The translations under genes and the position numbers were made by a program. Shown here piece by piece: positions 1 to 64,000 of a stretch of DNA of 64,000 bases (position 1 is its first letter; each line of letters begins with the position of its first letter). This DNA is from Microtetraspora sp. NBRC 16547. GTDB lineage: Bacteria > Actinomycetota > Actinomycetes > Streptosporangiales > Streptosporangiaceae. Location of the stretch: contig NZ_BSSE01000028.1 in assembly GCF_030268965.1 (NCBI RefSeq), positions 1 through 64,000 on the forward strand, read 5' to 3'. A model generated the notes under the pieces. The model did no database searches. It saw only the letters and a program-made list of their open reading frames with translations, and was not told the DNA's origin.

Positions 1-65
1 CCGGCAGCCCACAGGAGGCCCTGGATCTGGTCTGCGACCTCTACGTGTCCAACACCGACACCTGA
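1..65 (+). CDS. C-terminal end of an unidentified protein (partial)
   Basis: Reading from base 3 gives an open frame ending GSPQEALDLVCDLYVSNTDT before a TGA at 63-65. The codons end mostly in G or C, as real genes here do, so this is probably the tail of a gene that begins before the window. There is too little sequence to name a family. Confidence 0.4.
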   Translation, partial: GSPQEALDLVCDLYVSNTDT

Positions 66-162
66 CTACGAGCAGCACGCCAACTGGTGAACCGTCAACC
101 CCCGAGGGACTTCCGGCGAGGACCACTTAGCGCGTCCGCCAGTAGGTCGTGAAGGGAGCCGT

Positions 163-200
163 GAGTAGGTGGGGTCTCCGGCCGGAGGCCCCACCTACTC
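163..200. terminator. Long inverted repeat, probable bidirectional terminator
   Basis: Two 19-base arms (163-181 and 182-200) are reverse complements with a single G-T wobble, so the RNA of either strand folds into one long GC-rich hairpin. It lies between the partial gene ending at 65 and the 3' end of the reverse-strand gene at 214, where a shared terminator would be expected. No U-tract follows, which is common in high-GC actinobacteria. Confidence 0.7.
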
Positions 201-213
201 GGGTTCGGTCTGG

Positions 214-1521
214 TCAGAAGCGCACTGTGCGGTCCCGGGTAACCGTCGGGACGGCGAGTACGGCATCGAACGCCTCAGGGACCGGGGTGCTCAGATGGGA
301 GCTCTGGAACCGGATCCCGTTGAGCAGTGGTGCACCCTGCGTGTCGCGCGGCGCGTGGCGCAGGTTGGTCAAGGTGATCCGGTCGGCGAGCCCGGCGTCG
401 GTGAGGGCGGCCTCGACGCTGCCGGGCGCGGCAGGCTCAAGGTGGGCTTCGGCGAGGGTGAAGCCCACCGCGGCGTCCGGGTCGGGGTACATCTCCGGCA
501 CGTGGTCGGCGGTGTGGACGAGGGCCACGGCGCGGTAGTCCTGGCCGAACATCCGCTGCAGGTGCTGGCCCATGGGTAGCGTGGTGAGGCTGCCGCCGCC
601 GAACTCCAAAGAAAACGCCGTCTTGTGGATGTGGTTGTTGTGCGCTGCGAGGACGATCCGGGTCCCCGGTTCGGCATGGTCCAGGTGCCAGCGCAGGGAC
701 TCGGCCAGGTAGATCTCTCGCAGCGACAGGTCCGCGGTCAGCGCCCGGCCGGACATCAGGGCGTTGCCCGCCTGGAACATGTAGTCGGTGTGGCAGGCCG
801 CTTCCACCCGGCGCCGGGCGATGTCGAAGCGGCTCTGGCTGCTACGGGAGACGTAGAGCGGTTCGACGGCGCGAAGCCGCAACAACAGTCGCGCCAGTGT
901 GGCGGTCAGTTCGTTCTGCTCGGCGGGCTCCAGGCCGGCCCACCCGGGAGCGGCCGAAGCGCCGGAGCCGCCGCCCTTGAGGAACCGGTCGCTGATCTCC
1001 AGGACCGTATCGACGAGGGGGAGTGCGTCGGGATCGACCTCACGCAGGTAGTCGGCCACCGGCTCCAGGGCAGGTCGTAGCGCCCCGCCGGCCTCGGGGA
1101 TGTCGAGGCCGGCGAAGCGCAAGGGGTGTCCGCTGGCGCGGTTGTGGTGGCGCAGCCAGTGCATGAGATCTGCGGCGCCCCACTCGGCGGCGGCCCGGCT
1201 TACTTTCGCCAGGTCGCCGTCCTCTCCCTCGCCCTGCAGCCACTGGTCGAGCGGGAAGGCTTCGCTGAAGCCGAACTCCATGGCGAAGACGGTGAATCCA
1301 CATCGTTCGGCGAGAAAGCGCAGCACCCGCTGGCGTGCGCGCGAGAACTCTTCGACGAAGTGGGCGCCCTCACCGACCGCCACAATCCGGGCATCGCCGA
1401 CGATCTCCCGGAGGACTTCGAGGTCGTCGAGGGGCTGCTGCGGATCAAGGGTGGTCAGGGTGGTGGAGCGCTCGCGGAACCAATCGGCAAGCACGGTGCG
1501 GGAAGAAGGCTGAACAGGCAC
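214..1521 (-). CDS. Erythromycin esterase-like protein
   Basis: The protein matches the erythromycin-esterase (Ere/succinoglycan biosynthesis) hydrolase family. Near residue 50 it has the motif AVGEGAHFVEEF, followed by MEFGFSEA, and later AAHNNHIHK. The family's catalytic histidine and glutamate lie in such motifs. I chose the GTG at 1521 (435 aa), preceded by a purine-rich GAGAAAGAG, because homology begins just after it. An upstream ATG at 1779 would add 86 arginine-rich residues with no family resemblance. Family members include macrolide-inactivating EreA/EreB, but most chromosomal copies have no proven substrate, so resistance should not be assumed. It stands alone, reading toward the hairpin at 163-200. 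Confidence 0.8.
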   Translation of the reverse strand: MPVQPSSRTVLADWFRERSTTLTTLDPQQPLDDLEVLREIVGDARIVAVGEGAHFVEEFSRARQRVLRFLAERCGFTVFAMEFGFSEAFPLDQWLQGEGEDGDLAKVSRAAAEWGAADLMHWLRHHNRASGHPLRFAGLDIPEAGGALRPALEPVADYLREVDPDALPLVDTVLEISDRFLKGGGSGASAAPGWAGLEPAEQNELTATLARLLLRLRAVEPLYVSRSSQSRFDIARRRVEAACHTDYMFQAGNALMSGRALTADLSLREIYLAESLRWHLDHAEPGTRIVLAAHNNHIHKTAFSLEFGGGSLTTLPMGQHLQRMFGQDYRAVALVHTADHVPEMYPDPDAAVGFTLAEAHLEPAAPGSVEAALTDAGLADRITLTNLRHAPRDTQGAPLLNGIRFQSSHLSTPVPEAFDAVLAVPTVTRDRTVRF

Positions 1522-1820
1522 AGCTAGAGCTCTTTCTCGGCTCGGAGGTTCGGGACACAGCCGCTCATTCGCACACGGGCGGACGAGCGACGCGACGACG
1601 CGCAGCCGCAACCGGCGCCGGGCCACTGGGCCAACGGCGCGCCGCGTCTGCCGACGAACCTCGTCAGAGAAAATTGCTGCAGATTGCCATGATCGAAACC
1701 TAGCACCGGGCGCCGTACACAGGCACACGAATATTCCGGCGAACGCTCTTATCTCGCCATTTTTCGCGAGGTTCCGCACCCGCTCCTATCGGGCGAACGG
1801 GCGCGGTCCCGGCTTTCTGG

Positions 1821-2597
1821 TCAGCGGCCGGTGAACTTCGGGCGGCGCTTCTCCGCGAACGCCCCCATGCCCTCCTTGGCGTCCTCGGTGGCGAACAGAC
1901 CGGAGAACTGCAGCCGCTCGATCTCCAGGCCAGTGTCGAGGTCGATCTCCAGGCCCTGGTCGATGGCCTGCTTCGCGGCGCGGATCGCCACGCCAGGGCC
2001 GCCCACGAAGGTCGAGGCGAGTTCAAGCGCGGCGGTGTAGACCTCGTCGTCCGGGACCACCCGATCCACCAGGCCGATCGCCAGCGCCTCGGCCGCGTCC
2101 ACGTGCCGGCCGGTGAAGATCAGGTCCTTCGCCCTGGCCGGTCCCACGAGCCGGGGCAGCCGCTGGGTGCCGCCCGCGCCGGGGATGATGCCCAGTGTGA
2201 TCTCCGGCTGGCCCAGCTTGGCGCTCTCCCCCGCCACCCGGAAGTCAGCGCAGAGGGCCAGCTCACAACCGCCGCCCAGGGCGTACCCGGTGATCGCCGC
2301 GACCACGGGCTTGCCGATCTCGGTGACGGCGGTGAAGCAGTCCTGGAGCGCACGGGAATGCGTGACCATGTCCGCGTAGGACATGACCGCCATCTCCTTG
2401 ATGTCGGCGCCGGCGGCGAACACCCGCTCACCGCCGTAGATGATCACAGCGGCGGCCAGCGGATCGGCGTCCACGATCCGCGCGCACTCGGCGATCTCCT
2501 CCTGGACCTGCCGATTCAGGGCGTTCATCTTGGGCCGGTCGATCCGGATGGTCGCGATCTGATCGCTGACCTCAACACTGACGAACTCGCCCATCAC
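1821..2597 (-). CDS. Enoyl-CoA hydratase/isomerase (crotonase family)
   Basis: A standard-length (258 aa) crotonase. The oxyanion-hole segment FAAGADIKEM is present. Both catalytic glutamates of true enoyl-CoA hydratases are there: one in ALGGGCELAL, the other in GQPEITLGIIPGAGG. It should hydrate trans-2-enoyl-CoA in beta-oxidation. Translation may start at GTG 2597 or the adjacent ATG 2594; AAGGA lies a suitable distance upstream of either. It reads in the same direction as glgP but 139 bases separate them, so an operon is uncertain. Its substrate chain length cannot be read from sequence. Confidence 0.9.
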   Translation of the reverse strand: MMGEFVSVEVSDQIATIRIDRPKMNALNRQVQEEIAECARIVDADPLAAAVIIYGGERVFAAGADIKEMAVMSYADMVTHSRALQDCFTAVTEIGKPVVAAITGYALGGGCELALCADFRVAGESAKLGQPEITLGIIPGAGGTQRLPRLVGPARAKDLIFTGRHVDAAEALAIGLVDRVVPDDEVYTAALELASTFVGGPGVAIRAAKQAIDQGLEIDLDTGLEIERLQFSGLFATEDAKEGMGAFAEKRRPKFTGR

Positions 2598-2735
2598 GCC
2601 GTCGTCCTTCCGCTAGCTGACGCACTCCGGTGGCGTGACCACCTTACGACTGCGCCAGAGGAAGATCACGCGGCGATCCGGGTGTCCGAGCCGGCACGGC
2701 GAGGTAGACGCGTTCGTACCCGGACTGGGAAGGGC

Positions 2736-5333
2736 TCAGCGGAAGGTACCGGTGGTCATTCCCACCGGTTCCTCGGGAACGGCGATCAGGCCGAGCTCGG
2801 CCGGAGACGCCATGAGCGGGTGGTCGGGAACGACCCTGACGGTGTAACCGAAGGCGCCCGTGCGGTCCAGCGGCAGCGTCCCGATGCAGTGGGCCCGGCC
2901 GTCGTCGCCCATCGACTCCACCGTGAGCGTGACGTACCCCGGGTCGATCAGCTCGTCGTGCGCCCCGACCCGCCCGTACGCCGCCTGGACCCGGACGTCA
3001 TCCGGGGACAGCTCGCCCAGCGCGACCGTCGCGCGCAGCTCCAGCGTCGCCCCCAGCTCGGGGGTGTCGCCGATGCCCGACGCCTCGACGTGCTCGACTC
3101 GGACGCCCGGCCAGGCGCGGGTGACCCGCAGCTTCCAGGCCGCGAACGCCTTGGCGTCGCGGTAGCCGTCCGCGGACAGCGTCCGCGCCGAGACGGCGGC
3201 GGGGGTGTACAGGTCGCCGACATAGTCGTGGAGCATCCGCCCGGCGAGGACCTTGGGGCCGAGAGAGGTCAGGGTGTGCTTGACCATCTCCATCCAGCGT
3301 CGGGGCAGCCCGTCGGCGGCGCGATCGTAGAACCGGTCGGCGACCTCGCGCTCGATCAGGTCGTAGAGGGCGGCGGCCTCCAGCTCGTCCCTGCGCTCCG
3401 GGTCGGCGACGCCGTCGGCGGTCGGGATGGCCCAGCCGTTGTTGCCGTCGTACCACTCCTCCCACCAGCCGTCGCGGATGGACAGGTTGAGGCCGCCGTT
3501 GAGCGCCGCCTTCATCCCGGAGGTGCCGCACGCCTCCAACGGGCGCAGCGGGTTGTTCATCCACACGTCGCAGCCGGTCACCATGAGCCGGCCCAGCGCC
3601 ATGTCGTAGTCGGGCAGGAAGACGATGCGGTGCCGCACGTCCTCCTCGTCGGCGAACTTCACGATCTGCTGGATGAGCTTCTTGCCCCCCTCGTCGGCGG
3701 GGTGGGCCTTGCCCGCGATCACGATCTGGACGGGCCTCTCCGGGTCCAGGAGCAGCGCGCGGAGCCGGTCCGGGTCGCGGAGCATGAGCGTGAGGCGCTT
3801 GTAGGACGGCACGCGGCGGGCGAAGCCCATCGTCAGCACCTCGGGATCGAGCGCCTCGTCGGCCCAGCCCAGCTCCGCGTCGGAAGCACCGCGCTCGCGC
3901 CAGGAACTCCTGATCCGCTTGCGCGCCTCCGTGACGAGACCGGCCCGCAGCTTGCCGCGGATCGCCCATAGCTCCTGGTCGGGGATCTTCTGGACCGCGT
4001 CCCACCCACGGCCCGTCTCGACCAGCTCGGGCAGCTCCCGGTCGGCGAGCTCCATCATCTCGCGGCCCACCCACGTCGGGGCATGCACGCCGTTCGTGAT
4101 GGATCCGATGGGGATCTCGTCGATGTCGAACCCGGGCCACAGCCCGTGGAACATCTCGCGGCTCACTTTGCCGTGCAGCAGGGACACGCCGTTGACGCGC
4201 TGGGCCAGCCGCATGCCCATGACCGCCATGTTGAAGACGGTCTTCTCGCCGTCCGCGGCGTCGGGTTCGGCGCCCAGCTCCAGGATCCGCTCGACGTTCA
4301 CCGTCGGCCACGCGTTGGCCCCGCCGAACTGCCGGGCGATCATCTCCATCGGGAACCGGTCGATCCCCGCCGGGACGGGCGTGTGCGTGGTGAACACGGT
4401 GCCCGCGCGTACGGCCTCCAGGGCCTCCTCGAAGGAGAGCCGGGCCTCGGTGAGCTCGCGGATGCGTTCGAGGCCGAGGAAGCCCGCGTGCCCCTCGTTG
4501 GTGTGGAACACCTCGGGCTCGGGGTGCCCGGTGATGCGGCAGTACGCCCGGAGGGCGCGGACGCCGCCGATGCCGAGCAGGAGCTCCTGGACCAGGCGGT
4601 GGTCGCCGCCGCCGCCGTAGAGGCGGTCGGTCACGTCCCTGCCCGCCGTGTCGTTCTCCGCGACGTCGGAGTCGAGCAGGAGCAGCGGCACCCGTCCGAC
4701 CTGGGCCACCCAGATCTGGGCGTGCAGCGTGCGCGGCCCGGGCAGCCCGATCCTGATCCGGGCGGGAGAGCCGTCCCGGTTCTTGAGGAGGGTGAGCGGC
4801 AGGCCGCCGGGATCGAGCGACGGGTAGTGCTCGAGCTGCCAGCCCTCGGGCGAGAGCGACTGCGAGAAGTAGCCGTGCCGGTAGAGCAGCCCCACGGCGA
4901 GGATCGGCACGCCAAGGTCGCTCGCGGCCTTGAGGTGATCGCCCGCCAGGATGCCGAGGCCCCCGGAGTACTGCGGCAGCGCGGCGGCGATGCCGTACTC
5001 GGGCGAGAAGTAGCCGACCGCGGCGGGGGCGCCCTCCAGCGACTGGTACCACCGCGGCGCGGTCATGTAATCACGGAGATCGTCCGCGGCGTCGGCCAGC
5101 CGGCGGAGGAAGCGCCGGTCCTGGGCGAGCGCGCGCAGCCGGTCGGCCTCGACCGCGCCGAGCAGCGCGACCGGGTCGTGACCGACCCGCTCCCAGGTCT
5201 CGGGATCCACCTCGGCGAACAGATCCGTCGTCTCCGGGTGCCATGACCAGCGCAGATTGTGGACCAGCTCGCCCAGCGGGGCGAGCTCGGGAGGAAGGAC
5301 GGTGCGGACGGTGAACCTGCGGATTGCTCTCAC
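2736..5333 (-). CDS. glgP: Alpha-glucan (glycogen/maltodextrin) phosphorylase
   Basis: An 865-residue phosphorylase of the actinobacterial alpha-glucan type. It releases glucose-1-phosphate from alpha-1,4-glucan. The pyridoxal-phosphate lysine is in the conserved motif EACGTSGMKAALNGG (lysine about residue 608). Upstream motifs typical of the family include YFSPEYGIAAALPQYSGGLG and VFHTNEGHAGFLGLERI. The start is GTG 5333. It diverges from the GlgE operon across 512 bases. In this pathway GlgP is the degradative arm, opposing GlgE/GlgB synthesis. Confidence 0.95.
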   Translation of the reverse strand: MRAIRRFTVRTVLPPELAPLGELVHNLRWSWHPETTDLFAEVDPETWERVGHDPVALLGAVEADRLRALAQDRRFLRRLADAADDLRDYMTAPRWYQSLEGAPAAVGYFSPEYGIAAALPQYSGGLGILAGDHLKAASDLGVPILAVGLLYRHGYFSQSLSPEGWQLEHYPSLDPGGLPLTLLKNRDGSPARIRIGLPGPRTLHAQIWVAQVGRVPLLLLDSDVAENDTAGRDVTDRLYGGGGDHRLVQELLLGIGGVRALRAYCRITGHPEPEVFHTNEGHAGFLGLERIRELTEARLSFEEALEAVRAGTVFTTHTPVPAGIDRFPMEMIARQFGGANAWPTVNVERILELGAEPDAADGEKTVFNMAVMGMRLAQRVNGVSLLHGKVSREMFHGLWPGFDIDEIPIGSITNGVHAPTWVGREMMELADRELPELVETGRGWDAVQKIPDQELWAIRGKLRAGLVTEARKRIRSSWRERGASDAELGWADEALDPEVLTMGFARRVPSYKRLTLMLRDPDRLRALLLDPERPVQIVIAGKAHPADEGGKKLIQQIVKFADEEDVRHRIVFLPDYDMALGRLMVTGCDVWMNNPLRPLEACGTSGMKAALNGGLNLSIRDGWWEEWYDGNNGWAIPTADGVADPERRDELEAAALYDLIEREVADRFYDRAADGLPRRWMEMVKHTLTSLGPKVLAGRMLHDYVGDLYTPAAVSARTLSADGYRDAKAFAAWKLRVTRAWPGVRVEHVEASGIGDTPELGATLELRATVALGELSPDDVRVQAAYGRVGAHDELIDPGYVTLTVESMGDDGRAHCIGTLPLDRTGAFGYTVRVVPDHPLMASPAELGLIAVPEEPVGMTTGTFR

Positions 5334-5845
5334 GGGCCAGACCCTAGTTACTCAGCGCGACGGCGCGCGACCAAAACACTCCTGTCCAGGAAAGCACCTC
5401 CCGGCGCGGGGGGCGCCACCCTGCCTGCACTCCCTGGTCGTGCCCGAACAAATCAAGCCCTGCCGCGTCCCGGCCCGGACGGCGTCTCGCGTCCGTCTGG
5501 ATCCGCGCTCGCGTCGGGCGGCATTTGCCAGACACCCCTTAGCGCTCTCACCATTAAGAAACCAGCTCAAACATCATCAAAGCAGCCGGTGCCCGGTGAC
5601 GCCCTTCGCGATCGTACGGCTACCGCGATCTCAGGCGCGGTGCCAGAGTGTATGGAAGCAAGCACGCCGTGCGATCTTTCCCACCCACGGGGTAAAAAGG
5701 GACTATTGGGGCACCCCCTGTATGAGAAGCCGCCTCAGGCGTCTCCCAACGTGCTGTACCGAATGACACAGAGCACCTTGAAGAACCACAGATCAACGCT
5801 TGCCTCGGAAGTCCGGCGGCACCGGGTGTGCCGTCGCTAATTTGA
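5334..5845. other. Divergent intergenic region between glgP and glgE
   Basis: These 512 bases hold no convincing coding frame and must contain the promoters of both glgP and the glgE operon. The glgE side is less GC-rich than the surrounding genes. A small hairpin (CGGCAC at 5817-5822 with GTGCCG at 5828-5833) lies 12 bases before the glgE ATG, which lacks a clear Shine-Dalgarno sequence. No known riboswitch or operator was recognised. Confidence 0.4.
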
Positions 5846-7897
5846 ATGACGATGATCGGACGAATCCCAATCCAGGACATCCACCCAGTCGTCGACTGCG
5901 GGCGCCGGCCCGCGAAGGCGGCCGCCGGGGAAACATTCGAGATCAGCGCCACCGTGTTCCGCGAGGGACACGACGCGGTGGCCGCCGGGGTCGTGCTGAT
6001 CGACCCCGAGGGCAGGCCCGGCCGGTTGCTACGCATGCGCGAGCTCGGGCCGGGCACCGACCGGTGGGGTGTGGAGGTTCAGCTTCCCACCGAGGGCATG
6101 TGGCAGTTCCGCGTCGAGGCGTGGGGCGACCCGATCGCCACCTGGCTGCATGACGCCGGCATCAAGATCCCGCGCGACATGGACGCCGACCTGATGTGCG
6201 AGGAGGGGGCCCGGCTGTTCGACCGGGCGGCCCGTGGCGTACGGCCTGCGGACTGCCCGGGCGCGGACGACGGGGGGACGTGCGGGCACCGCGCAGCCTT
6301 CCTTGCGGTCGCGGCCCGGCTCCGCGACGAGAACCTCGATCCGCGCGCCCGGTTCGCGATCGTCCAGCTCCCGGAGACGGCGACGCTGATCGCGGCACAC
6401 CCGCTGCGGGACCTGGTCACCAGGTCCGGCAGGAACCAGGTGACGGTGGACAGGCGGAGGGCGCTCTTCGGATCGTGGTACGAGTTCTTCCCGCGATCCG
6501 AGGGAGCGATCATCGAGGAGGGCGCCGCCCCCAAGTCCGGAAATTTCAGGACCGCGGGGCAACGGCTGCCCGCCATCGCCCGGATGGGGTTCGACGTCGT
6601 CTACCTGCCGCCCATCCACCCGATCGGCCGCCAATACCGCAAGGGACGCAACAACACCCTCACGCCCGAGCCGTACGACCCGGGGTCGCCCTGGGCGATC
6701 GGCTCGGAGGAGGGCGGGCACGACGCGATCCATCCCGACCTCGGCACCCTGGAGGACTTCGACGACTTCGTCGCCAGGGCGAAGGAGCTGGGCATGGAGA
6801 TCGCGCTCGACCTGGCCCTGCAGTGCTCCCCCGACCACCCGTGGGTCAAGGAGCATCCCGAGTGGTTCAACATCAGGGCCGACGGATCCATCGCGTACGC
6901 GGAGAACCCGCCGAAGAAGTACCAGGACATCTACCCGCTGAACTTCGACCAGGACCCGGAGGGGCTCTACGCCGAGGTCAAGCGGGTGATCCTGCACTGG
7001 ATGGATCACGGAGTACGGATCTTCCGGGTGGACAATCCGCACACCAAGCCGGTGAACTTCTGGGAGCGGCTCCTCGCCGACATCGCGGGCACGGATCCCG
7101 ACGTGCTGTTCCTCGCCGAGGCGTTCACCCGGCCGGCGATGATGCAGACGCTGGCCAAGATCGGGTTCCACCAGTCGTACACCTACTTCACCTGGCGGAA
7201 CTCCAAGGCCGAGATCGAGGAGTATCTCACCGAGTTGTCCCGGGAGACGGCGCACTTCCTGCGCCCGAACCTGTTCGTCAACACGCCCGACATCCTGCAC
7301 GAGTACCTCCAGCAGGGCGGCGTTCCGGCGTTCAAGATCAGGACGATCCTGGCCGCGCTGATGTCCCCCACCTGGGGCGTCTACGCCGGCTACGAACTGG
7401 CCGAGAACATCCCGGTTCGCCCAGGCAGCGAGGAGTACCTCGACAGTGAGAAATATCAGTACAAGCCTCGCGACTGGGCGGGCGCCGAGCGGGAGGGCCG
7501 GAGCCTCGCGCCGTTCATCACGCAGCTCAATTTGTTGCGAAGAGCGCACCCGGCACTCCAAGAGTTGCGTAACCTACGGTTTCATAGCGTCGACCAGCCG
7601 GAGCTGATCTGCTTCTCCAAGCGACTGCCCGGCGCCTATGACACGGCCACACGACGGCACGGCGTAGGCGATGTCGTGCTGGCCGTCGTCAATCTGGATC
7701 CACACAACACGCACGAGGCCACGGTCCATCTGGACATGCCGGCCCTCGGTCTCGACTGGCAAGCCGAGTTCGTCGTGGATGACGAACTGTCGGGCGAGTC
7801 GTATCGCTGGCGCCAGGCCAACTACGTGCGTCTTGATCCGCATGTCCATCCTGCCCACATCTTCACGCTGCGCAGCGGGACCCCGCACCGCCCGTAG
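5846..7897 (+). CDS. glgE: Alpha-1,4-glucan:maltose-1-phosphate maltosyltransferase
   Basis: GH13_3 enzyme that transfers maltosyl units from alpha-maltose-1-phosphate to growing alpha-glucan. The nucleophile aspartate is in [10 protein letters not shown] (residue 396) and the acid/base glutamate in FLAEAFTRP (residue 425). Both are within two residues of the positions described for Streptomyces GlgE. The N-terminus ([30 protein letters not shown]) matches the family and supports ATG 5846 or 5852. No clear ribosome site precedes either. It is the first gene of glgE-treS-mak, with treS 32 bases downstream. The product feeds GlgB. Confidence 0.96.
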
Positions 7898-7929
7898 GCG
7901 CCGCGAACGCACATCCGGGGAGTCAACAG

Positions 7930-9717
7930 TTGACTGAGCGAAGCGACCCCATGACAAGAGGAGAGCCGGTGGAGCAGCCCGCCGGCTCGGTGCCCGCCCA
8001 CAACGAGCCGATCCCGAACGCCTTCGCCCCCGAGATACCTCGGGATCGGTACTGGTACATGCGGGCCGTCTTCTACGAGGTGCTGATCCGCGGGTTCGCG
8101 GACTCCAACGGGGACGGCACAGGCGACATCCGCGGCCTGATCGAGAAGCTCGACTACCTCCAGTGGCTCGGGGTCGACTGCCTGTGGCTGCTCCCGCTGT
8201 ACGAGTCTCCGCTGCGCGACGGCGGGTACGACATCGCCGACTTCATGAAGATCCTTCCCGACTTCGGCGATCTCGGGGACTTCATCCGGCTCGTGGACGA
8301 GGCGCACAAGCGCGGCATCCGCGTCATCGCCGACCTCGTCATGAACCACACCAGCGACCAGCACCCGTGGTTCCAGGCGTCCCGCCACGACCCGGAGGGC
8401 CCGTTCGGCGACTTCTACGTCTGGCACGACAGCGACGACCAGTACAAGGACGCCCGGATCATCTTTGTGGACACCGAGTCGTCCAACTGGACGTACGACC
8501 CGGCCCGCGGGCAGTACTACTGGCACCGGTTCTTCCACCACCAGCCGGATCTCAACTACGAGAACCCCGCCGTGCAGGACGCGATGCTGGAGGTCCTGCG
8601 CTTCTGGCTGGACCTCGGCATCGACGGGTTCCGGATGGACGCCATCCCATACCTCTTCGAGCAGAACGGGACCAACTGCGAGAACCTCCCGCAGACCCAT
8701 GCGTACCTCAAGCGGGTCCGCGCCGAGGTGGACCGGCTCTACCCGGACCGGGTGCTGCTCGCCGAGGCGAACCAGTGGCCCGCCGACGTGGTCGAGTACT
8801 TCGGCGACCCGGTGACCGGCGGCGACGAGTGCCACATGGCGTTCCATTTCCCGCTGATGCCGCGCATCTTCATGGCGGTCCGGCGGGAGTCGCGCTACCC
8901 GATCTCGGAGATTTTGGCGCAGACGCCGAAGATCCCGGAGAACTGCCAGTGGGGCATCTTCCTGCGCAACCACGACGAGCTCACGCTCGAGATGGTCACC
9001 GACGAAGAGCGCGACTACATGTACTCCGAGTACGCCAAGGACCCGCGGATGCGCGCCAACGTGGGCATCCGCCGCCGCCTCGCGCCGTTGCTCGACAACG
9101 ACAGGAACCAGATCGAGCTGTTCACGGCGCTGCTGCTCAGCCTGCCCGGCTCACCCGTCCTCTACTACGGGGACGAGATCGGCATGGGCGACAACATCTG
9201 GCTGGGCGACCGGGACGGCGTCCGCACGCCCATGCAGTGGACGCCCGACCGCAACGCCGGCTTCTCCAGCTGCGACCCGGGCCGCCTCTACCTGCCGCTG
9301 ATCATGGACCCGATCTACGGCTACCAGGCGATCAACGTCGAGGCCCAGCAAAAAAGCCCGAGCTCTCTGCTGCACTTCACCAAGCGCATGATCGAGATCC
9401 GCAAGCGGCACCCGGTGTTCGGCCTCGGCGAGTTCACCGAGCTGAACTCGTCCAACCCGAGCGTCCTCGCGTTCATCAGGGAGCTGGGCGGTGACCGGGT
9501 GCTCTGCGTCAACAACCTGTCCAGGTTCCCGCAGCCGGTCGAGCTGGACCTGCGCCGGTTCGAGGGATCCACTCCAGTGGAGTGCATGGGCGGAGTTCCG
9601 TTCCCACCGGTCGGCGAACTCCCGTATCTTCTGACGCTTCCTGGGCATGGGTTCTACTGGTTCACCCTTCCGGTACCCCCCGGCACGGTCGAAGCGGACA
9701 CGGTCAAGGAGGCATGA
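7930..9717 (+). CDS. treS: Trehalose synthase / maltose alpha-D-glucosyltransferase
   Basis: GH13_16 enzyme interconverting trehalose and maltose. The catalytic triad is visible: nucleophile Asp237 in GFRMDAIPY, Glu279 in LLAEANQWP and Asp349 in RNHDELT. The TTG at 7930 is chosen because GGGGAG lies 8 bases upstream, while the in-frame ATG at 7951 has no ribosome site. At 595 aa it is a stand-alone TreS, not a TreS-maltokinase fusion; the kinase is the next gene and overlaps it by four bases (ATGA). It supplies maltose for Mak and then maltose-1-phosphate for GlgE. Confidence 0.96.
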
Positions 9718-11072
9718 CGACTTCACTCCAGGAGCTCCTCGCCGGCTGGATCACCGGGCAGCGGTGGTTCGCCGGCAAGGGACGCGTTATCGACGACCTG
9801 TCCATCGAGTACCGCGCTGACATCGCGCCGGGCGACCCGGGCCTGATCCACCTGATCCTGTCCGTACGGCAGGGCGAGCGCAGGACCCGCTACCAGCTCC
9901 TCGTCGGCCTGCGGACGAGCCTGCCCGACCGGCTCAAACACGTGCTGATCGGATACTGCGACTGGGACGGCGGGCAGTACGCCGCCTACGACGCGGCGCA
10001 CGACGCGGAGCTCACCCGGATCCTGCTGGAGGCGATGGAGTCGTCCCGGCAGGCCGGGCGCCTGGAGTTCCACCACACGCCCGGGGTCGAGATCGACACG
10101 TCGCCGCGCAGCCTGGTGCTGACGGTGGAGCAGTCGAACACCTCCCTGGTCTACGGCGACCGGTACATCCTCAAGCAGTTCCGCCAGATCAGCCCGGGGA
10201 TCAACCCGGAGTTGGAGGTGGTCACCGCGCTCGCGGCCGCCGGCTCCACCCACATCGCCCGGCCGTACGGATGGATCGAGACGGAGCTGGACGCCCTGCC
10301 GACGACGCTGGCGATCATGCAGGAGTTCCTCGCCAACGCGAACGAAGGCTGGGCGATGGCCCTGACCAGCGTCCGCGACCTGTACGGCTCCCCGCCGGAC
10401 GTGCCGGCCGAGGACGCGGGTGGTGACTTCGCCGCCGAGGCGTTCCGGCTGGGCATCGCCACCGCGGAGGTCCACCGGGAGCTCGCGGAGGCGTTCCCGA
10501 CCGGCGTGGTCGAGCCGCCGGAGGTCAAGCGGATGGCAGAGCGGTTCCGCGACCGTCTGGACAAGGCGGTGACCGAGGTGCCCCAGCTCGCCGCACACGC
10601 GTCGGTCGCGCACGCGGCGTACGACAGGCTCGCCGACCTCAGCCGGGCGGTGGCCGTCCAGCGGGTGCACGGCGACTACCACCTGGGTCAGGTCCTGCGG
10701 ACGCCGGGCGACTGGATCGTCCTGGACTTCGAGGGCGAGCCGGGCCAGCCCCTCTCTGAGCGGCGCGGGCTGGACTCGCCGTTGCGGGACGTGGCGGGGA
10801 TGCTCCGCTCATTCGACTACGCGGCGCGGCATCTGCTCGCCGGGCATCCGGGCGGCGTCGGTCTGACGGGACGGGCGGACGAATGGTCGGCGCGCAACCG
10901 GGCGGCGTTCCTCGGGGGCTATTCCGAGGGCGGTGGCCGGATCAGCGGCGGCGATGCCGTGTTGCTGCGCGCGCTCGAGCTGTCGAAAGCCGTCTACGAG
11001 GTGGTCTACGAGGCGCGCAACCGCCCGACCTGGCTCCCCATCCCCCTCGCCGCGTTCAGCTCTCCACGATGA
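9714..11072 (+). CDS. mak: Maltokinase (Pep2-type)
   Basis: Phosphorylates maltose with ATP to give maltose-1-phosphate, the GlgE donor. The aminoglycoside-phosphotransferase-like fold is shown by the catalytic HGDYHLGQ (HGD at 319-321) and the metal-binding LDFEGEP (Asp338). The N-terminal [13 protein letters not shown] is typical of actinobacterial maltokinases. The ATG at 9714 overlaps the treS stop. AAGGAGG ends only one base before it, unusually close, so translation probably depends on coupling to treS. The last 17 bases overlap the 3' end of the oppositely directed PIN gene. Confidence 0.93.
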
Positions 11073-11472
11073 GCAGCGAGATCTCGCTTCCGGCGAACCG
11101 CCAGGAGGCATCGTCCGTAGTGAGCACGGGCCAGTTCCGTTCCATCGCACAGACGGCGGCGTGCCCGAGAGAAAGTCGGTGCTCGGACTTGACGACGTCC
11201 TCGCCGTACATCCTGATGTGGATGTTGTAGGCCCTCCGGGTGGAGAGGTCGTCGTACAGGACCATGATCCTGTCCAGCATGGTCAGGATGTTGTTGAGTT
11301 CGTGGATCTCCTCGACCTCGATGAGCGCCGTGGCGAGGGACGCGGTGGGAACGAGCAGAGACGTGGACGTTTCGTATGCCTGGTCGACGACGTTCACCAT
11401 GTCCGGCTTGTCGTTGGCCAGCGCGAGCACCGCGGAATGATCGAGAACGAGTCCCGACAGCCCCCTAACCAC
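11056..11472 (-). CDS. PIN-domain protein, probable type II toxin
   Basis: A 138-aa protein with the layout of a PIN-like RNase toxin: an early acidic residue in GLVLDHSAVLALA, a central acidic stretch, and LSLGHAAVCAM followed by VLTTDDASW near the C-terminus. The usual PIN quartet is only partly clear: the first Asp and the late Asp-Asp are present, the middle one is uncertain. The GTG start overlaps the end of the RHH-like gene by 8 bases, as in toxin-antitoxin pairs. Its 3' end runs into the mak stop region. Nuclease activity is inferred. Confidence 0.65.
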   Translation of the reverse strand: MVRGLSGLVLDHSAVLALANDKPDMVNVVDQAYETSTSLLVPTASLATALIEVEEIHELNNILTMLDRIMVLYDDLSTRRAYNIHIRMYGEDVVKSEHRLSLGHAAVCAMERNWPVLTTDDASWRFAGSEISLLIVES

Positions 11473-11716
11473 GCTCTTCCCGTCCGAACCACTCCGCGAC
11501 CTTGCGCCGGGAGCGCTCGAACGCCTCTGGGTCCTTCTCCTTCGCCCGCTCGATCGCCGCGTCGATGACCACCCGGGACATCGCGGTTCTGTCGATCTCC
11601 TTGATAGCGGCCGACGTCAAGAACGCTGACACCGAGTCGGCTTTCCTGCTGTCGACCAGCTCCTGGATCGCCTCCGCAACCTCGTCGGGCACTGAAATGG
11701 ACAGCTTCTTTGTCAT
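11465..11716 (-). CDS. Ribbon-helix-helix-like antitoxin
   Basis: An 83-aa protein starting MTKKLSISVPDEVAEAI. A short beta strand followed by helices is the mark of RHH (CopG/MetJ-type) DNA-binding antitoxins. The C-terminal part is charged (RAKEKDPEAFERSRRKV), as in a toxin-binding tail. It lies upstream of and overlaps the PIN gene, so the pair is probably autoregulated and translationally coupled. Both read against the surrounding glg operon and separate mak from glgB. Confidence 0.7.
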   Translation of the reverse strand: MTKKLSISVPDEVAEAIQELVDSRKADSVSAFLTSAAIKEIDRTAMSRVVIDAAIERAKEKDPEAFERSRRKVAEWFGREERG

Positions 11717-11762
11717 GCGTCGATACTACTTTGAGTAGCACGAAAGATGCTACCGAATCGTG

Positions 11763-11888
11763 TCAATCAGCCTCTTGCCGTCCGGCCTCGGTCCAGATCG
11801 CTTCGGCGAACTGTCGCTCCTCGTCGGTGAATGCGCCGTGTTCTCGCTCGTACTCCCGCGATGTGCGCCGCGGAGCCCTCCCGGGACC
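11763..11888 (-). pseudogene. Remnant, possibly of an antitoxin C-terminus
   Basis: A reverse frame between in-frame stops at 11889-11891 and 11763-11765 reads SREYEREHGAFTDEERQFAE, then AIWTEAGRQEAD. Acidic C-terminal tails of this kind (EYE.EHG..T.EE) are common in small VapB/Phd-type antitoxins. No start codon is left and an upstream TGA cuts it off, so I read it as a decayed fragment beside the intact TA pair. The family assignment is from resemblance only. Confidence 0.3.
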
Positions 11889-11982
11889 TCACTGAGCGCG
11901 ATCAACGGAGATGAGGGCGAGCACACCGATCTTTCACGCGAAGAAATGGGTGTTCCACGCGGTGTGGGGGCAGGGTTAGAGG

Positions 11983-14148
11983 ATGGATCTCGATCGGCTG
12001 GCCGGCGGCGCTCATCACGACCCACACTCCATCCTCGGTGCGCATCCCGAGCGTGACGGTGTCACGATCCGTGTGCTGCGACCTCTCGCCGAGAAGGTCG
12101 AGGCCCTCGTGGACGGCACCGCGCACGAGCTGCGTCATGTCGCCTCGGGAGTGTTCGAGGTGACCATCCCGGGGCTGGACAAGATCCCCGACTACCGGCT
12201 GCGGATCACCTATCCGGGGACCGCGCCGTACGAGACGGGTGACCCGTACCGGCACTGGCCGACGCTCGGCGAGGTGGACCTGCACCTGATCAGCGAGGGA
12301 CGGCACGAGCGGCTGTGGGAGGTACTCGGCGCGCGCGTGCTGCGCCACGAGGACACCGACGGGACCGCCTTCGCCGTCTGGGCGCCGAACGCGCTGGGCG
12401 TGCGGGTGATCGGCGATTTCAACCGCTGGGACGGCACCGGGCACCCCATGCGCTCGCTCGGCAGGTCGGGAGTGTGGGAGCTGTTCATCCCGGAGGTCGG
12501 GCCGGGCACCCGCTACAAGTTCGCGATCCTCGGCATCGACGGCGTGTGGCGCGAGAAGGCGGACCCCATGGCTCGCCACACCGAGGTCCCCCCGGCCACC
12601 GCGTCGATCGTCGAGCAGTCGGAATACGCCTGGCGTGACGACGCGTGGCTGGCGGAGCGGGCCGGCCGCGACGCGGTGGCCGAGCCGATGAGCGTCTACG
12701 AGATGCACCTGGGCTCGTGGCGGCCCGGGCTCTCCTATCGCGATCTCGCGACCGAGCTGGTCGCGTACGTCAAGGAGATGGGCTTCACGCACGTGGAGTT
12801 CATGCCGGTGGCGGAGCACCCGTTCGGCGGGTCGTGGGGATACCAGGTCACCTCCTACTACGCCCCCACGTCGCGGTTCGGGGCGCCCGACGACTTCAGA
12901 CATCTGGTGGACGAGCTGCACCGGGCGGGCATCGGCGTGATCGTCGACTGGGTGCCCGCGCACTTCCCGATGGACGAGTGGGCGCTGGCCCGGTTCGACG
13001 GGACCCCGCTGTACGAGCACGCCGATCCGAGCCGCGGCGAGCACCCGGACTGGGGCACCTACGTGTTCGACTTCGGACGGCACGAGGTGCGCAACTTCCT
13101 GGTGGCCAACGCGGTCTACTGGCTGAGGGAGTTCCACGTCGACGGGCTGCGGGTGGACGCCGTCGCCTCGATGCTGTACCTCGACTACTCCCGCCGCGAG
13201 GGCGAGTGGACTCCGAACGTCTACGGCGGCCGGGAGAACCTGGACGCGATCGAGTTCCTCAAGGAGATGAACACGGTCAGCTATCGCGAGGTCCCGGGCA
13301 TCGTGACGATCGCGGAGGAGTCGACGGCGTGGCCGGGAGTGTCCCAGCCGGTTCACCTGGGCGGGCTCGGCTTCGGCTTCAAGTGGAACATGGGCTGGAT
13401 GCACGACACGCTGGCCTACCTCAAGCACGAGCCGATCTTCCGGCAGTACCACCACCATCAGATGACGTTCTCCCTGATGTACGCGTACTCCGAGAACTTC
13501 GTGCTGCCGTTGTCGCACGACGAGGTGGTCCACATGAAGGGGTCGCTGCTCGGCAAGATGCCGGGCGACGAGTGGCAGCGCTTCGCGAACCTCCGCGCGC
13601 TGTACGGCTTCATGTGGGCGCATCCGGGCAAGCAGCTCCTGTTCATGGGCGGGGAGTTCGGCCAGGGCTCGGAGTGGTCGGAGTCCAGGGGCCTCGACTG
13701 GTGGGTGCTCGACTTCGACTTCCACCAGGGGGTGCAGCGGCTGGTCCGCGACCTGAACCGGACATATCGCGAAACGCCCGCGCTGTACGCCCTGGACAGC
13801 GACCCCGACGGGTTCCAGTGGATCGACGCCGACGACGCCCAGGGGAACGTGTTCTCCTTCCTGCGGTATGACGGGTCCGGCTCGGCACTGGCCTGCGTCG
13901 CCAACTTCTCCGGCGCGCCGCACGACGACTACCGCCTGGGCCTTCCCGCCGCGGGCAGGTGGGAGGAGGTCGTCAACACCGACGCCTATGACTACGCCGG
14001 GAGCGGCGTCGGGAACATGGGCGCGGTCGAGGCGGTGGAGGAGCCGCACCACGGTCTCCCGTGCTCGGCGCGGCTCCGCGTGCCCCCTCTGGCCACGATC
14101 TGGCTGCGCCGTACCGCGGGGGCAGCTCACTCGGAGACGACGACATAG
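11983..14148 (+). CDS. glgB: 1,4-alpha-glucan branching enzyme
   Basis: GH13_9 enzyme that makes alpha-1,6 branches. The 721 residues include the N-terminal branching-enzyme modules ([31 protein letters not shown]). The catalytic domain has the nucleophile Asp392 in [10 protein letters not shown] and acid/base Glu445 in [20 protein letters not shown]-like residues are seen as [13 protein letters not shown]. It completes the GlgE pathway (TreS, Mak, GlgE, GlgB). The reverse-strand TA pair and a 266-base gap separate it from mak, so it probably has its own promoter here. Confidence 0.96.
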
Positions 14149-14188
14149 CGCCACTCCGTCGCGCGAAATCGTCACTTATGGTGGCACT

Positions 14189-15877
14189 ATGGACGCGACG
14201 AAAGCGATCATCGATACGGTCGACCGGTTGCGGCAGCGCCGCACAGCGCCACTGGTCCTGGAGCTCGACCTGACGGAGGGACTCACGGAAGGACCGCCGG
14301 TCGATCCGCTGAGTGCGATCATGACCATGCGCAAGGCGCGGCTGGCCGACGTTCTCTCCGGGCTCAAGCGGGCCCGCCAGGACCCCCGGGTGCGCGCGGT
14401 CATCGTCAAGATCGGCGGGCATCCGCTCGGCCTGGGCATGGTCCAGGAGGTGCGGGCCGCCCTCCTCCGGCTCCGCGCCACCGGGAAGCTGACCGTCGCG
14501 TTCGGGGAGACCTTCGGGGAGTTCGCCGCCGGGACCGTCCCGTACTACCTGGCCAGCGCCTGCGAGCGGGTCTACCTGCAGCCGTCCGGGGACGTGGGGC
14601 TGACGGGCGTCTCGCTTGAGCAGCGGTTCGTCCGTGACGCGCTGGCCAAGGCCGGCGTGGAATACCAGCTCGGCCAGCGGTACGAGTACAAGACCGCGGC
14701 CAACACGTTCACCCAGAACCACATGACCGACGCGCACCGCGAGTCCGCGACCCGGATCGCCGAGTCGGTGACCGAGCAGATCGTGAAGGGCATCGCCGAA
14801 GCGCGCTCCCTCACGCCCGAACGGGTCCGCGAGCTGATCGACCAGGGACCGTTCGTCGGGCCGGAGGCGCTCGAAGCCGGTCTCGTCGACGCCCTGAAAT
14901 ATCGCGACGAGGTGTACGGCGAGACGGTCGGCGACGCCCACCTCCTCTACGTCTCCCGGTACGCCAGGAACCCGCTGCCCAAGAAGCTCCCGCACCCCGG
15001 CGAGCACGTCGTCGCGCTGGTCCACGGGATCGGCATGATCCGCCTGGGGCGCAGCGGCCGTTCACCGCTCGGCGGCGGGAACTCCATGGGGTCCGACACG
15101 ATCTGCGCCGCGCTGCGCTCGGCCCGCCGCGACGACAAGGTGAAGGCGATCGTGTTCCGGGTGGACAGCCCCGGCGGGTCGTACGTCGCGTCCGACGCCA
15201 TCTGGCGTGAGGTGGTGCTGGCCCGCAAGGCGGGCAAGCCGGTCATCGTCTCCATGGGCGACCTCGCCGCGTCCGGCGGGTACTTCGTGTCGATGGCCGC
15301 CGACGTGATCGTGGCCCAGCCCGGCACGCTCACCGGCTCGATCGGCGTGTTCGGCGGCAAGCCGGTCGTCAGCGAGCTGCTCGGCAAGATCGGCGTGGTG
15401 ACGGAGGCGGTGACCGAGGGCGTCAACGCCGGGATGTTCTCCCCCACGCGCGAGTTCTCCGGCCCGCAGTGGGATCGGGTGAACGCCTGGCTCGACCGCA
15501 TCTACGACGATTTCGTGGGCAAGGTGGCGCAGGGACGCGGGCTGGACCGGGACCGGGCGCACGAGCTGGCCAGAGGCCGGGTCTGGACCGGTGCCGACGC
15601 GCTGGAGGGCCGCCTGGTGGACGAGCTCGGCGGTCTGGAGGACGCCTTGGCCCTCGCCAGGAAGAAGGCGGGTCTCGCCGTGGACGCGCCGGTCAGGACC
15701 TATCCGCGGATGCATCCCCTTGAGCGGCTGTTCCCGCCCGAGTCGAGCGAGGACAGGTCGGCGGCCCCGGCCCGGATCCGCCTGGAGGCGTGGGGGCCGA
15801 TGGCCCGCGTCGCCGCCGAGCTGGGCCTCCCGGCGTACGGCCCGCTCGTCCTGCCCGGCTGGTGGACGATCCGCTGA
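14189..15877 (+). CDS. sppA: Signal peptide peptidase SppA-type serine protease
   Basis: A 562-aa double-domain (67-kDa type) member of the S49 family. The general-base lysine is in the N-terminal half (YEYKTAANTF, Lys168) and the nucleophile serine in the C-terminal half (DLAASGGYF, Ser362). FRVDSPGGS and GTLTGSIGVFGGKP flank it. No N-terminal membrane helix is visible, unlike E. coli SppA, so a cytoplasmic or peripheral location is possible. The ATG at 14189 is chosen because homology begins there. It lies 40 bases after glgB and converges with the next gene. Confidence 0.9.
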   Translation: MDATKAIIDTVDRLRQRRTAPLVLELDLTEGLTEGPPVDPLSAIMTMRKARLADVLSGLKRARQDPRVRAVIVKIGGHPLGLGMVQEVRAALLRLRATGKLTVAFGETFGEFAAGTVPYYLASACERVYLQPSGDVGLTGVSLEQRFVRDALAKAGVEYQLGQRYEYKTAANTFTQNHMTDAHRESATRIAESVTEQIVKGIAEARSLTPERVRELIDQGPFVGPEALEAGLVDALKYRDEVYGETVGDAHLLYVSRYARNPLPKKLPHPGEHVVALVHGIGMIRLGRSGRSPLGGGNSMGSDTICAALRSARRDDKVKAIVFRVDSPGGSYVASDAIWREVVLARKAGKPVIVSMGDLAASGGYFVSMAADVIVAQPGTLTGSIGVFGGKPVVSELLGKIGVVTEAVTEGVNAGMFSPTREFSGPQWDRVNAWLDRIYDDFVGKVAQGRGLDRDRAHELARGRVWTGADALEGRLVDELGGLEDALALARKKAGLAVDAPVRTYPRMHPLERLFPPESSEDRSAAPARIRLEAWGPMARVAAELGLPAYGPLVLPGWWTIR

Positions 15878-15900
15878 CCAGTTCATAGCACCTGTCGCCG

Positions 15901-17703
15901 TCAGGCCCGGGGAATGCGTACTTCGACGGGGGTCAGGTCGTCCGGCACGCTCCCGGGGTACAGCCCGGACAGCATCGCGCCGACCGTGTAGAGATTCCAG
16001 GCCAGCGCGGGCTGCTTGACCGCGGGGGCGGCGAACAGGTCCTCGACGGCGTCCTTCCTGACGATGTCCCAGAGGACGTCGCCGTCCAGCACGCCCTCGC
16101 GGAGAACCGCGGTCAGCTGCTCGCCGGGGCTGGTCCGCCAGTTCCAGCCGCCCGCGCCCTTCTTCTGCGCCGCCGGGGCGGGCGGCTGCCGCCGGGCGAG
16201 CAGGGACTCCCATCGGGAGGGAGTGCGCTCGGCCATGAACCTCCATTCGGCGCCCTCGATCGGTATCCGCCGCAGCTGGGGAGCGAACATGCCGATGAGC
16301 TCGTGGACGACCTCCTCGGAACGGCGCCACATGGGGTCGAGCGCGAGCGCCGCCGCCACCACCCGGTTGTCGAGAAACGGCTGCACGGCGTCTCCCCTCC
16401 GCAGGGACCCCGCGCGGGCGGCCGCGTGCCATCTGCCCACCCTGTAGGTGACGTACATGTGGTCGAGGACCTGGGCCGGATCGGTCATGGCCCGCTCCTG
16501 CCAGGGAGCGGCGAGGCGGCGCGCGTGCGCGTTGGCGTCCTCGGTGAAGAGTGCCTCGTCCTTCAGGAAGAAGACGTCCACTCTCCGCCGCATCGCTTTG
16601 GGGGCGGGATTCCCCTGGCTGTAGAGGAACCCGCCGCGCAGGATCTCACCGCTCTGCCCGGACATGGTGAGCCTGGAGCTGTACGGCAGGTACTCGACGA
16701 TGGTCTCGTAGGCGGAGGTCATGCCCTCGCACGTACGCAGCACCTCGAACGTACGGCGGAGCGGGTGCTCCACGAGCACCGCGTCCCGCTGCTCGGTGCG
16801 CTTGGGGGGAATCACCGTGTGCTCGACACCGAGCTTCGCGGCGATCCGCCGCGCGATCACCACATCCGGGTGGTCGTCCAGACCGTTGGTCGTCACCCGG
16901 AACGGAACCTTGGCCGCGTGGAGCAGGGCGGCCATGAGCCGGCTGTCCCGTCCTCCGGTGAGCGCCAGATTCACCTGGTCGGTGAGCGGCCTGACCGTTT
17001 CTATCAGCGCTTCGGCCAACCCCTCGATCGCGTCCCGCTTGCCCCGGCGGGACTCCGGTACGGGTCCGGACCCGGGCAACGGGACCGACGTGATCTTCCG
17101 GATTCCGTCGCGGATCTCCAGCGTGGTCGCCGGCGGCAACGCGCGCACTCCCTCGAAGGGCGTCTCGTCGGACAGGAAGTAGCCCTGCCGCACCATCGAC
17201 TGGAGGGCCGGCACATCCCAGTCGATGGTGCGGCCGTCACGGGCCACCAGGTGCACGAGCAGCGCGCGGGTTCCCACGATGTGCAGCTCCGGGGTCTCGG
17301 CGTAGAAGACCCCGCACGCCCGCGTCATGTCGGTGACGGCCGTCATCGCCCCCGGTTCGATGCGAAGCGCCGCGAAACACCCTGGCATCCGGTGGGCGGT
17401 GTCGCGCATCGATGACGCGTTGAGCAGATCATGCGCTCCGCTCCAGTCGAGCAACGTTCCGGTGACTCCGAGCGCCCGGGAATCCGTCGCCATGACCAGA
17501 GCCGGCCGTGTGCCGCTCTCTCCCTCGTTCCCCCAACCGAGCAACACGGCCCCGGGAAATCGCCGCTGTACGGCGGCGACGGTGTCCGGCGGCACCGGAA
17601 ACACCTGTTCGACCAGGCTTTCCGCGTGCCGGATCACCTGGTCGAGGAATTCCGGCGGAGCCGTGCCTTTGCTCACCGCCGCGAGAAAAACGCGCACTTT
17701 CAC
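15901..17703 (-). CDS. Asparagine synthetase-like protein without glutaminase cysteine
   Basis: The C-terminal half has a PP-loop ATP pyrophosphatase site, LALTGGRDSRLMAAL (about residue 245), and later SGQSGEILRGG and QPFLDNRVV, as in the AsnB fold. The N-terminal half resembles an Ntn amidotransferase domain (FEGVRALPPATTLEI; CFAALRIEPG). It lacks the required Cys2 (it begins MKVRVF), so it should not hydrolyse glutamine. Such proteins adenylate a carboxylate and form an amide or lactam; some serve in natural-product or cell-surface assembly. No partner genes for asparagine, lasso-peptide or beta-lactam synthesis are near. The substrate is unknown. Confidence 0.75.
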   Translation of the reverse strand: MKVRVFLAAVSKGTAPPEFLDQVIRHAESLVEQVFPVPPDTVAAVQRRFPGAVLLGWGNEGESGTRPALVMATDSRALGVTGTLLDWSGAHDLLNASSMRDTAHRMPGCFAALRIEPGAMTAVTDMTRACGVFYAETPELHIVGTRALLVHLVARDGRTIDWDVPALQSMVRQGYFLSDETPFEGVRALPPATTLEIRDGIRKITSVPLPGSGPVPESRRGKRDAIEGLAEALIETVRPLTDQVNLALTGGRDSRLMAALLHAAKVPFRVTTNGLDDHPDVVIARRIAAKLGVEHTVIPPKRTEQRDAVLVEHPLRRTFEVLRTCEGMTSAYETIVEYLPYSSRLTMSGQSGEILRGGFLYSQGNPAPKAMRRRVDVFFLKDEALFTEDANAHARRLAAPWQERAMTDPAQVLDHMYVTYRVGRWHAAARAGSLRRGDAVQPFLDNRVVAAALALDPMWRRSEEVVHELIGMFAPQLRRIPIEGAEWRFMAERTPSRWESLLARRQPPAPAAQKKGAGGWNWRTSPGEQLTAVLREGVLDGDVLWDIVRKDAVEDLFAAPAVKQPALAWNLYTVGAMLSGLYPGSVPDDLTPVEVRIPRA

Positions 17704-18164
17704 CTCACAGAGTCACATGTCCGGCTGTCTGAGGTCGGGGCGATATCGCGTGCTCCCGCATCGCGTGCTCCCGCATCGCGCGCCCTCAGTGATGCGGCGG
17801 ACCCGCCGGTGGATCCGGTGCGAATCCGGCACGGCAGCGCGCGATCGCGACATCACAGCCGTAGTCGGTCGTCGATCTACGATCCGTTGCAGCCGCGGTG
17901 TGGCGGCTGCAATCAGGACGATCGACTTACACGTGGATTTTCACCGGGAGATGCCGCGGCATCGGCTGAACCCCGCACGAACGCCAGTGCGCCAGTGCGC
18001 CATAAATCCTGACCATCAGTACCCCCGTATCCAAAACGGCAAATCCATTCATGATCGTTGCACATGGAGGTCCGAACTGTCAGGTGAATATCAATATGAC
18101 AGTAAAAGGCGCGCTTTCCCGGTTTCAGCGCGCAACCGATGTCACGCTGAAGAATCAATCAATT
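17704..18164. other. Non-coding stretch upstream of the asparagine-synthetase-like gene
   Basis: About 460 bases, less GC-rich than the surroundings, with no frame I trust. A 15-base unit (ATCGCGTGCTCCCGC) is repeated at 17745-17759 and 17760-17774 and begins a third time to 17780. The promoter of the asparagine-synthetase-like gene should lie here. A reverse frame at 17913-18158 would start with TTG, lacks a ribosome site and looks random. Confidence 0.5.
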
Positions 18165-18359
18165 TCACGCGGTTCGCATAATCGCCCGGCCCATGCGGCG
18201 GCGGGAGCGGAGCCGTAGGAACGGGGTCCTGGCGGAGTCAATGTGCTCGACGGCCGGCACGGCGGTGGTGAAGAACGTGCGGTCACCGGCCGGCACGACC
18301 AGGGTCGTCGCGGCGACCGCCGACTGGCGGACCACCCGCCCGCGCGTGGAAGGCGCTGC
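18165..18359 (-). pseudogene. Flavin-reductase C-terminal remnant
   Basis: Reading on from the kinase stop codon in the same frame gives 64 more codons to a TGA at 18165-18167. From about 18308 they read TTLVVPAGDRTFFTT, then VEHIDSARTPFLRLRSR. This matches the end of the intact flavin reductase at 20127-20606 (TTQVVPAGDHMLFVA, then VDYIDPAKAPLVRLRAR). The N-terminal two thirds of such a protein are missing and no start codon is present. A decayed copy thus lies just downstream of the kinase and the intact copy just upstream of it. Confidence 0.7.
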
Positions 18360-20012
18360 TCAGGAGGGCGTGATGAAGGACCTGAACACGGCCCGCATCG
18401 TGGGCTGGAAGGTGTCCCAATATTGCTCGCGCACCTGCCAGTGCAGGAAGCAGAGCGATGCCCCCGTGGAGATCACCCGCGTCACCTGGCGATAGCCACC
18501 CTTCAGCTCGACGATCTCGGAGGAAGGGGTCGCCGTGAAGCCGGTGAACTCCAACTCCGCCGCCTCGCCGACGCTCACGGGTACCCGGGCGAGATTGGCG
18601 CGCTCGTATTTCGTGCCCTCCGCCTCGAAGTCGCGATCCATTTTCTCCAGGTAGCCCATGGGATCGGCCTCGCCGTCTTCCACTTCGCCGACCTCGATGC
18701 TGAGCACCGCGCGTCCCTTGGGATCCGACCACCACTGCTGGCCGTAATCGTTGCGGTCGTTCTTCCACGCCTTGGGTGCCTGGATGGACCACCCCTGGTC
18801 GGAGGAGAAGGAGCGGAGCGCGAGCGTCCTGGGCGGGGCGGACACCGCGGCCGGGCGGTTGCCCGCCCCCTCCGTTTGATCCGCCTTCTCTCCCTGCAGC
18901 AGGAACCAGCCGCCCGCCGCCACTCCCAGCAGCGTGACCGCCGCGATCAGCGTCGCCGTACGGCTTGGCCACCTGTCGGGCATCCGTCCGCGCAAGCGGT
19001 CCCGTACGGACTCTCTCGCTGTGCGCGATCTCCGCTTGCGCCCGGATGAGCGATCGTGGACAGGGCGGGTGGGCTCCTGCCATGACCGGTCATGATCCGG
19101 TGCCACGGCGCCCCCCACAGGACTGTCCATCAAGGGGCCGCCCGGCCTGGCACCGCTCGGCACTGGGCCACCCGGCACAACGCCACTCGCCGCCGCGGCC
19201 AGCAGTCGGTCCGCCTCCTCCGGACCGACGCGGTACGCCGGGTCCTTCACCAGCAGCCCGGCCAGGGCCGGACGGATCTCCGGGGGCACCCGAGTGAGAT
19301 CGGCCTGTTCGTTGCTGATGAGAGCCGCCAGGACAGCCATCCCGCTGTCCCTGTGGAATGGCGACCTCCCGGTGACCAACGCGTACAGAGTCGCTCCGAG
19401 CGACCAGAGATCCGAGGCCGGCCCGGCCTGCGCCCCGCTGACCCGCTCCGGAGCGATGAAACTCGGCGACCCGGTGACCATCCCCGTCCTGGTGAGCGAC
19501 GGGTCCTCCTCAAACGTCGCGATGCCGAAATCGGTGAGCACGATTCGGCCGTCCCGCCCGACCAGGATGTTGGCAGGCTTCACGTCACGATGGATGACAC
19601 CGGCCGCATGAGCGCAGGTCAGCGCGGAGAGCACCTCCCGCCCGATCTCCGCGGCCCGAGCGGCCGGAAGAGGCCCGTTCTCCGCGAGAACCTGATCCAG
19701 AGACCGCGACGGGACGAGCTCCATCACGATCCACGGACGACCGTCCTGCTGGACGGCGTCATAGATCGCGATGATGCCCCGATGGTTGATCCGCGCCGCG
19801 GTCCGCGCCTCACGGGTGGCGCGCTCGATCAGCTCCGCCCGCTGCTCGTCACCGATCCCGGGCGGGAGGATCACCTCCTTGACCGCGATCGGCCGATCGA
19901 GGACCGTGTCGTGACCCTCCCAGACCGTGCCCATCCCGCCCTGACCCAGGGGACGGATCAACTGATAACGGCCAACGATGACCGGAGGGGGAGCAGTCGT
20001 CACCGTGAACAC
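18360..20012 (-). CDS. Membrane Ser/Thr protein kinase (PknB-like catalytic domain)
   Basis: A 550-aa receptor-type kinase. The kinase domain covers about residues 15-275: glycine loop GQGGMG, ATP-binding Lys45 in IAVKEV, catalytic HRDVKPAN (Asp143), DFG at 161-163 and APE within SFIAPERV. A proline- and basic-rich juxtamembrane stretch leads to one membrane helix (about 352-373). The roughly 175-residue outer domain is not a PASTA repeat; it resembles the small lipoprotein-like domain seen in several actinobacterial kinases. The start is GTG 20012. The input signal is unknown. Confidence 0.92.
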   Translation of the reverse strand: MFTVTTAPPPVIVGRYQLIRPLGQGGMGTVWEGHDTVLDRPIAVKEVILPPGIGDEQRAELIERATREARTAARINHRGIIAIYDAVQQDGRPWIVMELVPSRSLDQVLAENGPLPAARAAEIGREVLSALTCAHAAGVIHRDVKPANILVGRDGRIVLTDFGIATFEEDPSLTRTGMVTGSPSFIAPERVSGAQAGPASDLWSLGATLYALVTGRSPFHRDSGMAVLAALISNEQADLTRVPPEIRPALAGLLVKDPAYRVGPEEADRLLAAAASGVVPGGPVPSGARPGGPLMDSPVGGAVAPDHDRSWQEPTRPVHDRSSGRKRRSRTARESVRDRLRGRMPDRWPSRTATLIAAVTLLGVAAGGWFLLQGEKADQTEGAGNRPAAVSAPPRTLALRSFSSDQGWSIQAPKAWKNDRNDYGQQWWSDPKGRAVLSIEVGEVEDGEADPMGYLEKMDRDFEAEGTKYERANLARVPVSVGEAAELEFTGFTATPSSEIVELKGGYRQVTRVISTGASLCFLHWQVREQYWDTFQPTMRAVFRSFITPS

Positions 20013-20126
20013 CGTCCATCAAGAAGCATGTCGTCAACCGACGGTCGATCATGCCACAGTCACCAGGACAAATGTGGCCTTCCCCACCAAACCGGCAGCT
20101 CACGCATGGTACGGAAGGGGGGCCGA

Positions 20127-20606
20127 TCAGGAGACGGAGCGATAACGGGCGCGGAGCCGTACGAGCGGGGCCTTGGCGGGGTCGATGTAGTCGACAGCGA
20201 GCACCTGGGCGACGAAGAGCATGTGGTCGCCCGCCGGGACGACCTGGGTGGTCTCGGCCTCCAGCGCGGCCACCCCTCCCTCCACGACCAGCGCCTCGCT
20301 GTACGGCCCGCGATGGTGGGGGGCGCCGGCCAGGAGCAGCCGGGCGCTCGGGCGGCCGGGCGTGGCGAACCGGGAGGCGATGGCCTGCTGCCCGTCGGAG
20401 AGCAGCGCGATGGCCCAGCGGTCCCGGCGCAGCAACATCTCGGTGAGGTAGCTTCCGGCGGCGAGGCTCACCAGGACGAGGGGCGGGTCGAGCGACACGG
20501 ACATCAGCGTGGAGACCGTGGCCCCCACATCGTCCCTGCCCTCGCGGACCGTGACCACCGACACTCCGGCGGCCAACTGTCCCATCGCCTCGACGAACTC
20601 GCCCAC
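20127..20606 (-). CDS. Flavin reductase-like domain protein
   Basis: A 159-aa FMN-binding split-barrel protein. The early VSVVTVREGRDDVGATVSTL and SVSLDPPLVLVSL match the flavin-reductase component family, which supplies reduced flavin to monooxygenases or oxidises NAD(P)H. The GTG start at 20606 has GGGGGAG five bases upstream. It is 114 bases upstream of the kinase on the same strand. A truncated relative follows the kinase at 18165. No monooxygenase partner is adjacent. Confidence 0.85.
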   Translation of the reverse strand: MGEFVEAMGQLAAGVSVVTVREGRDDVGATVSTLMSVSLDPPLVLVSLAAGSYLTEMLLRRDRWAIALLSDGQQAIASRFATPGRPSARLLLAGAPHHRGPYSEALVVEGGVAALEAETTQVVPAGDHMLFVAQVLAVDYIDPAKAPLVRLRARYRSVS

Positions 20607-20661
20607 CCGGCTCCCCCGTGATCACGTTCGGTCGTTGCGGTCAGAGCCTATGCCTCGGGGC

Positions 20662-20695
20662 GATCACCCCGGCGGGCGCGCCCGCCGGGGTGATC
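20662..20695 (-). terminator. Perfect 17-bp palindromic hairpin
   Basis: The bases from 20662 to 20695 form a perfect palindrome with 17-base arms (outer bases GATCACCCCGGCGGGC). It lies 7 bases past the stop of the substrate-binding protein gene, the last gene of the reverse-strand ABC operon. It is most likely that operon's terminator. Confidence 0.8.
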
Positions 20696-20701
20696 ATCCG
20701 A

Positions 20702-21610
20702 TCAGACCAGCCCGTTCTGGGAGAGCCAGTCCTTGGCGACCACGGGCGGGTCGTCCTTGTCGACGGAGACGCGCTTCATCAACGTCACCAGCGTGGCGGT
20801 GTCGAGCTTGGCGGAGACGGCGTCGAGCGTGGAGGTGACCGTGTCGTCCACGCCCGGCTGGTAGACGAGCGGCGCGACGTTGTCCGCACCGAAGGCGTTC
20901 TTGGTGTCCTGGAGCGAGACGAGGCCGTTCAGCAGGATCTTCGGATCGGTGGTGAAGACGTTCCCCACCTGGACGGTGCCGCTCTTGATCGCGTCGGCCG
21001 TGGTGTCACCCGTGGGCTTCCACTCCTTGAACTCCAGGCCGTAGGCGTCCTTGAAGTTCTGCTCCTGGCGCTCCTTGAACTCCGGCGGGCCGCCCACGAC
21101 GAAGTCCTTCGACACCTTGGCCAGGTCCTCGATCGTGGTCAGGTTGTGCTTCGCGGCGGTCTCCTTGGTGACCGTCAGCGAGTTGTTGTCCTCGGCGGCG
21201 GCGGGCTGCAGGACCTCCAGCTCCGCGGGAAGCTCCTTCTTCAGCCCGGCGAGGATCTCGTCCTCGGTCTTGGCCGTGCTGGTCTTGTCCACGAACGCGA
21301 GCAGCGAGCCGATGTACTCCGGCAGCACGGTCAGGCCGCCACTCTTGATCTGGCCGTACACGATCTCGCGGCTGCCGATGTTGGGCTTCTCCTCGACGGT
21401 GACGCCCTTGGCCTGCAACGCCTGAGCGTAGATCGACGCGAGGAGCACACTCTCGGGGAAGTTGAACGAGCCCACGACCACCTTCTTCGCGTCCGCCGGG
21501 GCCGCGGACGCGCTCGTGGAGGACAGCGGATCCGATCCGCCGCCGCAGGCGGTCAAGGCGAGCGCCGCGGTCACGGCGACCGCCAGAGCGCTGACAAGGC
21601 GTTTCATCAT
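20702..21610 (-). CDS. Glycine betaine/osmoprotectant ABC transporter substrate-binding lipoprotein
   Basis: OpuAC/OsmF-type binding protein. The N-terminus is a lipoprotein signal with lipobox LTAC followed by GGGSDP, so it is tethered outside the membrane. The mature protein begins VVVGSFNFPESVLLASIYAQ, with PNIGSREIVYGQIKSG and LPEYIGSLLAF typical of the family. Two adjacent ATGs are possible; AAGGGA favours the second (21607). It is the last gene of a four-gene operon (ATPase, two permeases, binding protein). Uptake of betaine, choline or a similar compatible solute is inferred from the family. Confidence 0.9.
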   Translation of the reverse strand: MMKRLVSALAVAVTAALALTACGGGSDPLSSTSASAAPADAKKVVVGSFNFPESVLLASIYAQALQAKGVTVEEKPNIGSREIVYGQIKSGGLTVLPEYIGSLLAFVDKTSTAKTEDEILAGLKKELPAELEVLQPAAAEDNNSLTVTKETAAKHNLTTIEDLAKVSKDFVVGGPPEFKERQEQNFKDAYGLEFKEWKPTGDTTADAIKSGTVQVGNVFTTDPKILLNGLVSLQDTKNAFGADNVAPLVYQPGVDDTVTSTLDAVSAKLDTATLVTLMKRVSVDKDDPPVVAKDWLSQNGLV

Positions 21611-21642
21611 ATTCCCTTCACAATTGGGGGGTAAAGCATAGA

Positions 21643-22305
21643 TTACCGTGCCCGCCGGATGCCGGGCGAGACCGCTACCCGGGACAGCAGGGTGAACCCG
21701 GCTTGCGCCGCCAGGGCGAGCACGACGACGAGAAAGGCGCCGCCGATCGTGATCGTGTAGTTCTGGGTGGCGAGGCCGTCCATGATGAAGCGGCCCAGGC
21801 CGCCCAGGCCGACGTAGGCCGCGACGGTGGCCGTCGCCACCACCTGGATGGCCGCCAGCCGCAGTCCCAGGAGGATCAGCGGCAGCGCGACGGGGACGAG
21901 CACCTTGAAGAGGACCTGCGGTCCCCGCAGGCCCATGCCGTACGCCGCGTCGCGCAGGTCGGGGTCGACGCCGCGCACACCCTCGTACGTGTTGACCAGG
22001 ATGGGCGGCACCGCCAGCAGGACCAGCGGGATGAGCACCGGCCAGGCGCTGCCGACCCCGATGATCAGTACGACGAGCACGAGGATGCCGAGGGTGGGCA
22101 GCGCCCTGGCGACGTTCGCGCTGATCACGACGACGTGTGAGCCGCGGCCGGTGTGCCCGGCCCAGAGCCCGAGCGGGACCGCGACGGCCGTCGCCATCAG
22201 CAGCGCCACCACCGAGAACGCCAGGTGCTCAAGCAGCCGTACGGGGATCCCTCCCGGGCCGGACCAGTTCGCCGGATTCGAGAAGAAGTCGATCAGCCAG
22301 TTCAC
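21643..22305 (-). CDS. Glycine betaine-type ABC transporter permease
   Basis: A 220-aa inner-membrane permease with five or six helices. It has the BPD/OpuAB loop (ALPLILLGLRLAAIQVVATA) and GLGGLGRFIMDGL. The GTG start at 22305 overlaps the stop of the preceding permease (GTGA), indicating translational coupling. It begins VNWLIDFFSNPANWSGPGG. With the neighbouring permease it should form the heterodimeric membrane pore. Confidence 0.9.
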   Translation of the reverse strand: MNWLIDFFSNPANWSGPGGIPVRLLEHLAFSVVALLMATAVAVPLGLWAGHTGRGSHVVVISANVARALPTLGILVLVVLIIGVGSAWPVLIPLVLLAVPPILVNTYEGVRGVDPDLRDAAYGMGLRGPQVLFKVLVPVALPLILLGLRLAAIQVVATATVAAYVGLGGLGRFIMDGLATQNYTITIGGAFLVVVLALAAQAGFTLLSRVAVSPGIRRAR

Positions 22306-22964
22306 GTGCGCCTCCACGGGGTCAGCAGCCGCTGCGCCAGCACGAGCAGGCCGTCCGCGATCACGGCGAGCAGGACGGTCGCCACGATGCCGACCACGAT
22401 GGGCGTGGTGAACTGCCGCTGCCACCCGTCGATGAACAGGTAGCCGAGCCCGCCCTGTCCGATGAGCGCGCCGACGCTGACCAGGCTGATGCTGGAGACG
22501 GTGGCGACCCGGAGACCGGCCAGCACGACGGGCACGGCCAAAGGCAGCTCGACCCGCACCAACCGGCGCAGCGGGGTGAAGCCCATGGCGACCGCCGAAT
22601 TCCGGACGTGGTCCGGGATCGAGGTGAGCCCGTCCACGACGGTCGGGACCAGGACCGCCAGCGAGTAGAACGTGAGCGGCACGATGACCGTCGCCTGTCC
22701 GAGGCCGGTGATCGCGAGCATCACGATGAAGACCGCGATCGACGGCAGCGAGTAGACGATGTTCATCACGCTCACCGTCGGCTGGTAGAGCCATCGCCAG
22801 CGGGCGCTCGCCAGGCCGATGGGCAGCGCGAGCAGCAACCCGAAGAGCACGGGGAGGAACGCCATGACAACGTGCGACTCCAGCAGTGCGACGATGCTGT
22901 CCGGCCGCCCGGTGTCCCAGTTGCGCCAGATCCAGTCCCATCGCACCAGGGGTTCGTCACCCAT
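22302..22964 (-). CDS. Glycine betaine-type ABC transporter permease
   Basis: A 220-aa membrane permease paralogous to the next gene, with AVMGF-like coupling loop residues (NSAVAMGFTPLRRLVRVELP) and GQGGLGYLFIDGW. The ATG at 22964 has GGAGG six bases upstream and overlaps the end of the ATPase gene by 8 bases. A longer open frame upstream is only the reverse-strand ATPase tail read in another frame. Confidence 0.9.
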   Translation of the reverse strand: MGDEPLVRWDWIWRNWDTGRPDSIVALLESHVVMAFLPVLFGLLLALPIGLASARWRWLYQPTVSVMNIVYSLPSIAVFIVMLAITGLGQATVIVPLTFYSLAVLVPTVVDGLTSIPDHVRNSAVAMGFTPLRRLVRVELPLAVPVVLAGLRVATVSSISLVSVGALIGQGGLGYLFIDGWQRQFTTPIVVGIVATVLLAVIADGLLVLAQRLLTPWRRT

Positions 22965-24114
22965 GCGGGTCCTCCCCGCGCGCGGGATCCGCACCCCGGG
23001 ACTCATCCCGGGACTCTTCGTGCGCGGGATCCGCATCCGGGGACTCATGCCGGGACTCTTCGTGCGCGGGTCCTCCGCGCGGGTCGCCGGGGTCCGGCGC
23101 GGCGGAGCGCGCGGCGTACTGCCCCAGCACCTCGTCCAGCGCCTCGCGGGTGGCCACACCGATCACCCCGCCGTCCTCGTCGACCGCAACGGCGTTCCCG
23201 TTGGGCGCCAGCAGGGCCGCGTCCAGTGCCGCGCGCAGCGAGTCACGCTCCGGATCGAAGGTCCCGTACGGCAGGAGCCCCTCGTCGGCCCGCCAGCCCA
23301 GCGGGCGGCCGGAGGCGTCCACCGCGAGGTCGGCGGGAGCCGCACTCAGCCGGACGTCCTTGGCGGGGATGAACGAGAGACGGCGGATGCCCCGGTCACG
23401 GCCGAGGAACTCGCGGACGAAATCGTCCGCGGGCGCGGTCAGCAGCGTCGCGGGGCCCGCCATCTGGGCGAGACGGCCACCCACACGCAGGACGGCGACC
23501 ATGTCGCCCAGCTTGATCGCCTCGTCGATGTCGTGCGTGACGAACACGATCGTCTTCTGCAGGTCCGACTGGAGACGGAGCAACTCCTCCTGCAGGCTCG
23601 CCCGGACAACCGGATCGACCGCGCTGAACGGCTCGTCCATCAGCAGCACGGGCGGGTCGGCGGCGAGCGCCCGCGCCACGCCCACCCGCTGCTGCTGGCC
23701 ACCGGAGAGCTGGTACGGATAGCGCCGCGCCAGGTCGGAGTCCAGCCCCACCCGTTCGAGCAACTCCATCGCCCGGGCCCGGGCCCGCTTCTTGTCCCAG
23801 CCGAGCAGGTACGGCACGGTCGCCACGTTGTCCACGATCTTGCGATGCGGGAACAGGCCCGCCTGCTGGATGACGTATCCGATGCCCCGGCGAAGGGTGG
23901 GCGGGTCGATCTCCCGCACGTCCTGGCCGTCCAGGAGGATCCGCCCCTCCGTGGCGTCGATCATCCGATTGATCATCCGTAGCGACGTCGTCTTGCCACA
24001 TCCCGACGGGCCGACGAACACCGTGATCGCCCCCGTGGGCGCCTCAAGACTGAGGTCGTCCACCGCGACGGTTCCGTCGGCGTAGCGCTTGGTGACGCCT
24101 TCAAATGTGATCAC
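22957..24114 (-). CDS. Glycine betaine-type ABC transporter ATP-binding protein with CBS region
   Basis: ATPase of the osmoprotectant importer: Walker A GPSGCGKTT, signature LSGGQQQRVG, Walker B VLLMDEPFSAVDP and switch His in VTHDIDEA. Residues from about 250 to 340 correspond to a CBS-type regulatory module, as in OpuA-class ATPases that sense ionic strength. The last 40 residues are a low-complexity acidic/histidine tail (PAHEESR repeated) encoded by a 42-base tandem duplication. The start is GTG 24114. It is the first gene of the operon. Confidence 0.92.
   Translation of the reverse strand: MITFEGVTKRYADGTVAVDDLSLEAPTGAITVFVGPSGCGKTTSLRMINRMIDATEGRILLDGQDVREIDPPTLRRGIGYVIQQAGLFPHRKIVDNVATVPYLLGWDKKRARARAMELLERVGLDSDLARRYPYQLSGGQQQRVGVARALAADPPVLLMDEPFSAVDPVVRASLQEELLRLQSDLQKTIVFVTHDIDEAIKLGDMVAVLRVGGRLAQMAGPATLLTAPADDFVREFLGRDRGIRRLSFIPAKDVRLSAAPADLAVDASGRPLGWRADEGLLPYGTFDPERDSLRAALDAALLAPNGNAVAVDEDGGVIGVATREALDEVLGQYAARSAAPDPGDPRGGPAHEESRHESPDADPAHEESRDESRGADPARGEDPHG
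22980..23063. repeat. 42-bp tandem duplication in the ABC ATPase tail
   Basis: Two near-identical 42-base units (22980-23021, 23022-23063) are followed by the start of a third. They keep the reading frame and encode 14-residue units beginning PAHEESR at the extreme C-terminus of the ABC ATPase, just before the next gene's start. Confidence 0.85.
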
Positions 24115-24177
24115 AGGAACCTCGTCCTTCGAGAGTTTGCGATCACGTCAACAACCCTGAGGCCCCTACCGTTCCCC

Positions 24178-24190
24178 TGAGCACTGCTCA
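24178..24190. promoter_or_regulatory. Short palindrome in a divergent promoter region
   Basis: TGAGCACTGCTCA is a 6+6 palindrome with one central base. It lies in the 277-base gap between the ABC operon and the sigma-like gene. The position would suit an operator for the ABC operon, whose GTG is 64 bases away. Only one copy was seen, so this is a suggestion. Confidence 0.3.
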
Positions 24191-24391
24191 GCCACATGAT
24201 CCTCCCAACCAGCCTATGCGGGCATCTCGCCCGTCGTGTCCCATCTCTGGAAGAAATGGAACGGATGAATGCTCTCCTAAATTACTTACTAAATGTCTAT
24301 CAAAGACACTTCGAATAGTGCGGTGGCCCCTGGGCACCCGGCATGATTGACTACACTCTCAAGACTCGCACCAACCTCAGAGGAACCGGCC

Positions 24392-26248
24392 GTGACAACA
24401 CCGCTCACCGGTCAGCGGACCCGCAGTGAGCTGATCGCCGAGCTCTACGAACGTCACGCCGCCGGGCTGTTCGCTTACTGCCACGACCAGCTCGGCGAGA
24501 CGAGCTCCGCCGCCGACGCGGTGGTGTCCGTCTTCACCGGAGTGCCGACCGACCCCTCCCCCGCGCGCGCCGCGCTGTACGCCCTCGCCCGGCGCGAGAT
24601 CTACCGCCGGGACGTCAGCTACGCGCTACCGGCAGTGGACTCGGTCGCCGACCCGGCCACCGCGCTGATCGAGCGAGTCTTCCGTGACATCCGCCCCCAC
24701 CAGCGGGAAGTCCTCCTCCTGTCCGCCGTCTGCGGCCTGACCACCAGTGAGCTCTCCTGGGTGTTCGAGGTCGCCACCGACACCGCGGCCGAGCTCACAC
24801 TCAGCGCGCGCCGCCGCTTTTCCCAGACTCTCATCACCGCGACGACCGCGGCCCGGTCGGCCCCGTACGTGCCAGTGGGCGTCGCCGAGGTCTACGACGC
24901 CATCGTCGTCTCGCCGATCGAGGACGTGCTGGCCCGGCTGCCCTGGCGCCGCCCCGCCGCCGCGGTGCGGGCCCGGGTGCTGTCCTCCCTCCCCATGGAG
25001 GAGCCCGGCGACAGCGCCGCCGTCGCGGCCGCCCCTACGACACTGCCGACGAGGAAGCTGTGGCCGACCACGCCCGCGTGGCCGCTGCCGCTCACCGACC
25101 CCAACCAGGTCACCAACACGTGCGTGCTGCCCGCGGAGGCCCTCGCACCGCCGCAGCCCGGACGCAGGTCCAAGCACGAGGCGACGACCGAGCCGATGCC
25201 CCGGCTGCGCCCCTCGCTCTTGGCGGCGTTCACCGACCGGAAGCGACGCGCCGCACAGACTCCCGCTTCCGCCGGGGAGGCTCCGGCTTCGGGCAAGCAG
25301 GCTCCGGCTTCCGCCGGGGAGGCTCCGGCTTCCGCCGGGGAGGCTCCGGCTTCGAGAGAACAGGCTTCGGCTCCGGCCGGGCGGGATCTGACCGTTACGG
25401 ACGCCCCGCCGTCCACACCCACCTTGCCCGCCCCGCCGGCCTTGCCCGCTCCGCGCGAGTCAGCACTCCCGGCCACGGTCGAGATGGCTTCCCCGGCCGC
25501 TGAGACGGCGGCACCGCGCCACTCGGCCACAGCGGATTCGACGGCTTCGTGGGGCTCCGCGCTCTATCCCTTCTCCTCGTCCGACCAGACGCCCTCGATC
25601 GGGCAGGCTTCCTTGGCCGGGGAGGTCGTCTCGCCTCGCCGTGATCCCTCCGCTCACGAGGCCTTCCCCACCGAGGCGATGCCCCCGATCTCGGGGGCAT
25701 CCACCGTCTCGGGCGACGCGGTGACATTCGACGCCGTGACATTCGACACCGTGACATTCGACGCGGTGACATTCGACGCGTTCCGCCCCGCCGAGGAGAC
25801 GTCGGCCGCACCGGCGGCCTTCCCGGCCCTGACGAGCTTCCCGGCCTTGACAGACTCCCCGGCTCCGGCGATCGAGGCGGCGCCCGCCGCCGAGACCCGC
25901 GTCACGGAGCCGGACGCCGTGCCGGCCGAGCTCGCCGAACCCTCCGAGGGCGGTACGACCGCCGGAGACGGCACGGCCACCGGAGACCGCAAGGCGGCCA
26001 AGCAGCGCAAGGCGGCGGCCAAGAAGGCGCTCAAGGCCGCGACCAAGGCCTCGGCCAAGGCGTCCGAGTCGTCCAAGGCCAAGGCCAAGGACGCGGTCTC
26101 GGTCCCGGCGAAGGCGAAGGGCAAGGCGAAGCCCGGAAAGCGCCGAGAGCGCCACTACGACTGGGCCTGGGAGCTCGTAGGCTTCCTGATCTGCGTGGCG
26201 ATCGCACTGATCGTCTTCTTCTCGATGCCCACGTTCACCACTCCCTGA
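24392..26248 (+). CDS. Sigma-factor-like protein with C-terminal membrane anchor
   Basis: Residues about 5-45 (RSELIAELYERHAAGLFAYC and following) resemble sigma-70 region 2 of ECF factors. Residues about 90-155 (RDIRPHQREVLLLSAVCGLT and following) resemble region 4 with a weak helix-turn-helix. A roughly 400-residue linker follows, rich in Ala, Pro and Thr, with tandem repeats (ASAGEAP; AVTFD) and then a Lys/Ala-rich stretch. One membrane helix (WELVGFLICVAIALIVFFSM) ends the chain. GTG 24392 is chosen because GAGGA lies 7 bases upstream; homology also starts there. Whether it binds RNA polymerase is unknown; both sigma regions look divergent. Confidence 0.75.
   Translation: MTTPLTGQRTRSELIAELYERHAAGLFAYCHDQLGETSSAADAVVSVFTGVPTDPSPARAALYALARREIYRRDVSYALPAVDSVADPATALIERVFRDIRPHQREVLLLSAVCGLTTSELSWVFEVATDTAAELTLSARRRFSQTLITATTAARSAPYVPVGVAEVYDAIVVSPIEDVLARLPWRRPAAAVRARVLSSLPMEEPGDSAAVAAAPTTLPTRKLWPTTPAWPLPLTDPNQVTNTCVLPAEALAPPQPGRRSKHEATTEPMPRLRPSLLAAFTDRKRRAAQTPASAGEAPASGKQAPASAGEAPASAGEAPASREQASAPAGRDLTVTDAPPSTPTLPAPPALPAPRESALPATVEMASPAAETAAPRHSATADSTASWGSALYPFSSSDQTPSIGQASLAGEVVSPRRDPSAHEAFPTEAMPPISGASTVSGDAVTFDAVTFDTVTFDAVTFDAFRPAEETSAAPAAFPALTSFPALTDSPAPAIEAAPAAETRVTEPDAVPAELAEPSEGGTTAGDGTATGDRKAAKQRKAAAKKALKAATKASAKASESSKAKAKDAVSVPAKAKGKAKPGKRRERHYDWAWELVGFLICVAIALIVFFSMPTFTTP
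25265..25369. repeat. 21-bp repeats encoding ASAGEAP
   Basis: Five consecutive 21-base units in frame encode ASAGEAP, ASGKQAP, ASAGEAP, ASAGEAP and ASREQAS in the linker of the sigma-like membrane protein. Three units are almost identical, so expansion is recent. Confidence 0.8.
25718..25777. repeat. 15-bp repeats encoding AVTFD
   Basis: Four 15-base units (GCGGTGACATTCGAC with changes only in the first two bases) encode four AVTFD-type pentapeptides in the same linker. It is a coding minisatellite. Confidence 0.85.
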
Positions 26249-26390
26249 CCTTCCGGAAGCCTCCGGTCCGGCCGACCGAGGCGAGCATCAAGACCGGCCG
26301 AGCCAGTACGCCGGTCGAGCGTCAGGGCACGCCGGGCGTCAGGGCGGGCCAGGGTGCTCCGCCCAAGAGTCAGGCCCCGGGGCGCGAACC

Positions 26391-26441
26391 GAGCGTCAGG
26401 GCCGGGCGAGCGTCAGGGCCGGGCGAGCGTCAGGGCTGGGC
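26391..26441. repeat. 17-bp intergenic tandem repeat
   Basis: GAGCGTCAGGGCCGGGC occurs at 26391 and 26408 and begins again at 26425 with one change. Looser copies of GCGTCAGGGC lie further left (about 26319-26345). The array is between two convergent genes. Confidence 0.85.
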
Positions 26442-26602
26442 AGGCGCGGCCCCTCACCTGCCGCGATCACCCTGCCCACCAGCTCGTGCAGCGTCCTCTC
26501 CACGCCATCACGACCACCCGGCCCGTCGGGCTGTTCCGGCCCGTCCGGCCCTCCCGTGGTTCCCGCAACGCTTTCCCCACCGACGGGGCCCTGTGCGTTC
26601 AT
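26396..26602 (-). CDS. Short hypothetical frame downstream of acyl-CoA dehydrogenase
   Basis: A 68-codon reverse frame begins with ATG 25 bases after the acyl-CoA dehydrogenase stop and ends inside the 17-base repeats. Its middle, LHELVGRVIAAGEGPRL, resembles the N-terminus of MaoC-type hydratases (ChsH2-like) that usually follow such dehydrogenase pairs. It would then be a truncated relic. The remaining residues are Gly/Pro-rich and could be chance. It may not be a gene at all. The rest of the gap from 26249 to 26626 holds only repeats. Confidence 0.25.
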   Translation of the reverse strand: MNAQGPVGGESVAGTTGGPDGPEQPDGPGGRDGVERTLHELVGRVIAAGEGPRLPSPDARPALTLARP

Positions 26603-26636
26603 CGGGGTGCGTTCATCGGGGTGCGCTCATCGGGGC
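26595..26636. repeat. 14-bp tandem repeat across a stop codon
   Basis: Three 14-base units (GCGTTCATCGGGGT, twice identical, the third with two changes) run from 26595 to 26636. The third unit contains the stop codon of the acyl-CoA dehydrogenase gene at 26627-26629. The repeats therefore duplicate the 3' end of that gene. Confidence 0.85.
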
Positions 26637-27799
26637 GGCTTGGGGAGCTGGAGGCCGAGCATGGCGATCAGCTCGCGCTGGACCTCGTTGACCCCGCCGC
26701 CGAAGGTGAGCACGAGTGCGCCCTTGACGCCCCGGTCCACCCGCTCGATCAGGTCGCGCGTCTCCTCGTCCGCCGGATCGCCGTACCTGGCGATGGTGTC
26801 GCCGACGATGCGGCCGACGTCCTGCATTCGCTCGGAGGCGTAGATCTTGGTAGCGGACGCGTCGGGCGCTCCCAGCCACCCCAGGTCCATGTTGGCGGCC
26901 ACCTGCCAGTTCAGCAGTTCGTTGGTCCGGAAATATGCGTACACCTGGGCGATCGCGCGTCGTACCGCCGGGTTCTCGAAGAGCGGTCTGCCGTCACGGC
27001 CCGGCTTCCCCTTGGCCCACCTGAGGAACCGGACGTACGTGTGACCGATGTTGCCCGCCGGGCCGAGCGTCACCCGCTCGTGGTTGAGCTGGTTGACGAT
27101 CAGGTCCCAACCCTTGTTCACCTCGCCGACGACCATGTCCACGGGGACGCGGACATCGCTGTAGTACGTCGCGTTCGTGTGGTGCCGCCCGTCCATGGTG
27201 ATGATCGGCGTCCACGAGTAGCCGGGGTCGGCGCAGTCCACGATCATCATGGTGATCCCGCGATGTTTCTTCGCGGCGGGGTCGGTACGCGCGGCGAGCC
27301 AGACGTACTGCGCGTGGTGCGCGCCCGAGGTGAAGATCTTCTGCCCGTTGACCACGTAGTGGTCGCCGTCCCTGACCGCTGTGGTCCGCAGGGAAGCGAG
27401 GTCCGTACCCGCCTCCGGCTCGCTGTATCCGACCGCGAAGTGGCACTCGCCCGCGAGGATGCGTGGCAGGAAGAACTCCTTCTGCTCGGCGGTGCCGTAC
27501 TGCATGAGGGTCGGGCCCACGGTGCCGACCGTGATGATCGGGTACGGCACCTCGGCGAGCGCGATCTCGTTCGCGAATATCTGCTGTTCCAGCGGGCCGT
27601 AACCGCCGCCGCCGTACTCCTTGGGCCACCCGAGGCCGAGCTTGCCGTCCCGGCCGAGCCGCTTGCAGTGCTCCATGTACGCGGGGCCGAACGGGTCGGC
27701 GGCGATCTTCTCGCGATCCTCGGGGGTGATGCAGCCCGCGAAGTATTCGCGCAGCTCGTCGCGGATCCGGCGCTGCTCTCGCGTGAGTTCGATGAACAT
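26627..27799 (-). CDS. Acyl-CoA dehydrogenase, large-type subunit (FadE26/FadE29-like)
   Basis: A 390-aa flavoprotein dehydrogenase with the FAD/substrate motif VGYSEPEAGTDLASLRTTA and the C-terminal VNEVQRELIAMLGLQLPKPPR. These features are usual in the alpha2beta2 dehydrogenases that shorten steroid side chains in actinobacteria (ChsE types). The ATG at 27799 overlaps the stop of the partner gene (ATGA). The two proteins should form a heterotetramer, each supplying part of the active site. A steroid or other branched acyl-CoA substrate is inferred from the family and the KstR-like neighbour. Confidence 0.88.
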   Translation of the reverse strand: MFIELTREQRRIRDELREYFAGCITPEDREKIAADPFGPAYMEHCKRLGRDGKLGLGWPKEYGGGGYGPLEQQIFANEIALAEVPYPIITVGTVGPTLMQYGTAEQKEFFLPRILAGECHFAVGYSEPEAGTDLASLRTTAVRDGDHYVVNGQKIFTSGAHHAQYVWLAARTDPAAKKHRGITMMIVDCADPGYSWTPIITMDGRHHTNATYYSDVRVPVDMVVGEVNKGWDLIVNQLNHERVTLGPAGNIGHTYVRFLRWAKGKPGRDGRPLFENPAVRRAIAQVYAYFRTNELLNWQVAANMDLGWLGAPDASATKIYASERMQDVGRIVGDTIARYGDPADEETRDLIERVDRGVKGALVLTFGGGVNEVQRELIAMLGLQLPKPPR

Positions 27800-28869
27800 C
27801 AGACCAGGGCTCCGATCAGGTCGAGCTGGGCCTCCGCGCCGCCGAGCAGGTGGGCGGCGTGCTTGCCCCAGGCGAAGTAACGGTGCAGCGGATAGGTCAC
27901 GTCGAGGCCCATGCCGCCGTGCAGGTGCTGGCAGGTGTAGAGGGCTCTCACGACGGAGTCCGACGCGGTGTACGCCGCTATCGCCAGGTCCTCTTCGGCG
28001 GGCAGCCCCTCGGCCAGCCGCCACACACCCGACCAGACGGCCACGTCGATGGCCCGTGCCGCGATGTAGACGTCGGCGATCTGCATGGTCACCGCCTGGA
28101 ACTCGGCCAGTGCCCGATCGAACTGCCTGCGCGTCCGGATGTAGTCGGTGGTGAGCTTGAGCGCGCCCGCCAGGACTCCGGAGGCGGTCGCCGTGATCCC
28201 CGCGAGGGCGTGCGACCGCAGCGTCTCGTAGGCCCGGCCGTCCGCCGCTCCGACGGGTTCTCCGGGGACGCCGTCCATGCTGATCACCGCGCCGGGTTCT
28301 CCGGTGGCCAGCGGCATGTCGTGAACGGTGACCGCTCCGGGATCGACGAGGAACAGCCCGACACCCGATCCCTCGACCTGCGCCGGCACGAGGATGCGCG
28401 ACGCCGCGGCGGCGTGGGAGACCATGCTCTTGTGCCCGGTGATCCGGCCGTCCCTCGCGATCGTCGCGGGCGGGTCGGAGAGGTCCGCACCGGGTTCGCG
28501 CAACGCGACCGCCAGCACGGCCGCCCCTTCGACCAGCGGCGCGAGCGCCGCCCTCTGCTCGGCCGTGCCGTATCGGCCGATCGTGAGCGCGGCGACCAGG
28601 CTGGACAGCGCGGGCACGGGAGCGACGTGGGCGCCGACCTCTCGGAGGATCACCGCCATCCCGACCGGGCCGAGCCCGGCGCCACCCGCCTCCTCAGGAA
28701 GGCACGCCCCGAGCAGCCCCGCCTGCGCCATCGCCGCCCAAAGCGCCGAGTCGTACGGCAGGCCCGACTCCTCATGCGCCTCGATCCTGGCGTGGGTGGC
28801 CATGCGCCCCAGGACGTCGGCGGTCAGGGCGCGTAACTCTGCCTGGGTCTCATCCAGGTTGAAGTCCAT
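27799..28869 (-). CDS. Acyl-CoA dehydrogenase, small-type subunit (FadE28-like)
   Basis: A 356-aa partner subunit. It begins MDFNLDETQAELRALTADVL and ends with TCQHLHGGMGLDVTYPLHRYF, a flavin-site motif of the family. Its middle sheet domain is shorter and more divergent than in homotetrameric enzymes, as in heterotetrameric ACADs. ATG 28869 is chosen because GGAG lies 7 bases upstream. The open frame continues upstream through a repeated HDPE stretch encoded by 12-base DNA repeats (about 28911-28942), which I regard as non-coding. Confidence 0.87.
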   Translation of the reverse strand: MDFNLDETQAELRALTADVLGRMATHARIEAHEESGLPYDSALWAAMAQAGLLGACLPEEAGGAGLGPVGMAVILREVGAHVAPVPALSSLVAALTIGRYGTAEQRAALAPLVEGAAVLAVALREPGADLSDPPATIARDGRITGHKSMVSHAAAASRILVPAQVEGSGVGLFLVDPGAVTVHDMPLATGEPGAVISMDGVPGEPVGAADGRAYETLRSHALAGITATASGVLAGALKLTTDYIRTRRQFDRALAEFQAVTMQIADVYIAARAIDVAVWSGVWRLAEGLPAEEDLAIAAYTASDSVVRALYTCQHLHGGMGLDVTYPLHRYFAWGKHAAHLLGGAEAQLDLIGALV

Positions 28870-29094
28870 CAGATCTCCAGAAAGTCGTAGCGGGCCAACG
28901 CGTTCGCGTTCCGGGTCGTGTTCCGGGTCGTGTTCCAGGTCATGTGGTGGGGCACTGCGGGAGGCGCCCACCTGGATCTCTTCGGTCACCGCGCGGGACA
29001 TGTGCGGTCATCCCGGCGGCCGCCGGACCGGCACGGCACCCCGCCACGGCATCGCTCACACCGGCCTCCTCCGCAGGACACTCCAACCGCAAAG

Positions 29095-29108
29095 TAGAAC
29101 AGGGTCTA
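29095..29108. promoter_or_regulatory. KstR-like dyad between acyl-CoA dehydrogenase operon and kstR-like gene
   Basis: TAGAACAGGGTCTA matches TnnAACnnGTTnnA at all fixed positions but one. It lies in the roughly 430-base gap between the divergent dehydrogenase pair (start 28869) and the TetR gene. A second core, AACGTGTT at 29231-29238, lies near the TetR start but lacks the outer T and A. Either could serve autoregulation. The rest of the gap (28870-29301) shows only short 12-base repeats near 28911-28942. Confidence 0.45.
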
Positions 29109-29301
29109 ATCTCTGTCCAGAGCGCGAGACCGCAATCTGGTCAGGACATCCGACCGAAACAAGAAAGACATGCAAGGACGACCCTCTTTGTGACTGGTGA
29201 GTAACCATCCAGCAGGAGAAGAAGTCAGATAACGTGTTCTTATGCGTATCCCGGATGCCGTCAGAGAGGCCGCGACGCCGGGCCCGGAAGGGGCAGCCAG
29301 C

Positions 29302-29901
29302 GTGGAGAACCACCCGACCACGGCGACCGCTCCGGGCGCCCGTACGCGAAGCCAGCTCCAGCGGCGCAAGCGCATCGTGCAGGCGGCGGCCGCACTCGCG
29401 TCGCGCGGCGGCGTCGAGGCCATGCAGATGCGGACCGTGGCCGAACGAGCCGGCGTCGCGCTTGGCACGCTCTATCGCTACTTCCCGTCCAAGATGGATC
29501 TCGTCGTCGCCGTCGTGGGTGAGGAGATCGACCTCCTGGAGTCGAGCATCCAGCGGCGCCCGCCGAGCGCTCCGACCGCTTCCGGGCGGGCCGTCGACGT
29601 CCTGATGCGAGCCACCCGGGGGCTGATGCGCGAGCCGGAGCTCGCCGACGCGCTGCTCCGGTCGCTGATCATGACCGAGGTGGAGACGCCGTTCGGCGAC
29701 CGGATGGCCAGGCTTCTGCTCCGCGTCGCCGGCGACGGCCTCACCGTGGAGCTGGCCACGGAGGACCAGCTCACCCTGGCGGACTCGCTCGCCAGCGTGT
29801 GGGTCCACGAACTGCTCGAGATGCTCCGCGGACTGCGGACCTACGACCAGATCCAGCACCGGATCGAGATCGTCTCCGCTCGGCTGCTGATCGACTTCTG
29901 A
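29302..29901 (+). CDS. TetR-family regulator resembling KstR
   Basis: The N-terminal helix-turn-helix (QLQRRKRIVQAAAALASRGG, then VEAMQMRTVAERAGVALGTLYRYFPSK) closely follows mycobacterial KstR (RERRKRIL, YEAVQMRAVADRA, VAVGTLYRYFPSK). KstR represses cholesterol-catabolic genes and is released by steroid-CoA ligands. GTG 29302 (199 aa) is favoured because GGAAGGGG lies 8 bases upstream; an in-frame ATG at 29242 has none. Its location between an ACAD pair and a thiolase fits. Orthology is an inference from the DNA-binding part; the C-terminal half is less alike. Confidence 0.8.
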   Translation: MENHPTTATAPGARTRSQLQRRKRIVQAAAALASRGGVEAMQMRTVAERAGVALGTLYRYFPSKMDLVVAVVGEEIDLLESSIQRRPPSAPTASGRAVDVLMRATRGLMREPELADALLRSLIMTEVETPFGDRMARLLLRVAGDGLTVELATEDQLTLADSLASVWVHELLEMLRGLRTYDQIQHRIEIVSARLLIDF

Positions 29902-31143
<1,242 letters not shown>

Positions 31144-31144
31144 C

Positions 31145-31177
31145 GTCCCGATCCGACTCTCAGAGCCGGATCGGGAC
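31145..31177 (+). terminator. Hairpin terminator after thiolase gene
   Basis: GTCCCGATCCG at 31145-31155 pairs perfectly with CGGATCGGGAC at 31167-31177 (11 bp, 11-base loop), beginning one base after the thiolase stop codon. Confidence 0.8.
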
Positions 31178-31262
31178 CGCTGGGACAGGGTCGGCCGCCG
31201 GCGGCGGGCCCTCCACGCCGACGGGGCTGGGCGTGCGGTCGAAGTCGTGAGCCATAGACTGG

Positions 31263-31279
31263 TAGACATCCGATGTCTA
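31263..31279. promoter_or_regulatory. Perfect palindrome, probable GntR operator
   Basis: TAGACATCCGATGTCTA has perfect 8-base arms around one central base, the shape expected of FadR-subfamily GntR operators. It lies 35 bases before the preferred start of the GntR gene, implying autoregulation. The in-frame ATG at 31273 is part of this palindrome and so is an unlikely start. Confidence 0.7.
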
Positions 31280-31314
31280 GGAGCCCGCGCTGGGGCTCTG
31301 GTGGGGTGCGTGGC

Positions 31315-31986
31315 GTGGCGGTCACCGACGCGGCGATTGACAGAATCAAAGAGATGATCATCTCGGGCGAGCTCGCTCCCGGTGATCGGCTCCCCAAGGA
31401 GGCTGACCTCGCGGAGCGGCTCGGGCTGTCGCGCAACTCGTTGCGCGAGGCCGTTCGGGCGCTGTCGCTCATCAACGTCCTGGATGTTCGGCAGGGCGAC
31501 GGCACGTACGTCACCAGCCTCCAGCCGAATCTGTTGCTCGACGCCATGTCCTTCGTGGTCGACTTCCATCGGGACGACACCGTCCTGCAGTTCCTCGAGG
31601 TGCGGCGCATCCTGGAACCTGCCGCGACCGCCATGGCGGCGACCAACATGTCGGAGGGTGACATCAAGGGGCTTCGCGAGATCCTCGAGTCGCTTCCGGA
31701 CGACCCCAGCATCGAGCAGCTCGTCGCCAACGACCTGGAGTTCCACCAGCACATCGCGGCCGGGGCGGGGAACGCCGTCCTGTGTTCCTTGATCGAGAGC
31801 CTGTCCGGCCCGACCACCCGGGCTCGGGTGTGGCGCGGCCTCACTCAGGAGGGGGCTCTCGGCAAGACGCGCGAGCAGCATGTCGCCATCTACGAGGCGA
31901 TCGCGGGCCGGCAGCCGGAGCTGGCCAGGGCCTGGGCGACCGTCCATGTGGCCGGTGTGGAGGAGTGGCTCCGCAAAGCCCTTTGA
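31315..31986 (+). CDS. FadR-subfamily GntR regulator
   Basis: The N-terminal winged helix (IDRIKEMIISGELAPGDRLP, then EADLAERLGLSRNSLREAVRAL) is typical GntR. An all-helical FCD ligand domain follows, with metal-site-like residues (LEVRRILEP, DLEFHQHIA, EQHVAIYEAI). Such domains bind small organic acids or acyl-CoA. GTG 31315 (223 aa) is preferred and GTG 31306 is also possible; the ATG at 31273 falls in the operator. Its targets beyond itself are not evident. Confidence 0.87.
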   Translation: MAVTDAAIDRIKEMIISGELAPGDRLPKEADLAERLGLSRNSLREAVRALSLINVLDVRQGDGTYVTSLQPNLLLDAMSFVVDFHRDDTVLQFLEVRRILEPAATAMAATNMSEGDIKGLREILESLPDDPSIEQLVANDLEFHQHIAAGAGNAVLCSLIESLSGPTTRARVWRGLTQEGALGKTREQHVAIYEAIAGRQPELARAWATVHVAGVEEWLRKAL

Positions 31987-32008
31987 CATTTGGTCGCTCC
32001 CCTGACGG

Positions 32009-33229
32009 TCAGCCCGGCCGGACCGCTCCGCGAAAGGCCGTCATGTAGTGGTGGGAGCCCAGCACGTCCACCTTCTTGACCACGTCGCCCGTCTTCGGGG
32101 CGTGGATCATCATCCCGCCCCCGGCGTACATCCCTACGTGCGTGGGGACGCCGCCGGTGCCGCCGAAGAACATGAGGTCACCCGGACGTAAGTCGCCGAG
32201 AGTCACCCGGCGGCCCTGGCGGAACTGGGTGCCCGTGTAGTGGCCGAGGCCGACCCCGGCCTTCGCCCAGGCCGCCATCACCAGACCGGAGCAGTCGAAG
32301 CCGACCCGTGCCGCTCCCCTGCCGACTCCCCTGCTGGGCCCACCGGCCGCCCCGCCGCCCCAGGTGTACGGCGTGCCGAGCCAGCTCTCCGCCGCCTTGA
32401 CCGCCAACTCACCCCGGACCTCGGTCACCTGCACGGCCGGAGCACCCCGCGTCTCGGTCGCCTGCATGGCCGGAGCACTCCGCGTCTCGGCCGGGGCCGC
32501 CTCCCCCGAAGCCGGGCTCCACGCATCAGATGTCTGCGTATCCGGCGCCCGTGTGTCCGGCGCCTGTATGTCCGGCGCCTGTATGTCCGGCGCCTGTATG
32601 TCCAGTGCCTGTGTGTCCGGGATCCCGGCGTCCAGACTTCCCGACGCCGGGAACTCCCCGTACAGGGTGCGGGCGTCCGGTGCCCGGCCATCCGATGTCT
32701 GCGCGTCCGCGTCTCGCGTACCGGGCTCCGGCACCCCGTCGCCGGCACCGGCTGAGGGCCAGTCCACGACATGGAGGCATGTCTCGAACCTGTCGAGGCG
32801 GGCCGCGAGGAGCGCGTCCCAGTGCGCGGACACGAACGCCTCTCGGGACCAGAAGGCGCCGCCGGGCAGCGGGAAGGCCCACGAGCGGGCTCGCAAAGCT
32901 CCCAGCCACTTTTTCAGGCTTGCCCGCCACCGCTCTTCCCATCTCGCCCCGGACGGCTCCGGCAGAGCCGATCGCCGCCACTGCTCTCCGGCCGTCCAGT
33001 GCGGCCCCTGTCGGGAGCGGCCGGAGCCGTAGGGCGCTCGGCGGCTGGAATCGCCCGGCGACCGAACGTCACCCGGCGACCGGGGAGGCCGCTCGGGCGG
33101 CGCGGCGCAGGAGCTCGGGGCCGTCGCATCGAACGCCGAGCCCCTGGGGACACCCGTCGTGGGGCCGATGATCGTCACTCCGGCCATGGCCGCGGTGCCA
33201 AGCTTGACGGCGAGCATGATGGGGATCAC
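32009..33229 (-). CDS. NlpC/P60 peptidase with repeat-rich N-terminal region
   Basis: The C-terminal 140 residues are a C40 cell-wall peptidase: WLGTPYTWGGG, catalytic Cys in GFDCSGLVM, LRPGDLMFFGG and His in THVGMYAGGGMMIHAP. It should cut peptidoglycan stem peptides. GTG 33229 is chosen because AGGAGG lies 6 bases upstream; the next residues (IPIMLAVKLGTAAMAGVTII) could be a signal sequence. Between them lie about 230 poorly conserved residues including DIQAPDIQAPDIQAPDTRAP repeats. Its 3' end faces the GntR gene. Confidence 0.85.
   Translation of the reverse strand: MIPIMLAVKLGTAAMAGVTIIGPTTGVPRGSAFDATAPSSCAAPPERPPRSPGDVRSPGDSSRRAPYGSGRSRQGPHWTAGEQWRRSALPEPSGARWEERWRASLKKWLGALRARSWAFPLPGGAFWSREAFVSAHWDALLAARLDRFETCLHVVDWPSAGAGDGVPEPGTRDADAQTSDGRAPDARTLYGEFPASGSLDAGIPDTQALDIQAPDIQAPDIQAPDTRAPDTQTSDAWSPASGEAAPAETRSAPAMQATETRGAPAVQVTEVRGELAVKAAESWLGTPYTWGGGAAGGPSRGVGRGAARVGFDCSGLVMAAWAKAGVGLGHYTGTQFRQGRRVTLGDLRPGDLMFFGGTGGVPTHVGMYAGGGMMIHAPKTGDVVKKVDVLGSHHYMTAFRGAVRPG
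32531..32620. repeat. 15-bp coding repeats in the NlpC/P60 gene
   Basis: About six copies of a 15-base unit (TGTATGTCCGGCGCC and variants) encode pentapeptides of the form DIQAP/DTRAP on the reverse strand. Two or three copies are identical, indicating slippage. Confidence 0.85.
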
Positions 33230-33541
33230 GCGCTCCTCCTGAGTCCGATCGAAATCGAGGCCCAGCATCTGAGTCGGCGGCCCGGCGGTAAGTGACCGAA
33301 AGCGGTTCTGGGGATAAGCGTCAGCGTGTGGACAAGCTCGTGATCCGGATCACCCTCGCGATCCGGATCGCCCCCTCTCCAGAACGGGTAACCACCGAGC
33401 GACACGATCGGGGTCGTGGCGGCGGAATCGGGGAATGCCGATCTCGATGCGCCTGTCGAGGGTCCGCCCGATCATGGGAGATGCCGGTCGTTCCGCCGCT
33501 CCCGGTTCGGCCCCGTCCTTGACGGGCCGGACGCCTCGTAA

Positions 33542-33555
33542 TAGAACACGTTCCA
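33542..33555. promoter_or_regulatory. KstR-consensus dyad upstream of P450
   Basis: TAGAACACGTTCCA fits TnnAACnnGTTnnA at every fixed position. It lies about 110 bases before the P450 start, inside a 435-base gap (33230-33664) that otherwise shows no gene. Confidence 0.6.
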
Positions 33556-33664
33556 GAAAGAACATCTGCCAAGCGCTTGATTGAAAGAACGCCTCGGCAC
33601 GAGCACGAGGCGACCGCATCTGCCGTACACGACCCCGACCTCCCCGGCCACATCTCCCCAGTAG

Positions 33665-34879
33665 GTGACTCCTGTGCAAATCAATGTCGTCGACCAGGAC
33701 TACTACGCGCGGCACGGTGTGCCGCACGAGCAGCTCAAATGGCTGCGGGACAACGCCCCGGTGTTCTGGCACGAGGGCGACGCCGAGCTCGGCTGGCCGG
33801 GCTTCTGGGCGGTGACCAAGCACGAGGACGTCGTGCACGTCTCCCGGCACTCCGATCTCTTCTCCTCGTCACGTCGCCTGTCGCTCTTCAACGAGCTGCC
33901 CGAGGAGGAACGGGAACTGCAGCGGATGATGATGCTCAACCAGGACCCGCCGGAGCACACCCGGAGGCGCTCCCTCGTCAACCGCGGCTTCACGCCCCGG
34001 GTGATCTCCTTGCTCGAAGAACACATCCGCGGCATCTGCCACCGGCTGATCGACGAGGCCGAGGGCAAGCCCGACCTGGACTTCGTCACCGACGTCTCCG
34101 CGCCGTTGCCGCTGTACGTGATCTGCGAGCTCCTCGGCGCGCCGGTCGAGGACCGGGACAAGATCTTCGAGTGGTCCAACCGGCTGATCGGGAGCGAGGA
34201 CCCGGACTACGCGACCACGCCGGAGGAGGGCCAGGCCGCGGCGGCCGAGGTCTACGCCTACGCCGGGACCCTGGCCGCGGCCCGCAGGGAGGATCCGCGC
34301 GACGACATCGTCACCAAGCTCATCCAGCCGACCGACGGCGGCGAGGTGCTGACCGAGGACGAGTTCAACCTGTTCGTCCTGCTGCTCATCGTCGCGGGCA
34401 ACGAGACCACCCGTAACGCGGCGACCGGCGGGATGCTCGCGTTCTTTCAGCATCCGGAGCAGTGGGCCCGCCTGGTGGCGGACCGCGCGCTGGCCCGGCC
34501 GGCCGCCGACGAGATCGTCCGCTGGGTGTCCCCCGTGAACCTCTTCCGCCGTACGGCCACCACCGACACGGAGATCCGCGGGCAGAAGATCGCCGAAGGC
34601 GACAAGGTGGTGATCTTCTACGCCTCGGCGAACCGTGACGCCGACGTCTTCGCCGATCCGGAGGTCTTCGACATCGGCCGGGATCCCAACCCGCAGATCG
34701 GCTTCGGCGGCGGCGGAGCGCACTTCTGCCTCGGCAACCACCTGGCCAAGCTGGAGCTCAGGGTCCTCTTCGAGGTCCTGTCCGAGCGCTTCCCGAAGAT
34801 CAGTCAGGCGGGCGAGGCCAGGCGACTCAGGTCCAACTTCATCAACGGCATCAAGTCGCTCCCCATCTCCCTCCGCTGA
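33665..34879 (+). CDS. Cytochrome P450 (CYP125/CYP142/CYP124-like)
   Basis: A 404-aa bacterial P450. The I-helix oxygen-binding motif is AGNETTRN, the K-helix ExxR is in EIVRWVSP, and the heme loop FGGGGAHFCLGNHLA carries Cys355. The early FWAVTKHEDVVHVSRHSDLF and MMMLNQDPPEHTRRRSLVNRGF are typical of the steroid/lipid omega-hydroxylase group. The start is GTG 33665 or 33674. The upstream KstR-type dyad supports a role in sterol or lipid oxidation. The nearest ferredoxin is at 42030. The exact CYP family is uncertain. Confidence 0.88.
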   Translation: MTPVQINVVDQDYYARHGVPHEQLKWLRDNAPVFWHEGDAELGWPGFWAVTKHEDVVHVSRHSDLFSSSRRLSLFNELPEEERELQRMMMLNQDPPEHTRRRSLVNRGFTPRVISLLEEHIRGICHRLIDEAEGKPDLDFVTDVSAPLPLYVICELLGAPVEDRDKIFEWSNRLIGSEDPDYATTPEEGQAAAAEVYAYAGTLAAARREDPRDDIVTKLIQPTDGGEVLTEDEFNLFVLLLIVAGNETTRNAATGGMLAFFQHPEQWARLVADRALARPAADEIVRWVSPVNLFRRTATTDTEIRGQKIAEGDKVVIFYASANRDADVFADPEVFDIGRDPNPQIGFGGGGAHFCLGNHLAKLELRVLFEVLSERFPKISQAGEARRLRSNFINGIKSLPISLR

Positions 34880-34886
34880 CACCGGG

Positions 34887-34926
34887 CCCGGCGCTCCGAA
34901 CGTCAGGAAAGCGGAGGAGCGCCGGG
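34887..34926. terminator. Bidirectional hairpin between P450 and gmd
   Basis: CCCGGCGCTCC (34887-34897) pairs perfectly with GGAGCGCCGGG (34916-34926). It fills the short gap between two convergent genes whose stops are at 34879 and 34929. Confidence 0.85.
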
Positions 34927-34928
34927 AT

Positions 34929-35954
34929 CTACGGCCAGGAGGAGTCCTGGTCGGGGTCGCCGCCTCCGGCGAGGAGATTGAGGTCGGCCTCGACCATCAT
35001 GGCGACGAGTTCCTCGAACGAGACCGTCGGCTCCCATCCGAGCTGCGCCCTGGCCTTCTTCGGATCGGCGCAGAGCAGGTCCACCTCCGCCGGCCGGTGC
35101 AGGGCCTGATCGCAGACGACGTGCCGCTCCCAGTCCAGGCCGGCCGCGCCGAAGGCGGCCTCGACCAGCTCCCGTACGGACTGCGTCCGGCCGGTGCCGA
35201 TCACGTAGTCCTCCGGCTCGGCGGCCTGGAGCATCAGATGCATGGCCCGGGCGTAGTCACCGGCGAAGCCCCAGTCGCGCCGCGCCTCCAGGTTGCCGAG
35301 CCGCAGCTCGGAGGCGAGGCCCAGCTTGATCCGGGCGACGCCGAGGCTCACCTTGCGGGTGACGAACTCGGCTCCGCGCCTCGGCGACTCATGGTTGAAC
35401 AGGATGCCGGACACGGCGTACATGCCGTACGACTCGCGGTAGTTCTGGGTGAGGAAGTGCCCGTACGCCTTGGCCACGCCGTACGGGGACCGGGGATGGA
35501 ACGGCGTGCGCTCGTTCTGCGGGGTCTCCCGCACCTGGCCGAACATCTCTGAGGACGAAGCCTGATAAAAGCGGATCTGGCCGGAACCGGCGCCGCGGGC
35601 GGCGGTGATCCCGGAACAGACCCGGATCGCCTCCAGCATGCGGAGCACACCCATTCCGGTGACCTCGGCGGTGAGCTCCGCCTGCTCCCACGACATCGGG
35701 ACGAACGAGATCGCGCCCAGGTTGTACACCTCGTCGGGCTGGACCTTCTCCACGGCGGAGATCAGCGACCCCTGGTCCAGCAGGTCGCCCCGGACGAGCT
35801 GGACATCCTGGAGCAACTTGCGCACCCGGGAGACCCGGGGGTTCGCCTGGCCGCGCACCAGCCCCCAGACCTCGTATCCCTCACCCAGCAGGTGTTCGGC
35901 GAGATACGAGCCGTCCTGGCCGGTGATGCCAGTGATCAGCGCACGCCTGGCCAA
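34929..35954 (-). CDS. gmd: GDP-mannose 4,6-dehydratase
   Basis: Extended SDR converting GDP-mannose to GDP-4-keto-6-deoxymannose, the precursor of GDP-fucose, GDP-rhamnose and similar sugars. Visible are the NADP loop GITGQDGSYLAEHLL, ASSSEMFGQ, the active-site SPYGVAKAYGH and FNHESPRRGAEFVTRK, which is diagnostic for Gmd. TTG 35954 (341 aa) is preferred: GAGGAGG lies 5 bases upstream and the NADP loop starts at once. An ATG at 36002 would add 16 residues. No reductase or epimerase for a GDP-deoxysugar is in the window. Confidence 0.9.
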   Translation of the reverse strand: MARRALITGITGQDGSYLAEHLLGEGYEVWGLVRGQANPRVSRVRKLLQDVQLVRGDLLDQGSLISAVEKVQPDEVYNLGAISFVPMSWEQAELTAEVTGMGVLRMLEAIRVCSGITAARGAGSGQIRFYQASSSEMFGQVRETPQNERTPFHPRSPYGVAKAYGHFLTQNYRESYGMYAVSGILFNHESPRRGAEFVTRKVSLGVARIKLGLASELRLGNLEARRDWGFAGDYARAMHLMLQAAEPEDYVIGTGRTQSVRELVEAAFGAAGLDWERHVVCDQALHRPAEVDLLCADPKKARAQLGWEPTVSFEELVAMMVEADLNLLAGGGDPDQDSSWP

Positions 35955-36084
35955 GGGATCCTCCTCGCATCGGGGGGCACCCGAATTCTCCGAAGTCCGC
36001 ATGAGATAGCGGTGTAAGCAGCTATGAGAGGCGAATGTACCCCTCTGGTCCGATCTGAGCGCAGTCGCGACACGGAGAACCTAC

Positions 36085-36098
36085 TAGAACATGTTCCA
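36085..36098. promoter_or_regulatory. KstR-consensus dyad in gmd/GT4 divergent region
   Basis: TAGAACATGTTCCA fits TnnAACnnGTTnnA fully. It lies 131 bases upstream of gmd and 156 bases upstream of the GT4 gene. A sugar gene pair is not a usual KstR target, so this could be chance or could link this glycan region to the lipid regulon. Confidence 0.45.
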
Positions 36099-36221
36099 CC
36101 GAACCAGATTCGGGTAAGCTAACTTCCCAGTTCGGGCCATGTGAACGCCGGAAAAGAGACCAATTTCACCTCGGTATCCCAAATGGTAGGGTCCGCAGCT
36201 AAGGTCATCTTTATGGCAGCC

Positions 36222-36257
36222 CCAAGGGGGGCACAACTGGAGAGGGGTGCCCCTTGG
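36222..36257 (+). promoter_or_regulatory. Hairpin enclosing the ribosome site and start codon of the GT4 gene
   Basis: CCAAGGGG (36222-36229) pairs with CCCCTTGG (36250-36257), extended by CAC/GTG (36232-36234 with 36247-36249) after a two-base bulge. The 12-base loop contains GGAGAGGG, and the pairing strand contains the TTG start at 36254. Folded, the start codon would be hidden, so translation may be controlled. This depends on TTG being the true start. Confidence 0.5.
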
Positions 36258-37498
36258 CGGAGAGGCTGCGAGTCGCGCTGCTGTCCTATCGCAGCAAGCC
36301 CACCTGTGGCGGGCAGGGGGTGTACCTACGCCACATCAGCCGTGAACTGGTCGCGCTCGGCCATCATGTGGAGGTCTTCTCCGGCCAGCCGTACCCAGAG
36401 CTCGACGAAGGCGTCATCCTCAACAAGGTCCCGAGCCTCGACCTCTACGACGACGCCGACCCGTTCCGCACGCCGAAGCTCGGCGAGTACCGCGACTGGA
36501 TCGACGCGCTCGAAGTCGCCACGATGTGGACGGCCGGCTTCCCCGAGCCGCTCACCTTCAGCCTGCGGGCCTATCGCGAGCTCAAGAAGCGCCAGGGCGA
36601 CTTCGACGTCGTCCAGGACAACCAGACCCTCGGGTACGGCCTGCTGGGGATCCAGAAGCTCTTCCCCGTGGTCGGCACCATCCACCACCCGATCAGCGTG
36701 GACCGGCGCATCGAACTGGAGGCCGCCAAAGGCTGGAAGAAGCTCTCCATGCGCCGCTGGTACGGATTCGTCCGTATGCAGAGCATCGTCGCCCCCCGGC
36801 TCAGCCCGATCCTCACCGTCAGCGAGTCGTCCCTCGCGGACATCCACCGCGACTTCAACGTGCCGCAGTCCAACATGCGGCTGATCCCGCTCGGCGTGGA
36901 CACCCGCTTCTTCCACCCCCGCCCCCACCTGCCGAAGCGGCCCGGCTCGATCGTGGCCGTGGCGAGCGCCGACTCCCCTATGAAGGGCGTCGCGACCCTG
37001 TTGCGCGCGGTCGCCAAGCTCGCCACCGAGCGCGACGTCAACCTGACCGTCGTCAGCAAGCCCACCCCCGGCGGGCCGACGGAGAAGCTGGTCGCCGAGC
37101 TCTCCCTGCACGACCGGGTCCGGTTCGTCCACGGCATCTCGGACGAGGAACTGGCCGAGCTGATCGCCACGTCGGAGGTCTCGGTCGTGCCCTCGCTGTA
37201 CGAGGGCTTCTCGCTCCCCGCGGTGGAGCACATGGCGTCCGGCACGCCCCTCGTCGCCTCCAGGACTGGCGCGCTGCCCGAGGTCGTCGGGGACGCCGCC
37301 ATCCAGGTCGCTCCCGGCGACCCGGAGGAGCTGGCCGCCGTCCTGCGCCGCCTGTTCGACTCGCCGGAGGAGCGCGCGGAGGTCGGCCGCAAGGGCTACG
37401 ACCGCGTGATGGAGCGCTACGCGTGGCCGGTGGTCGCCCAGCGCACCGTCGACGCCTACCGCGAGGCCATCGCCGCCCGTACGGCCATCGCCTCGTGA
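36254..37498 (+). CDS. GT4-family glycosyltransferase
   Basis: A 414-aa GT-B retaining glycosyltransferase. The N-terminal acceptor domain begins RVALLSYRSKPTCGGQGVYL. The C-terminal nucleotide-sugar domain has the E-x7-E motif in PSLYEGFSLPAVEHMASGTP. The only start upstream of the conserved RVALLSY is TTG 36254, with GGAGAGGGG before it. It heads a forward group with a methyltransferase (90 bases downstream) and the overlapping toroid protein. Donor and acceptor are unknown; the nearby gmd makes a GDP-deoxysugar a possible donor. Confidence 0.85.
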   Translation: MAERLRVALLSYRSKPTCGGQGVYLRHISRELVALGHHVEVFSGQPYPELDEGVILNKVPSLDLYDDADPFRTPKLGEYRDWIDALEVATMWTAGFPEPLTFSLRAYRELKKRQGDFDVVQDNQTLGYGLLGIQKLFPVVGTIHHPISVDRRIELEAAKGWKKLSMRRWYGFVRMQSIVAPRLSPILTVSESSLADIHRDFNVPQSNMRLIPLGVDTRFFHPRPHLPKRPGSIVAVASADSPMKGVATLLRAVAKLATERDVNLTVVSKPTPGGPTEKLVAELSLHDRVRFVHGISDEELAELIATSEVSVVPSLYEGFSLPAVEHMASGTPLVASRTGALPEVVGDAAIQVAPGDPEELAAVLRRLFDSPEERAEVGRKGYDRVMERYAWPVVAQRTVDAYREAIAARTAIAS

Positions 37499-37588
37499 GA
37501 TCACGCCGTGGCACCGGCGCCCTGGTGCCCGCGCGCGTCACGAAGCCGGACCGGAAGCAATCCGCATGATCATGAAAGGTAGGCAGGA

Positions 37589-38302
37589 GTGCTGACCGTC
37601 GACTTCGAACGGCTTCCCGTCGGGCCTGGCGACCGCGTTCTCGATCTCGGCGCCGGCGGCGGCCGGCACGCCTTCGAGGTGCTGCGCCGGGGTGCCGATG
37701 TGGTGGCGTTCGACATGGACGCGGCCGAGCTGGAAGGCGTCGCCGCGATGTTCGCCGCCATGGACAAGGAGGGCCAGATCCCTCCGGGGGCCTCCGGCGA
37801 GACCGTGGTCGGCGACGCGCTCGCCATGCCGTTCCCCGACGCGTCCTTCGACCGGGTGATCGCGGCCGAGGTGCTGGAGCACATCCCCGACGACATGGCG
37901 GCCATGCGGGAGATCGTCCGCGTCCTCAAGCCGGGCGGGCGAGCCGCGATCACGGTGCCGAGCTTCCTGCCAGAACGCATCTGCTGGGCGCTGTCCGAGG
38001 ACTACCACACCGCCCCCGGCGGGCACATCCGGATCTACACGCTGGCTGAGCTCAAGGCCAAGCTGAAGGCGTCCGGCCTGGAAGTCGGCTCCCACCACCA
38101 CGCGCACGGCCTGCACGCGCCGTACTGGTGGATCAAGTGTGCGGTGGGCGTGAACGACGACGACCATCCGCTGGCCAAGGCGTACCACGAACTCCTGGTG
38201 TGGGACATCATGAAGCGTCCCGCCGCCACCCGGATCGCGGAGACCCTGCTCAACCCTCTGATCGGCAAGAGCGTGGTCGTCTACGTCCGGAAGCCCGTAT
38301 GA
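37589..38302 (+). CDS. SAM-dependent class I methyltransferase
   Basis: A 237-aa Methyltransf_11-type enzyme. SAM motif I is RVLDLGAGGGRHAFEVL, the acidic residue after strand 2 is in VAFDMDAAE, and motif II/III are FDRVIAAEVLEHIPDD and VLKPGGRAAITVPSF. The His-rich segment SHHHAHGLHAPYWWIKC is distinctive and may bind metal or substrate. The stop overlaps the start of the toroid gene (ATGA), so the two are coupled. Substrate unknown. Confidence 0.87.
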   Translation: MLTVDFERLPVGPGDRVLDLGAGGGRHAFEVLRRGADVVAFDMDAAELEGVAAMFAAMDKEGQIPPGASGETVVGDALAMPFPDASFDRVIAAEVLEHIPDDMAAMREIVRVLKPGGRAAITVPSFLPERICWALSEDYHTAPGGHIRIYTLAELKAKLKASGLEVGSHHHAHGLHAPYWWIKCAVGVNDDDHPLAKAYHELLVWDIMKRPAATRIAETLLNPLIGKSVVVYVRKPV

Positions 38303-39357
38303 GCGTCCCGGCGGTCCCCGGAGCGATAGCAGCGGATCAGGTGGTGGCCACCGCGAGGAGCATCGCGGCGGTCCAGGACGACGAGGGCGGCGTGCCGTGG
38401 CCGGAGGGCCACATCGACGCGTGGAACCACGTCGAATGCCTGATGGCCATGACCGTGGCCGGACTCCGCGAGGAGGCCCGCCGGGGGTACGACTGGCTCG
38501 TCAGATATCAGCGCGAGGACGGCTCGTGGCCGATGAAGGTGGCCGGCGGCGAAGCGGTCGAGAAGGGCGGCGAGTCCAACCACGCCGCCTACGTCGCCGT
38601 CGGGGTCTGGCACGACCTGCTCGTGACCGGCGACGAGGACTTCGCCGCCTCCATGTGGCCGATGGTCGCCAGAGCGCTCGACTTCGTCGTCGGGTTGCAG
38701 ACCACCCGCGGCGAGATCGTCTGGGAACGCGACGCACAGGGCGCTCCCGCGGCGTACGCGCTGCTCACCGGTTCCGCGTCGATCTATCAGGGGCTGCGCA
38801 GCGGTGTCCTGCTCGGTGAGCGGCTCGGCGATCCGCAGCCCGACTGGGAACTGGCCGCCGACCGGCTCGGACACGTGCTCGCCGCCCACCCCGAGGCGTT
38901 CGCCGACAAGAGCCGTTTCTCGATGGACTGGTACTACCCCGTCCTCGGCGGTGCCGTACGCGGGACCGCGGGCGAAAAGCGCGTCGAGGAGGAGTGGGAC
39001 ACCTTCGTCGTCCCCGGGCTCGGCGTCCGCTGTGTCTCCGACCAGCCCTGGGTGACCGGCGCGGAGTCCTGCGAGTTGGTGCTGACCCTGGACGCGATGG
39101 GCGACCGGGAGCGGGCCCTGCGCGTCTTCGCGGACATGCAGCACCTGCGCCACGAGGACGGCTCGTACTGGACGGGCTGGCAGTTCGTGAACGAGAAGCA
39201 CTTCCCGCACGAGCGCTCCGCCTACACGGCGGCCGCGGTGATCCTCGCGGCCGACGCGCTGTCCGGAGCCACGGCGGGGGCCTCGATCTTCCGCGACGCC
39301 GGCGTGGACGACGTCCGCATCACCGGCGACTGCGGCTGCGAGCACGCCCGCGCCTAG
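38299..39357 (+). CDS. Alpha/alpha-toroid protein (prenyltransferase/squalene-cyclase-like)
   Basis: A 352-aa protein with recurrent helical hairpins and QW-like motifs (QREDGSWPMKV, RHEDGSYWTGWQF), as in terpenoid-cyclase/prenyltransferase toroids. The catalytic DxDD of squalene cyclases is absent. Single aromatic-acidic patches (SMDWYYPVLGG, HIDAWNHVECLMAM) also recall six-hairpin glycosidases. The C-terminus is DVRITGDCGCEHARA, with clustered Cys/His. The ATG overlaps the methyltransferase stop. Annotation as a prenyltransferase would rest on fold only; a glycan- or polyprenyl-binding role is equally possible. Confidence 0.75.
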   Translation: MSVPAVPGAIAADQVVATARSIAAVQDDEGGVPWPEGHIDAWNHVECLMAMTVAGLREEARRGYDWLVRYQREDGSWPMKVAGGEAVEKGGESNHAAYVAVGVWHDLLVTGDEDFAASMWPMVARALDFVVGLQTTRGEIVWERDAQGAPAAYALLTGSASIYQGLRSGVLLGERLGDPQPDWELAADRLGHVLAAHPEAFADKSRFSMDWYYPVLGGAVRGTAGEKRVEEEWDTFVVPGLGVRCVSDQPWVTGAESCELVLTLDAMGDRERALRVFADMQHLRHEDGSYWTGWQFVNEKHFPHERSAYTAAAVILAADALSGATAGASIFRDAGVDDVRITGDCGCEHARA

Positions 39358-39411
39358 ATCCATCGGTGCCCGGAGCGAAGGCTTCGATCGGGGGCTCCGA
39401 CCCAAAGCCGG

Positions 39412-39876
39412 GATACCAGCCCGCTCGTCGCCGGGCCGACCGACGTCCCCATGATCCTCAGCCCATTGGAGGCCGCCGAGGATCCCGAACTCGCCGTCCT
39501 GTCAGTGATCACCCACGCGTACACGCCGGAGGCCCCTGACATCCTGAACGCCCTGCTCACCGCAGTGCACAAGCTCGATCCCCAACGGGGCGCCCTATAC
39601 GCTGACATGGTACGCGCGGCGCTGCCCCTCAAGATCTGGGAGCACCTGGAGAATCTCATGCAGACCGAAACCCGCAAATACCTCAGTGAGTGGGCCCGCA
39701 ACAACGTGGCCGAGGGCATGGCTGAATCGATCTTCGCGGTGCTCTCCGCACGTGGTCTCGACGTACCGGAGGACGTACGCGCCGAGATAAACGCCTGCAC
39801 CGACCTCGCCCAGCTCGACGCGTGGATCCGAGCCGCCGTCACCGTGGAATCGGCACGCGACCTGCTCGACACCTGA
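39412..39876 (+). pseudogene. C-terminal remnant of an Rpn-like (PDDEXK nuclease/transposase) protein
   Basis: From about 39412 the frame reads SPLVAGPTDVPMILSP, EDPELAVLSVITHA, later YLSEWARNNVAEGMAESIF, then VLSARGLDVPEDVRAEI. This corresponds to the C-terminal half of the Rpn family common in actinomycetes (LRPLVLGP, DPELAVLSA, EGMAE.....LEARGL). The N-terminal nuclease half is missing; upstream codons show no similarity. An ATG at 39451 could still start a 141-aa protein. I treat it as decayed. Confidence 0.6.
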
Positions 39877-39925
39877 AACACGACCTGCACCGGCAACCGC
39901 CGGGCCGCCATGACGAACCCAACCG

Positions 39926-39948
39926 CCGGATCGTTCAAGACGATCCGG
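39926..39948 (+). terminator. Hairpin after the Rpn-like remnant
   Basis: CCGGATCGT (39926-39934) pairs with ACGATCCGG (39940-39948), 9 bp with a 5-base loop, 50 bases past the remnant's stop. The following stretch to 40153 has no gene. It includes a GCTCTGACCGCATAGG segment that may be the edge of a lost mobile element. Confidence 0.5.
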
Positions 39949-40153
39949 AGGCGGCGTTTCCGGGGAGCGTTCAGAGGCCAGGCGTCTTGTGGGTGACGGG
40001 GCCTCTGGCTATGGCTAGTGCTCTGACCGCATAGGTTCGCCGGGTCGGTGGTCGCTTCGTTCACCCTGGGAGCGATCTGTGTTTCTGGGTGGCGGTATCA
40101 CGCAGAAGAAAAAGTGGTTGCCCCGGGACCAGAGCTCATGTTGGCTGGGCAGC

Positions 40154-40693
40154 ATGGCTGAACTGCGTACCGATCGCCTCATCATGCGCCGATGGCGTGA
40201 CTCCGACCTTGAACCGTGGGCGGCGATGAATGCCGATCCCGAAGTCCGGGAGCACTTGGGCGACCTGCTTACCCGCGAACAGAGCGATGCCTCCGTGTCG
40301 CAATTTCAGGCGGAGTTCGACCAGCGAGGCTACGGGTGGTGGGCGGTTGAGGTGGAGGCCACGGGCGAGTTCATCGGCTTCGCAGGCTTGGATGAAGTGG
40401 ACGACTACATGCCGTTCACAGGAGTGGAGATCGGCTGGCGGCTCGCCCGCTCGGCCTGGGGCCAGGGCTACGCTACCGAGGCTGCGCTGACAGTCCTGGC
40501 CCACGGCTTTGACGCTCTTGAGCTTCCTGAGATCCTCGCTGTCACAACGGCCACCAACCTTCGTTCCCAGGCGGTGATGCGCCGGATCGGCATGACCCGG
40601 GACCCGGCCGACGACTTCGACGACCCCACCGAGCCCGAAGGGCCGCTGCGTCCGAACGTGCTGTACCGCATCGCCCGTAGTGCGAGGATCTAA
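40154..40693 (+). CDS. GNAT N-acetyltransferase (RimJ/RimL-like)
   Basis: A 179-aa acetyltransferase beginning MAELRTDRLIMRRWRDSDLEP, the usual start of the RimJ/RimL group. The acetyl-CoA loop is seen in WRLARSAWGQGYATEAALTVL, followed by ATNLRSQAVMRRIGM. ATG 40154 is preferred because the upstream in-frame ATG (40079) adds non-homologous residues; the ribosome site is weak for both. The target (protein N-terminus, amino sugar or drug) is unknown. It converges with the second methyltransferase. Confidence 0.8.
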   Translation: MAELRTDRLIMRRWRDSDLEPWAAMNADPEVREHLGDLLTREQSDASVSQFQAEFDQRGYGWWAVEVEATGEFIGFAGLDEVDDYMPFTGVEIGWRLARSAWGQGYATEAALTVLAHGFDALELPEILAVTTATNLRSQAVMRRIGMTRDPADDFDDPTEPEGPLRPNVLYRIARSARI

Positions 40694-40723
40694 CGTTCTC
40701 CGCTGGGGTCGGCGGTCAGAGTG

Positions 40724-41368
40724 CTAGATGCCCGGCCCGGTACGTTCGAGGACGCGCAGGGAGCCCTCGGCACGGACCTCGGTGAAGGCCCCCGAGGCGA
40801 TGGCCCGGAGATAGACGCGGTACGGCGCCTGCCCTCCGTCCGCCGGATCCGGATAGATGTCGTGGAAGACCAGCGCGCCGCCGTCGATCACATGTGGAGC
40901 CCACCCCTCGTAGTCCCTGGTCACCGGCTCCTCGGAGTGCCCGCCGTCGATGAAGAGCAGGGCCAGCGGCGTGTTCCAGTGCCGGGCGACGGTCTCGGAG
41001 GCGCCCACCACGGCGATGACCTCGTCTTCCAGACCGGCGGCGGCGATGGCCCGCCGGAAGAACGGCAGCGAGTCCATCTTCCCGAAGCACGGGTCCATCA
41101 GGGTGGGGTCGTGATGGGCCCAGCCCGGCTGGATCTCCTCCGAGCCGCGGTGGTGGTCCACCGTGAAGACGACCGAGCCCGCCGCCCGGGCGCCTGCTCC
41201 GAGGTAGATCGCCGACTTGCCGCAGTACGTGCCGATCTCGCAGATCGGGCCGCGCGAGCCGTACGCGCGGGCGAGTTCGAAGAGGGCCATGCCCTCCTCC
41301 GGCGGCATGAACCCCTTGGCCCGTTCGGCCGCGTACCGCAGATCCGCGGGCATCGTGACGGTGTTCAC
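40724..41368 (-). CDS. Class I SAM-dependent methyltransferase (Methyltransf_24-like)
   Basis: A 214-aa enzyme with SAM motif I PICEIGTYCGKSAIYLG, VVFTVDHHRGSEE, and LALLFIDGGHSEEPVTRDYEGW. The DGGHS segment is typical of the O-methyltransferase / cephalosporin-hydroxylase-like group and often coordinates a metal. The start is GTG 41368. It lies beyond the remnant and GNAT gene but may belong functionally to the GT4-methyltransferase-toroid set. That link is an inference. Confidence 0.83.
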   Translation of the reverse strand: MNTVTMPADLRYAAERAKGFMPPEEGMALFELARAYGSRGPICEIGTYCGKSAIYLGAGARAAGSVVFTVDHHRGSEEIQPGWAHHDPTLMDPCFGKMDSLPFFRRAIAAAGLEDEVIAVVGASETVARHWNTPLALLFIDGGHSEEPVTRDYEGWAPHVIDGGALVFHDIYPDPADGGQAPYRVYLRAIASGAFTEVRAEGSLRVLERTGPGI

Positions 41369-41448
41369 CGGTCGGTCACCTTCAGCATGGTCGGTCCTTC
41401 TCGTACGGCTGTCGCCTGCAAGGGACGGAGCCTAGCCCACAACAACCC

Positions 41449-41459
41449 GAACAAGGTTC
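41449..41459. promoter_or_regulatory. GAAC-N3-GTTC dyad
   Basis: GAACAAGGTTC, identical to the 11-mer before the thiolase gene (29953). It lies in the 137-base gap between the divergent methyltransferase and PPOX genes, 23 bases from the KstR-consensus site. Confidence 0.4.
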
Positions 41460-41482
41460 CACTGTCCCCTTGTCCGGCATGA

Positions 41483-41496
41483 TGGAACGTGTTCTA
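41483..41496. promoter_or_regulatory. KstR-consensus dyad upstream of PPOX-ferredoxin-ADH genes
   Basis: TGGAACGTGTTCTA fits TnnAACnnGTTnnA completely. It ends 9 bases before the probable GTG of the PPOX gene, close enough to overlap the transcription start. Confidence 0.6.
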
Positions 41497-41505
41497 CTTT
41501 GCAAC

Positions 41506-41979
41506 GTGAACCTGCGCTCCCAGATCGCGATGTCCGACGAGGAGATCGCGGGGCTTCTCGGCGACGCCCGCAAGCTCCAGCTCGGCACCATCAACCCCGA
41601 CGGCACTCCGCACATGGTGACGATGTTCTACGGGCTCGCCGACGGGAAGATCGCGTTCTGGACGTACGGCAAGGCCCAGAAGACACGCAACATCGAACGC
41701 GACTCCCGGGTCACCTGCCTGATCGAGGACGGCGACGAGTACTCCGAGCTGCGCGGCGTCATGCTGTACGGCATGGCCAAGCGCGTCGACGACCCCGCGG
41801 GCGTCCTCGACATCGGGATGGAGGTCACCCGGCGCATGACCCGGATGGACGACGTCGAACCGCTCCGGGCGTACGTCGAGCACACCGGCCGCAAGCGCGT
41901 CGGCTACATCGTCGAGCCGACCCGTGTGGTCTCCTGGGACCACCGAAAGCTCGCCGCCGTCCCGGGACAGAGCTCCTGA
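41506..41979 (+). CDS. PPOX-class (F420- or FMN-dependent) oxidoreductase
   Basis: A 157-aa split-barrel flavoprotein-fold enzyme. It shows LGTINPDGTPHMVTMFYGL, KIAFWTYGKAQKTRNIERDS, and VTCLIEDGDEYSELRGVMLYG, typical of pyridoxamine-oxidase-like proteins that in actinobacteria often use F420. GTG 41506 is chosen; no clear ribosome site precedes it, so the mRNA may be leaderless. An ATG at 41530 is the alternative. It leads a forward group with a ferredoxin and an alcohol dehydrogenase. Substrate and cofactor are not certain. Confidence 0.83.
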   Translation: MNLRSQIAMSDEEIAGLLGDARKLQLGTINPDGTPHMVTMFYGLADGKIAFWTYGKAQKTRNIERDSRVTCLIEDGDEYSELRGVMLYGMAKRVDDPAGVLDIGMEVTRRMTRMDDVEPLRAYVEHTGRKRVGYIVEPTRVVSWDHRKLAAVPGQSS

Positions 41980-42029
41980 AAGCCCATACGAGCTCACCGG
42001 AGAAGCGGCCCCACCCAAGGAGAATCACG

Positions 42030-42224
42030 TTGAAGATCAAGGTCGACGAGCTGGTGTGCGAGGCCAACGCCGTATGCACCGGCCTGGCCCCCGAGGTCTT
42101 CGAGCTCGACGACGACGACCAGCTGCACGTCGTGCTGCCCGAGCCCCCGGCGGAGATGCTCGCCCGCGTACGGCATGCGGTCCGTTCCTGCCCCAAAGCC
42201 GCTCTATCGCTCGAAGACGAGTAA
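42030..42224 (+). CDS. 3Fe-4S ferredoxin (P450 redox-partner type)
   Basis: A 64-aa ferredoxin: KIKVDELVCEANAVCTGLAP carries two cysteines in a C-x5-C spacing and RSCPKAALSLE the last, the pattern of single-cluster 3Fe-4S ferredoxins that feed cytochromes P450. The TTG start at 42030 is supported by AAGGAGA 6 bases upstream. The gene at 33665 encodes the only P450 in the window, about 7 kb away, with a matching KstR-type site. Partnership is plausible but unproven. Confidence 0.88.
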   Translation: MKIKVDELVCEANAVCTGLAPEVFELDDDDQLHVVLPEPPAEMLARVRHAVRSCPKAALSLEDE

Positions 42225-42240
42225 CCCCCCAGGAGGTCAA

Positions 42241-43326
42241 ATGCGCGGAGCTCTGCTGCACGCGGTCGGCGACGACAAGCTCGACATCCGTGACGACTTC
42301 ACGCTGGCTCCGGTCGGCCCCACGGACGTCCGCGTGAGGATCAAGGCGACCGGTGTCTGCCACTCCGACCTGTCGGTGCTCTCCGGCGTGCTGCCGATGC
42401 CGCTTCCCGTGATCCCCGGACACGAGGGCGCGGGAGAGGTCGTCGAGGTCGGCGACCACGTGACCTCCGTCCAGCCGGGCGACCACGTGATCATCAACTG
42501 GACGCCCGCCTGCGGCGACTGCCCGAACTGCGTCGCCGGCCAGCCGCACCTGTGCATGACGTTCGTGATGAAGAGCTTTACGGACGCCCGCTTCCGCTAC
42601 GGCGGTGACACCCCGGCATTCGGCATGGCCGGCTGCGGCACCTGGGCCGAGGAGATCGTCGTCCCGTGGCAGGGGGCGATCAAGGTCGATCCGGACGTGC
42701 CGTACGAGGCCGCCGCGCTGATCGGCTGCGGCATCACCACCGGCGTCGGCGCGGTACTCAACACCGCGAAGGTACGGCCGGGCTCCACCGTCGCGGTCGT
42801 CGGCTGCGGCGGCGTGGGCCTCTCGGTGATCCAGGGCGCCCGGGTGTCCGGGGCGACCACGATCCTCGCGATCGACCCGCTGGAGTCCAAGCACGAGCTG
42901 GCCAAGAAGGTCGGCGCGACGCACGCGATCACGCCCGACCAGCTCATGGACGCCATGGCCACGCTCACCGGCGGCCAGGGCTTCGACTACGGCTTCGAGG
43001 TGGTCGGCAAATCCGCCGCGATCATGACCGCCTGGCAGGCCACGCGCCGCGGCGGCGACGTCGTCATCGTCGGCGCGGGCGCCATGGACGACACGGTGCC
43101 GCTCACCGCGTTCAACCTGCTCTTCGAGGGCAAGAACATCCTCAGCTCGCTCTACGGCGGCTCGGACGTGCGGCGCGACTTCCCGTTCTTCGCCGGCCTC
43201 TACAAGGCGGGCAAGCTCGACCTGGAGAGCATGATCAGCGCCAGGATCAAGCTGTCTGACCTCAACGACGCGGTCACGGCGCTCAAGAACGGCGAGGTCC
43301 TCCGCCAGATCGTCATCATGGACTGA
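42241..43326 (+). CDS. Zn-dependent alcohol dehydrogenase
   Basis: A 361-aa medium-chain dehydrogenase. Catalytic zinc ligands lie in GVCHSDLS and PGHEGAGEVVEVG; the four structural-zinc cysteines are in PACGDCPNCVAGQPHLC. The NAD loop is VVGCGGVGLSVIQGA. It resembles actinobacterial class III-like enzymes (AdhD group), which oxidise long-chain or steroid alcohols and sometimes carry tightly bound cofactor. ATG 42241 has AGGAGG 4 bases upstream. It ends at a strong terminator. With P450 and ferredoxin it could oxidise a hydroxylated side chain to an aldehyde. Confidence 0.92.
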   Translation: MRGALLHAVGDDKLDIRDDFTLAPVGPTDVRVRIKATGVCHSDLSVLSGVLPMPLPVIPGHEGAGEVVEVGDHVTSVQPGDHVIINWTPACGDCPNCVAGQPHLCMTFVMKSFTDARFRYGGDTPAFGMAGCGTWAEEIVVPWQGAIKVDPDVPYEAAALIGCGITTGVGAVLNTAKVRPGSTVAVVGCGGVGLSVIQGARVSGATTILAIDPLESKHELAKKVGATHAITPDQLMDAMATLTGGQGFDYGFEVVGKSAAIMTAWQATRRGGDVVIVGAGAMDDTVPLTAFNLLFEGKNILSSLYGGSDVRRDFPFFAGLYKAGKLDLESMISARIKLSDLNDAVTALKNGEVLRQIVIMD

Positions 43327-43342
43327 GTCCACAAGCAACGGA

Positions 43343-43382
43343 CAGGCCCGCCCAGAGACCGCCGGGGCTCGGGGCGGGCCTG
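43343..43382 (+). terminator. Hairpin terminator after alcohol dehydrogenase
   Basis: CAGGCCCGCCC (43343-43353) pairs with GGGCGGGCCTG (43372-43382), 11 bp, starting 17 bases after the dehydrogenase stop. Confidence 0.85.
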
Positions 43383-43395
43383 GTGGATTCAGGAG

Positions 43396-44301
43396 ATTGG
43401 TCTCAATCCGACCGAGACAGCCGATGCCGTCGACCTGGCTGGAAGTGACGCGGTGGACGCCTATCTCACCAGCGGCGGTCTTCCCGGAATCCTGCGGGCG
43501 TGGCCGCCGGCCACCCCTGCGCTCGACTTCATCCGCGAAGAGTGCGCGGATCCGGCATCCCCTTTGTTCGGCGTTCCTGAATCCGTGCTGCTCTCCGAGT
43601 TTCCGGCACCCGACCAGGCACGCCGGGTGCTCGAAGCGATCGGCAGCGGCGACAGGACCACGGCCACCATCGCAGCGACGGCGGGCGGGCGCGAAGGCCC
43701 GCTGAAATCCGGCTCGCTCTCCCCTCTCCTCCGCAGACTGGCGGAGGAGAAGCAGGTACTGTCCGTAGATCAACCGCTGTCCACCCAGCCAGGCAAACCG
43801 GCTCTGTACCGGGTCGCCGATCACAACCTGCGGATGTACCTGGGCGTCCTGAGGGCCGCCGCGGACCACTCCCGCCGGGGCCGTCCCGACCTGGCCTTCC
43901 GGTTGGTGCAACGACGCTGGGCCAGTCTTCGCGGTCGTGCGGTGAAACCCGTCGTACGCGACGCGCTGACGATCGCCGCCGCGTCCGGCGAGTTGCCGTG
44001 GCCCGAGGTGGAAACCGTGGGCGGCTGGTGGAATCGCCGCTTCGCTCCCGAAGTCGATCTGGTCGGCGCGGACCGCGCCCCGGTGGCCCGCCAGGTCGCC
44101 TTCGTGGGCTCCATCAAGTGGCTGGGTACCCCGTTCGACGCGCATGATCTGGCGACGCTCCGCCGTGACGCGGCGCAGGTGCCCGGATTCGACACGGAGG
44201 CGAGCGGACTCGCTGTGGTTTCGTTGTCGGGCGTGCGGTCCGGCGCGGAAGGCGCCGACCTGGTCTGGGGCGCGGACGATGTCATCGCGGCGTGGCGTTG
44301 A
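43396..44301 (+). pseudogene. Truncated DUF234-type ATPase, C-terminal part only
   Basis: The frame from about 43396 reads EIGLNPTETADAVDLAGSD, then AVDAYLTSGGLPGILRAW, and continues through a winged-helix-like part to FAPEVDLVGAD and AFVGSIKWLGTPFD. These are the C-terminal half of the archaeal-type AAA ATPase/DUF234 family, whose last domain has PDDEXK-like E-x-D and S-x-K residues. The N-terminal ATPase with Walker motifs is missing; similarity stops at the right arm of the dehydrogenase terminator. A GTG at 43453 would give a 282-aa protein, so it may still be translated. Confidence 0.6.
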
Positions 44302-44400
44302 GCCTGCGTGGCAGTCGAGCCCGGGCGGCGGAACTCGTCCCGGAGGACTCCCCCGCCCCGGTTGCTCTGAGCGGCCGCGCCACCAGAACAGGCGACGGGC

Positions 44401-45408
44401 CTAATCCGACGAGAAGGCCGCGTCGAAGGACGCCTCCGGCGGGGTGATGGCGTTCAACCTCCGGATGTACGCCAGGGACTCCGGAGCGCCGGCGAGGCGG
44501 TCCATGCCGGCGTCCTCCCACTCGATCGAGATCGGGCCGTCGTAGCCGATGGCGTTCAGGGCGCGGAAGCACTCCTCCCACGGCACGTCGCCCCGTCCGG
44601 TCGAGACGAAGTCCCAGCCGCGCCGCAGGTCCGCCCAGGGCAGGTGGGACGACAGGCGGCCACGGCGGCCGTCGCCGAGGCGGACCTTCGTGTCCTTGCA
44701 GTCGACATGGTAGATCCGGTCGGCGAAGTCGAGGATGAACCCGGCCGGATCGACCTGCTGCCACACCATGTGCGAGGGGTCCCAGTTCAGCCCGAACGCC
44801 TCGCGGCGGCCGACGGCCTCCAGGGTGCGCACCGTCGTGTGATAGTCGTAGGCGATCTCGCTCGGATGCACCTCGTGTGCGAAGCGCACGCCCACCTCGT
44901 CGAAGACGTCCAGGATCGGGTTCCACCGGTCGGCGAAGTCCTGGTAGCCCGCCTCGATCATCGACGGCGGGACCGGCGGGAACATCGCCACGGTGTGCCA
45001 GATGGACGACCCGGTGAACCCGACCACCGTTTCGACGCCGAGCTTCGCCGCCGCCCTCGCGGTGTCCTTCATCTCCTCGGCCGCGCGCCGCCGTACCTCC
45101 TCGGGGTCTCCGGAACCCCACAGACGCGCGGGCAGGATGGCCTTGTGCCGCTCGTCGATCGGGTGGTCGCAGACGGCCTGCCCGACCAGGTGGTTCGAGA
45201 TGGTCCACACGCCGAGGTTGTGCTTGGCGAGGATCTCGCGTTTGCGGTCCACGTACGTGTCGTCGGAGAGGGCCTTGTCCACCTCGAAGTGGTCGCCCCA
45301 GCAGGCGATCTCCAGGCCGTCGTACCCCCATTCGGCGGCGAGCCGGCACACCTCCTCGAAGGGGAGATCGGCCCACTGCCCGGTGAACAACGTGATCGGT
45401 CGCGTCAT
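44401..45408 (-). CDS. Sugar phosphate isomerase/epimerase (AP-endonuclease-2 TIM barrel)
   Basis: A 335-aa TIM-barrel enzyme. Metal-site residues are visible in [43 protein letters not shown] and [12 protein letters not shown]. Members isomerise or dehydrate keto-sugars and inosose-like compounds. ATG 45408 has GGAGGAG upstream. It is the last gene of the sugar operon, 93 bases after the dehydrogenase, with short degenerate GGGGATGTCA-like repeats between them. The substrate is probably the oxidised product of the Gfo/Idh/MocA enzyme. Confidence 0.88.
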
Positions 45409-45501
45409 GTGCGCTCCTCCCGGTACGGGATCTCTGGGGATTTCAGGGAATGTCAGGGGATGTCGGAAGCGGCGGCAGCGGAACGGTTACGTCAGAAGCG
45501 G

Positions 45502-46662
45502 TCACAGCGGCGTCCACCGGGACGCGTTCGCCGCGCTCTCCTCGACGGCCGCCAGGACGCGCTGCACGCGCAGGCCGTCCTCGAACGAGGGTGACGGATC
45601 GGTCCCGGCGGCGACGGCCGCGAGGAAGTCCCGCACCTCGTGCGTGAAGGTGTGCTCGTAGCCCAGGCCGTGGCCCGGAGGCCACCACGCCTCCATGTAC
45701 GGATGACCGGGCTCGGTGACAAGGATCCTTCGGAACCCCGCGTCCGCCTCGGTCTCGTCGTGGAACCACAACTCGTTCATGGCCTCGAAGTCGAACGCCA
45801 GGCTGCCCAGCGAGCCGTTGACCTCCAGGCGGAGGGCGTTCTTGCGTCCGGTGGCGAAGCGGGTGGCCTCGAACGACCCCAGCGCCCCGCCGTCGAACCT
45901 GCCGATGAACAGCGCCGCGTCGTCCACGGTGACCTGTCCCCGCCCGTCCGTACGGCTCCCGCCGGCGAGCCCGCTGGCGCCTTCGGCCAGCGGCCTCTCC
46001 TTGATGAAGGTCTCGGTGAGGGCGGAGACGCCGGTCAACGCCTGGCCGGTGACGAACTGGGCGGTGTCCACGATGTGCGCGCCGATGTCTCCGAGCGCCC
46101 CGGAGCCTGCCTTCTCCTTCCGCAGCCGCCACACCAGGGGAAACTCGGGGTCCACGATCCAGTCCTGGAGGTACTGGGCGCGGACGTGCCGGATCTCTCC
46201 GAGGCGTCCCTCGGCGACGAGCCTCCTGGCCAGCGCGACGGCCGGCACCCGCCGGTAGTTGAAGGCGACCATGCTCCGCACGCCGCGCGCCGCCGCCTTC
46301 GACGCCGCCGCGGCCATGGCCTCCGCCTCCGCCACGGTGTTGGCGAGCGGCTTCTCGCAGAGCACGTGCTTGCCCGCCTCCAGCGCGGCGATCGCGATCT
46401 CCGCGTGAGTGTCCCCGGGCGTGCAGATGTCCACGAGCTGCACGTCGTCCCGCCGGACCAGCTCCCGCCAGTCCGTCTCGACGGCGGCCCAGCCGAGCTC
46501 GGCCGCGGCCGCCCTGGCGCGGTCCTCCGACCGGCCGGAGAGCACCGCCATCGACGGCGCCACCGGCAGGTCGAAGAACGCGGTCACATTCCGCCAGGCC
46601 TGGGAGTGCACGCGCCCCATGAACGCGTAGCCCACCATGCCCACCCCGATCAGCGGCTTCAC
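45502..46662 (-). CDS. Gfo/Idh/MocA-family dehydrogenase
   Basis: A 386-aa NAD(P)-dependent sugar or cyclitol dehydrogenase. The Rossmann start is VGMVGYAFMGRVHSQAW, with CEKPLANTVAEAEAM carrying the conserved lysine of EKP and HIVDTAQFVTG the catalytic-type histidine/aspartate region. The GTG start overlaps the stop of the binding-protein gene (GTGA). It probably oxidises the imported sugar before the isomerase acts. Confidence 0.9.
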   Translation of the reverse strand: MKPLIGVGMVGYAFMGRVHSQAWRNVTAFFDLPVAPSMAVLSGRSEDRARAAAAELGWAAVETDWRELVRRDDVQLVDICTPGDTHAEIAIAALEAGKHVLCEKPLANTVAEAEAMAAAASKAAARGVRSMVAFNYRRVPAVALARRLVAEGRLGEIRHVRAQYLQDWIVDPEFPLVWRLRKEKAGSGALGDIGAHIVDTAQFVTGQALTGVSALTETFIKERPLAEGASGLAGGSRTDGRGQVTVDDAALFIGRFDGGALGSFEATRFATGRKNALRLEVNGSLGSLAFDFEAMNELWFHDETEADAGFRRILVTEPGHPYMEAWWPPGHGLGYEHTFTHEVRDFLAAVAAGTDPSPSFEDGLRVQRVLAAVEESAANASRWTPL

Positions 46663-47723
46663 GATTCGAACCCCAGTGGGAGGTAGGTCGCGGCGTTGTC
46701 CTTGGTGATGGTCTCGGACGCGAGGGTGATCGACTGCGGGACCTCGTTCTCGGTCAGGTCGGACATGCCCTTGCCCTGGGCGATGAGCCGGGCCAGCTTG
46801 ATCGCGGATGACGCCATCGTCGGGCTGTAGGTCACCGTGGCCGCGAGCACGCTGCTCCCGGACTGGATCTCGCGCATGGCATTCGCCGATCCGGCGCCGC
46901 CGACCATGATGAACTCGCTGCGGTTCGCCTCCTTGATGGCGGCGAGCACGCCGATGCCCTGATCGTCATCGTGGTTCCAGATGGCGTCGATCTTCTTGTG
47001 CGCCTGCAGCAGGTTGCTGGCCACCTTGGTGCCGGACTCGACGGTGAACTGCGCGTCCTGCTTCGCCGTGACGCTGAAGCCGTACGCCTTGAGCGCGTCG
47101 GCGAAGCCCTTGCTGCGGTCCTGGGTCAGCGGCAGTGTGGCGATGCCCTGGATCTCGACGATCACGGGGTTGGACACCCCCTTCTCCTTGAGCGCCTTAC
47201 CGATGTAATGCCCAGCGGCCACGCCCATGCCGTAGTTGTCGCCACCGATCCAGGTCCGGTACGACAGCTTGTCGGGGAAGACGCGGTCGAGGTTGACGAC
47301 CGGGATGCCGGCGTCCATCGCCTGCCTGGCCACCTGGTTGAGCTGCTGCCCGTCGTTCGGCAGCAGCACCAGGACGTCGACCTTCGCCTGGATGAGGGAC
47401 TCCACGGCGGAAATCTGCTGGTTGATGTCGTTCGTCGGCTCCACCGGCTTGAACACCACGTCGGAGTACTGCTTCGCCGCGGCCTCGGCGTTCTTGGCGA
47501 TGGCCGCGATCCAGCCGTGGTCGGCGGCCGGGGCCGAGAATCCGATCGTCACCTGCGTTCCGGGCTGGTCGTTGCCACCCGCCGCGGCGGCGGTCGTGGG
47601 GGCCGCGGCCGCCGCGCTGGGCTGCGCGGCCGGCTCGTTGCTCGTGCACGCGGAGACGAGCGCTCCCGCGCCGAGTACGGCACCGCCGAGGAGGAATCCC
47701 CGGCGACCGGTGTTCTGGGTCAT
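46659..47723 (-). CDS. Sugar ABC transporter substrate-binding lipoprotein
   Basis: A 354-aa periplasmic-binding-protein-1 fold (RbsB-like). The signal sequence has a twin arginine (GRRGFLLGG) and a lipobox LVSAC with Cys26, so it may be exported by Tat and lipidated. The mature protein reads VTIGFSAPAADHGWIAAIAKNAEAAAKQY in parts, with VLLPNDGQQLNQVARQAMDAG typical of ribose-type binders. It belongs to the importer with the next two genes upstream. The ligand cannot be read from sequence. Confidence 0.92.
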   Translation of the reverse strand: MTQNTGRRGFLLGGAVLGAGALVSACTSNEPAAQPSAAAAAPTTAAAAGGNDQPGTQVTIGFSAPAADHGWIAAIAKNAEAAAKQYSDVVFKPVEPTNDINQQISAVESLIQAKVDVLVLLPNDGQQLNQVARQAMDAGIPVVNLDRVFPDKLSYRTWIGGDNYGMGVAAGHYIGKALKEKGVSNPVIVEIQGIATLPLTQDRSKGFADALKAYGFSVTAKQDAQFTVESGTKVASNLLQAHKKIDAIWNHDDDQGIGVLAAIKEANRSEFIMVGGAGSANAMREIQSGSSVLAATVTYSPTMASSAIKLARLIAQGKGMSDLTENEVPQSITLASETITKDNAATYLPLGFES

Positions 47724-47849
47724 GTGCTCTCCCTGTTCGGATGGGCGGCGAACCGCGTGAAGAGAGGGATCGAGGGCGTGAGGGGCCGGGGCCGCGAGTC
47801 GTCTCCCGGCCCTTACGGCATGCGTTGGTGGGGCTCACGGCCCCACGGG

Positions 47850-48836
47850 TCAGGTGCCGGTGAGTGCGCCGCGCCGCTGCATCAGCACGGCGACGACGAT
47901 GATCAGGCCTTTCGCGATGAGCTGGTCACTGGTGTTGAGCCCGTTCAGGATGAACAGGTTGGTGATCACGGTGAAGATCAGGAGGCCCAGGATCGAGCCG
48001 ATGATGGTCCCCCGGCCGCCGGTGAGGAGGGTGCCGCCGATGATGACGGCGGCGATGGCGTCCAGCTCGTAAAGGTCGCCGTGGGTGGAGGAGCCGGTGG
48101 TCGTCCTGGCCATGATGAGGACCGCCGCGATCCCGCAGCACAGGCCGGACAGCCCGTACAGCAGCATCGTGTGGCGCCGGACGTCGATGCCGGCCAGCCG
48201 GGCCGCTTCGGGGTTGCCGCCGACGGCGTAGGTCCTGCGGCCGAACGTGGTCCGGTTGAGCAGGATCCAGCCGAGCGCCACCACCAGGGCGAAGACGTAG
48301 ACGAGCAGCGGCAGCCCGAGCACCCGGGTGGTGGACAGCTCGACGATGGCGTTGTTGGCCTGCTGGACCAGCTGGGTGCGCTGGTTGGACATGCGCTGGG
48401 CCAGGCCACGCGCCGCCACCAGCATGGCAAGGGTGGCGATGAACGGCACCATCCGGCCATAGGAGATCAGGAAGCCGTTCACCAGCCCGGCCCCCGTGCC
48501 GACCAGCAGCGCGCACACGATCATGACCGCCGGGCCGTACGACTGGGTGGCCAGTGTGGTGGCCCACACGGAGGACAGCGCCATGACCGCGCCGACGGAC
48601 AGGTCGATGCCGCCTCCGATGATCACGAACGTCATGCCGACCGTGATCACGCCGATGGTCGAGGCGAGCGCGAGGATGCTCACCAGGTTGGAGGAGGTGG
48701 CGAAGTTCTCCGGCCTGGTCGCCAGGCCGACGATCGCCAGGAGGACGAGCGCGGCGACGAGGCCGAGATGCGGCACCTCCCCGATCTTCCCCAGGAAGGG
48801 CCTTTTCGCCACGCTTGTCGGGGTCGCCTCAGTCAA
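47850..48836 (-). CDS. Sugar ABC transporter permease (RbsC-like)
   Basis: A 328-aa permease with 8-10 hydrophobic helices. It has GGGIDLSVGAVMALSSV, GRRTYAVGGNPEAARLAGI and GGTLLTGGRGTIIGSILG, the hallmark segments of the BPD_transp_2 (RbsC) group. It starts with TTG 48836, supported by GAGGAG 7 bases upstream and by an 8-base overlap with the ATPase gene. 126 bases separate it from the binding protein. Confidence 0.92.
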   Translation of the reverse strand: MTEATPTSVAKRPFLGKIGEVPHLGLVAALVLLAIVGLATRPENFATSSNLVSILALASTIGVITVGMTFVIIGGGIDLSVGAVMALSSVWATTLATQSYGPAVMIVCALLVGTGAGLVNGFLISYGRMVPFIATLAMLVAARGLAQRMSNQRTQLVQQANNAIVELSTTRVLGLPLLVYVFALVVALGWILLNRTTFGRRTYAVGGNPEAARLAGIDVRRHTMLLYGLSGLCCGIAAVLIMARTTTGSSTHGDLYELDAIAAVIIGGTLLTGGRGTIIGSILGLLIFTVITNLFILNGLNTSDQLIAKGLIIVVAVLMQRRGALTGT

Positions 48837-50385
48837 CGCGGGACTCCTCGTTCGTCGAAACCATGACCAGGTCGAGGACGCGGTGCTCGTCGAGGTCCAC
48901 GGCGGGAGCCTCGTGCACGATCCGGCCCTCGCGGACGACCAGCACCCGGTCCGCGAGCCCGAGCACCTCGGGGACCTCGCTGGACACCAGCAGGACCGCC
49001 ACGCCGTCGTCGGCCAGCCGCCGGATGACGGCGTACAGCTCGGCGCGGGCGCCCACGTCCACGCCGCGGGTGGGCTCGTCGAGCAGCAGCAGCCTGCGGC
49101 CCTCGACGAGCCAGCGGGCCAGCACCGCCTTCTGCTGGTTACCGCCGGACAGCGTCTTGACCGGCCGGCGCGGATCAGGCGGCCGGATGTCCAGCGCCTC
49201 GATCAGCCGGGCAGCCTCGGCCGCCTCCCCGCGCCGGTCCATCCAGCCGAAACGCGAATAGCGGGTCAGCCCGGCGAGCGTGATGTTGCGCGCCACGCTC
49301 TGGTCCAGCAGCAGGGCCTGCGCCTTCCGCTCCTCCGGGGCCAGGCCCATGCCGAGCCGTACGGACCTGGTCGTGTCGCCCGGGCGTACGGCGCGGCCGT
49401 CGAGCAGGACCCGGCCGGACGCCCTGCGCGCGCCGTAGACGGCCTCGATGATCTCGGACCGGCCGGAGCCGACCAGACCGGCCAGCCCGACGATCTCCCC
49501 CGCCCGCACGGAGAAGGAGACGTCGGCGAAGACGCCCGGCACGGTCAGCCCCTCCACCCGCAGGACCTCGGGCCGTTCCTCGGGCCGCTCCTCGGACCGC
49601 TCCTCGGGCACGGCCGGGCGCGGCGGGAAGACGTACTCGACGTCGCGCCCGGTCATCAGCGAGACGACCTGCCCGGTCGGGGTCGTGGCGGGCAGTCCGA
49701 CCGCGACCGTGCGGCCGTCCTTGAGAACGGTGACCCGGTCGCCGATCTCGCGGATCTCCTCAAGACGGTGCGAGATGTAGACGACCGCGACGCCCTGGGC
49801 GGTGATCTCGCGGATGATCCGGAACAGGTTGGCCACCTCGTCATGCGCGAGCGCGGCGGAGGGCTCGTCCATGACGATCAGGCGGGCGTCGTGCGAGAGC
49901 GCGCGGGCCATGCTGACGATCTGCTTGGCGGCGGGAGGAAGCCGTCCCACCTCGGTGGCCGGCGGGATCTCCCCGTGACCGAGCCGCCGGAGCAGGTCCG
50001 CCGCGATCCGATTGGTCTCTCCGCGCCGGGTGAACCCGAAGGAGGCCCGCTCATGGCCGAGGAGGATGTTCTCGGCCACGGACAGCCCGTCCACCAGGTC
50101 GAGCTCCTGGTAGATGGTCGCGATGCCCTGTTTCATGGCCGCGGTCGGGGTGGCGAGCCGTACCGGCTCGCCGTTCAGCAGCACCTCGCCCTCGTCCGGC
50201 TGGTGCGCGCCCGAGAGGATCTTGATGAGGGTGGACTTGCCCGCGCCGTTCTGGCCGAGCAGGCAGTGCACCTCGCCGGCCCTGACCTCCAGGTCGACGC
50301 CGTCCAGGGCCCGCACGCCAGGGAACCGTTTGACGATTCCCCGCATGGCGAGCAGGGGTGCCGTGTCGGGGGGTGACGCCGGCAT
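48829..50385 (-). CDS. Sugar ABC transporter ATP-binding protein (RbsA-like)
   Basis: A 518-aa double ATPase. The first domain has Walker A GQNGAGKSTLIK, and Walker B RLIVMDEPSAAL. The second has a degenerate Walker A (GLVGSGRSEI) and intact signature LSGGNQQKAVLARWL with LLLLDEPTRGVDVG, the usual asymmetry of ribose/simple-sugar ATPases. A short RSEERPEERPE linker repeat lies in the middle. It lies 34 bases after the ROK gene. Confidence 0.93.
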   Translation of the reverse strand: MPASPPDTAPLLAMRGIVKRFPGVRALDGVDLEVRAGEVHCLLGQNGAGKSTLIKILSGAHQPDEGEVLLNGEPVRLATPTAAMKQGIATIYQELDLVDGLSVAENILLGHERASFGFTRRGETNRIAADLLRRLGHGEIPPATEVGRLPPAAKQIVSMARALSHDARLIVMDEPSAALAHDEVANLFRIIREITAQGVAVVYISHRLEEIREIGDRVTVLKDGRTVAVGLPATTPTGQVVSLMTGRDVEYVFPPRPAVPEERSEERPEERPEVLRVEGLTVPGVFADVSFSVRAGEIVGLAGLVGSGRSEIIEAVYGARRASGRVLLDGRAVRPGDTTRSVRLGMGLAPEERKAQALLLDQSVARNITLAGLTRYSRFGWMDRRGEAAEAARLIEALDIRPPDPRRPVKTLSGGNQQKAVLARWLVEGRRLLLLDEPTRGVDVGARAELYAVIRRLADDGVAVLLVSSEVPEVLGLADRVLVVREGRIVHEAPAVDLDEHRVLDLVMVSTNEESRVD

Positions 50386-50419
50386 GAGGCCTCCAGTTGC
50401 TGCGATGTGGCGTTACGCG

Positions 50420-51601
50420 TTACGCGGCCGAGTAGACGTGATCGCTGATGAGCCGGGTCGCGCCGACGATCCCGGCGGTGTCGCCGAGTTCCGAGAGCAC
50501 GATGGGCAGGTTGCCGGTCGCCAGCGGCAGCGACCTGCGGTAGACGACGCTTCTGATCTCCGCGAGCAGCACGTGTCCCAGGCGGGCCACGCCTCCGGCG
50601 ATGATGACAAGCGCCGGGTTGAAGAAGCTGACCAGACTGGCCAGGACCTGGCCGACCCGGCGCCCGCCGTCGCGGATGATCTGGATCGCGGCGGCGTCCC
50701 CCTGCGTCGCCGCGGCCGCCACGTCCTGCGCTGTCAGCCCTCCGGCCGCGGCCAGCCGTTCGGCGAGGTACGGCGAGCCGCCCGCCTTGGCGACGGCCGT
50801 GGCCTCGCGAGCGAGCGCGGCGCCGCCGAAGTACGCCTCCAGGCACCCGGAGTTGCCGCAGGCGCAGATCGGACCGTCGTCGTCGACCCTGATGTGGCCG
50901 ATGTCGCCGGCGCTTCCGGAGACGCCCCGGTAGATCTTGCCGTCCACCACGATGCCGCAGCCGACGCCGGTGCCGATCTTGACAAGCAGGAAGTCGCCGA
51001 CCTGCCGGGCCAGCCCGGCATGGAGCTCGCCGAGCGCCATGATGTTCACGTCGTTGTCGACCATCGCGGGGCAGCCGAGCTCCTCGCTGACCGCCTCCCT
51101 GACCGGGTAGCGGTCCCACCCGGGCATGATCGGCGGGACGACGGGAACGCCCTCGGGAAAGCTCACCGGCCCCGGCACGCCGATGCCCGCGCCGTGGAGC
51201 TGGGTGAACAGGCCCTGCTCGTGGAGCTTGCCCAGCAGGGCGGTGGCCCGGTCGAGCACTGCGGCGGGGCCCTCGCGGATGTCGCACGGCTCGCTCAGAT
51301 GCCCGAGGACGTTCAGCTCTCCGTCGGTGACCGCGACGTCGACCGAGGTGGCGCCGATGTCGATCCCGGCGAACCGCGTCCGGCGCGACAGCCGTACCTT
51401 GCCGGACCGCCTGCCTCCGCGTGACTCGGCGAGCCCGTCGGGCTCGGCCAGGCCCAGCTCGATCAGCCGGTCGAGCTCGACGTTGAGCTTGGACCTGGAC
51501 AGGTCCACCGCGTCGCCGAGCTCGGCCCGCGATCGGCCGCCCTCTCGCAGGAGCCGCAACAGCATCGCCTGGTGCGCGTTTTCTGGCCGCATCCGCTTCA
51601 C
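50420..51601 (-). CDS. ROK-family transcriptional regulator
   Basis: A 393-aa repressor: an N-terminal winged helix (AHQAMLLRLLREGGRSRAEL, then DLSRSKLNVELDRLIELG) joined to a ROK sugar-kinase-like domain. ATP-type loop FAGIDIGATSVDVAV, and the zinc motif CACGNSGCLEAY are present. The catalytic-like aspartate is in VDNDVNIMALGE. It is first in the sugar operon and probably represses it until the sugar binds. The start is GTG 51601. Confidence 0.9.
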   Translation of the reverse strand: MKRMRPENAHQAMLLRLLREGGRSRAELGDAVDLSRSKLNVELDRLIELGLAEPDGLAESRGGRRSGKVRLSRRTRFAGIDIGATSVDVAVTDGELNVLGHLSEPCDIREGPAAVLDRATALLGKLHEQGLFTQLHGAGIGVPGPVSFPEGVPVVPPIMPGWDRYPVREAVSEELGCPAMVDNDVNIMALGELHAGLARQVGDFLLVKIGTGVGCGIVVDGKIYRGVSGSAGDIGHIRVDDDGPICACGNSGCLEAYFGGAALAREATAVAKAGGSPYLAERLAAAGGLTAQDVAAAATQGDAAAIQIIRDGGRRVGQVLASLVSFFNPALVIIAGGVARLGHVLLAEIRSVVYRRSLPLATGNLPIVLSELGDTAGIVGATRLISDHVYSAA

Positions 51602-51870
51602 GGAGCCTCCGCATCGGAGTGAGATGGCGCGAACTTACCCCTCTTATGCGGAACTGTGAAGACCTTTTTTATGCGCTGCGCCCGACTTTCGCTGAAATCT
51701 GCAAAAGTTCGGGACATGCGTCGGCACAGCGAACGCACCGGCATCGAGGCTTCTCACCTGATCGACGTCGGTGCGCTCCCTGTGACCAGGCCCCGGCAGG
51801 CGAGCCACCGGCAGGGATGTCAGAGCATGACCGGGATCGCCGCATGACCCGAATGGAACGGAGTGCCGAG
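51602..51870. other. Promoter region of the sugar operon
   Basis: About 270 bases without a gene between the ROK start and the repeat array at the SDR gene's 3' end. A run of six T at 51664-51669 (A-tract on the operon strand) is among the few AT-rich spots and may belong to the operon promoter. No clear palindromic operator was found. Confidence 0.35.
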
Positions 51871-51930
51871 CATGCCCGTACGGATCAGAGCATGCCCGTA
51901 CGGATCAGAGCATGCCCGTACGGATCAGAG
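51871..51930. repeat. 20-bp tandem repeat across the SDR stop codon
   Basis: Three identical 20-base units (CATGCCCGTACGGATCAGAG) at 51871, 51891 and 51911 lead directly into the coding end CATGGCCTG. The stop codon of the SDR gene (51925-51927) lies in the third unit, so stop codons are repeated in the other copies. Confidence 0.92.
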
Positions 51931-52821
51931 CATGGCCTGCAAGGAGGCGCCGGCCTGCTGCCCCAGCGTGGTGGGCTGGAGATAGGGCTGCTCGGCCATG
52001 ATGGCCTCCCAGTTGTCGCGGACGGACTCGACGGTGACGGCGTCGTCCCGCCACCCCGGCCCCTCGGCGACGAATACGCGGGCGACCCGGCCGCCGCCGA
52101 CCGAGAACACCTCACCGGTGGTCTCGCAGCTCTCGTGTGCCAGATAGGCGACCAGGGGACTGATCCGCTCGGCGGTGAACTTGGCCTCGAACTCGGCCGG
52201 GAGGAGGGTCTCGGTCATCCTCGTCCAGGCGATGGGCGCGATCGCGTTGGCCTTGATGTTGGCGCGGGCGCCCTCGATGCCGAGGGTCTTGGTCAGGCCG
52301 ACCAGGCCCATCTTGGCCGTCGAGTAGTTGGCCTGGCCGAAGTTGCCGAAAAGGCCGGACGGCGACGAGGTGTTGACGATGCGGCCGTAGCCCTGCTCCT
52401 TCATGTGCGGGAACACGGCCCGGCTCACCAGGAACGAGCCGCGCACGTGCACGGCGATGACCGCGTCGAACTCCTCGACGGTCATCTTCCCGAACGACTT
52501 GTCGCGCAGGATCCCCGCGTTGTTGACGACGACGTCCACCCGGCCGAAGGCGTCGAGGGCGGCCCGCACCACGGCTTCGGCGCCCTCGGGCGTGGCGACG
52601 CTGTCGGCGTTCGCGATCGCCTCCCCGCCGTTCTTCGTGATCAGGTCGACGACCTCCGCGGCCGGACCGGCGGAGGCGCCGGTGCCGTCCAGGGCGCCGC
52701 CGAGGTCGTTCACGACGACCTTCGCCCCCCGTTCGGCCAGCAGGAGCGCGTGCGATCGGCCGAGCCCGTGCCCCGCGCCGGTGACGACGGCGACCTTCCC
52801 GTCGAACCTGAGAACGGACAT
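51925..52821 (-). CDS. SDR-family (3R)-hydroxyacyl-CoA / 17-beta-HSD4-like dehydrogenase
   Basis: A 298-aa short-chain dehydrogenase with NAD motif VVTGAGHGLGRSHAL, VVVNDLGGALDG, NNAGILRDKSFGKMT and the active site NTSSPSGLFGNFGQANYSTAK (S, Y, K). The GALDG and ILRD stretches are typical of multifunctional-enzyme-2/Hsd4A dehydrogenases used in beta-oxidation of sterol side chains. ATG 52821 is preferred over GTG 52830 because AGGGTGG is well spaced only for the ATG. An imperfect GAAC dyad lies just upstream. Confidence 0.88.
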   Translation of the reverse strand: MSVLRFDGKVAVVTGAGHGLGRSHALLLAERGAKVVVNDLGGALDGTGASAGPAAEVVDLITKNGGEAIANADSVATPEGAEAVVRAALDAFGRVDVVVNNAGILRDKSFGKMTVEEFDAVIAVHVRGSFLVSRAVFPHMKEQGYGRIVNTSSPSGLFGNFGQANYSTAKMGLVGLTKTLGIEGARANIKANAIAPIAWTRMTETLLPAEFEAKFTAERISPLVAYLAHESCETTGEVFSVGGGRVARVFVAEGPGWRDDAVTVESVRDNWEAIMAEQPYLQPTTLGQQAGASLQAML

Positions 52822-52840
52822 CGCGTCCACCCTTCAAAGA

Positions 52841-52851
52841 GAACAAGATTC
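52841..52851. promoter_or_regulatory. Imperfect GAAC dyad upstream of SDR gene
   Basis: GAACAAGATTC differs by one base from GAACAAGGTTC found before the thiolase and PPOX genes. It lies 20 bases upstream of the SDR start, the same distance as at the thiolase gene. Confidence 0.35.
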
Positions 52852-52869
52852 TGGTTGCGCACACCATAA

Positions 52870-52902
52870 CCCCGGCTCGCCTGGTGGACAGGCGGGCCGG
52901 GG
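52870..52902 (-). terminator. Strong hairpin downstream of small secreted-protein gene
   Basis: CCCCGGCTCGCCTG (52870-52883) pairs with CAGGCGGGCCGGGG (52889-52902), 14 bp with one mismatch and a 5-base loop. It lies 88 bases past the stop of the reverse-strand small gene and before the SDR promoter, so it can end that transcript. Confidence 0.75.
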
Positions 52903-52990
52903 CGGGGACCCAGACACCTTCGGCCGTTTTGTCCCAGATCGAGGATCCGTACGCAAAATCGCCCTGATCCTGACAGACGACATTGACCGC

Positions 52991-53191
52991 CTACCCCTGC
53001 AGGTACATGTCGACCTTCACGACCCTGGCGGTGAGGGACTTGCCAGCACGGCCGTTCAGGTCGGCGGTCGCGGGGAATCCCATGGCGGCGTTCGCCGCCT
53101 GAGCCGCGACGCCCAGCGTGAGGAGGGCCGCCACGATCACCATGACGAGCCGTTTCGCACCACGAGAGAAGTGCCGGAGAGAGAGCTTCAC
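52991..53191 (-). CDS. Small secreted protein, unknown function
   Basis: A 66-codon frame starting with GTG. Residues 1-36 form a clear Sec signal: basic start (KLSLRHFSRGAKR), hydrophobic core (LVMVIVAALLTLGVAAQA) and a likely AxA cut (ANAAM). The predicted mature part is only about 30 residues (FPATADLNGRAGKSL and so on). Codon bias is that of a real gene. No family recognised; it could also be the remains of a longer secreted protein. Confidence 0.5.
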   Translation of the reverse strand: MKLSLRHFSRGAKRLVMVIVAALLTLGVAAQAANAAMGFPATADLNGRAGKSLTARVVKVDMYLQG

Positions 53192-53382
53192 GCGGCCAAG
53201 GGTCGCCGGGCCTCCTGCATGATCCCTGTACGGCGATCTGCCGTCGCCCTGACCGGCCCGGACGGCCCGCTCAGCATACGATCATCGCTGCGGATAGTGA
53301 TCGCATGCCGGGATTTCTGCTATAGTCCTGGGTCTCGCACGGGCATGGGTAGATTGACGGCATACCTGACTGGAGGCCTCAG

Positions 53383-54441
53383 ATGCCCCCATCCCGGCCG
53401 CTGCGCGTGGTCCAGTGGGCTACCGGCGCAGTCGGAGGGTACGCGCTTCGCGATGTGATCAGCAGGCCGGACTTCGAGCTGGCCGGGGTCCTCGTCTACG
53501 ACCCCGACAAGGTCGGGGTCGACGCCGGTGAGCTGGTCGGGCTCGGCTCCACCGGGATCATGTGCACCGACGACGTGGACCGGGTGCTCGCCCTCGACGC
53601 CGACTGCGTGCTGCACATGCCGCTCCCCGCCGCCTACTTCGGCGGCGATCCGGCCACCGACGTGGAGGCGATCTGCGCCCTGCTGTCCTCCGGCAAGAAC
53701 GTCATCACCACCACCGGTTTCGTCTACCCCCGGACGTACGGCCCCGGCCTGGTGGACCGGCTGGAGTCGGCCTGCGCCACCGGCGGGACCTCGCTGCACG
53801 GAACCGGCATCAACCCCGGGTTCATGAGCGACCTGCTGCCGCTCGCGCTGACCGGGCTGTCCGGGCGCCTCGACCACATCTACGTGCGCGAGTCCTCCGA
53901 CTTCCGCGGGCACCCGTCACGGCAGATCGTCGCCGACCTGATCGGATTCACCCAGGCGCCCAAGGACTACGCCGGCGCGGTGCGGCCGTTCCGCGCCTTC
54001 CAGCGGGCGCTGTTCTCCGAGAGCGTGCAGCTCGTCGCGCACGCGCTGGGCGTGGAGCTCGACGAGGTCGAGGAGACCGACGAATACGAGCTGGCCGCCG
54101 ACGAGTTCGAGATCGCCGCCGGCGTGGTCCGCCCGGGCACGGTCTGCGCGTCGCGGTGGGTCTTCAGTGGCCTGGTCAGAGGCCGGCCGTTCATGACGGT
54201 CGAGTGCGTCTACAAGGCGGACGCCGCCCGGGTGTCGCGCTGGGCCGCACCGGGCTTCGCCGTCCACATCCAGGGCCGCCCCACCATAGCCGTCGCGATC
54301 GACGAGGTGGAGCACGGGCTGGCCGGGGCGGCGGCCCACGCCGTCAACTCGATCGCGTCCGTGTGCGCCGCGCCGTCCGGGATCCGCACGGTCCTCGATT
54401 TGCCGCTCGCCACCGGCCGCGGCACGGTCCGGCTCGCCTGA
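53383..54441 (+). CDS. Dihydrodipicolinate-reductase-like NAD(P)H-dependent enzyme
   Basis: A 352-aa protein with an N-terminal Rossmann domain (RVVQWATGAVGGYALRDV; LAGVLVYDPDKVG) and CVLHMPLPAAYFGG, matching the DapB-like / 2,4-diaminopentanoate-dehydrogenase-like family. These are common beside acyl-CoA and steroid catabolic genes in actinobacteria; their reaction there is mostly unknown. It is not the lysine-pathway DapB, being longer and lacking its motifs. It stands alone on the forward strand, followed by an 11-base repeat array. Confidence 0.83.
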   Translation: MPPSRPLRVVQWATGAVGGYALRDVISRPDFELAGVLVYDPDKVGVDAGELVGLGSTGIMCTDDVDRVLALDADCVLHMPLPAAYFGGDPATDVEAICALLSSGKNVITTTGFVYPRTYGPGLVDRLESACATGGTSLHGTGINPGFMSDLLPLALTGLSGRLDHIYVRESSDFRGHPSRQIVADLIGFTQAPKDYAGAVRPFRAFQRALFSESVQLVAHALGVELDEVEETDEYELAADEFEIAAGVVRPGTVCASRWVFSGLVRGRPFMTVECVYKADAARVSRWAAPGFAVHIQGRPTIAVAIDEVEHGLAGAAAHAVNSIASVCAAPSGIRTVLDLPLATGRGTVRLA

Positions 54442-54445
54442 CCCC

Positions 54446-54500
54446 GACCGAGGCCCGACCGAGGCCCGACCGAGGCCCGACCGAGGCCCGACCGAGGCCC
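54446..54500. repeat. 11-bp tandem repeat, five copies
   Basis: Five perfect copies of GACCGAGGCCC begin 5 bases after the stop of the DapB-like gene and end 12 bases before the flavin-reductase stop. The array fills the convergent gap. Confidence 0.95.
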
Positions 54501-54512
54501 GCGTGCGGCGCG

Positions 54513-55076
54513 TCAGTGCGGCAGGAAACGGCCGAACCTGCCCTGGTGGTAGAGCAGCGGCCGGCCGGCGCGCTCGACCGTCGTCGCCGTGACCAGGCCG
54601 ACCACCAGGATGTGGTCGCCGACCTCGACCGTGTGGTGCGTACGGCAGATCAGGTGGGCGGACACGCCGTCGAGCAGGGGAACGCCGTCCGGCCCGTCCG
54701 TCCATCGCGTCGGGTGGGCGAACCTGTCCACGCCCTTCTTCGCGAACTGGGACGCCACGTCGGCCTGGTCACTCGCGAGCACGTTCACCGCGAAGTCGCC
54801 GGCCCTCCGCAGCCGCGGCCAGGTCCTCGAGGACTGGGCCACGTAGAACGACACCAGCGGAGGGCTGAGGCTCACGGAGGAGAACGAGGTGGCCGTCAGG
54901 CCGACCGGCTCCCCGTCGGGAAGCGCGGTGACGACCACGACCCCCGCCGCATGCATGGCGAGCGCCCGGCGGAACTCCTCGCCGCCGACCCCCTCACCAG
55001 TCCCCTCTCCCACACCCGCGACAAGCCTGAGCCGCGAGCGGCCGCTCTCCTCCGGTATCTCGTGCGCAACGGTCAC
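54513..55076 (-). CDS. Flavin reductase family protein
   Basis: A 187-aa split-barrel flavin reductase: FRRALAMHAAGVVVVTALPD, GLTATSFSSVSLSPPLVSFYVAQSS, FAVNVLASDQADVASQFA and VGDHILVVGLVTA are family segments. It resembles HsaB-like and NtaB-like reductase components that reduce FMN/FAD for a monooxygenase. GTG 55076 is chosen because AGGAGG lies 7 bases upstream. The start overlaps the stop of a truncated FMN-reductase frame (GTGA). Confidence 0.87.
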   Translation of the reverse strand: MTVAHEIPEESGRSRLRLVAGVGEGTGEGVGGEEFRRALAMHAAGVVVVTALPDGEPVGLTATSFSSVSLSPPLVSFYVAQSSRTWPRLRRAGDFAVNVLASDQADVASQFAKKGVDRFAHPTRWTDGPDGVPLLDGVSAHLICRTHHTVEVGDHILVVGLVTATTVERAGRPLLYHQGRFGRFLPH

Positions 55077-55198
55077 GCGGTCACCTCCTGCGGAAGCGCG
55101 AGCCGCACGGCCACCTGGTCCACCCAGGCGGCCCGGACGGCGACGTCCAGCGTCCGCGATCCGGCCCTCGGGTCGCCGACCAGCGTCACGATCGTCAT
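55073..55198 (-). pseudogene. N-terminal stub of an NADPH-dependent FMN reductase
   Basis: A 41-codon frame begins MTIVTLVGDPRAGSRTLDVA, the phosphate-binding start of flavodoxin-like FMN reductases (SsuE type, GNPRPGSRT), then loses similarity and stops at 55073. Most of the roughly 180-residue protein is missing. The AAGGAG site and ATG are intact and the stop overlaps the flavin reductase start, so the stub may still be translated to couple that gene. Confidence 0.55.
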
Positions 55199-55431
55199 GT
55201 CGCACTCCTTACCTGTACAGCATGCATGCACTGGGACATTTCTCTGTCCCCGCGCACAGCCCTCACGAAGAGGTGACCGCCCGCGCCCGCGGGCGGATCG
55301 CTTTCTACGAGGCACGACGACACCGGGCGCTCAAGACGCGGCCGACGTCCACGGTGGGCACGCCTGGTCAGGTACGGGCCCCGGCTCATGACCGTGACGC
55401 CGAACACGACTCACAGTAAAGTAAATCTTTC

Positions 55432-56499
55432 CTACTGACCTTCCATGGAATGCCACACGTCCGGCTCGCCCTCGACCCGGGCCGCCAGGCCCCGGGCCTC
55501 CAGCCACACCAGGTGGGCGAGAGTCTCGTTGGTCGCGGAGCGCTGCATGAACGCCGGGATCGTCTCCCACGGCCGCGACCAGGTGAGGCGAGTGGCCAGT
55601 TCCCAGCAGGTGACACCGCCGGAGGCCGCGAGCACGGCCTCGATCTCCGCGAGCCGCTCCTCGTGGTGGCCGATCACGTAGTCCACCCGCTCAGAAAGCT
55701 CCAGGAAACGGTATTCGTGGGCGGGGAGCACTTCGTCCACGTCCAGCTTGCCGACGCTCCGCAGCGAGTCGAGATAGTCGGCCAGCGGGTTGGGCGCCGA
55801 CTGGGGGTGGACCGCCACGTGGGGGGTGATCCGGGGGAGCACGTGGTCGCCTGAGAACAGCAGCTTGCGGTCGGCCTCGACGAAGCACAGGTGACCGGGC
55901 GAGTGCCCCGGCGTCCAGATCGCCTTCAGGTGCCAGCCCGGCAGGTCGAGCCGCTCACCGTCCTCGATCAGCCGGTCGGGCGCGGCCGTCGACACGTAGT
56001 TGCGCATCATCATGGACGCCCCGGCCAGCTCCTGGGCCGTCATGTCGGGCACGCCGCACCGGAGGAGCAGCTCCCTCCCCCGATCGGCGAGCGCCTGGAT
56101 GCCCGGTTCGTCGTAGCGGTCGCGCACCAACCGCGCGTCGGCGGGGTGCAGCCCGATCCACGCGCCCGACGCCTCCCTGAGACGCCCAGCGAGGCCGTAG
56201 TGGTCCGGATGGATGTGCGTGACCAGGACGGCCTTGATGTCGGTGACCGCGTATCCGGCCACGCCGAGCCCGGCGGTGAGCGCGTCGTACGCCTCGTCGG
56301 TGTTCCATCCCGCGTCGATGATCGCGACGCCGTCCGGCAGCTCCATCGCGTAGACCAGGACGTACCGCAGCGGGTTGATCGGGATCGGCACGGGGATCGA
56401 CCAGAGGCCGGGCCGGACCCGCTCCACCTCGGGCAGCGCCCCTCCGTTCCATGCCACACGCTGCTGCTCGTTCGCCGCCGTCACCATCGGCTTGCTCAT
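55432..56499 (-). CDS. MBL-fold metallo-hydrolase
   Basis: A 355-aa metallo-beta-lactamase-fold hydrolase with the metal motif THIHPDHYGLAG, a further His in WTPGHSPGHLCFVE, Asp in LLFSGDHVLPRITPH and His in LPAHEYRF. The C-terminal winged-helix extension (TCWELATRLTWSRPWETIP) is typical of LACTB2-like proteins, which cleave thioesters, lactones or RNA. ATG 56499 has GAAAGGGG 8 bases upstream. Its location 45 bases after the MFS gene suggests co-transcription. Substrate unknown. Confidence 0.88.
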   Translation of the reverse strand: MSKPMVTAANEQQRVAWNGGALPEVERVRPGLWSIPVPIPINPLRYVLVYAMELPDGVAIIDAGWNTDEAYDALTAGLGVAGYAVTDIKAVLVTHIHPDHYGLAGRLREASGAWIGLHPADARLVRDRYDEPGIQALADRGRELLLRCGVPDMTAQELAGASMMMRNYVSTAAPDRLIEDGERLDLPGWHLKAIWTPGHSPGHLCFVEADRKLLFSGDHVLPRITPHVAVHPQSAPNPLADYLDSLRSVGKLDVDEVLPAHEYRFLELSERVDYVIGHHEERLAEIEAVLAASGGVTCWELATRLTWSRPWETIPAFMQRSATNETLAHLVWLEARGLAARVEGEPDVWHSMEGQ

Positions 56500-56540
56500 C
56501 GGCCTGCCCCTTTCGCCGCAAAGATTCTGCCCCGGATACC

Positions 56541-56551
56541 GAATCAAGTTC
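56541..56551. promoter_or_regulatory. Imperfect GAAC dyad between MFS and MBL genes
   Basis: GAATCAAGTTC (GAACTTGATTC on the other strand) resembles the N3-spaced dyads seen upstream of the thiolase, PPOX and SDR genes. It overlaps the MFS stop codon and lies 42 bases upstream of the MBL start, so it may be chance. Confidence 0.2.
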
Positions 56552-57860
56552 TACTCGGGGCGGGTGCGAGAGCCGTCCGATGGGCGGGGAGCCGTACGAA
56601 CAGGAGGGATGAGACAAGAATCACGACGGCCACGGCCGCCCAGGTGCCGCCGATGCCGAGGCCGGTGGTCAGCGGGCCGAGCCCGAGCGTGATCAGCAGG
56701 CCGCCGAACTGGAGCTGGAGGGAGTCCACGGACATCACCGTGGCGCGCCGGGCCGACTCCACCCGCAGATGGATCAGCTCACCGCGGACCAGCTCCGCGA
56801 CGGAGATCGCCGCGAAAACGAGGAAGTACGCCACGCCCGCCGCGACCACCCCTGCCGTGCCGGACAGCGCGACCGACGCCGCCAGCCCGCCGAGCGCCGC
56901 TGCGGTCACCACGATCGCGGCGACCGCGGTGCGGGTGGACGTGCGGAGAAGCCGGGCCACGAACAGGGCGATCGAGCTCCCGACGGCGTTCCCGGCGAAG
57001 CCGACCGCGGCCACGAACGCATAGACCGAGCTCCCCGTCTCCAGCCGGCCGGTGAGCTCGGCCAGCCGCACCGGCGTCAGCGTCTCGATGGCGGCCAGCA
57101 TCATCCCGCTCGCCGCCGAGAACAGCAGCAGCCGGGCCAGGCCCCGGTCGCGAACCGCCATGTGGAAGCCGTCGCGGATCGTCAGCGGGACGTCCGTGAG
57201 GATCTCCCCGAACCGCGCCGCCGCGCGCGATCGCGCGGGGCCGCCGCGCGATGTCGAGCGAGGCGGCTCCGGCATCGCGACGACGACCACGACGAGGGCG
57301 GCGACCGCCGCGACCGCGCCGCACCACACCGGGACCGAGAGCCGCAGCACCTCGTCGCCGGGCAGCACAAGCGGCGCGAGTCCGCCGGCGAGCACCCCGC
57401 CGAGCAGGGCAGTCGAACTCGCGGCGGACCCCACGGCGAGGCCGGGCTTGAGATCGGCGTCCGGCCCCTCGGCCGCGTGCAGCGCGTCGACGTACCAGGC
57501 CTGAGCGGGGCCGCTGGACAGCGCCCGCGCGACGCCCTTGAACAGCGAGGCCACGAAGAACAGCCACACGGAGTCGGCCAGGGCCATCACGACGAGGCCG
57601 ACCGCGCTGAAGCCGGTGCCGACCGCGAGCACCGTGCGGCGCCCCACGACGTCGGCGAGCCCGCCGGTCGGGAGCTCCAGCACCACGATGGTGACGGAGT
57701 ACGCCGCCGACACCAGGCCGATCTCCCCCAGATCGAGTCCCCGGGCGGACATCAGCAGCACCATCGGCGCCATCATCAGCCCCGGGGGCAGCCAGGCGAG
57801 AAACTGGATCAGGGCGTATCTCCGCCGCGCGCCCGCCGCGGTCAGCGTGTCACCCCACAT
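56544..57860 (-). CDS. MFS transporter
   Basis: A 438-aa major-facilitator protein with about 12 hydrophobic helices. The loop 2-3 signature appears as GGLADVVGRRTVLAVG. VVLELPTG before it is typical of drug/export MFS proteins. ATG 57860 overlaps the ArsR-like gene by 11 bases, so regulator and transporter are co-translated. Substrate is unknown; regulation by its own ArsR-like partner fits an efflux pump. Confidence 0.88.
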   Translation of the reverse strand: MWGDTLTAAGARRRYALIQFLAWLPPGLMMAPMVLLMSARGLDLGEIGLVSAAYSVTIVVLELPTGGLADVVGRRTVLAVGTGFSAVGLVVMALADSVWLFFVASLFKGVARALSSGPAQAWYVDALHAAEGPDADLKPGLAVGSAASSTALLGGVLAGGLAPLVLPGDEVLRLSVPVWCGAVAAVAALVVVVVAMPEPPRSTSRGGPARSRAAARFGEILTDVPLTIRDGFHMAVRDRGLARLLLFSAASGMMLAAIETLTPVRLAELTGRLETGSSVYAFVAAVGFAGNAVGSSIALFVARLLRTSTRTAVAAIVVTAAALGGLAASVALSGTAGVVAAGVAYFLVFAAISVAELVRGELIHLRVESARRATVMSVDSLQLQFGGLLITLGLGPLTTGLGIGGTWAAVAVVILVSSLLFVRLPAHRTALAPAPSRT

Positions 57861-58419
57861 AACCGCGCACCGGGTGCGCGCTGACGAACACGGACACCCG
57901 CTCGGCGTCGGGGGCGTCCTTGTCGTGCTCCTCGAGCTCCCGGAGAAGGGCGGAAACCCGCCCGTAGAGGGCGGCGACCGAGGCGGGCGTGAGCCGGACG
58001 ACGTCGTCGGCCATGCCGGCCGCCTCGATCCACTCCGCGCCCCAGGACGCGGAGTCCCGATCGAACGCCTCGACAGCCTCCCTGAGCACCTCCATCTGCC
58101 GCCGGCGCATGAAGGCCACCGCCTCGCGCCCCTCAGGAGCGCCGGACAGCGCGGTGTTGCTCCACGACGTGTACGCGTGGGCCGCCCGCCAGCGGCGCTC
58201 GCGCCGGTCGCGCTGTTCGCTGTCCTCCTCGACGAAGCCGTACTTGGCAAGTTGCCGCAGGTGGTAGCTGGTCGAGCCCGAGCTCTCGCCGAACTTGGCG
58301 GCCAGTTCCGTGGCCGTCGCCGGCCCGTCGATCCGCAGCGCCCCCAGGAGGCGGACCCGCAGCGGATGTGCCACGGCCTTGAGCGTTCGGGGATCGGTGA
58401 CATGGAAGGTGTCGTCCAT
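57850..58419 (-). CDS. ArsR-like winged-helix regulator (HTH_20)
   Basis: A 189-aa regulator: winged helix LKAVAHPLRVRLLGALRIDG, ATELAAKFGESSGSTSYHLRQL, KYGFVEED near the N-terminus, then a helical C-terminal part. No CxC metal site, so it is not a classic metal sensor. ATG 58419 is preferred to the TTG further upstream. A palindrome just upstream (58438-58453) is its likely operator. It overlaps the MFS gene it probably controls. Confidence 0.87.
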   Translation of the reverse strand: MDDTFHVTDPRTLKAVAHPLRVRLLGALRIDGPATATELAAKFGESSGSTSYHLRQLAKYGFVEEDSEQRDRRERRWRAAHAYTSWSNTALSGAPEGREAVAFMRRRQMEVLREAVEAFDRDSASWGAEWIEAAGMADDVVRLTPASVAALYGRVSALLRELEEHDKDAPDAERVSVFVSAHPVRGYVG

Positions 58420-58437
58420 GTCTCCGGTTCTAACATC

Positions 58438-58453
58438 GCAAAGATAGCTTTGC
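58438..58453. promoter_or_regulatory. Probable ArsR-like operator
   Basis: GCAAAGATAGCTTTGC has perfect 6-base arms around four bases and lies 19 bases upstream of the regulator's ATG, in an AT-rich patch. A half-site CTTTCTTTG follows at 58459-58467. CAAAG/CTTTG dyads are typical for this regulator type. Confidence 0.65.
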
Positions 58454-58536
58454 AATACTTTCTTTGTGATGTGGATTCCATCGGTCGAGTACTACGCCGG
58501 TCAGGCGGCGATCGGCGCCGGAGATCATCGACGCCG

Positions 58537-58578
58537 GACGGATCAGCTCGGACGGATCAGCTCGGACGGATCAGCTCG
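58537..58578. repeat. 14-bp tandem repeat across the vapC stop codon
   Basis: Three identical units of GACGGATCAGCTCG at 58537, 58551 and 58565. The vapC stop codon (58557-58559) lies within the second copy; the third copy encodes part of the final ELIRPS. Confidence 0.92.
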
Positions 58579-58967
58579 ACCAGGCCGGGAGCGACCCCGG
58601 GGAACTTCCGATCCGCGGTGAGCAACGCATCGGCCCCCACCTCCCGCGCGGTCGCGATGATGAGGGCGTCCGGCATGCGGAGGGTCAGGTCTCCCGCTCT
58701 GAGCCGCGCCGCGCCGTCGGCCGTCGGCTCGTCCACTGGAAGGACCCGATCGATGGCAGCGGCGCGGAACCGGTCGAGCGCCTTCTCGGCCTCCGCTCCT
58801 CGGCGAAGGGCCCCCACCCGCAGCTCGCTCCATGTGATCACGGAGACCGCGAAGGACGCCGCACGCCCCTCCCAGCGGCGTACAGCGTCGAGGGCGTCGC
58901 GGTGAAGCGCGTCATCGGGATCGAGCAGGCCGGAGATGACGTTCGTATCGAGCATCACGACAGGCAC
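58557..58967 (-). CDS. VapC-type PIN ribonuclease toxin
   Basis: A 136-aa PIN-domain protein with the acidic set in VVMLDTNVISGLL, SVITWSELRVGAL, RMPDALIIATAREVGAD and LLTADRKF, so all four PIN carboxylates are present. It should be a site-specific RNase that stops translation when free of antitoxin. GTG 58967 has GGAG 8 bases upstream and follows the antitoxin stop by 4 bases. The last codons sit in a 14-base repeat. Confidence 0.88.
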   Translation of the reverse strand: MPVVMLDTNVISGLLDPDDALHRDALDAVRRWEGRAASFAVSVITWSELRVGALRRGAEAEKALDRFRAAAIDRVLPVDEPTADGAARLRAGDLTLRMPDALIIATAREVGADALLTADRKFPGVAPGLVELIRPS

Positions 58968-58971
58968 GGTG

Positions 58972-59244
58972 TCAGCTCCACCCGTCCCGCTCGGCCTCGA
59001 CGTCCACGGCCTCGGTGAAACCGGGCAGGGTGCCGACGACGCCATCGAAGCGGCTGCGGTGCCGCCGGATGACGATGCGGCCGTCTTCCTCTTCGATGTC
59101 GATCGGATCCCCCGCGTGGAGCCCGAGGCTGCGCAGCACGGCGGCCGGCAGGGTCACCTGGTTCTTGCTGGAGATCCGCGCCGGTCCCGCACGTCGGACA
59201 CGCGGCCGCTTTTCGTGCTCCATAACCTTTACCGTACCCATCAC
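58972..59244 (-). CDS. AbrB/SpoVT-type antitoxin
   Basis: A 90-aa protein with a swapped-hairpin DNA-binding domain: ARISSKNQVTLPAAVLRSLG, HAGDPIDIEEEDGRIVIRR. The C-terminal tail (FDGVVGTLPGFTEAVDVEAERDGW) should wrap the toxin. It lies directly upstream of vapC and is probably autoregulatory. ATGs at 59244, 59241 and 59223 are all possible starts. Confidence 0.85.
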   Translation of the reverse strand: MMGTVKVMEHEKRPRVRRAGPARISSKNQVTLPAAVLRSLGLHAGDPIDIEEEDGRIVIRRHRSRFDGVVGTLPGFTEAVDVEAERDGWS

Positions 59245-59382
59245 AAGTAAAGGCTAAGAGTGATAACGGATCGCACGCAAGCGGTTTCGCAGTGTAGCCG
59301 ACGGCCTGCGCGGTGCCCCGTGATGGAGCGGGCCGTTGTCGAGCGCGGTGCGCAGCGGTGACGACGCCCTAGGCTGTACCGC

Positions 59383-60024
59383 GTGATCGAGGCAATCAGG
59401 GTGGACGAAGCGGTCCGCGAGCTGCGTCCCGACTTCGCCGTCCTGGCCGTCTGCGCGTACGGCCTCGCCAACGGCCCCAGCGACGACAGGTCGCGCGGCT
59501 GGCTCACCGAGGCGGCGGAGGCGGCGCCGCCGCTCGAAGACGAGAAGATCGAGGCGTGGCGCGCGGCCTATCGCGCCTTCGGCGCCAAGCCGCAGCGCAC
59601 CCGCCCCTCGGTCGACGCCCTCATCCGGCGGATGCCGCTTCCCGAGATCAACCTCGTGGTCGACGCCTACAACTCCGTGTCCGTACGGCACGGCCTGCCG
59701 ATCGGCGGCGAGGACCTCGGGCACTACGAGGGCGCGGCGCGCCTGGTCCGGGCCGCGGGCGACGAGCCGTCCGACGAGGTTCTCGGCGACCCGGGGATCG
59801 GCGAGGTCGTCTGGCGGGACGACGCCGGTGTCACCTGCCGTCGGTGGAACTGGCGGCAGTGCGTCCGGACGCGGATCACCGAGGACACCGTGGACGCCTT
59901 GTTCCTGCTCGAACGCCTGGAGCCCCTCTCGTTGGAGGAACTTTCGGCCGCGGGGGACGAGCTGGCCGCGTTGCTGGACACCATCACCCCTGGCATCCGG
60001 ATCGAGTCACGCCTGACCCGGTAA
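59383..60024 (+). CDS. B3/4 tRNA-editing-like domain protein
   Basis: A 213-aa protein with the B3/B4 fold of phenylalanyl-tRNA synthetase beta chain: RPSVDALIRRMPLPEINLVV, DAYNSVSVRHGLPIGGEDL, VVWRDDAGVTCRRWNWRQC and RITEDTVDALFLLE are its hallmark segments. Stand-alone forms are common in bacteria; editing of mischarged tRNA is suspected but not shown for most. The start is GTG 59383. The antitoxin gene diverges from it. Confidence 0.88.
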   Translation: MIEAIRVDEAVRELRPDFAVLAVCAYGLANGPSDDRSRGWLTEAAEAAPPLEDEKIEAWRAAYRAFGAKPQRTRPSVDALIRRMPLPEINLVVDAYNSVSVRHGLPIGGEDLGHYEGAARLVRAAGDEPSDEVLGDPGIGEVVWRDDAGVTCRRWNWRQCVRTRITEDTVDALFLLERLEPLSLEELSAAGDELAALLDTITPGIRIESRLTR

Positions 60025-60215
60025 CACCGATATGACCATCTGGTAAGCATGGGCTCACCCCCCAGATGGGCTACCCGGACGTGACCTGTTTGGTCAGTCC
60101 TGGGAGGATAGGCCGGGACCTGCGGCCGGACGGGCGCACCCCCTGTCCCGGGCGAGTAGCCTTGGACAAGTTCTCTATCATCAACGCCGATCTGCGGAAG
60201 AGGGCGATTTCCGCC

Positions 60216-63200
60216 GTGTCGTCTGAGTCGTCGCGGACAAACCCGCTGGCAAGCTTCGGGCAAAACGAATGGCTTGTCGACGAGTTGTACCAGAAGTACC
60301 TGCAGGATCCCGAGTCAGTGGACAAGGCATGGTGGCATTTCTTCGCTGACTACAACGGAACCGGCAAGGCCACCACCGCCGCCGGAGCCACCGCCGTTGC
60401 CGCTCCCCCGTCTCCACCCTCCCCCGCAGCCAAGGCCCCCGCCGCACCGGCGCCCGCGGCCGCGAAGCCGGAGAAGGCGGAGAAGGCGGAGAAGGCGGAA
60501 AAGAAGGCCGCCCCCACGCCAGTACCGGCTGGCGCGGCCGAGGAGAAGCTGCGCGGCGCCGCCGCGCGCACGGCGCTCAACATGGAGGCCTCGCTCGCGG
60601 TCCCGACGGCGACGAGCGTGCGCGGCGTCCCGGCGAAGCTGCTGATCGACAACCGCATCGTCATCAACAACCACCTGCTGCGCGGGCGTGGCGGCAAGAT
60701 CTCCTTCACCCACCTGATCGGCTTCGCGGTCGTCCAGGCGCTGAAGGCCATGCCGGAGATGAACTACTCCTACGCCGAGGTGGACGGCAAGCCGGTCCTG
60801 GTCAAGCCCGAGCACGTGGGTCTCGGCCTCGCCATCGACGTGCAGAAGGCCGACGGCACCCGCCAGCTCCTCGTCCCGTCGATCAAGGCGGCCGAGACGC
60901 TCGACTTCCGCCAGTTCTGGGTGGCGTACGAGGACGTCGTCCGCAAGGCACGCGCCGGCAAGCTGGGCGTGGACGACTTCCAGGGCACAACGATCTCCCT
61001 GACGAACCCCGGCACGATCGGGACCGTCCACTCCGTGCCCCGCCTGATGCCCGGCCAGGGCACGATCATCGGCGTCGGCGCGATGGAGTACCCCGCGGAG
61101 TACCAGGGCGCCTCGGTCGAGACGCTCAACCGCCTCGCGATCAGCAAGGTGATGACGCTCACCTCGACGTACGACCACCGGATCATCCAGGGCGCGCAGT
61201 CGGGTGACTTCCTGCGCCGCATCCACCGGCTCCTGCTGGGCGAGGACGGCTTCTACGACGCCATCTTCGAGTCGCTGCAGCTCCCGTACGAGCCGGTCCG
61301 CTGGGTCCAGGACATCTCCGCCACCCACGACGACGACGTGGCCAAGTCCGCCCGCGTCCTGGAGCTCATCCACGCGTACCGGGTCCGCGGCCACCTCATG
61401 GCGGCCACCGACCCGCTGGAGTACCACCAGCGCAAGCACCCCGACCTCGACATCAAGTCGCACGGCCTGACGCTGTGGGACCTGGAGCGCGAGTTCGCCA
61501 CCGGCGGTTTCGGCGGCAAGCCGCTGATGAAGCTGCGCGACATCCTGGGCGTGCTGCGCGACACGTACTGCCGCACCGTCGGCATCGAGTACATGCACAT
61601 CCAGGACCCCGAGGAGCGGGCCTGGATCCAGGCGCGGATCGAGAAGCCGCACACCAAGCCCGACCGTGACGAGCAGCTGCACATCCTGCGCAGGCTCAAC
61701 ACCGCCGAGGCGTTCGAGACCTTCCTGCAGACCAAGTACGTCGGCCAGAAGCGGTTCTCGCTGGAGGGCGGCGAGTCGCTGATTCCGCTGCTCGACTCGG
61801 TGATCAGCGCGGCCGCGGCCGAGGATCTGGACGAGGTCGTCATCGGCATGGCGCACCGGGGCCGCCTCAACGTGCTGGCCAACATCGTGGGCAAGTCCTA
61901 TGCCCAGGTGTTCGGCGAGTTCGAGGGCAACATCGACCCGCGCAGCGCGCACGGCTCCGGCGACGTGAAGTATCACCTCGGCGCGACCGGCGGCTTCGTC
62001 GCCCCCGACGGCACCAAGATCACCGCATCGGTGGTGGCCAACCCGTCGCACCTGGAGGCCGTGGACCCCGTCCTCGAAGGCGTCGTCCGCGCCAAGCAGG
62101 ACCTCCTGGAGCGCGGCGAGGAGGGCTTCAGCGTCCTGCCCGTGCTCGTGCACGGTGACGCGGCGTTCGCCGGCCAGGGCGTGGTCGCCGAGACGCTGCA
62201 CCTGTCGCAGCTCCGCGGCTACCGCACCGGCGGCACCGTCCACATCGTGGTCAACAACCAGGTCGGCTTCACCACCAGCCCGGCCAGCTCGCGCTCCTCG
62301 GTGTACGCCACGGACGTCGCCCGGATGATCCAGGCGCCGATCTTCCACGTCAACGGGGACGACCCCGAGGCCGTGGTCCGGGTCGGCCGGCTCGCCTACG
62401 AGTACCGCCAGGCGTTCCGCAAGGACGTCGTCATCGACATGGTCTGCTACCGGCGCCGCGGGCACAACGAGACGGACAACCCCTCGTTCACCCAGCCGCT
62501 GATGTACGACCTGATCGACGCCAAGCGGTCCACTCGCAAGCTCTACACCGAGTCCCTGATCGGCCGCGGCGACATCACGGTCGAGGACGCGGAGCAGGCG
62601 CTGCGCGACTACCAGGACCAGCTCGAGCGGGCGTTCACCGAGACGCGCGAGGCGGCCAAGAAGCCGCTCGAGCCCGGCGCGGTCGTCAAGCCTCCGGCGG
62701 ACGAGGTGATCCCGTGGTCGCACGAGGACACCGAGACCGCCATCTCCGAGGAGACGGTCAAGCGGGTCATCGAGACCCAGCTCAACCTGCCCGAGGGCTT
62801 CACGGTGCACCCGCGCCTGGCGCCGATCCTGCAGCGCCGCGGCACCATGATCACCGACGACACGATCGACTGGGCGACCGGTGAGGCCCTCGCCTTCGGC
62901 GGCCTGCTGATCGACGGCCACCCCGTCCGCCTCGTCGGGCAGGACTCCCGCCGTGGCACGTTCGGCCAGCGGCACGCCGTCCTGGTCGACCGGGTCACCG
63001 GCGAGGACCACACCCCGCTGAAGACGTTCAACCAGGGCACGACGAAGTTCTACGTCTACGACTCCCTGCTGAGCGAGTTCGCGGCGATGGGCTTCGAGTA
63101 CGGCTACAGCGTGGTGCGCCCCGACGCCCTGGTCTGCTGGGAGGCGCAGTTCGGCGACTTCGCCAACGGCGCCCAGTCGATCATCGACGAGTTCATCTCG

Positions 63201-63893
63201 TCGGGCGAGCAGAAGTGGGGCCAGCGGTCGTCGGTCGTGCTGCTGTTGCCGCACGGTTACGAGGGCCAGGGTCCGGACCACTCCTCGGCCCGGATCGAGC
63301 GCTACCTGCAGCTGTGCGCGATGGACAACATGACCGTCGCTCAGCCGACCACCTCGGCGAACTACTTCCACCTGCTGCGCTGGCAGACCCTGTCCAACCG
63401 GCGCAGGCCGCTGATCGTGTTCACGCCCAAGTCGCTGCTCCGGCACAAGGGCGCGGCGTCGGCGACGTCGGAGTTCACCTCCGGCTCGTTCCGGCCGGTC
63501 ATCGGTGACACGACCGTGGATCCGTCGGCGGTCACCCGGGTGGTCCTGTGCTCCGGCAAGATCTACTACGACCTGGCCGCCGCGCGGGAGAAGTCCGGCC
63601 GGACCGACATCGCGATCGTCCGTATCGAGCGGCTCTTCCCGTTCCCGGAGAACCCGCTCAAGGCGGAGCTCGCCCGCTACTCCGCCGACGCCGAACTGAT
63701 CTGGGCCCAGGACGAGCCGGTCAACATGGGCCCGTGGCCGTACCTCACGCTGAAGACGACCGAGCGGCCCGAGCTGCTCGACGGCCGGCGCCTGCGCCGG
63801 GTCTCCCGTGCGGCGAACTCGTCGCCGGCGACGGGGTCGCACTCCGCGCACGACGCCGAGCTGGAGGCGATCACCAAGGAGATCTTCGGCTAG
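60216..63893 (+). CDS. kgd: Multifunctional 2-oxoglutarate dehydrogenase E1 / decarboxylase / acyltransferase
   Basis: A 1225-aa actinobacterial KGD (SucA type). Order: N-terminal E1o segment [19 protein letters not shown]; a Pro/Ala/Lys linker with [12 protein letters not shown]; an E2-like acyltransferase core ending in [18 protein letters not shown] (catalytic His); then the thiamine-diphosphate E1 with [32 protein letters not shown] and [16 protein letters not shown]. It decarboxylates 2-oxoglutarate in the TCA cycle. No lipoyl domain is present; that comes from a separate E2. GTG 60216 is preferred, since the next residues align with homologues; an ATG at 60066 would add 50 unsupported residues. 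Confidence 0.95.
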
Positions 63894-63927
63894 TCCGTAC
63901 GGCCTCCGGGCCCACGGCACACCCAGA

Positions 63928-63960
63928 GAAGTCCCCCTCGGCCCGTCCGCGGGGGACTTC
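63928..63960 (+). terminator. Terminator after kgd
   Basis: GAAGTCCCCC (63928-63937) pairs with GGGGGACTTC (63951-63960), 10 bp, 35 bases after the kgd stop. Confidence 0.85.
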
Positions 63961-63993
63961 CCCCTTTACGGGGACCGATCGAGGAGCGAGGAC

Positions 63994-64000
63994 ATGTACT
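63994..64000 (+). CDS. Possible start of next gene (partial)
   Basis: An ATG at 63994 is preceded by GAGGAGCGAGGA, a good ribosome site, just after the kgd terminator. Only two codons (Met-Tyr) are in the window. Confidence 0.45.

Follow-up and report, generated by a model that had tools for sequence, protein, structure and literature searches.

A probable 3-O-methylmannose polysaccharide gene cluster in Microtetraspora, and two active-site types among homologues of its predicted endomannosidase

The window, the whole stretch of 64,000 nucleotides of Microtetraspora sp. NBRC 16547 DNA that was analyzed, carries genes for a GT4 glycosyltransferase, a methyltransferase, a toroid-fold protein, and a second methyltransferase at the positions given for them in the original prediction, and all four are confirmed. 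They are listed here with their neighbors and with two segments of the toroid protein.

34929 to 36002, minus strand: GDP-mannose 4,6-dehydratase-like gene, divergent from manT, judged to lie outside the pathway.
36254 to 37498, plus strand: manT (GT4), 414 amino acids, a predicted α-1,4-mannosyltransferase that would use GDP-mannose to elongate 3-O-methylmannose polysaccharide (MMP); matches PDB 7QSG.
37589 to 38302, plus strand: pmeT3, 237 amino acids, class I SAM methyltransferase (Pfam Methyltransf_11), putative MMP 3-O-methyltransferase.
38299 to 39357, plus strand: mmpH, 352 amino acids, (α/α)6-toroid, a predicted α-1,4-endomannosidase that would turn mature MMP into primers; matches PDB 7QSJ.
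38416 to 38427, plus strand: mmpH D40-A-W42-N43, equivalent in the alignment to 7QSJ to D47, W49, and D50 of the M. hassiacum enzyme, with Asn in place of D50.
39202 to 39225, plus strand: mmpH F302...Y309, equivalent in the same alignment to W308 and W315, two aromatic positions that change in step with position 43.
39358 to 40723, no strand assigned: insert between mmpH and meT1 holding a gene fragment (39451 to 39876, plus strand) and a GNAT acetyltransferase gene (40079 to 40693, plus strand); strain-specific, judged to lie outside the pathway.
40724 to 41368, minus strand: meT1, 214 amino acids (Methyltransf_24), predicted MMP 1-O-methyltransferase; matches PDB 6G7D.

The start codon of mmpH overlaps the stop codon of pmeT3 (ATGA). 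meT1, whose product has a DGGHS motif, had been presented as following these three genes across a decayed stretch; it is in fact a minus-strand gene that converges on the manT-pmeT3-mmpH trio, and so belongs to a separate transcript. A scan for promoters and terminators gave no signal exceeding that of shuffled controls.

Three of the four products have counterparts among solved structures. MeT1 matches PDB entry 6G7D, which we take to be the 1-O-methyltransferase MeT1, over nearly its full length (E 2.4e-76). ManT matches 7QSG with an E value of 2e-145 over residues 5 to 408, the next solved structure following at 9.1e-26, and MmpH matches 7QSJ over nearly its full length (E 1.3e-121). Structure prediction of the toroid, proposed in the original prediction, likewise led to an endomannosidase and not to a cyclase: the MmpH model (pLDDT 90.5) had 7QSJ as its top fold match, with a TM score of 0.90, the next different protein scored 0.62 (normalized to query length), and none of the best 50 matches listed, other than 7QSJ, exceeded 0.73. 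7QSG and 7QSJ are deposited as ManT and MmpH, respectively (PMC9883506). At the level of families, MmpH matched no Pfam entry at E ≤ 0.01. The position of pMeT3 between ManT and MmpH is, by locus number, that of MHAS_04403.

The spread of the cluster was followed in 80 named loci of the Streptosporangiaceae, 64 loci from across the phylum with flanks of up to about 9 kb, and 200 genomes of the order. manT, pmeT3, and mmpH stand together in 79 of the 80 named loci, the exception (L115) having mmpH with 5 kb of upstream sequence and neither of the other two genes, and in 62 of the 64 phylum loci, where both misses fall at contig ends; recurrence of the gene order on this scale excludes chance. 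meT1 lies within the fetched flank of 57 of the 64 phylum loci. Six of the remaining seven genomes encode MeT1 elsewhere, and the seventh is 68% complete. Where meT1 is held by the locus, its strand is opposite to that of the trio in 71/71 named and 53/57 phylum loci. The neighborhood survey thus bears out the expectation that the GT4 enzyme and both methyltransferases accompany the toroid across the phylum sample, and with it the proposal that these four proteins, the toroid being no cyclase, form one pathway to a methylated glycan. MmpH is present in 197 of the 200 genomes of the order, and the cluster is also found in other classes of Actinomycetota, for which we found no report of an MMP cluster in the open-licence literature. 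A search for plasmid carriage gave a single match, to a Nonomuraea record of 11.85 Mb, which by its size is a chromosome and has no annotation at the matching place.

The insert between mmpH and meT1 had been described as a decayed stretch, and this holds in part. The frame at 39451 to 39876 is indeed a gene fragment, a C-terminal piece whose close homologues have frames of 284 to 338 amino acids (325 in L207), the full-length relative matching no Pfam family; the GNAT acetyltransferase gene at 40079 to 40693 appears intact. Neither gave a match in the 80 named loci or in the 64 phylum loci with their flanks of up to about 9 kb, and in Microtetraspora glauca, M. fusca, and M. malaysiensis the gap between mmpH and meT1 is only about 17 to 126 bases. 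The acetyltransferase was considered as a source of MMP acetylation and rejected because no counterpart was detected at E 1e-8 in these same loci. A conserved neighbor that might make the first primer was sought among all frames of 71 loci (at least 46 groups, from which 12 frames other than the four genes were picked and 10 scanned against Pfam). All 10 have ordinary functions: apolipoprotein N-acyltransferase, amine oxidase, M1 peptidase, PfkB kinase, GSDH, ferrochelatase, acyl-CoA dehydrogenase, aldehyde dehydrogenase, GtrA, and a metallo-beta-lactamase fold. Several of the remaining groups seem, from their positions, to be the four genes themselves read in a wrong frame or on the antisense strand.

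The residues on which catalysis depends are largely kept. In ManT, the positions G15, H142, K240, and E313 are invariant among readable homologues and E321 is Glu in 141 of 142; the GT4 catalytic residues H142, K240, E313, and E321 are all retained in the Microtetraspora protein. Window MmpH keeps D40, equivalent to the acid candidate D47, and E256, equivalent to E262, the catalytic base of MmpH (PMC9883506). Position 47 is Asp in 80/80 named loci and in 62 of 63 readable phylum loci, the exception being Asn in L152, and E262 is Glu in 144/144. Position 50 departs from this pattern: it is Asn in the window, in all 80 named Streptosporangiaceae loci, and in 37 of the 63 readable phylum loci. 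D50A in the M. hassiacum enzyme causes a drastic drop in activity (PMC9883506). We do not regard D50 as defining the cluster, because the 37 phylum loci with Asn keep it. Further replacements in window MmpH include Tyr for Trp315 of the −1 subsite and His for Phe102.

Position 50 does not vary alone. Every MmpH row with D50 and W315 also has W308 (47/47), and among the 42 rows with N50 and Y315, position 308 is Phe in 39 and Tyr in 3; the MmpH tree requires two changes of the N/Y state. MmpH exists as two active-site types, D50/W308/W315 and N/F/Y, which have switched together and in parallel. We found no description of the two types in the open-licence literature.

Taken together, homology, gene order, the catalytic residues tested, and the predicted fold of MmpH make it very probable that these four genes are the MMP cluster of Microtetraspora and work as published for mycobacteria. 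The pathway, which had been called unassigned, matches the mycobacterial four-gene cluster, of which ManT, MmpH, and MeT1 have been characterized and pMeT3 is putative (PMC9883506); it is hence not new, and the finding itself is real. We infer which polymer is made, which activities the enzymes have in Microtetraspora, and how the chain is recycled. In the recycling scheme, MmpH would cut mature MMP into defined oligomannosides, ManT would extend these with α-1,4-linked mannose from GDP-mannose, pMeT3, whose activity is putative in PMC9883506 as well, may add the 3-O-methyl groups, and MeT1 would cap the free 1-OH at the new reducing end. That the toroid might prove to be a known glycosidase of central metabolism had been named as evidence against the proposed pathway; it does match a known glycosidase, but one that belongs to the MMP pathway. 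Among the titles and abstract beginnings searched, none reported MMP or 3-O-methylmannose from Streptosporangiaceae. Work on the pathway has been done in mycobacteria, and its chemistry is known from Streptomyces; here it is placed in nearly all sampled genomes of the order and in other classes, a broad natural range that makes numerous soil strains available for studying how the first chain begins.

The two active-site types raise the question of whether the polymer is the same everywhere. The same four enzymes might make a chain that differs from mycobacterial MMP at the MmpH cut site, in methylation, acylation, or length, with the difference reflected in N/F/Y. The concerted switch of positions 50, 308, and 315 and the two changes on the tree are consistent with this, as is the acetylated form already known from Streptomyces griseus (cited in PMC9883506). 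However, no column of the ManT or pMeT3 alignments follows the switch, although such covariation might be expected if the substrate had changed; the three residues may merely compensate each other on an unchanged substrate, and a family taken, from its large genomes, as Streptomycetaceae (f3) has the mycobacterial D50/W315 in 11/11. On balance we regard a variant polymer as rather unlikely. Equally tentative is our suggestion that D/W/W, found in mycobacteria and others, and N/F/Y, found in Streptosporangiaceae and most of the other-class actinobacteria sampled, mark two kinds of methylmannan with different recycling cuts, and that N/F/Y makes D47, rather than D50, the general acid. The natural N/F/Y enzymes bear in any case on the choice of general acid in MmpH, which PMC9883506 leaves open.

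Far less probable than a variant polymer is a pathway in which a polyprenyl carrier bears a methylated glycoside or glycolipid, the toroid is cyclase-like or binds lipid, and the dehydratase leads to a deoxysugar. With fold matches that start at E 8.9e-07, the toroid does share its fold with squalene-hopene cyclase and drimenyl diphosphate synthase, and the dehydratase gene adjoins manT, divergently and at 186 to 402 bases, in 79 of the 80 named loci. Against this, the best sequence and fold match of the toroid is a proven endomannosidase, far above the cyclases; its score against the cyclase-type model NCBIfam TIGR03463 is 15.2 bits, below the cut-off of 851, and a reading of its translation by eye found no DxDD, as had been predicted. 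No sign of a polyprenyl or other lipid carrier was seen. Nor does the dehydratase, noted earlier as lying next door, behave as a pathway gene: it is absent at E ≤ 1e-60 from 63 of the 197 MmpH-bearing genomes of the order, lies more than 1 Mb away in at least six single-contig genomes, and has no relative above 50% identity in any of the 64 phylum flanks. Its adjacency is lineage synteny. Least probable of all is synthesis of methylglucose lipopolysaccharide or a glycogen-type α-glucan, for although ManT is a GT4 enzyme and 28 to 33% like mycobacterial α-1,4-glucosyltransferases (PMC9883506), and the toroid weakly matches the GH15-type model TIGR01577 (36.8 bits), that score is far under the cut-off of 820.7 bits, the GT4 enzyme matches ManT by a wide margin, and MmpH and MeT1 are mannose-pathway proteins.

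The probable MMP cluster of Microtetraspora is closest to that of Mycolicibacterium hassiacum and other non-tuberculous mycobacteria; in M. hassiacum, MHAS_04402 to MHAS_04405 encode ManT, pMeT3, MmpH, and MeT1 in that order (PMC9883506), so that M. hassiacum and Microtetraspora have the same four genes in the same order. The catalytic residues of the mycobacterial cluster are kept in Microtetraspora except at position 50 of MmpH, which has N/F/Y at 50, 308, and 315 and His at 102, compared with D/W/W and Phe. Unlike the mycobacterial cluster, that of Microtetraspora has mmpH and meT1 parted by the strain-specific insert, and nearly all named Streptosporangiaceae loci have the divergent dehydratase gene beside manT. 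A family whose enzymes include some closely related to that of M. hassiacum (f4; MmpH of L160 against 7QSJ, E 3.7e-188) shows 48 to 64% identity per protein to the window products, and in its fetched loci MeT1, where found, always lies beyond MmpH; locus numbers in M. smegmatis imply MeT1 before MmpH (PMC9883506), unlike the order in Microtetraspora. Among glycosidases, the (α/α)6-toroid enzymes of GH15 and GH125 share with MmpH both their fold and their catalytic base, the counterpart of E262; MmpH differs from them in being endo-acting on α-1,4-mannan (PMC9883506) and, in the window protein, in lacking a Pfam match. Outside mycobacteria, the acetylated MMP of S. griseus is a polymer of the same kind (PMC9883506), and the presumed Streptomycetaceae loci keep the trio and have MeT1 in 11/11, differing from Microtetraspora in the D50/W315 type of their MmpH and in having MeT1 several kilobases away.

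The region from 36254 to 41368 encodes a GT4 glycosyltransferase, an SAM methyltransferase and a toroid protein, close-packed and all forward, and the start of the toroid gene overlaps the end of the methyltransferase gene by ATGA, in agreement with the tight, partly overlapping order originally predicted. The second methyltransferase gene of that prediction is also present, but it lies on the minus strand, convergent with the forward trio. The features are as follows.

34929-36002, divergent from manT: GDP-mannose dehydratase-like gene
36254-37498, forward: manT, GT4 glycosyltransferase
37589-38302, forward: pmeT3, SAM methyltransferase
38299-39357, forward: mmpH, toroid protein
39358-40723: strain-specific insert between mmpH and meT1, with a fragment frame and a GNAT acetyltransferase
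40724-41368, minus: meT1, second methyltransferase

Among solved structures, the toroid protein matched MmpH, the methylmannose polysaccharide hydrolase (7QSJ; E = 1.3e-121). The second methyltransferase matched 6G7D (E = 2.4e-76), which the PDB labels merely “methyltransferase domain protein” and which we take to be MeT1. The GT4 enzyme matched 7QSG (E = 2e-145), labeled an inositol-phosphate glycosyltransferase in the PDB and identified as ManT in PMC9883506. The toroid fold was borne out by structure prediction (28 sequences; pLDDT 90.5, pTM 0.91): in a fold search the model matched 7QSJ with a TM score of 0.90, and all other matches among the best 50 listed had TM scores of ≤0.73 by query length, with toroid-fold isomerases, glycosidases and cyclases ranking far below 7QSJ. 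MmpH had no match in Pfam, and its NCBIfam matches were all below threshold.

Of 396 genomes taken across the phylum, 65 encode MmpH, counting the window's own; the other 64 loci, with fetched flanks, make up our phylum sample. By kinship labels these loci fall into 17 families in addition to that of the window, and 13 of the 17 are outside its class. The order manT-pmeT3-mmpH was present in 62 of these 64; in the two misses the contig extends upstream by only 110 and 632 bases. We also compared 80 named Streptosporangiaceae loci, the best of 505 stretches encoding a relative, and 79 of them have the trio in order; the expectation that the GT4 enzyme and first methyltransferase accompany the toroid protein held in both samples. 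The sole exception among these best 80 of 505, Nonomuraea aridisoli, has mmpH and about 5 kb of upstream sequence with no manT or pmeT3, reflecting either a rearrangement or an assembly fault. Within the window's order, MmpH was present in 197 of 200 genomes, and in the 26 of these whose loci were read, pmeT3 and all or part of manT lie upstream. MeT1 was found in 71 of the 80 named loci (best 80 of 505), always on the opposite strand and 7 to 6,864 bases from mmpH (median, 1,137). In the phylum sample, the fetched flanks include it in 57 of 64 cases (opposite strand, 53; same strand, 4); six of the other seven genomes carry it elsewhere, and the seventh is 68% complete.

The insert had been described as a decayed stretch. 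This is true of its 141-aa frame, a C-terminal remnant of a gene that runs to 325 aa in one compared locus and to 284 to 338 aa in the closest relatives, but the GNAT acetyltransferase appears intact. Neither had a match in the named loci (best 80 of 505) or the 64 phylum loci, and the mmpH-meT1 gap is 17 to 126 bases in three named Microtetraspora species. Longer homologues of the fragment occur elsewhere in the same genome and in the genus. The closest named genomes by toroid identity are Microtetraspora glauca (94%), M. fusca (92%) and M. malaysiensis (90%), so the window comes from a Microtetraspora-like member of the Streptosporangiaceae.

The GDP-mannose dehydratase gene does adjoin manT, divergently and at 186 to 402 bases, in 79 of 80 named loci (best 80 of 505), but a pathway role for it was rejected in favor of lineage synteny: at E ≤ 1e-60 it was found in 134 of the 197 MmpH-bearing genomes of the order and not in the other 63, and it lies >1 Mb away in at least six single-contig genomes of one genus, g255 (G446, G476, G508, G516, G550 and G572). 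One further genome of the order has the dehydratase and lacks MmpH, and none of the 64 phylum loci has it at >50% identity. In other genera of the order it is unlinked or was not found. Elsewhere in the window, an NlpC/P60 gene (32009-33268) contains low-complexity 15-base tandem repeats (5.3 copies; 32541-32620), and 44401-50385, with a periplasmic sugar-binding protein, a MocA-type oxidoreductase, a xylose-isomerase-like TIM barrel and ABC permease and ATPase genes called from their translations, looks like an inositol-type catabolic cluster.

The catalytic positions compared in ManT and MmpH are conserved, apart from MmpH position 50. In ManT, G15, H142, K240 and E313 are invariant where readable, and E321 is Glu in 141 of 142 sequences. 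In MmpH (M. hassiacum numbering), E262 (window E256) is Glu in 144 of 144, and D47 (window D40) is Asp in all 80 named loci (best 80 of 505) and in 62 of the 63 phylum loci that are readable at this site. One locus, L152, has Asn at the D47 position and retains the other three cluster genes. According to PMC9883506, alanine at position 50 drastically cut the activity of M. hassiacum MmpH, and the choice of D47 or D50 as the acid was left undecided, with D47 marked as the putative acid in a figure. The window has Asn at position 50, as do all 80 named loci (best 80 of 505) and 37 of the 63 phylum loci that could be read there; the window protein also has Tyr at Trp315 (−1 subsite) and His at Phe102. 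In a 98-row set grouped by window positions 43 and 309 (50 and 315), the only independent finding concerns window position 302, which is Trp308 by our own numbering, a name absent from the text of PMC9883506. It is Trp in all 47 D50/W315 rows, Phe (39) or Tyr (3) in the 42 N50/Y315 rows, and Trp (7) or Phe (2) in the nine N50/W315 intermediates. On a maximum-likelihood tree, midpoint rooted on a long branch and with long rows flagged by the tool, well-supported branches force two changes for the N/Y state and four for the D/W state, implying that the switch arose in parallel or reverted. No column with the same parallel pattern was found in ManT (order loci covered in part) or pMeT3. On the simplest reading of these alignments, D47 would be the general acid, with mutual adjustment among positions 50, 308 and 315.

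The gene combination, originally considered an unassigned pathway, corresponds to the characterized 3-O-methylmannose polysaccharide (MMP) pathway, for which PMC9883506 describes the four-gene set ManT, pMeT3, MmpH and MeT1 (MHAS_04402-04405). The M. smegmatis locus numbers printed there would place MeT1 ahead of MmpH; in the fetched loci of the family holding close relatives of the M. hassiacum enzyme, MeT1, where found, lies beyond MmpH. Judged from sequence, the genes belong together and the combination is an already characterized pathway, one that goes unnamed in two general family libraries. The same text describes a search for the cluster that covered mycobacterial genomes, Hoyosella and eight related actinobacteria, and it names MmpH homologues in Corynebacterium, Rhodococcus, Streptomyces and Nocardia; the wider range reported here extends that scope. 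Set against the open-licence literature, what remains new is this range of the cluster, together with the two active-site types of MmpH.
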